IMG/VR virus record: IMGVR_UViG_3300042560_001864
Span: 1-20,009 of that record
Strand: one strand, 5' to 3'
Source: a virus
DNA length: 20,009 nt
Of the stretch, positions 1 through 20,009 are shown piece after piece. Position 1 is the stretch's first letter. Each line of letters opens with the position of its first letter. Below the pieces are notes generated by a model. The model made no database searches. It saw only the letters and a program-made list of their open reading frames with translations, and was not told where the DNA came from. Both the position numbers and the translations under genes were made by a program.

Positions 1-709
1 GATCCATCCCCTGCTGGAATCCCGACACGTCTTCAGCCGTGTCGCGCGCGCGGGTGTACCACGCCGCATTGGAAAGCCCATCCTCCACCTTCTGGTCAAC
101 CTGCGACCGCATGGCGCCCAGCTTCTGGGGCGAATCGACGCCGCGCGGCGCGCCGATGTACTGGCCCGTGGTCGGGTTCTGCTTGAGGTGCTCGCCGCGC
201 AGGGATGCCTGCAGCGCTTCAGCCGCGTTCATGTCATCGAACACGGTGGCAACGCTCTGGTCAGTGAGGTTGGATGCCGCCACCCGGCCACTTCGCGCCG
301 CTTCATCCGTCACGTCCGCCAGCTTCTTGAGCTTGCGCGCCGCCTTTACCTTGCTGCCGACGCCGGCCGTGGAAAGACCAATCGCGAGGTCGGCGCCGAT
401 CTTGCCGGCGCCACCACGCACGTCGCCGCGCAGCATGTCGGCCAGTCCACTGATGACCGTCCCAGCGCCAACGGGCCCCGGCGTCAGCACGTCCGCGCCG
501 ATGCCTAACAGCTCGCCCACACTCGGGCCGCGCAGCCCGCTGGGTACGCCCATGCTGCCGGCACCCGCGCGACGCGCCTGCTCCTGCATCGCCATCAGGT
601 CACGCAGCGCGCGCGTCGCGGTCGCATCCGACGGCTCCGGACGCACCAGCGTAAGCGGGCGGTAGTCGTCCAGCGACGGCCGGCGACGGGGAAAAAACAG
701 CGGATCCAT
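1..709 (-). CDS. N-terminal part of a probable large ejected polyvalent/internal virion protein (runs off the left edge)
   Basis: The frame opens with ATG at 709, four bases past the stop of the 712-aa gene, and continues without a stop to base 1, giving 236 complete codons of an unfinished protein. It starts with a basic stretch (MDPLFFPRRRPSLDDY). A Gly/Ala-rich, helix-prone segment follows at about residues 60-120 (VGELLGIGADVLTPGPVGAG). Then comes a soluble segment with the run HLKQNPTTGQYIGAPRG at about 174-190 and an AWYTRAR element near 216-222. I recall similar N-terminal segments in very large phage proteins thought to be injected with the DNA (large polyvalent proteins), but this is recognition by eye. 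Its place right after four ejection-like genes supports the call. Enzymatic domains, if any, would lie beyond the window. An ordinary internal virion protein of modest size is the alternative. Confidence 0.6.
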   Translation of the reverse strand, partial: MDPLFFPRRRPSLDDYRPLTLVRPEPSDATATRALRDLMAMQEQARRAGAGSMGVPSGLRGPSVGELLGIGADVLTPGPVGAGTVISGLADMLRGDVRGGAGKIGADLAIGLSTAGVGSKVKAARKLKKLADVTDEAARSGRVAASNLTDQSVATVFDDMNAAEALQASLRGEHLKQNPTTGQYIGAPRGVDSPQKLGAMRSQVDQKVEDGLSNAAWYTRARDTAEDVSGFQQGMD

Positions 710-712
710 GCG

Positions 713-2851
713 TCAGTACCCTCGGATGAGTTGTCCGCCCACCACGCCACCGAGCCGACCGCCGGCCCGGGCGCCGATCTGTGCGCGCTGCGCCGCCGCC
801 GCCGCTGCCGGCGACAACCCGCGCAGGTACGCCACCGCCTCCGGCCCCTGCTGCGTCAGCAGGTCCGCAAGCTGCGCCGCCGTGCTGGTGCGCGCGCGCG
901 AAGCGCCCGCGTTTGCCAGCCCCATGAGCGCCCGCCGCGCCAGCCCCATCGCATCCATCGACAAGTCACCGGGCCGGAAGTCCGTCGCGAAGTCCAGCAG
1001 CCCCGCAAGGTTCTGCGCCGTCTGCGACTGCCGCGTCATGCGCGCATACGGGCCCGCCATGCGCAGCTCGTCCTCCACCATGCTCCGCAGCATCTCGAAC
1101 GACTCCTCGTCCGGGTACAGCTTGCGCAGGCGCTGCTGCGCGGTCGGGTCAGTGAGGATGTTCACCGCCACCGCGCGCCCCTCCCGCCGCCGAAGCTGCT
1201 CCGCGATGGCGTTGGCCGCCCCTAGCCGGTACATGTCCCGCTCGTCTGGGTTGAGGCCGGCCAGCGTGTCCTCGAAGTCGTCCGCGCCGCCCCGCAGGAA
1301 CCGCTTTCCAGACTCGAGCGCGTCCATCAGCCCCTGCTGCCCGCCCCAGAACTGCCGCGCCTTCTTGTAGGCCGGTGCCTGCACGTCCACCTGCGTGACC
1401 AGCGTGTTCTTTGCTCCCGTCAGGATGCGCGCAAGATCCGCGTCCTCGTTCCGCTGCGCTGCCCCGATCAGGGCGTCAAAGCCGCGTTTGACTACGTCAA
1501 TGTCGCGCACCGTGGGGTCGCGCAGCAGCTCGATGGTCTCCTCGCCGTCGTTGTACTTGGTCACGCGGAACAGCGCCGGCAGCGGCTTCTTGTCTGCGTC
1601 CGTGAACGCCTCGAGGCGCGAGCGGCGCAGCCCCTCGAACCACGCTTTCCGCGCGTCCGAGGTCAGCAGCAGGTTGATCCCGTCCTCGTCGAGCTGCACC
1701 GGGCCGTGTGCGTACGCCTCCTCGTACAGCAGCTTTGCGGGCGGCTTGCGGTCCGCGTCGATCTGGCGGACCACCTGATTGATGTTCTGCAGCTTGGACC
1801 GGCTGGTCTTCTCGACGCCCTCGGCCAGCCGGCCGCTGGCGCCCTGCACGCGACCCTGAAAGAAGTCCGCCACCCGGCGCCGCCCCTGCCCGGGGATCAG
1901 GTACGCCGTGTTCGCCAGCTCAAGGAGGTTCTCTTCCCCCACGTCCGCGACCGCGCCCGGGGCCCCGCGCGCCTGCATCGCCTCGAGGCGCTGCGCCGCC
2001 ATCTCCGGGGTGAGCTCGTCGTCGGCCAGCGCCTGCATCAGCTTGCCCTCGGCGCGGCGCTGCGCGCGCCGGTCCAGCGGCCCCGCCGTCAGCTTCTGCG
2101 CCGCGAGCGCGGGCGCGTTCGTGGCCGTCCGGACGGCGCGCTGGAACGGGTTGGCGCTCCCCGGGAGGGGAGGCGGCGCGTTCTCGGCCATCGCCCGAAT
2201 CGGCGTCTCCAGCACGTCCACCGCCCGACTGCCCAGCGCGCGCATCCCGGCGCCGACGGCGGGAATGGCGCCGCCCACCACCGTCCCCACGCCCGCGCCC
2301 AGCCCCGCCGCCGCCGGCACGTCCTCCATCTCCGGCGCTGCCCCTGCGCCCGTCACCGCCCCGGAGGCGGCGCCGGCCGCCGCCGCCCGCGCCACCCGGG
2401 CGCCCAGCGGAGCCATGCGCGCCGCCACCCCGGGCGCCGCCGCGCCGCCAGAGGCGATCAGCGCGGCCGCGCTGGGGATGATAGCGCCGCCGATCTCGGC
2501 CGGGATGCTCAGGCCCGGGTACTGGTCCGCGAACTCGGCCTGCTCGCTGCGGATCTGGTCCCGCGTTGCCTTGTAGTCGCCCAGCTTGCCGAAGCCCGTG
2601 CGGAACCCCGCCTCGATCTCGTCCCCGAACTGGAACCCGAGTCCCTGCCCCAGCGCGCTGCGCGCCACGCCCTTGGCGATGTCGCCCATCCCCATCGCCG
2701 GCTTGGCTGCTGCCGGCTGCGGTGCCGCCTGCTGCTTCGACAGCTCGCGCTGGAGGTACGCCCGGATGACCTCCTCCGGCGCCCCGTTGCGGCGCATCGT
2801 CTCCACGTCTCGGCGGATCCGCTCCTCGTCAGGGTTCTGCAGTCCGTCCAT
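713..2851 (-). CDS. Internal virion / DNA-ejection protein candidate (712 aa)
   Basis: The protein has 712 residues and starts with ATG at 2851, four bases after the upstream stop. A short helical N-terminus (about 1-45) is followed by the block GQGLGFQFGDEIEAG (68-82). Next is a long Gly/Ala-rich amphipathic region (about 118-205) that could insert into membranes. Further on are an AVADVGEENLLELAN element and a helical C-terminal half with AYKKARQFWGGQQGLMDALE and LNPDERDMYRLGAANAI. From memory, the order 'SFGFSDE-like block, Gly/Ala region, VADVG element, YxxAR...G...DALE' recurs in podoviral ejection proteins of the P22 gp16/gp20 style and in related prophage proteins. Neighbouring genes are of the same class. 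The expected role is release from the head and passage of DNA across the cell envelope. The exact P22 or T7 counterpart cannot be assigned. Confidence 0.65.
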   Translation of the reverse strand: MDGLQNPDEERIRRDVETMRRNGAPEEVIRAYLQRELSKQQAAPQPAAAKPAMGMGDIAKGVARSALGQGLGFQFGDEIEAGFRTGFGKLGDYKATRDQIRSEQAEFADQYPGLSIPAEIGGAIIPSAAALIASGGAAAPGVAARMAPLGARVARAAAAGAASGAVTGAGAAPEMEDVPAAAGLGAGVGTVVGGAIPAVGAGMRALGSRAVDVLETPIRAMAENAPPPLPGSANPFQRAVRTATNAPALAAQKLTAGPLDRRAQRRAEGKLMQALADDELTPEMAAQRLEAMQARGAPGAVADVGEENLLELANTAYLIPGQGRRRVADFFQGRVQGASGRLAEGVEKTSRSKLQNINQVVRQIDADRKPPAKLLYEEAYAHGPVQLDEDGINLLLTSDARKAWFEGLRRSRLEAFTDADKKPLPALFRVTKYNDGEETIELLRDPTVRDIDVVKRGFDALIGAAQRNEDADLARILTGAKNTLVTQVDVQAPAYKKARQFWGGQQGLMDALESGKRFLRGGADDFEDTLAGLNPDERDMYRLGAANAIAEQLRRREGRAVAVNILTDPTAQQRLRKLYPDEESFEMLRSMVEDELRMAGPYARMTRQSQTAQNLAGLLDFATDFRPGDLSMDAMGLARRALMGLANAGASRARTSTAAQLADLLTQQGPEAVAYLRGLSPAAAAAAQRAQIGARAGGRLGGVVGGQLIRGY

Positions 2852-2855
2852 CAGG

Positions 2856-4025
2856 TCACCCCGGGTTCAGGAAGTACTGAATCATCTCATCCATGGACAT
2901 GCTGTCGCCACCGGCGCCCTGCGGGGTGTTGCTGTAGTCGTAATACCTACGCGCAGGCTCCGCGAGCTTTCGCATCGACTGCATGTAGGTGGCGCGCGCG
3001 GCCGACTTGGCCTTGGCAAGATCCGGCGAGTCCCCCGGCGCCGGCACGTAGCGCTGGAACACGTCCCGCAGCTCGTTTGGCGTGATGGCTGCGCCAGACT
3101 CCTTGCGGAGCACGCCGGCCGCGAAGTCGCGCGCGGCGCGCAGGTACTCCTGCTCCTCGTCGTTCAGGATGACGTTGCCGGCCCCAAACGGCGTGCGGAT
3201 GGCCGACGCCAGCTTCCAGCCGCTGATCTTGCCACTCTGGCCCAGCTCGTCCATGGTGACGCTCGCGTCGTCCATCAGCTTGGCATACAGGTAGCTCTTC
3301 TCCTGCGCCTCCGTCGGACGAGCGGGCGGGCGCGGCACCGACGGTCGGGGGCCAGTGGGCACGCGCTCGCGCATCCCGGTGTCGAACCGCTGCCCGGGCT
3401 GGAGTTCCGGCACCTGCACGAAGGCGACGCTGCCGTCGGCCTGCACCACCCGCTGCGGCGCCCCGGGCTGCTGCGGCTTGGGGCGCAGCCGGTCCAGCAG
3501 CGCCCCCCGCATGTTCTCGGGGGACGCCATGATGGCCTGCGACTCCTGCGGGGTGAACCCTGCCGCCTGCAGCGCCTGCACGCCCTGCCGCGTCGCCATC
3601 TCGGCCTTGCCGGCCTCCGTCCGCTCGTACGGCTGGAAGTACTTCGTCGCCTTGCCGGCGCTGTCGGTGTAGTCGAACGTGCGCCCCTTCTGCAGCCGCT
3701 CGCGCGCCTGCTTGCCCATCATCGCAAGCGCGTCGCCCGCCATCCCCAGCGACCCGGGCGCACCACGCAGCCCGCCGAGCTGCTCCATCTGTGCGGCCTG
3801 CTGCTCCAGCGGCGCATACTCCTCCAACCCCAGCTCGAAGCGCTTGAGGTTGAACTGCTGCTCCTGCGCACGCTGCTGCGCCTCGCGGGCCAACCGCTCC
3901 TTCTCCTCCTGCCGCTCGCGCTCCTCCCGCAAAGCACGGCGCTGCTGCTCCTGTGCCAAGAGCTGCATCCCCGTAGACCCCAGTGACTGCAGCCCAGCAC
4001 CCAACCCGGCAAGAAAGTCAGACAT
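2856..4025 (-). CDS. Internal virion / ejection-like protein with RKESGAAI motif (389 aa)
   Basis: The start is ATG at 4025, three bases after the upstream TAA. The N-terminus MSDFLAGLGAGLQSLG is amphipathic. It is followed by a strongly charged coiled-coil region rich in Gln, Glu and Arg (about residues 24-60), then a Pro-rich linker (about 180-240). The C-terminal domain (about 240-355) carries RKESGAAITPNEL (307-319) and YVPAPGDSP (326-334). I recognise this motif pair (RKESGAAIsp...yFPqPGDs) as recurrent in ejection/internal proteins of many phages and in large polyvalent proteins; its biochemical function is unknown. Position between two other ejection-like genes and the tight spacing suggest co-assembly inside the capsid. 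A structural protein of the tail rather than the head interior cannot be excluded. Confidence 0.6.
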   Translation of the reverse strand: MSDFLAGLGAGLQSLGSTGMQLLAQEQQRRALREERERQEEKERLAREAQQRAQEQQFNLKRFELGLEEYAPLEQQAAQMEQLGGLRGAPGSLGMAGDALAMMGKQARERLQKGRTFDYTDSAGKATKYFQPYERTEAGKAEMATRQGVQALQAAGFTPQESQAIMASPENMRGALLDRLRPKPQQPGAPQRVVQADGSVAFVQVPELQPGQRFDTGMRERVPTGPRPSVPRPPARPTEAQEKSYLYAKLMDDASVTMDELGQSGKISGWKLASAIRTPFGAGNVILNDEEQEYLRAARDFAAGVLRKESGAAITPNELRDVFQRYVPAPGDSPDLAKAKSAARATYMQSMRKLAEPARRYYDYSNTPQGAGGDSMSMDEMIQYFLNPG

Positions 4026-4028
4026 GCG

Positions 4029-6116
4029 TTAGCCCCCGAGCCCAAGCAACTGCAGGAAGAAACGGTCCTGATCGCTCAAGACCCCTTGGTTGAAGCGCGC
4101 CCTCTCGAGGTCGTTGCTGAACGCATCCTGCCCCATCCCGCGCAGGAACTGCGACCAGTTGAGGTTCTGCGAAAAGCGGTCGTTGCCAGCGTTGCGGCTG
4201 AAGTTGGCTACGTCCATCTGGTTCTGGAACCCCTGCTGCCCGAGCTGATTCTGGAACTGCAACCCCTGCAGCCCCTGCCCAAAGCTCTGCGCGTTCTGCC
4301 GCAGCCCAAAATCCGCCGTCCCCATGCGCTGGTTGAACCCTTGCGCCTCCCGCCGCAGCCCGAAATCCTGCTGCGCCATGGCGTTGTTGAACGCCGCGTT
4401 CTGTTGCGCCAGCGACAACTGCTGCCCCTGCAGTCCAAGGTTGGCGCGCCCCATCTCCTCGCTCAACGCTGCCGCGCGCTGACCCTGCCCCATCCCGATG
4501 GCCTGCGCGCGTGCGCCGGCAAAGTCGCGCGCCCGCTGCCCCGCGAGGTCGGACGCCAACTGTGCCTGAGCGCTCCTCTGCTGCACGTTCAAGTCGGACA
4601 ACCGCCCGCCCATGATGCTCGAGTCCGACAACCCCCGCGCCGCCATCTCCTCGCGCAACGCCGTCTGCCGCTGCGCAAACTCGTCGTCGATGTTCTGCCC
4701 CATCTCGCCGTACAGCCGTCGCACCTCCGCGTTGTCGAACGCGGACGGGTTCTGCAGCGCCTCACGCAGGGACTGCTCGGTCAACGAGTTCACGTCGAGC
4801 ATCTGCGCGCCTTGCGCACCGCCGCCAGTCGCTGCGAAGCCGGAAGATGCGCTCGCCGCCGGTGACCCGGCGGCACCACCACTGGGCGCGGCCGCAGGCG
4901 CGCTTTGGCCCGCTTGTAGTTGCGCAAGCCGCTCCTGTGACGGCGCAGTGGTCGTCCACTGCCCGTCGTAGTAGTACTGGATCGGCTGCCCATAGGTGTG
5001 CGATTGCAGGTACTCAGCGCCGGGGTTGGCCTCCAGCACCGAACGGCGCACCAGATCCTCGGTGGACTCCCCGGGGCGTGCCGATACGGAACGAACAGGC
5101 CCGGGAATGGGGACTGGGGCTGGCCCCTGCGTCGTCTGCGCCGCCTGCGTTGCCTGCGCAGTCGATGGGAATGCTGCCGCCTGCGCAGGCGTCTGCATAG
5201 ACGATTGCGCCAGCATCACCGGATCGACGCCTTCCGACGTAAGCCCAGCCGGCACCGCTTGCGCAGCCTGCGCAGCCTGCGCAAGCCCCGGCGCGTTGCG
5301 GCCGAGTTGCATGAGCTGCTGCAGTTGGTCAAGAAACGACTTCGGAGCCGTGTACGGGGTGGGAGCCGTCGGCAAGGCGCCCGTCTGCAACTGGCCGGCC
5401 GCAAAGCCGGCAAGGTCAAACGGCGCCGGCGCTGCCGCCGAATTTTGCTCCTGACGCTGCATAAACTGCTGCTGCGCCGCCATCTGCCGCTGGAACCCCT
5501 CCGGATCCATCATGGCCGCGATGGGGTCCAGCCCCATCTGCTGGGCCTGCTGCATGGCCGCTTCCTGCTGTGGCGAGCGCTGGCCCTGCAGTGCGCCCAT
5601 CTGCTGCTCGAACTGCTGCCGCGCGTTGGCATCCCACTGCGAACCGTACTGCTGCTGCGCCTGCCGCATCGTCGCCAACTGCGCGTCCACGGACGCCTGC
5701 GGGTTGTAGCCTCCCTGCGCCTGCGGCGCCTGCTGCATGGGAATCATGCCGGCACCACCAGACGGCATCATCTGCATCTCCTGCTGCGCCTGCCGAGAAT
5801 ACCCCTGCGTCTGCACCGGCGGGGGCGCAGGACGCGCCTGACCCTGCCGCTGCAGCTCCGCGAACGTGGGCTGCGGTGCCTTGTTCACCGGGCGCGGCGC
5901 ATCGACAGCCTGAACCCCCTGCTCGAAATCGCCGTCCGTTTGCTGCTGGGGCTGCGGCGGGGCTTGCTGCGACGGGGGCGGCGAAGGCGTTGGCCTCTGT
6001 TGAGCTCCCGCCTGCGCACGGCGACGGCGCTCCTCCTCGTCAGTCGCCGTCTGCCCGTAGCCCGCCGCCCGCTGATCTCCGCCGTAACCGGCGGCCGGGT
6101 TGTACATCATGCGCAT
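4029..6116 (-). CDS. Gln-rich internal virion protein candidate with a C-terminal nonapeptide Phe repeat (695 aa)
   Basis: ATG at 6116 is preceded by TGAGGGCACGCT, where AGGG is a plausible ribosome site six bases upstream and overlaps the preceding stop. Residues 1-350 are low-complexity, rich in Gln, Ala and Pro and probably disordered. A small ordered patch near 350-395 (HTYGQPIQYYYDGQW) follows, then another Ala/Ser/Gly linker. From about 440 the protein is helical: EEMAARGLSDSSIMGGRLSD (489-508) is followed by Gln/Ala-rich coiled coil. From 576 to 675, twelve phenylalanines stand exactly nine residues apart. No catalytic motif or signal peptide is seen. The ARGLSDSS...L element plus Gln-rich repeats is typical of podoviral internal/ejection proteins, and its neighbours agree. 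A long structural rod protein of the tail is an alternative. Confidence 0.55.
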   Translation of the reverse strand: MRMMYNPAAGYGGDQRAAGYGQTATDEEERRRRAQAGAQQRPTPSPPPSQQAPPQPQQQTDGDFEQGVQAVDAPRPVNKAPQPTFAELQRQGQARPAPPPVQTQGYSRQAQQEMQMMPSGGAGMIPMQQAPQAQGGYNPQASVDAQLATMRQAQQQYGSQWDANARQQFEQQMGALQGQRSPQQEAAMQQAQQMGLDPIAAMMDPEGFQRQMAAQQQFMQRQEQNSAAAPAPFDLAGFAAGQLQTGALPTAPTPYTAPKSFLDQLQQLMQLGRNAPGLAQAAQAAQAVPAGLTSEGVDPVMLAQSSMQTPAQAAAFPSTAQATQAAQTTQGPAPVPIPGPVRSVSARPGESTEDLVRRSVLEANPGAEYLQSHTYGQPIQYYYDGQWTTTAPSQERLAQLQAGQSAPAAAPSGGAAGSPAASASSGFAATGGGAQGAQMLDVNSLTEQSLREALQNPSAFDNAEVRRLYGEMGQNIDDEFAQRQTALREEMAARGLSDSSIMGGRLSDLNVQQRSAQAQLASDLAGQRARDFAGARAQAIGMGQGQRAAALSEEMGRANLGLQGQQLSLAQQNAAFNNAMAQQDFGLRREAQGFNQRMGTADFGLRQNAQSFGQGLQGLQFQNQLGQQGFQNQMDVANFSRNAGNDRFSQNLNWSQFLRGMGQDAFSNDLERARFNQGVLSDQDRFFLQLLGLGG
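4059..4391 (-). repeat. 27-bp-periodic protein repeat: Phe every nine residues
   Basis: In the 695-aa protein, phenylalanine occupies residues 576, 585, 594, 603, 612, 621, 630, 639, 648, 657, 666 and 675 with no break in register. The next Phe residues are at 686-687. Four residues after each Phe there is usually Leu, Met or Val (580, 598, 616, 625, 634, 652, 661, 670, 679). The rest is mostly Gln, Asn, Gly, Ala and Arg, and Phe is often followed by Asn, Gln, Ser or Gly. Sequence identity between units is low apart from these positions, so the repeat is kept at protein level rather than as a recent DNA duplication. Confidence 0.85.
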
Positions 6117-6125
6117 AGCGTGCCC

Positions 6126-6800
6126 TCAGAAAAGCAGGTAAGGGGTGAACCGCGCCATCATCATCTCCTCCTCAGCCGTCCGCCCGCCACCGCCACCCAT
6201 TCCGCCGCCGGTCCCGCCGCTCATCCCGCCATCCGACGGGGGAGGCGTCTGCGCGCCGTACATCCCCGGCATGTCGCCCTGAAACTGCAGCCGGTTCCGC
6301 GCCGCGATCAGCGCGGCCGGATCCATTCCGCCCATGCCAGCCTTGTAGTTGCCAGCCGCCGTCCGCTGCGCGTTCAGCACGTCGGCAAGGCCGCCCGTGG
6401 CCTGCCCGCGCCCGGGGATCCCGCCCTGCGTGTAGTCGCGCGGCTGGAACGCCGCCGGCATGGCGCCCGCGCGCTGCGCCAACATGTACGCGGCGCGATC
6501 CGCCAGCGGGTTCAGGTTGATCTGGCGCTGCAGCGCCGCCGCCTGCTGCGCGCGCTGGTCCATCTGGCCGACGCGATTCGTGTTGAAGTTGGCACCGAAC
6601 TGCCGGTCGCTCTGGCCCATCTGGTCGCGCTGCAGCGTGTTGCCCTGCGCCATCTGCTCGCGCTGGAGCTGCTGCTGCTTTGCAAACTGGTCGGCCTGCT
6701 GCCTGAGCTGGTCCCGGTTTTGCTTTGCCTGCGTGCGAGCCGACAGCGCCGAGCCAAGCGCTTGCGCGCCCATTGCCACAGCCATAAACGGGAAAGGCAT
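6126..6800 (-). CDS. Small internal virion / ejection-like protein (224 aa)
   Basis: I place the start at ATG 6800 and not at a farther upstream in-frame codon (6839), because AGGAG lies eight bases before it and the preceding gene stops only one base away (TAAGATG). The N-terminus MPFPFMAVAMGAQALGSALS (residues 1-20) is hydrophobic and Ala-rich with no charge, like a membrane-active helix. Residues 20-90 form a Gln-rich coiled coil (QAKQNRDQLRQQADQFAKQQ). The C-terminal third is Gly/Met/Pro-rich and ends FTPYLLF. Size, amphipathic start and position ahead of larger ejection-like genes recall the small ejection protein of P22-type phages (gp7), but I see no diagnostic sequence match, so this is inference from architecture and context. 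Confidence 0.55.
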   Translation of the reverse strand: MPFPFMAVAMGAQALGSALSARTQAKQNRDQLRQQADQFAKQQQLQREQMAQGNTLQRDQMGQSDRQFGANFNTNRVGQMDQRAQQAAALQRQINLNPLADRAAYMLAQRAGAMPAAFQPRDYTQGGIPGRGQATGGLADVLNAQRTAAGNYKAGMGGMDPAALIAARNRLQFQGDMPGMYGAQTPPPSDGGMSGGTGGGMGGGGGRTAEEEMMMARFTPYLLF

Positions 6801-6801
6801 C

Positions 6802-7080
6802 TTACTCGCTCCTGAACGTGATGAGGTCCACCGTGCCACCTGCCGGCGCGACGGTCCCGAAGTTGACCGTGCAGCCTGTCGTGCTCTTCGCTGTCACCCA
6901 CACCGTCGTCCCCCAGCTCGGCGTCGCGCACACGCCAAACGCCGCGTCCACTTCCGCGCGGGGGAAGGTCACCGCCACGCTGCCCGCCCCCGTCGTCACG
7001 GTCTGCCCCACGATGTTGCCCGCCGAAGTCAGGAACCGGCGCCGCAACCGCAGCCAGTAGGTGTCGTCACGACCCGTCAC
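6802..7080 (-). CDS. Small beta-rich tail-associated protein (92 aa)
   Basis: The frame is open farther upstream, but that part overlaps the 66-aa gene. The likely start is GTG at 7080, one base after that gene's TGA. The protein begins VTGRDDTYWLRLRRRF and continues with alternating hydrophobic residues: SVAVTFPRAEVDAAFG, a TPSWGTTVWVTAK strand pair, then TTGCTVNFGTVAPAGGTVD. The pattern 'conserved TPxW near mid-domain, K-x-T-x-x-G-C/F-x-V-x-F, then APAG' is common in small beta-sandwich proteins and fibre tips of phages that bind surface sugars (similar in style to H-type-lectin-like domains). This is pattern recognition only. No clear ribosome site precedes the GTG, so translation may depend on coupling to the gene before it. 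Confidence 0.6.
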   Translation of the reverse strand: MTGRDDTYWLRLRRRFLTSAGNIVGQTVTTGAGSVAVTFPRAEVDAAFGVCATPSWGTTVWVTAKSTTGCTVNFGTVAPAGGTVDLITFRSE

Positions 7081-7081
7081 G

Positions 7082-7282
7082 TCACGGCTCAGGCGGCGGT
7101 TCCGGCGGCGGCGAAAACGTGCCGGTCCCGGGGTCGTACGTGTACTCCGGGCCCACGTCCTTGCCGGTGCCGTCAATCAACACGATCCCGGCTGGAGAAG
7201 TATATGGCGTGACGCCATCCCACTCGATGACGTTCACGACCACGTTGTCGCTGGTGCGCACCATCGCCCATCGCCCCATCAT
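7082..7282 (-). CDS. Small phage protein, N-V-I-x-W type (66 aa)
   Basis: ATG at 7282 is preceded by GGGAGGGCGAGACTG, which holds a good purine-rich ribosome site. A second ATG follows immediately at 7279, so the exact first residue is uncertain. The protein reads MVRTSDNVVVNVIEWDG near its N-terminus, then a loop with GIVLIDGTGKDVGPEYTYD, and a proline tail ending PPPEPPPEP. The layout 'a(v)vr-dgvVvNVIvWdG ... vGpGwtYd-gtFtpP' is shared by many short proteins coded beside phage tail fibres; their function is not established, though chaperone or fibre-attachment roles are sometimes proposed. It sits directly after the large fibre gene (15 bases) and before the 92-aa beta-rich protein, which fits a fibre-associated role. 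Confidence 0.65.
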   Translation of the reverse strand: MMGRWAMVRTSDNVVVNVIEWDGVTPYTSPAGIVLIDGTGKDVGPEYTYDPGTGTFSPPPEPPPEP

Positions 7283-7297
7283 CAGTCTCGCCCTCCC

Positions 7298-9271
7298 TTA
7301 CCACACGGTGACGCGCACGCGGCCCGCGCCGCCTGCGCCACTAGTCCCGCCGCTCGTGCCCGAACCGCGCCCGCCACCTCCTGCGGGCTGCGTGCCCGCC
7401 ACGCCCTCAGCGCCGCCCGCTCCGCCGTAGACGCTCGTCCCGGCGGTCACCGTCCCGCCGTCGTTTCGACTGGCGCCTGCGCCTCCACCGTAGATGGCAT
7501 TCCGGTATCTGTCGTACACGGCGTGGACACTAATGCCAATTGTTGATCCGGGCGCGACGCCACCGACAAACGGCCCCTGAAAGAAGTCCATGTTGGCAAG
7601 CGACACTGCGGTCCAGTCGGTAATTTCGGTGCCAATGCGGTAGTTCGACCCGCCACCGACAGGCAAACCGCTAGTGCGCCCGCCGCTGCCGCCATAGGCG
7701 GTGCAATGCGACCCCAGCGACGAATTGCCGCCCGCGATCCCGTTGGCGGCGATAGTGCGCGCGCTACCGCCAGCGCCCACCGTCGCCGTCTCCGTCGCCC
7801 CCAAGTCCGACAGCTTCATCAGCACGAACATGTAGCCGCCGCCACCGCCGCCGTTGCGGCCGGCGGTCGTGCTGTCGTTTGAGCCGCTGCCGCCAGCACC
7901 CCAGCATTCCACCAGCGCCATCGAGCCCAGCGCCGGCTTGGTCCACGTCCCCGAGCTGTTGAACGTCTGCTGGTCCAACGGCTGCGCCGTCGTCACCCAC
8001 GACAGGTTGCCACTGCCGTCGTTCGTCAGGCACGTATTGGCCGCGCCTTGCGCGGTCGGCACCGTGTAGTCCACCGTGTTGAGCCGCAACTGCGCGCGCT
8101 CCAACGACACCTTGCTGCCGTTATCCTTGACCGCGCTGTCAGCAAGCTGCGAGCTCGTGCCGCCGCCCGTGAAGCGGGGCAACGTGTCAGTCGTGCCCGC
8201 GCCGCTAACCCCAGACGCCAGCCCCACCACGTCCAATCGAATGTCCCCGGACGTGTTGGTGACGGTGATGTTGTTGCCAGCCGTCAACGTCTTCAGCGTG
8301 TAGCCGGTCCCGTTGCCAATCGGGAGCTGACCGTTGCTCGGCGCGCTCGTCAGCCCCGTCCCGCCCTTGCTCACGGGCACCGTTGCGAGGGTCGTGCTGA
8401 TGCTGGCGCCGCTGCTCAAGTCGGAGGACACGGACCCGCTCACGTCGCCCGTCAGCGCAAACGTGCGCGCGCTCGACAAGGCGGTGGCCGTGCCCGCATT
8501 GCCCGTCACGTTGCCCGTCACGTTGCCCGTCAGCGCCCCAATGAAGCGGGTTGTCGCCGTGATCTCGTTCCCCGCAAAATTGCCGCTGCCGTTGCGAATC
8601 ACGGCGGTGTTGGGCGTGTCACTGGCGCTCTGGACGTACTGCGGCTCCGAAGCCTCAACGAGGATCACGCCGTTGCTGGCGTGCGCCCGCAGCACATACG
8701 CCAGCGCCTGATACAGCCCGCTAGCCGGCTTGCTGGCCGTGAATCCCCCCGTCGTGTTCGGGTACAGGATGTCACCGGCGTTGAAGGCCACCGTGTTGAT
8801 GTTGCGAATCAGGCCGGTGTTCGTGACATAGCCCGTCGCGCCGTTGGCGATGTCGTCGCGAGCCACGCCCAGCGCCACGTCCGTCGCGCTCGAGACCTTC
8901 GCCACCTCCGTGACCCCAAGCCCAACATTAAACCCGGTCGCCTTGACGACATCGCCCTTGACCAACGTCTGCGTGGCCTTGACCGGGAAGTTGATGTGAT
9001 CGGCGCCCATCTCGTGCCACGCGGAGCCGTCATCGTACCACCAGCGATACTCGCCCGTGTCCGTGGTGGCCCAAATGCGCCCCGCTGTCCCGGGCACCGG
9101 CCGCGAGCCAATCGCGGACGACTGGACGTGAATCGTCGCGTCCGCGTCGTGCGCGTTGTACTGCGTGACGGTGGCGTTGTCGTTCAACCGCACCTCGTCC
9201 GCGTTGACCGGCGACGTGTTGTTGACCGGAATCGTAAACTGTGCCTGCTGATGCGAGCCGATAATCGGCAT
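7298..9271 (-). CDS. Tail fibre / receptor-binding protein with glycine-rich C-terminal domain (657 aa)
   Basis: The start ATG at 9271 overlaps the stop of the nozzle gene (TGATG), and GGAG lies nine bases upstream. N-terminal attachment region: about 1-90, containing GRIWATTDTGEYRWWYDDGS (64-83), a stretch often seen in fibre N-termini. Residues 90-215 look like a beta-rich capsid/fibre-type domain. Residues 215-430 hold fibre shaft repeats (GNEITATTRFIGALTGNVTG, VSKGGTGLTS). From about 433, TFNSSGTWTKP and LVECWGAGGSGS open a glycine-rich tip domain that runs to the C-terminus with several GGGGG runs (GAGRVRVTVW at the end). Glycine-rich tips of this kind mediate host receptor binding in several phages. 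The lack of an intramolecular chaperone suggests that the small downstream genes might assist folding; that is inference. Confidence 0.8.
   Translation of the reverse strand: MPIIGSHQQAQFTIPVNNTSPVNADEVRLNDNATVTQYNAHDADATIHVQSSAIGSRPVPGTAGRIWATTDTGEYRWWYDDGSAWHEMGADHINFPVKATQTLVKGDVVKATGFNVGLGVTEVAKVSSATDVALGVARDDIANGATGYVTNTGLIRNINTVAFNAGDILYPNTTGGFTASKPASGLYQALAYVLRAHASNGVILVEASEPQYVQSASDTPNTAVIRNGSGNFAGNEITATTRFIGALTGNVTGNVTGNAGTATALSSARTFALTGDVSGSVSSDLSSGASISTTLATVPVSKGGTGLTSAPSNGQLPIGNGTGYTLKTLTAGNNITVTNTSGDIRLDVVGLASGVSGAGTTDTLPRFTGGGTSSQLADSAVKDNGSKVSLERAQLRLNTVDYTVPTAQGAANTCLTNDGSGNLSWVTTAQPLDQQTFNSSGTWTKPALGSMALVECWGAGGSGSNDSTTAGRNGGGGGGYMFVLMKLSDLGATETATVGAGGSARTIAANGIAGGNSSLGSHCTAYGGSGGRTSGLPVGGGSNYRIGTEITDWTAVSLANMDFFQGPFVGGVAPGSTIGISVHAVYDRYRNAIYGGGAGASRNDGGTVTAGTSVYGGAGGAEGVAGTQPAGGGGRGSGTSGGTSGAGGAGRVRVTVW
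8498..8533 (-). repeat. 12-bp tandem repeat (x3) coding for TGNV units in the fibre shaft
   Basis: On the plus strand, attgcccgtcac, gttgcccgtcac and gttgcccgtcag follow each other without a gap. On the coding strand they give TGNVTGNVTGNA in the fibre protein, about residues 247-258. Two units differ from the middle one by a single base each, so this is a recent, in-frame duplication able to lengthen or shorten the shaft in steps of four residues. Confidence 0.85.
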
Positions 9272-10794
9272 CAGAACCGTCTCCCGTAAAAGAAGCCCTC
9301 AACCTCGGCACGGCTCCACACGCTCTGCGCTTCGCCGCTATCGGTCAGCAACACGTCGATGTACGGCCCGTAGCCGTTCACCGGCACCCGTTCCGGCTTC
9401 TGCGCCCCCCCGCCCCACGTCCCCGTGCCCCACGTGCCCGTGCCCCATTGCCCGAGCCCCGCGCCGTTGTTCGGCAACGTCGAGGAGCCGGATCCGTTGT
9501 CCGTCAGCCACGTGACCGCACACTGCGACGAAGACTTCTGCCACACCTGCAGATACACCCACTTGTACGCCTTGAATGTCAGCGAATCGCCCAGCACCAT
9601 GCGGCGGCAGCGGACAGCCATGCTGAACACGGTGCCGCCCGTGCCGGCCGCCGGCACGTTGTCGCGAAACACGTTCGGCGCGTCGCACTCCGTCACGTAT
9701 CCGCCGGCGTCTCCGCGCAGCACGATGGGCTGCTTCACGTCATCTTCCGCTTCCCACAGCGCCTTGGTGTTGGGATCCAAGTAGCCCGCCGCGCACGGCC
9801 CCGTCCATGCGCTCAACGCATAGTTGTAGCGCAAGACGCCCTTCCCGGGGATGAACCACCACACCTCGCGCAGTGCACGGCGGTGCACACCGACCACGTT
9901 CTGCGCCGTGGTCAAGTCCAGCGACCGCACCAGCGGGTCCAGCTTCAGGCTAATCGGGGCGACCTGCGTCTCCGTCGCCACGTAGAACCCGCGATCCGAC
10001 AGGAAGTAGACGCCCTGCGGCGTCGCGACAATGCTGCGCCCACTGATAGCGCCCACGTCTCCCGTGACGCCCTGCGCGCCTGCCGCAATGGCGATGTCGT
10101 CCTGCGTCAGCCCCGTGAAGCGCGAGATCCCGGACACGTGGAAGATCAGCAGGCTGGCGCCAAACGTCGCCAGCCCCGTGATGTTCTGGTCGCTGAAGGT
10201 GCGGATGATCGCTTCGCCGCCTCCCGACGCCGTCACGCCCAGCGTGTCGCCGTTGTTGATCGCGCTCCAAAACACCTTCTGGTCCGCGCCCGTGCAGCCA
10301 AACAAGCGCTGGTTGTACACGGCGAGCTGCGTGATGCCCGCTGGCGTGTTGACGAGGTTGGTCGCCAGCGCCGTGCCGTTCCAGCGATTCAGGCTGGTGG
10401 CGCTGTCGCCGTCCGCGATGTACACCACTTCTGCCGTCGTCGTGCGGAAGCTGGCGAATGCCGGCGCGCCGGTCGCATTCAACGCCCCCGACTGACTCGT
10501 GAAGGTCGCTGGGATGGCGTAGGTGCCGGTGTACAGCGTCCCGTTGGCGACCGCCAGCAACTGCTGCGTGCCGTTGTCGCGCAGCCACGCATAGCCGTTT
10601 TGCACCCCGCTGGCGTGCAGCGGCGTGTCCGACAGGCGCTGCGTGCCCAGACGCTTCTTGATGGCGCCGAACTCGTCCAACACCGCCTCGTCCGCGCGTC
10701 GCACCTCATCCTCGGCCAACTTGTACTCGTCGGCCGCGAGGTTCAGTCCCCCCCGGAAGTCTGCTTGCACGTCGCGCACGACCGGCCGTGGCAT
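9271..10794 (-). CDS. Tail nozzle / stabilisation protein candidate, beta-propeller-like (507 aa)
   Basis: I choose ATG at 10794, which overlaps the adaptor gene's stop (TAATG), over a GTG at 10809 that would add five residues inside that gene. The N-terminus contains FRGGLNL (13-19) and DEFGAIKKRLGTQRL (40-54). This opening ('...GG-N...DE.....DEFG...KR.GT..L') is typical of podoviral tail proteins that close the portal channel, such as nozzle or stabilisation proteins related in role to T7 gp12 and P22 gp10. The middle is beta-rich with repeated short blades (VVYIADGDSATSLNRWNG, QGVYFLSDRGFYVATE), consistent with a beta-propeller. Near the C-terminus is a WGTGT repeat. The assignment rests on these patterns and on gene order after the adaptor; no sequence search was possible. 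Confidence 0.65.
   Translation of the reverse strand: MPRPVVRDVQADFRGGLNLAADEYKLAEDEVRRADEAVLDEFGAIKKRLGTQRLSDTPLHASGVQNGYAWLRDNGTQQLLAVANGTLYTGTYAIPATFTSQSGALNATGAPAFASFRTTTAEVVYIADGDSATSLNRWNGTALATNLVNTPAGITQLAVYNQRLFGCTGADQKVFWSAINNGDTLGVTASGGGEAIIRTFSDQNITGLATFGASLLIFHVSGISRFTGLTQDDIAIAAGAQGVTGDVGAISGRSIVATPQGVYFLSDRGFYVATETQVAPISLKLDPLVRSLDLTTAQNVVGVHRRALREVWWFIPGKGVLRYNYALSAWTGPCAAGYLDPNTKALWEAEDDVKQPIVLRGDAGGYVTECDAPNVFRDNVPAAGTGGTVFSMAVRCRRMVLGDSLTFKAYKWVYLQVWQKSSSQCAVTWLTDNGSGSSTLPNNGAGLGQWGTGTWGTGTWGGGAQKPERVPVNGYGPYIDVLLTDSGEAQSVWSRAEVEGFFYGRRF
9415..9447 (-). repeat. 15-bp tandem repeat coding for WGTGT units
   Basis: Plus-strand 9415-9429 (ccacgtccccgtgcc) and 9430-9444 (ccacgtgcccgtgcc) differ at one base and are followed by a third cca. 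On the coding strand they give WGTGTWGTGTW at residues 450-460 of the nozzle candidate. The repeat is in frame and would change a surface loop by five residues per unit. Confidence 0.8.
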
Positions 10795-11471
10795 TACACG
10801 CCACCCCACTCGTACTGGTCGTCCGTGTACCCCATCCGCAGCGGCCGCGTGCTCATCCGGCCCAGATCCTGATGCATCGACTCGCGGAGCTGCTGCGCGC
10901 GCATCGACAGCTCGGCCGACAAGTTCGTCTCGGCCGCGCCCTTCATCAGCATGGACGCTGCCGTCTCGTAGGCCAGAATGAGGTCGTACCCGTCGGGGAA
11001 CACGACCGTGCTGCTATCGCTGACCAGCAGGTCGGCGCGCTGCGGAAGGTGGTTCACCACCACCGTGATGGGCGTGCTCTGGACCGGCCCCGGGATGAGC
11101 TGGATGGCGTCGCCGTACTCGTACCAGATGTACGGGAGCGACACTGCCGTGGGCGACACCGGGTAGTCTTCGTACTTGGCCGGCTGGTAGAACTGCTGGT
11201 CCAACCGCAGCGACAGCACCCGGAACCACGTCTCGGTGGCGTCGCCGCTGCCGTCGTTCAGCGCCGTCTTCAGAATCCGGCCGTCCGCGTCCGTGGCCGG
11301 CGTGCGCGTGCCCACCCGCAACATCCGGTTGACGGACAACAGCGTGCGCCACTCGCGCCAGTGCACGTCGCCCAAGAGCTGCCGCTTGAGCGTGGTGCCC
11401 CAGCGCGGCGAGCCCACGGCGTCCGCCATCTCGTCCACCAGCGTCATCAGGGTGCCGCGCGGCATGCCCAT
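10794..11471 (-). CDS. Head-to-tail adaptor candidate, SU10-type (225 aa)
   Basis: ATG at 11471 is preceded by GAGGTGTAACGC, with the ribosome site inside the end of the upstream gene; a second ATG at 11465 is possible. The protein starts MPRGTLMTLVDEMADAVGSP, a helical opening, with WREWRTLLSVNRMLRVGTRT following. The middle is beta-rich (YPVSPTAVSLPYIWYEYGDA, IQLIPGPVQSTPITVVVN). The C-terminal helices include LILAYETAASMLMKGAAETN and YTDDQYEW. The order 'N-terminal helices, WxxW, beta sandwich with the IxLxPxP element, then a long helix' is that of podoviral adaptor proteins that bind below the portal, as described for phage SU10. Position between the head genes and the nozzle candidate fits. 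Confidence is moderate because no residue is diagnostic. Confidence 0.6.
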   Translation of the reverse strand: MGMPRGTLMTLVDEMADAVGSPRWGTTLKRQLLGDVHWREWRTLLSVNRMLRVGTRTPATDADGRILKTALNDGSGDATETWFRVLSLRLDQQFYQPAKYEDYPVSPTAVSLPYIWYEYGDAIQLIPGPVQSTPITVVVNHLPQRADLLVSDSSTVVFPDGYDLILAYETAASMLMKGAAETNLSAELSMRAQQLRESMHQDLGRMSTRPLRMGYTDDQYEWGGV

Positions 11472-11474
11472 GCG

Positions 11475-12008
11475 TTACACCTCGCTCGTGCGGCGCACAA
11501 TGCGCTTGCGGCGCGCCACCACCTGCGCGCCTTCCGTCGTTCCCTCCCCAAAGCCGTGCGAGATCGGGTGCGCCTCAGCCACGCCGAGCTGCACCTCGTA
11601 CTCGTGCTTCGAGGTCGTGGCCGTCTTGAGCTCCTGCTCTTCCATGAACCGCTCCATGTGCGCCGCCTTCACGGCCTTGTTCTCGCGGTCCACCCTTTCC
11701 ATCTTCGCGGCGGCCTGCTTCGCCGGATCCGTCACCGGCTCGAAGAAGCGCTCCACGAACCCGACCGCCTCCTCCGCGCTGCAGTCGGGCGGCAGCATGG
11801 CGCGCAGGTCAAACGCCTGCTCCTCGAGAATTTCGCCGGAGTTGACGCGCGCCCAGCGCTCGTCGCCCTGCTTCCACGTCTCGATGATGCCCCAGTACGG
11901 GCCGGAGGCAGACGGCACCCACTTCACCGACAGGCGCTCGTCAATCTCGCGCAGGCGGCGCACGGCCTCCTGCGGGGGAACCGGCTCGCCTCGAGGGGTG
12001 ATCAGCAT
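11475..12008 (-). CDS. Hypothetical phage structural-region protein (177 aa)
   Basis: ATG at 12008 has AGGA four bases upstream. The first two-thirds look like a folded alpha/beta domain: EAVRRLREIDERLSVKWVPS, YWGIIETWKQGDERWARV, then a helix through EEAVGFVERFFEPVTDPAKQ. The last third (about 115-177) is highly charged, with many Lys, Arg and Glu (RKRIVRRTSEV at the end). I do not recognise a family with confidence, although small proteins beginning 'L..ID.RLsvrw...gpyW.I...' occur near adaptor genes in other phages. Its place between the 143-aa beta-rich gene and the adaptor suggests a head-completion or connector role, which is inference. There is no signal peptide or membrane segment. Confidence 0.7.
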   Translation of the reverse strand: MLITPRGEPVPPQEAVRRLREIDERLSVKWVPSASGPYWGIIETWKQGDERWARVNSGEILEEQAFDLRAMLPPDCSAEEAVGFVERFFEPVTDPAKQAAAKMERVDRENKAVKAAHMERFMEEQELKTATTSKHEYEVQLGVAEAHPISHGFGEGTTEGAQVVARRKRIVRRTSEV

Positions 12009-12035
12009 GATGTCCTACGGGTTGGAGGTGAGGGC

Positions 12036-12057
12036 GGGTGCGCCGTCTGACGCACCC
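12036..12057 (-). other. GC-rich hairpin between the 143-aa and 177-aa genes
   Basis: The arms gggtgcg (12036-12042) and cgcaccc (12051-12057) are perfect inverted repeats around an 8-nt loop, in the 57-nt space after the 143-aa gene. There is no T-run on the coding strand after the stem, so it is not a standard intrinsic terminator. It may protect or process the mRNA, or act as a weak pause. Confidence 0.4.
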
Positions 12058-12065
12058 TCCCGGTC

Positions 12066-12497
12066 CTAGTAGAGGTACTGCAGCTCGACGGTGACCACGA
12101 GGTCGTCGGGCTGCACCGAGACCGCGCCGGTCGTGACCAGCGAAATCTTGACGGTGTCGCCCGTGTCGAGCAGACGCTGCGCGTCGGTGAGGGTGGTGAG
12201 CAGCGATCCGGCCTGCACCGTCTCGGCCGTCTTCGCGTTGATGTCGATGGCCGAACTGAGCGTGACGTTGCCAGCCGCCGAGGCGTCCCGCTTGACCAGC
12301 GTGACCGTGCAGTTGGTCGCGGCGGTCGGATACGTATCGGCCGACACCTGCACCGCGCTGATGATGGCCTTGTGGGGCAGTCCGCCGAGGTTGTGGGTCT
12401 GCGTACCGGCCGCCAGCGTGCCGGTGTTGATGCGCTGCTGGATGATGATCGGCTGGATCCCGAAACGCCCGGGGCGTGGCGAGAAGAAGTTCAGCAT
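12066..12497 (-). CDS. Beta-rich virion protein candidate next to the capsid gene (143 aa)
   Basis: ATG at 12497 has GGAG seven bases upstream (CGGAGAGCCTACATG), a strong site. The protein begins MLNFFSPRPGRFGIQPIIIQ and continues with alternating hydrophobic and Thr/Val residues: THNLGGLPHKAIISAVQVS, CTVTLVKRDAS, VKISLVTTGAVSVQ, ending VVTVELQYLY. Predicted by eye, it is a small all-beta protein without membrane segments or catalytic motifs. Its position directly after the major capsid gene, with its own hairpin on either side, fits a capsid decoration, cement or head-fibre protein, or a head-tail joining component. I do not recognise the family, so the function is inferred from position and fold only. 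Confidence 0.7.
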   Translation of the reverse strand: MLNFFSPRPGRFGIQPIIIQQRINTGTLAAGTQTHNLGGLPHKAIISAVQVSADTYPTAATNCTVTLVKRDASAAGNVTLSSAIDINAKTAETVQAGSLLTTLTDAQRLLDTGDTVKISLVTTGAVSVQPDDLVVTVELQYLY

Positions 12498-12513
12498 GTA
12501 GGCTCTCCGTGCT

Positions 12514-12540
12514 GGGGTGGGGGCTCGTCACCCCCACCCC
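12514..12540 (-). terminator. Perfect 10-bp GC hairpin just downstream of the major capsid gene
   Basis: Plus-strand ggggtggggg (12514-12523) and cccccacccc (12531-12540) are perfectly complementary around a 7-nt loop. It begins 14 bases after the capsid stop codon and ends 17 bases before the next start. The coding-strand sequence after the stem is AGCACGGAG, without a T-run, so full intrinsic termination is unlikely. Partial termination, 3'-end stabilisation of capsid mRNA or blocking of exonucleases are all plausible. Confidence 0.4.
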
Positions 12541-12553
12541 GCGCCGTCAGGGT

Positions 12554-13879
12554 TTAGACCACCGGGGTGTAGCGCTGCGTGTCGGCGTACCCGACGATGG
12601 ACCCGTGCGCGTTGCGCTGGAAGGTCATCAGGTTGAAGTACACCTTGAAGCTGGTCTGGAAGGCGTCGCGCCCGTCGATGAAGCGCACCGCCCCCGAGTT
12701 CTCGTACTGCACCGGCGACCAGTCGGCCGCGTCCACCCACGCCAGCGACGGCTTGTGGACCATGTAGAACGTGCCGGCCGGGTTGTACTCGTCGGCCACC
12801 ACGGGCATCCCGTGCAGCTTGAGCGCCTTGTACCCGCCGTTGAGCTCCAGCTCCTCGCCGCCGGTGACGTTGAAGCGCCGCTGCGCGAGGAACGACTCGA
12901 TGAGCTTCTGCTGCACCCCGTAGGTGGTGATGCACAAGAACTCGTCCGGGCTCGAGAGCGGGCGCTTGCCGCTGCGCGCGCCGATGGTGGCGCCCAGCTT
13001 CCATGCGTCCATCTCGTTCGGGTTGGCCGCGTCGTCGGTGTCGGTGCCCGCCGTGAACCGCACCGCGTTCCACCGCTCCTGCCCCGCCGTGCCGGCGTTG
13101 ATCCCGTGGAGGGTGTTGTACGACCCGCCCCGGTTGGTGATGTTGATAAGCCCGTTCGCGTACTGGTTGTACGCATCGTCGTTGGCCGTCGCCGCCACGA
13201 CGATGTCGGTCCCGGTGGTGCCGCTGATGGCGGCCGACAGCGTCAGGGTGACGTTGTCGCCCGAGTTCGACACCGCCGTCACGGTCGCCCGCCCGCGCAG
13301 CGTGGCGCCGGTCGCGTCACGCACCGCGATCAGCATCCCGGGGTACAGCCACAGCCCGCCCTGACCGGCGCCGGGGACGCCGTAGGGGCTGGTCGCCACG
13401 ATGGTGACCGGCGGGCCGGCCGAGTAGGACGAGACGATGGCGCGGATGCCGAGCCCGTTGCCATGCACGTGCTCCTGCATGCCGAGCTGCATGGCGCCGT
13501 CGATCTCCTCGGTGATCTTGGCCTTCAGGCTGGTGAAGGCCGCCTGCTTCGACTGCGTGCCCACGATGGCGAGGTTGTCGAACTCGCGGGTCACGTAGAA
13601 GCGCCGGATGCCGACGTTGCCCTGCACTTCGGTCGTCTCGGAGCTGTTCGGCAGGTAGCCGGCGTCCGACGCGCCCCAGTTGACGGGCGGGTTCACCACC
13701 ACGTCGAAGTACACGTTGCGCCCGCCCCACTTGAGGGAGCGGAGCCCGCCCGGGCCGGCCTTCTTGATCTGGGCCAGCAGGACGGTGCTGATGGGGAAGA
13801 GCTGCTGCCGGATGTCGGCGTACACGTTCTTCAGGTTGCCCTGCAGCTCCGTGTCGGTAATCAGAATCGGGTTTGCCAC
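12554..13879 (-). CDS. Major capsid protein, HK97-fold candidate (441 aa)
   Basis: The start is GTG at 13879, supported by CGGAG six bases upstream; protein begins MANPILITDTELQGNLKNVY. Conserved-looking blocks are the helical N-terminus (10-45), FDVVVNPPVNWGASDAGYLP (58-77), and the strand NVGIRRFYVTREFDNLAIVG (88-107). The long helix QAAFTSLKAKITEEIDGAMQ (112-131) is in the position of the HK97 spine helix. A beta-rich insert follows at about 157-233 (GVPGAGQGGLWLYPGMLIAV, then VTLTLSAAISGTTGTDIVV). The C-terminal half has the pattern ITTYGVQQKLIESF, GMPVVADEYNPAGTFYMVH and ends YTPVV. These features and the position after portal and scaffold make the assignment fairly firm. No separate protease gene lies in this block, so removal of a long delta domain is not evident. 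Confidence 0.85.
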   Translation of the reverse strand: MANPILITDTELQGNLKNVYADIRQQLFPISTVLLAQIKKAGPGGLRSLKWGGRNVYFDVVVNPPVNWGASDAGYLPNSSETTEVQGNVGIRRFYVTREFDNLAIVGTQSKQAAFTSLKAKITEEIDGAMQLGMQEHVHGNGLGIRAIVSSYSAGPPVTIVATSPYGVPGAGQGGLWLYPGMLIAVRDATGATLRGRATVTAVSNSGDNVTLTLSAAISGTTGTDIVVAATANDDAYNQYANGLINITNRGGSYNTLHGINAGTAGQERWNAVRFTAGTDTDDAANPNEMDAWKLGATIGARSGKRPLSSPDEFLCITTYGVQQKLIESFLAQRRFNVTGGEELELNGGYKALKLHGMPVVADEYNPAGTFYMVHKPSLAWVDAADWSPVQYENSGAVRFIDGRDAFQTSFKVYFNLMTFQRNAHGSIVGYADTQRYTPVV

Positions 13880-13890
13880 GGGTTACTCCG
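13874..13890 (-). promoter_or_regulatory. Shared ribosome-binding leader of the capsid gene
   Basis: Coding strand reads CGGAGTAACCCGTGGCA, with GGAG six bases before the GTG start. The same 17-base block, differing only in the first base of the start codon, precedes the 152-aa gene at 18118-18134. The identity extends through an untranslated spacer, so it is likely conserved for initiation strength. Confidence 0.75.
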
Positions 13891-13904
13891 TCGTATGAGG
13901 TCGG

Positions 13905-14987
13905 TCAATCCTGCCACGCGCGCCCGAGGATCATGGCCTTGGCCTCCTCGCGCGTGCGGGCCTTCTTGGGGGGCGGCGGCGCATCCAATCCCGCGCGGCC
14001 GGCCGGCGTGAGCTGCTTGCCCACACTCTGCACGACCTGCTGGGCCTTCTGGCGCTCCGCACGGATCTGCTGCTCGAGCTCGGCACGACGCTGCGCTGAC
14101 ATCTGCTGCACCTGCGCCGACCGCTGCCGCACCCACTCGCGGAAGGGGCCGTCCAAATACGCCCGGTACTCCGGAAGGCGATCCGGCGGGATCACACCGT
14201 TCCGCATGAGCGGCGCGGTGTCGATGCTGATCCGGCCCATCTTCTCCTCCAGCGACACGTCGGCGTACTGCGTCAGCAGCTCGTCCTGCACCGGCTTGAG
14301 TTCCTGCGCGTAGTACTGCATGAGCACCTGCTGCGTCTGCGCGGCCTGCGAGGCGGCCATCCGCTGCTGGTACTCCTGCTGCTGCTGCTCTTCCATCCGC
14401 CGCAAGCGCTCTTGGGGCGAGTTGAGCGTGTCCCACTCTTCCCGACGGGCCAGATACCGCGTCTCGTCGGTCAGCATCTCGAGGTTCAGGGCGCGCTGGG
14501 CTTCCAGCTCGGCCTGCAGCGACTCGTACTGCTGCACCAACTGCGGCACCTGCTCGCGGTACTGCTGCACCTCATGACGGAACTGCTGGCCGGCAACGCC
14601 GTCGCGGGCCATCCGCACCAACTCGGCGGGAGACTTGAGGTACACCTTCTCCCCCACCTGAAACTCCAGCTTCACGTCCGGGGCGGCGGCGTACTTGCCG
14701 TCCGTCGTCCGCACCACGATGCGCGTCCCACCGTCTCCGATCACCGCCTCCGGGGGAGGCTCGCCCGCTTCCGGCTCCGGCGTCTCGGCCGTCTCCGTGC
14801 CGCCCTGCTGGGCCGGCGCCGCTGCTGCCGGCTGCTCCGGGGTGGCGTCCCCTCCCTCTTCCTGCTCGAACTCCGCGTTGATGAGCCGGTCGCGCACCTC
14901 GTCGCGGCGGACAATAGCCGGCGCGGATTCGGTGGGCGGCAGGACTTCAGCGACGACGGACTCCACTGCTGCTGCGGTGTCAGACAT
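13905..14987 (-). CDS. Capsid scaffolding protein candidate (360 aa)
   Basis: ATG at 14987 follows AGAGGCCGC, 24 bases after the portal stop. The N-terminus (about 1-85) is acidic and rich in Ala, Pro, Glu and Thr. A small ordered segment follows (GTRIVVRTTDGKYAAAPDVK, about 86-105). Residues 120-225 form a long Gln/Glu-rich coiled coil (QQYREQVPQLVQQYESLQAE; RRMEEQQQQEYQQRM). The middle contains KMGRISIDTAPLMRNGVIPP, and another coiled coil leads to a basic C-terminus (PPPPKKARTREEAKAMI). Acidic disordered start, central coiled coil and basic end is the usual design of scaffold proteins, whose C-terminus contacts the capsid shell. Gene order portal-scaffold-capsid is the classical podoviral arrangement. 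Sequence identity to a named family was not recognised. Confidence 0.75.
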   Translation of the reverse strand: MSDTAAAVESVVAEVLPPTESAPAIVRRDEVRDRLINAEFEQEEGGDATPEQPAAAAPAQQGGTETAETPEPEAGEPPPEAVIGDGGTRIVVRTTDGKYAAAPDVKLEFQVGEKVYLKSPAELVRMARDGVAGQQFRHEVQQYREQVPQLVQQYESLQAELEAQRALNLEMLTDETRYLARREEWDTLNSPQERLRRMEEQQQQEYQQRMAASQAAQTQQVLMQYYAQELKPVQDELLTQYADVSLEEKMGRISIDTAPLMRNGVIPPDRLPEYRAYLDGPFREWVRQRSAQVQQMSAQRRAELEQQIRAERQKAQQVVQSVGKQLTPAGRAGLDAPPPPKKARTREEAKAMILGRAWQD

Positions 14988-15011
14988 GCGGCCTCTGCAT
15001 CACTGCGCTCC

Positions 15012-17288
15012 TCACATCACCGGGAGTGCGGTCGGTGCGGCTGCGCTTCCGCCCTGATCCGGCGGGGCCGCCGGGAGGCCAGACTCGCTGCCGAACGTCG
15101 GCGCCATGGATGGCGGCAACGGGGTGGGGGCCGGTACGCCCTGCGGGGCTCCCTGCGGAGCGCCTCCACCCGGGGGTTCCTGCTGTTGCTGCGGCGCCGC
15201 TTCCATCTCGGGCTGGCCGGGGGGAGGGGCGCCCTGCTTCTGCGCGGCCTGATTCGCCAGCGCCGTCCACCGCTCCTGCGCGGCAGCCCGGACCTCCGGC
15301 GACACGTCAGCGGCCAAGATGATGTCGCGGTCCAGCACGTCCTGATGGACCGCCTCGTCGTCCTGCCACACAATCGCCTCCGGCTCCATCCCCATCCGGA
15401 TTGCTTCGGACACCCGCTTCGCCTTCGCCTCCTGCACGTCGTACGGCGTCGTCGAGTCGGGCGCGTAGGCGAACGGGCGCAGTCGGCGGTACTCCTTCGG
15501 GTCGATGATGCCCTTTTCCAGATCCTGATCCAGCAGGAACAAGCGCATGGTGCGCGGCATGGGCATGAGCGTCTCCGCGTCCACCTGCACGTCCACCACC
15601 TCGTCGAAGTCCACGCTCGAGAACTCGCGCGCCAAGTCGGGGCGGTTGGCCCCCACGACCGCCAGCACGCGCGGCAGCCGGTAGCCCCACCGCATCCACG
15701 CCACCTGACACTCCGCCCACTCCGTCATGGCGTCGGACACGGCGTACACGAATGGGGCGAACGTGCGCTCAAGCTGCTCGCGGATGGCGATGATAGCCCG
15801 ACCTGACTGGTCCGAGCTGAACTGGCCGCGCGCATTGTCGTTCCACCCCGAACGGTCCTCCAGCTTCTTGGTCTCCAGCCGCAGGAGCTCCTTCGCGTCG
15901 CCCCCTACGCTGAACCCCTGCAGCGGCTGCAGCGTCTCCGAAATCGGCGCCGCCCCCTTCACCTCGATCACCGAGTTCTGGCCGCCCACGAACGTCTCGC
16001 CCACGATGGCGCCGGTCTTGCTGATGAACTTTCCGCCCGCGTTCGCGCGCACCGACTCGATCCACTTGGAGAGGATCATGTTCACGCGCATCTGCGGCGC
16101 AATCCACTCGTTCATGCGCGCCGCGCAGTAGAAATCCGGCGAGCTCGAGCCGTCGGTGACGCGCACCACCGGCACCCGGCCGCACACCAGCCCAGCCGGC
16201 TGGAACACCACCTTGTTCCCCACCACAATGAGCTGCAGCCCCTCCGGGAGAGCTTCGCACTTCTCGCAGAACACCGTCAGCCGGTCCACCGTCCGCTGGT
16301 CCTGATACAGCGGCGACTGCGTGAAGCGCAGGTCGTTCGTCTGGAAGACCTGATTGCCCACGAAGTACTCGTCCGTCTCGTCCGCCACATCCGCGCCGAA
16401 CTGCCCCACCGCCTGCGACAGCGGCAGCACGTCGCGCAGGATCCAGTAGCTCGGCGCCTGCGTGGCCGTCGCCTCCGCCGACACGCGCACCTGCTCGATG
16501 GTGTAGACCTTCGTCGCCACGTCGCCAATCGGCCGCCGTCCGGAGCCTGCCTCCAGCTCCTCCCACGGCCCTGCTTCCGGGTTCCACCACGTCAGCAGGA
16601 AGGCGCACCCGTCCGTCTGGGCGTGGTAGCCCACCTCGCGGATCAGGTTGCGCATTTTCTGGCGGTGGAACTGGTACTCCACCGCGAGCTGCATGGCCTG
16701 CGCCTTGCGCTGCCGGTCAGGATCGGGGTTGACGGGCGAGAAACGGAACCCGGGCCGCTGCTCGGACAGCACCTGCAGGTGCCAGTCCAGCGCCGGCCCA
16801 ATCTGGTTGTCCACCGCGCGCACCGCGTCCTTCGGCATGAGCGGCTCGCGCCAGCTCCCCCGGTTCGCAGTGCTGCTCACCCACTGAATGCCCTTGCGGA
16901 ACAGCCGGTTGCGGCTGGCGTCGTAGATGGCGTCCTGCACGCCGGCACGGTGCTTCTCCCACCGCCCCTTCGCCCACGACACCCAATCGTCCTGCCCGGG
17001 GTCGCCGTCCATTGCCAGCGGGAAATCGTCGCCGTAGGCCGCCCGCAGCGCCGCCTTGCGGCTCCGCTCCGCCTCCCGCGCCGCCTCCGCGTTCTGCTCT
17101 GCCATCTGCTCGGCCTGCCGGCGCAGCGCCTCCGCCTCCGCCTCCGCCGCCGCTGTCGCGTCCTCCTCGCTGGGCGCCTCGTAGCCGCCCAGCAGGAACG
17201 CCTCCGCCCCCAACGGCGCGTCCTCGAACTCGTCCTCGAGCTCGTCCTCAAGCTCGTCGTCCATCAGCGGCAGTCGGGGCGTCGTCAT
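15012..17288 (-). CDS. Portal protein (758 aa)
   Basis: ATG at 17288 overlaps the stop of the membrane-protein gene (TGATG) and is preferred over a GTG at 17291. Residues 10-25 are an acidic repeat (DDELEDELEDEFED), then an Ala/Glu-rich coiled coil runs from about 45 to 85. The portal core begins near 100: FRKGIQWVSSTANRGSWREP (130-149), DNQIGPALDWHLQVLSEQRP (160-179) and the long helix AQAMQLAVEYQFHRQKMRNL (197-216). GYHAQTDGCAFLLTWWNPEA (220-239) and the stem-region motif GQFSSDQSGRAIIAIREQLE (488-507) are strongly portal-like. Cys lie at 341, 344, 369 and 388. The last 80 residues are Pro/Gln/Gly-rich. The size is in the range of P22- and N4-type portals. It forms the dodecameric DNA gateway in the head vertex. 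Confidence 0.87.
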   Translation of the reverse strand: MTTPRLPLMDDELEDELEDEFEDAPLGAEAFLLGGYEAPSEEDATAAAEAEAEALRRQAEQMAEQNAEAAREAERSRKAALRAAYGDDFPLAMDGDPGQDDWVSWAKGRWEKHRAGVQDAIYDASRNRLFRKGIQWVSSTANRGSWREPLMPKDAVRAVDNQIGPALDWHLQVLSEQRPGFRFSPVNPDPDRQRKAQAMQLAVEYQFHRQKMRNLIREVGYHAQTDGCAFLLTWWNPEAGPWEELEAGSGRRPIGDVATKVYTIEQVRVSAEATATQAPSYWILRDVLPLSQAVGQFGADVADETDEYFVGNQVFQTNDLRFTQSPLYQDQRTVDRLTVFCEKCEALPEGLQLIVVGNKVVFQPAGLVCGRVPVVRVTDGSSSPDFYCAARMNEWIAPQMRVNMILSKWIESVRANAGGKFISKTGAIVGETFVGGQNSVIEVKGAAPISETLQPLQGFSVGGDAKELLRLETKKLEDRSGWNDNARGQFSSDQSGRAIIAIREQLERTFAPFVYAVSDAMTEWAECQVAWMRWGYRLPRVLAVVGANRPDLAREFSSVDFDEVVDVQVDAETLMPMPRTMRLFLLDQDLEKGIIDPKEYRRLRPFAYAPDSTTPYDVQEAKAKRVSEAIRMGMEPEAIVWQDDEAVHQDVLDRDIILAADVSPEVRAAAQERWTALANQAAQKQGAPPPGQPEMEAAPQQQQEPPGGGAPQGAPQGVPAPTPLPPSMAPTFGSESGLPAAPPDQGGSAAAPTALPVM
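17221..17256 (-). repeat. 12-bp tandem repeat (x3) coding for the acidic portal N-terminus
   Basis: Plus-strand units tcctcgaactcg (17221-17232), tcctcgagctcg (17233-17244) and tcctcaagctcg (17245-17256) follow each other. They code for the ELEDELEDEFED stretch of the portal. Units differ by one or two bases, so the acidic tail has grown by in-frame duplication. Confidence 0.8.
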
Positions 17289-17662
17289 CACGCCATCCCG
17301 GTCTGCGACCAGCCCGGGGGCGCCAGCATCGCCTGCGCATCCATGCGGCCCATCTCAGCCCGCACGCTGTCCCAGTTCCGGTGCTTCATGTACAGCTCGC
17401 GCGCCAGCGCCTGCATCGAATCGCGCGCCCACGTCTCCGTCTCGGCGTTGATGCGAAGCTGCAGGTCCACGGGGATGTCCTCCTCCACGCTAGCCGGCAG
17501 AATGGCGCGCTGCTCTTCCAGCGTCAAACGCCGCTCCTCCAGCGTCAAACGCCGCTCCTCGAGCTGCGCGCGCCGTGCACGGTCCTCGCGCGCCAGCGAC
17601 AGCAGCCCCCACCCGCAGGCCGCCATCGAGACCGTCAGTACCAGCAGGATCGCGGTGTCCAC
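17288..17662 (-). CDS. Single-pass membrane protein with coiled coil, function unknown (124 aa)
   Basis: The open frame extends upstream inside the 152-aa gene, but the credible start is GTG at 17662, two bases after that gene's TGA. The protein starts VDTAILLVLTVSMAACGWGL, a hydrophobic segment (about 4-24) with no positive residue before it, then AREDRARR, which by the positive-inside rule would tend to leave the C-terminal part in the cytoplasm. Residues 33-52 form a tandem repeat (LEERRLTLEERRLTLEEQRA). A helical C-terminus (about 65-112) contains WARDSMQALARELYMKH. I do not recognise the family. An i-spanin-like lysis protein or a holin partner is possible, but no outer-membrane lipoprotein, endolysin or second membrane gene is nearby. 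It overlaps the portal start (TGATG), so it is translated with it. Confidence 0.65.
   Translation of the reverse strand: MDTAILLVLTVSMAACGWGLLSLAREDRARRAQLEERRLTLEERRLTLEEQRAILPASVEEDIPVDLQLRINAETETWARDSMQALARELYMKHRNWDSVRAEMGRMDAQAMLAPPGWSQTGMA
17518..17559 (-). repeat. Perfect 21-bp tandem duplication in the membrane/coiled-coil gene
   Basis: ccagcgtcaaacgccgctcct occurs at 17518-17538 and again, identically, at 17539-17559. It is in frame and codes for RRLTLEE units, extending a coiled coil by exactly one heptad. Confidence 0.9.
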
Positions 17663-17664
17663 GC

Positions 17665-18123
17665 TCAGAGCCCGTTGTACTCGGCCTGCGTGAACGTCAC
17701 GTTGGGCGAGGACGCCAGCGTCAGGGTCACCCGCGCGAACTGCTCGCCGCGCAGCGTGCTGATGGTGGACGACTGCCGGGTAGTGGTCGTCAGCGACCCC
17801 GCCCCCGACCCCGCCGTCTTGTTGACCCACGTGGAAGGCGACGAGGCGTTCGACACGTAGTACAGCGTGTTGAGCGCACTGGACACGGTGCCGGCGGCGA
17901 TGGTGGCCGTCAGGTGAACCTCGAGGGCCGTGCTGATCCCCGAGAGGGGGATGAGCACCTCGTAGGTGCCGGCAACGGTGAGGGCGCCGCAGTCCACAAG
18001 GTTCTTGCCCACGAGCGACTGCGCCGCTGCGGCAGGGACGGAGACCAGCACCAGCCGGTCCTGCGCGCCCCACGCGGCCTGATTGTAGCGCTGCACTTCG
18101 GTCAGCGGCACGGCACGTGCCAT
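17665..18123 (-). CDS. Beta-rich virion protein, possible decoration protein (152 aa)
   Basis: ATG at 18123 is preceded by CGGAGTAACCC, the same leader as the capsid gene, giving a strong ribosome site. The protein starts MARAVPLTEVQRYNQAAWGA and is mostly beta: DRLVLVSVPAAAAQSLVGKN, GTYEVLIPLSGISTALEVHL, TLYYVSNASSPSTWVNKT, ending RVTLTLASSPNVTFTQAEYN. There is no signal peptide, membrane segment or catalytic motif. I do not recognise a named family. The shared leader implies high expression like the capsid protein, and the position just ahead of the portal fits a major virion component such as a decoration or head-surface protein. A small tail protein is an alternative. Confidence 0.75.
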   Translation of the reverse strand: MARAVPLTEVQRYNQAAWGAQDRLVLVSVPAAAAQSLVGKNLVDCGALTVAGTYEVLIPLSGISTALEVHLTATIAAGTVSSALNTLYYVSNASSPSTWVNKTAGSGAGSLTTTTRQSSTISTLRGEQFARVTLTLASSPNVTFTQAEYNGL

Positions 18124-18134
18124 GGGTTACTCCG
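18118..18134 (-). promoter_or_regulatory. Shared ribosome-binding leader of the 152-aa gene
   Basis: Coding strand reads CGGAGTAACCCATGGCA; GGAG lies six bases before ATG. Sixteen of 17 bases match the leader of the major capsid gene at 13874-13890, the only difference being ATG in place of GTG. Confidence 0.75.
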
Positions 18135-18172
18135 CGTGTATGGTTGCCTGCGATTCCTGCATGATCACCGAC

Positions 18173-18394
18173 TCAGAGCCCCAAACGCCGCTCGTCCACC
18201 GGCTCCGGCGTGGGCTCCGGCGGCAGGCTGGCGTTGTATGCCTCGCGAGCAGCCGTGATGCCAGCATCCGCCGTGGCGGTCTTGTACTGCACCTTGTACG
18301 ACAGCGCCGCGTTCGCCATCACGAACTGGCAGTACTCGGCATCCGTGGCGAACGGCCCCGGCGCGGCGTTGTCGGTGTCGATGGTGACGATCAT
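18173..18394 (-). CDS. Small hypothetical protein (73 aa)
   Basis: The start ATG at 18394 overlaps the previous gene's stop (ATGA) and has AAGGAGG seven bases upstream, the best ribosome site in the window. The protein starts MIVTIDTDNAAPGPFATDAE and continues with a helical middle (FVMANAALSYKVQYKTATAD) and a short charged end (VDERRLGL). It looks like a small alpha/beta protein with a Pro-rich linker near 57-65 (PPEPTPEPV). No family is recognised. Strong initiation and position just ahead of the 152-aa virion protein suggest a well-expressed late protein, perhaps a small virion or assembly factor; this is inference. Confidence 0.65.
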   Translation of the reverse strand: MIVTIDTDNAAPGPFATDAEYCQFVMANAALSYKVQYKTATADAGITAAREAYNASLPPEPTPEPVDERRLGL

Positions 18395-18564
18395 GCGGCA
18401 TCCTCCTTCGCGGTGCTGGTCTTCGTTTCTGCGTCGATGGCCGTCTGAATCTTGATGGCGAGGGGCAGCGCCGCCTGTGCGATCTCAAGCCCGCCGCTCT
18501 TGGTGGCGATGTCCAGCAGGCCGACGAGGGCCTGCGCTTCGGTGACGGTGAGGTCGAGGGTCAT
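18391..18564 (-). CDS. Small hypothetical protein (57 aa)
   Basis: ATG at 18564 is 17 bases after the 369-aa gene's stop and has no clear ribosome site, so coupling from the previous gene is likely. The protein starts MTLDLTVTEAQALVGLLDIA, continues TKSGGLEIAQAALPLAIKIQ and ends in a charged helix (TSTAKEDAA). It is short, mostly helical with hydrophobic residues spaced for packing, and acidic overall. Similar tiny proteins ('...lt..ea..ll.LLd.A....Gl..A.....l..ki') appear in phage structural clusters, but I know of no function. The frame ends in the TGA that overlaps the next ATG, which supports it as a real gene. Confidence 0.7.
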   Translation of the reverse strand: MTLDLTVTEAQALVGLLDIATKSGGLEIAQAALPLAIKIQTAIDAETKTSTAKEDAA

Positions 18565-18581
18565 GGGTGTGTGGTCAGAGG

Positions 18582-19691
18582 TTACGTCAGCGCAGCGGTC
18601 CAGATCCAGCCGCCGTCGTAAACGCCGAGCTTGTTGTTGGTGCTGTCAAAGATCAGCGCCACTTGTCCGGTGGGAATGTCCGCAGGAACACCAGTTGCCA
18701 CGCCAGCGCACGACGGAATCATCAGATGCCCGCGCGTAGCACTCGTTGCCAACGCTGCGGTGCCGAACGCGAGGTTGCCGCGTGTGCCGGTGCCTGCGCC
18801 TTCGGTCGCAACAATCGCCGTGCTACTAGACCAGCCGAACGACAGCCGTTCGTAGTTGCTCGCGTCGGTGAAGGTGCGGTACAGGCGAAACGTCTGCGCG
18901 GTGGTCGTGCGGCGCTGCGCCAAAGTGTCAGCGGCGTCACGCACCAAGCGCAAATCGAAAGTGGACTGGAACGGCGTTCCGGCATTCCAGCCAAATTCTG
19001 TTGCCACACCAAGCTGAAACGAAGAAGTTGCAATGCCAAAAATAACTGTGGCACTGGGTGATCCGAAGCGAAAAAATGTCTGGCTTCCTCCGGTCTCCAT
19101 CCACAACCCAGCATTTTTCAGCACAAAGTACGTTGCTTCTGTGACGACACTGCCGCCCACATCGACCCGAAATCGGCTTGAGCCGCCTACCTGAAGATCT
19201 ATCAGGTTAGACGTAGCATTGCTCGCCGTGTTGGTTGCGTTGAACTTGATGCCCGTGAACACAACGGCCGCATTGTTCCACGTCTGCGTCAGGTCGAGAA
19301 CGGGGGCGTTGGCCGTGATCGTGGCGCCGCCCAACGTCAGTGCCTTGTTTGTGCTGCTGAACGTGAACCCACTGTCGCCTGCCAGCGATCCACTGCTGTT
19401 GAACTGCACTTGCGTGTTCGAGCCGGCCGCCGACGCACTTATCGTTGCGGTGCCACCCAGCGACACGGGCGTGCCGTTGATCGTGATGCTGCTGTTGGCG
19501 AGCGCGGTGTTGGGAATGGGCGTGAAGCCTGCACCGATGGCGCCGCTGGTCAGCGTGCCCACGGCGGTCGCGGCGGCCGCGATGTTCGCCCCGGTGATCT
19601 TGCGGTTGTCGCCAGCGCGGGCGACGACGTACTCGTCGGTGGCTTGGGACGCGCCCCCGGCGGTGAGTGCGGAAATCTTCAAGTCAGCCAC
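18582..19691 (-). CDS. Fibre-like / minor structural protein (369 aa)
   Basis: The start is GTG at 19691, directly after the preceding TAA, with GGAGG five bases upstream; the protein then reads ADLKISALTAGGASQATDEY. This opening, continuing VVARAGDNRKITGANIAA, is a frequent N-terminus of phage tail-fibre and appendage proteins. Residues 40-110 carry Ser/Thr/Gly-rich fibre repeats (GAIGAGFTPIPNTALANSSI; GSNTQVQFNSSGSLAGDSGF). The central part (about 130-230) is beta-rich with large aromatic residues (FKNAGLWMETGG-like), and the C-terminus ends DSTNNKLGVYDGGWIWT. No chaperone or enzyme motif is seen. It probably forms an appendage, head fibre or second receptor-binding fibre. Base composition drops in its middle (about 19000-19150), unlike its neighbours, a sign of exchange. 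Confidence 0.75.
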   Translation of the reverse strand: MADLKISALTAGGASQATDEYVVARAGDNRKITGANIAAAATAVGTLTSGAIGAGFTPIPNTALANSSITINGTPVSLGGTATISASAAGSNTQVQFNSSGSLAGDSGFTFSSTNKALTLGGATITANAPVLDLTQTWNNAAVVFTGIKFNATNTASNATSNLIDLQVGGSSRFRVDVGGSVVTEATYFVLKNAGLWMETGGSQTFFRFGSPSATVIFGIATSSFQLGVATEFGWNAGTPFQSTFDLRLVRDAADTLAQRRTTTAQTFRLYRTFTDASNYERLSFGWSSSTAIVATEGAGTGTRGNLAFGTAALATSATRGHLMIPSCAGVATGVPADIPTGQVALIFDSTNNKLGVYDGGWIWTAALT

Positions 19692-19841
19692 TTACGCCTC
19701 CAGTAGAATAAGGCTGCCATCTTCCAGCAACAAGTTGTCACCGTTTTCTTGCAAAAGATTATCGCCTCCGGGAGAAGGAGGTGTTCCCTTCTTCCACCAA
19801 GATATGATCCTTCTTCGCGCCCCGCCTAGAATCAGAGGCAT
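19692..19841 (-). CDS. 49-aa peptide with LLxEDG-type repeats
   Basis: ATG at 19841 is one base after the upstream TAA (TAAGATG), and its stop abuts the next GTG start. The basic N-terminus MPLILGGARRRIISWWKK is followed by PPSPGGD, then three related units NLLQENGD, NLLLEDGS and LILLEA to the end. Short proteins ending in repeats of 'LLLEDG' type are often encoded next to phage fibre genes; their function is unknown. The gene is richer in A+T than its surroundings. It is too short for confident prediction, but the exact fit between two genes, with a stop and start adjoining on both sides, supports translation. Confidence 0.65.
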   Translation of the reverse strand: MPLILGGARRRIISWWKKGTPPSPGGDNLLQENGDNLLLEDGSLILLEA

Positions 19842-19842
19842 C

Positions 19843-20009
19843 TTACGCCGTCCACTGCTTAGAAACTAGGAAGGTGCGATCCGCGGCGACGTTGCCAGAA
19901 GCCTTGATGCGCCAAGCCCGAGCCCCAAGCATATCCGTATACTGAATGGCCTTGCCCGCCGCAGGCACGGGAATGTTGTTAGTGCCATCGCTCATCGTGG
20001 CCCAGTTCG
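19843..20009 (-). CDS. C-terminal end of an unknown phage protein (incomplete)
   Basis: A frame enters from the right edge and ends at TAA (19843-19845), giving 55 codons including the stop. The visible protein contains WATMSDGTNNIPVPAAGKAI, QYTDMLGARAWRIKASG and ends VAADRTFLVSKQWTA. It looks like the closing beta-rich domain of a tail or fibre-associated protein, but the beginning lies outside the window and no family is recognised. It ends one base before the 49-aa gene's start, so it belongs to the same operon. Confidence 0.65.
   Translation of the reverse strand, partial: NWATMSDGTNNIPVPAAGKAIQYTDMLGARAWRIKASGNVAADRTFLVSKQWTA

Follow-up and report, generated by a model that had tools for sequence, protein, structure and literature searches.

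It is, to our knowledge, an open question how short-tailed phages construct the tunnel that crosses the envelope of the cell, and we know of little sequence signature in most of their ejection proteins. Among the systems closest to the locus analyzed here, phage P22 ejects gp7, gp16 and gp20, which are thought to form a trans-periplasmic conduit with gp7 perhaps as its virion-proximal part (PMC8402733). In phiX174, H-protein helices rich in Gln, Asn and Arg assemble into a tube for DNA whose lining consists of amides and guanidiniums, with Asn, Gln or Arg at 18 of the 23 inward positions (PMC7354561). Nine-residue repeats are known from single-core coiled coils, where nonads strain the helix and form beta-layers (PMC4786415).

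We analyzed a DNA stretch of 20,009 nucleotides from an uncultured podovirus (IMG/VR record IMGVR_UViG_3300042560_001864; hereafter the window), in which a 695-residue protein, g695, carries a regular array of phenylalanines near its C terminus. The features on which the argument rests are the following:

4029-6116, minus strand: g695, the 695-residue ejection-like protein with the array; an open reading frame with same-frame homologues of 96%, 40% and 38% overall identity
4800-6116, minus strand: N-terminal low-complexity half of g695, rich in Pro, Gln and Ala (residues 1-439, by direct reading), which varies between homologues
4488-4799, minus strand: conserved helical 'RGLSDSS' domain (about residues 440-543), from a tblastn match in L349 and from hhalign
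4392-4445, minus strand: degenerate units that precede the array and share its phase (residues 558-575, ANLGLQGQQ LSLAQQNAA), read directly, with Leu or Ala replacing Phe
4068-4391, minus strand: the array, 12 nonads forming six 18-residue A/B repeats (residues 576-683), defined by register and alternation
4032-4127, minus strand: C-terminal cap (AF.NDL..A.F ... LQLLGLGG, about residues 664-695), conserved in homologues and overlapping the last two nonads
2856-4025, minus strand: g389, a 389-residue downstream gene product with weak matches to phrog_35431 and to the gene downstream of a phrog_6121-type protein in Rhizobium phage RHph_N2
713-2851, minus strand: g712, 712 residues, phrog_5880 (unknown function), homologous to RHph_I1_23 gp015
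9271-10809, minus strand: g512, a 512-residue P22 gp10-like tail protein (phrog_3287) with weak similarity to the ctLwi270 'phage stabilization protein'
15012-17291, minus strand: P22-type portal protein (PF16510 above cut-off; phrog_156)

The P22-type portal, the gp10-like g512 and g712 place g695 in the tail and injection setting of a podovirus. Despite its Pfam P22_portal match, the portal has no tblastn match at E 1e-5 in 50,697 phage records, so this appears to be a phage lineage without close isolates. Full-length g695 has no family match in Pfam, PHROGs or NCBIfam, a profile of its C-terminal part finds nothing in the PDB, and the sole PHROG match of the C-terminal fragment is a weak one to phrog_21397 (E 0.0014, collinear with fragment residues 15-247). 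tblastn of g695, of its domain and of the array-bearing homologues against the same 50,697 phage records gave no match, nor did a domain search of the genome-contig collection.

The family relationship emerges from the domain ahead of the array. A domain profile built from four phages aligns collinearly over 66 columns with a profile of the corresponding domain from eight phrog_6121-type proteins (hhalign, E 4.7e-5), scoring 28.5 against at most 16.1 in 30 column shuffles. Earlier hhalign comparisons with single sequences (Jasmine gp26, RHph_I1_23 gp013 and a 354-residue protein of ctLwi270) were not convincing, and the match became significant only with the multi-sequence profile. As judged by this profile comparison, residues 440-543 of g695 are homologous to phrog_6121/phrog_4287 structural or ejection proteins, and the homology concerns the domain only: the family proper is defined by a full-length match that includes a PLNEI..L.SG.QV segment and an S74-like end, whereas g695 ends in the array and the LQLLGLGG cap. 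The relatives are annotated as 'virion structural' or 'DNA ejection' proteins of P22-like podoviruses (Rhizobium, Sulfitobacter, Mx8). Those of Rhizobium, Sulfitobacter and Stenotrophomonas directly follow gp4-like, gp10-like and N-acetyltransferase (gp14-like) genes, and immediately on their 3' side lie, by annotation, hydrolase, transglycosylase, tail, injection or hypothetical genes, with an 'injection' or peptidoglycan-hydrolase gene in several cases; downstream of the Myxococcus Mx8 and Mx9 relatives, the genes are hypothetical or structural. In RHph_I1_23, a phrog_4287 'DNA ejection protein' lies two genes before the g712 homologue, the same spacing as from g695 to g712. We read the slot of g695 from g512, g712 and the phages of its relatives because two further genes, g225 and g237, are not assignable. 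The preliminary description had called g695 ejection-like; domain homology and gene position support this, and g695 is probably an ejection protein, with packaging and ejection both predicted. Could it instead sit on the outside of the virion, as the shaft of a tail fibre or other appendage, and not be ejected at all? Relatives such as L348, RHph_N2 and phiGT1 have as their last part a Peptidase_S74-like chaperone domain of a kind common on tail fibres, and a tail-fibre gene lies nearby (7298-9271). However, g695 has no S74-like end, the genes of its relatives are flanked by gp14-like genes on one side and injection-protein genes on the other, and phrog_4287 is labelled DNA ejection protein; we consider an external shaft very unlikely.

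The neighbouring genes offered some observations of their own. The 237-residue g237 (6126-6839, minus strand), just upstream of g695, is also rich in Gln, Met and Arg; it is 83% identical to its counterpart in L126 with an insertion, and its length varies. The Gly-rich tail-fibre-like protein at 7298-9271 (minus strand; PF21722, phrog_863) keeps its first ~90 residues in the relatives L128 and L129, where much of the remainder is exchanged, which is what a host-range gene would show. The gene that follows the one for the capsid (12066-12497, minus strand) has a weak match (E 2e-4) to a PHROG labelled Rz-like spanin, a label made doubtful by a position that suggests a head protein. In RHph_I1_23, gene 014, the positional counterpart of g389, contains an annotated attL site (L154:10178-10190, plus strand).

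The starting observation of the preliminary description, twelve phenylalanines in steps of nine without a slip, is fully borne out. They occupy residues 576, 585, 594, 603, 612, 621, 630, 639, 648, 657, 666 and 675, separated by 11 equal gaps, and the next Phe are residues 686 and 687. On the minus strand, residue 576 is encoded at 4389-4391 and residue 675 at 4092-4094; the span first given to the array, 4059-4391, covers these phenylalanines (4092-4391) and also takes in F686 and F687. Taking the longest run of F at any fixed lag between 2 and 24 as the statistic, g695 reaches 12; 5,000 shuffles of the whole protein never exceeded 5, and 20,000 local shuffles of residues 560-692 never exceeded 6, which rules out chance or composition as the source of the register. 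The hydrophobicity autocorrelation at lag 9 that had been proposed as a check is present over the same residues (z = 4.7), though lag 18 is higher (z = 6.6); lag 27 gives 4.1. Leu, Met or Val stands four residues after Phe in nine of the twelve units by direct reading, as had also been noted. A recent DNA tandem repeat is ruled out by the mean pairwise unit identity outside Phe, which is 14%, and an artefact of another reading frame by homologues that keep the same frame.

Control scans for Phe codons every 27 nt in viral and genome collections place these numbers in context. Among the matches listed after filtering, those outside the family were DNA tandem repeats, T-rich or wrong-frame matches, collagen-like FQG repeats and FxxNxI-type repeats, the last of a kind that we take to be seen in beta-helices. 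The unit identity of the listed DNA tandem repeats was mostly 0.4-1.0. The g695 family has the most divergent units (0.14) among the listed long open reading frames with a Phe run of at least 5, bar one short T-rich match, so that in this set Phe stays in register as the other positions diverge. The claim that selection maintains the register is supported by its retention in distant homologues: a register that is real and kept over such distances is therefore a selected one. Between the window and its close relative L001, the array has a pN of 0.011, below the pS of 0.04 per site, with only 3 changes each. In the genome collection, two helical-looking stretches with F at position 0 and L/M at position 4 were also seen: L338:5251-7086 (minus strand) has 19 near-perfect FQKVLQNDA nonads in a row, and L328:621-1766 (minus strand) has 13 near-perfect FREALKSDA nonads in a row, in a stretch open in several frames whose coding frame is uncertain.

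The repeat, however, is not one of nine residues as first described. Its nonads alternate between two classes, A with the consensus F-[QN]-[NQ]-x-[LM]-x-x-A-[DQE] and B with [FL]-x-N-x-x-G-Q-Q-[AG]; therefore, the true unit is 18 residues long, one A plus one B nonad, and nine is half of it. The same alternation is found in the window, L149, L131, L348 and L350. At nonad position 7, a small or hydrophobic residue occurs in 24 of 27 A units and in one of 26 B units (Fisher 9e-11, a value that overstates independence because units of one array are related by duplication, and for a position picked after looking); leaving out L350, the counts are 20/21 and 1/21. Permuting the units within arrays reproduced the alternation in none of 20,000 trials. 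By whole-unit similarity of even and odd units, L149 is significant (0/5,000), whereas the window taken alone gives only a trend (p 0.13). The view that the units share little besides Phe holds on average, given the low identity, but hides this alternation, in which more than Phe is shared. The 18-residue repeat is real and under selection, and it is unannotated as far as the searched libraries and literature show.

How the array behaves across relatives speaks to its origin. IMG/VR contains two contigs nearly identical to the window, L001 and L002, with 96% protein identity to g695, and two distant homologues, L131/L148 (40% overall) and L129/L149 (38% overall, 36-49% by segment). Against L001, the region of residues 440-575, which includes the pre-array domain, is the most conserved part of g695 and has no amino-acid change. 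In L149 the phase holds for 26 nonads, the last 16 units having F in 12 and L in 3, and a stretch of 27 residues appears again, in register, 72 residues further on. L131 has an eight-unit terminal array (six F, one Y and one R) and an upstream array offset by one register slip. A scan with the C-terminal cap retrieved three more sequences. L349, found downstream of g225- and g512-like genes, has the domain and retains the cap but hardly any array. L348 belongs to phrog_6121 (E 1.4e-67) and shows six Phe spaced at lag 9. L350 is another protein altogether, and its nonads are of the Y/F/L type. The nine-residue register expected of homologues is thus present in L149 and, with one slip, in L131, and all but missing in L349 and absent from ordinary family members, so the array cannot be essential to the function that they share. 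Its visible length in five phages is about 1, 6, 8, 12 and 16-26 nonads.

Two of these relatives invite a closer description. Upstream of its Phe array, L149 (8001-9287, plus strand) contains Leu-rich GNLDL-type units at 18- and 11-residue spacing (e.g. YSLGLGNLDLGRTRAAQD), and part of this stretch has the highest AlphaFold helix confidence (pLDDT 70-80). L350 (4783-6729, plus strand; IMGVR_UViG_3300020045_006575) encodes a 649-residue protein with no family match and two stretches that follow the A/B grammar (YQNELQKAQ LENEQKQQE FENQFSTAQ ...), apparently in a protein context that differs from that of g695.

A comparison of L348 with its close relative L351 bears on growth: the two are ~71% identical in the matched pieces, and L348 has an insertion of ~100 residues that holds the Phe array. 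Ordinary phrog_6121-type members have only a stub at this position, which in some prophage relatives reads F-x-N-[SA]-A-R-Q-[LY]-P just ahead of the next conserved segment and resembles the last unit of L348 (FNNSARQSD). A phrog_6121 search of 385 genomes of one bacterial class found full-length prophage members, with no array in those inspected, and the window array profile had no match in the same 385 genomes. The array seems to have grown from such a stub by in-register duplication in 18-residue steps, and may have done so in two or more lineages at equivalent places.

Eighteen residues are exactly five turns of an alpha-helix. On a wheel computed at 100 degrees per residue, class A nonads place Ala at 340, Phe at 0, Leu/Met at 40 and Asp/Glu/Gln at 80 degrees, with Asn/Gln at 200, and class B nonads place Phe/Leu at 180 degrees and a weaker hydrophobic position at 220. 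The hydrophobic pattern gives a second harmonic of 14.3 for the window array and of 17-33 for L149 (99.9% shuffle limit ~6-7), and a first harmonic of ~1, meaning no ordinary amphipathic moment. A strong second harmonic without a first is what a helix striped on two opposite sides should show, and the residue pattern fits the earlier proposal of rows on two opposite helix faces. Because the same pattern also peaks at 4.5 residues, it is by itself no proof of a helix. Both AlphaFold2 models, made from an alignment of only three sequences, are helical without any strand at a mean pLDDT of 45.7 and 49.8. With such scores from three sequences and a hydrophobic pattern that is not decisive, we call the helix likely and no more.

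The same data have to be weighed against other architectures. In a Hartmann-type alpha/beta coiled coil, the array would form a trimeric fibre in which each nonad adds a core layer at position 0 and a beta-layer at 3-5. Nonads hydrophobic at 0 and 4 do resemble IANMATKDD (PMC4786415), and many beta-layers occur in phage proteins. Yet nonads are equivalent in those structures while g695 alternates with a period of 18, position 4 is a bulky Leu or Met in A and often Gln or Ala in B, and neither of the low-confidence models contains a strand; such a fibre is highly improbable. Over the Phe array itself, pLDDT is 30-50 in both models. Values mostly below 50 and a composition rich in Gln, Asn and Gly would suit a disordered chain with Phe as stickers, packing densely in the head and passing the portal unfolded, and ejection proteins must partly unfold to exit the particle (PMC10172136). 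Disordered stickers, however, do not need a register without slip for up to 26 units or an A/B alternation at fixed positions, and we regard disorder as fairly unlikely. The models also interrupt the helix once or twice (H60-158/H168-252 in one; H69-213/H272-376/H382-427 in the other), and the neighbouring g389 has a charged, Gln-rich N-terminal stretch, as could be expected if a two-faced helix folded back on itself or zipped up with helices of g389 or g712 into an antiparallel or intramolecular bundle, giving a head core and no tube. Neither model shows confident contacts, though, and the break points differ between homologues, so that a bundle, too, has only a small chance of being correct.

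The picture that we favour combines these elements. g695 would be an ejection (pilot) protein carried inside the virion of a podovirus whose portal and tail gene are of the P22 type. It would take the place that gp7 has in P22, and an expanded array of 18-residue A+B repeats follows its conserved helical domain. As 18 residues make five full turns, the 108 residues of the array would run as a single straight helix, free of supercoiling and ~16 nm long at 1.5 Å per residue. One face would bear a strong seam of Ala (340 degrees), Phe (0) and Leu/Met (40) and the opposite face a Phe row, with Gln, Asn, Arg and Gly between the two. The seam of one copy could dock on the Phe row of the next, yielding a ring or tube with polar, amide-rich walls, either as a core packed in the head or, after ejection, as the lining of a DNA conduit. 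Taken as a whole, our best explanation is that g695 is an ejection protein in whose lineage a helical 18-residue repeat has expanded and packs side by side into a ring or tube, and we give it about an even chance of being right; the lateral packing of the helices is, on its own, tentative and somewhat less than an even prospect. Gly and Asn, frequent in the array for a long helix, count against this explanation. One may speculate further that the repeat number of a straight-walled, amide-lined helix tube sets the length of the DNA conduit, as a ruler for the envelope or the head core. We find this distinctly unlikely; were it true, the lengths would be ~8 nm in L348, 16 nm in the g695 phage and 22-35 nm in L149. 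An 18-residue grammar whose arrays lengthen and shorten from one close relative to another provides a rule of construction, open to testing, that links helix faces, repeat number and conduit length, and the A/B repeat is a sequence signature with which similar arrays can be sought.

Finally, we would like to compare g695 with the systems it most resembles. The phrog_6121/phrog_4287 proteins (RHph_N2, Sulfitobacter pCB2047-C and phiGT1, Mx8 p54) share the helical domain with its motif R/N-x-G-[IL]-x-x-[GS]-[ST] and the corresponding gene slot, and their sequence after the domain also looks helical; however, in the place of the g695 array they show a stub at most, and many have the S74-like end that g695 lacks. 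L348, with its six Phe, is the one member of this family found with an array. With P22 gp7/gp20/gp16 and T7 gp14/gp15/gp16, g695 has in common the gene order after gp10-like tail genes and the proposed role in a DNA conduit (PMC8402733, PMC8954989); no sequence match to g695 was found, and the relevant sections of these papers describe no 9- or 18-residue repeat in the P22 or T7 proteins. RTX nonapeptide beta-rolls (GGxGxDxUx) were rejected as a candidate, since GGxGxD is absent and the unit consensus of g695 is F[QN][NQ]x[LM].... The alpha/beta coiled coils of Tcar0761 and OMP100 likewise have nonads that are hydrophobic at 0 and 4, but theirs are all equivalent, with a beta-layer triplet at 3-5, whereas g695 alternates A and B, has a Phe core and, in low-confidence AF2 models, no predicted strand. 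A working analogue in design is phiX174 H, a DNA-delivery protein, as is predicted for g695, with Gln/Asn/Arg-rich helical repeats and periodic hydrophobics. H belongs to an unrelated phage and builds a decameric tube from 11- and 7-residue repeats, in contrast to the periods of 9 and 18 and the phenylalanines of g695; the composition and two-faced pattern predicted from the g695 sequence are no more than compatible with a tube of the H type.
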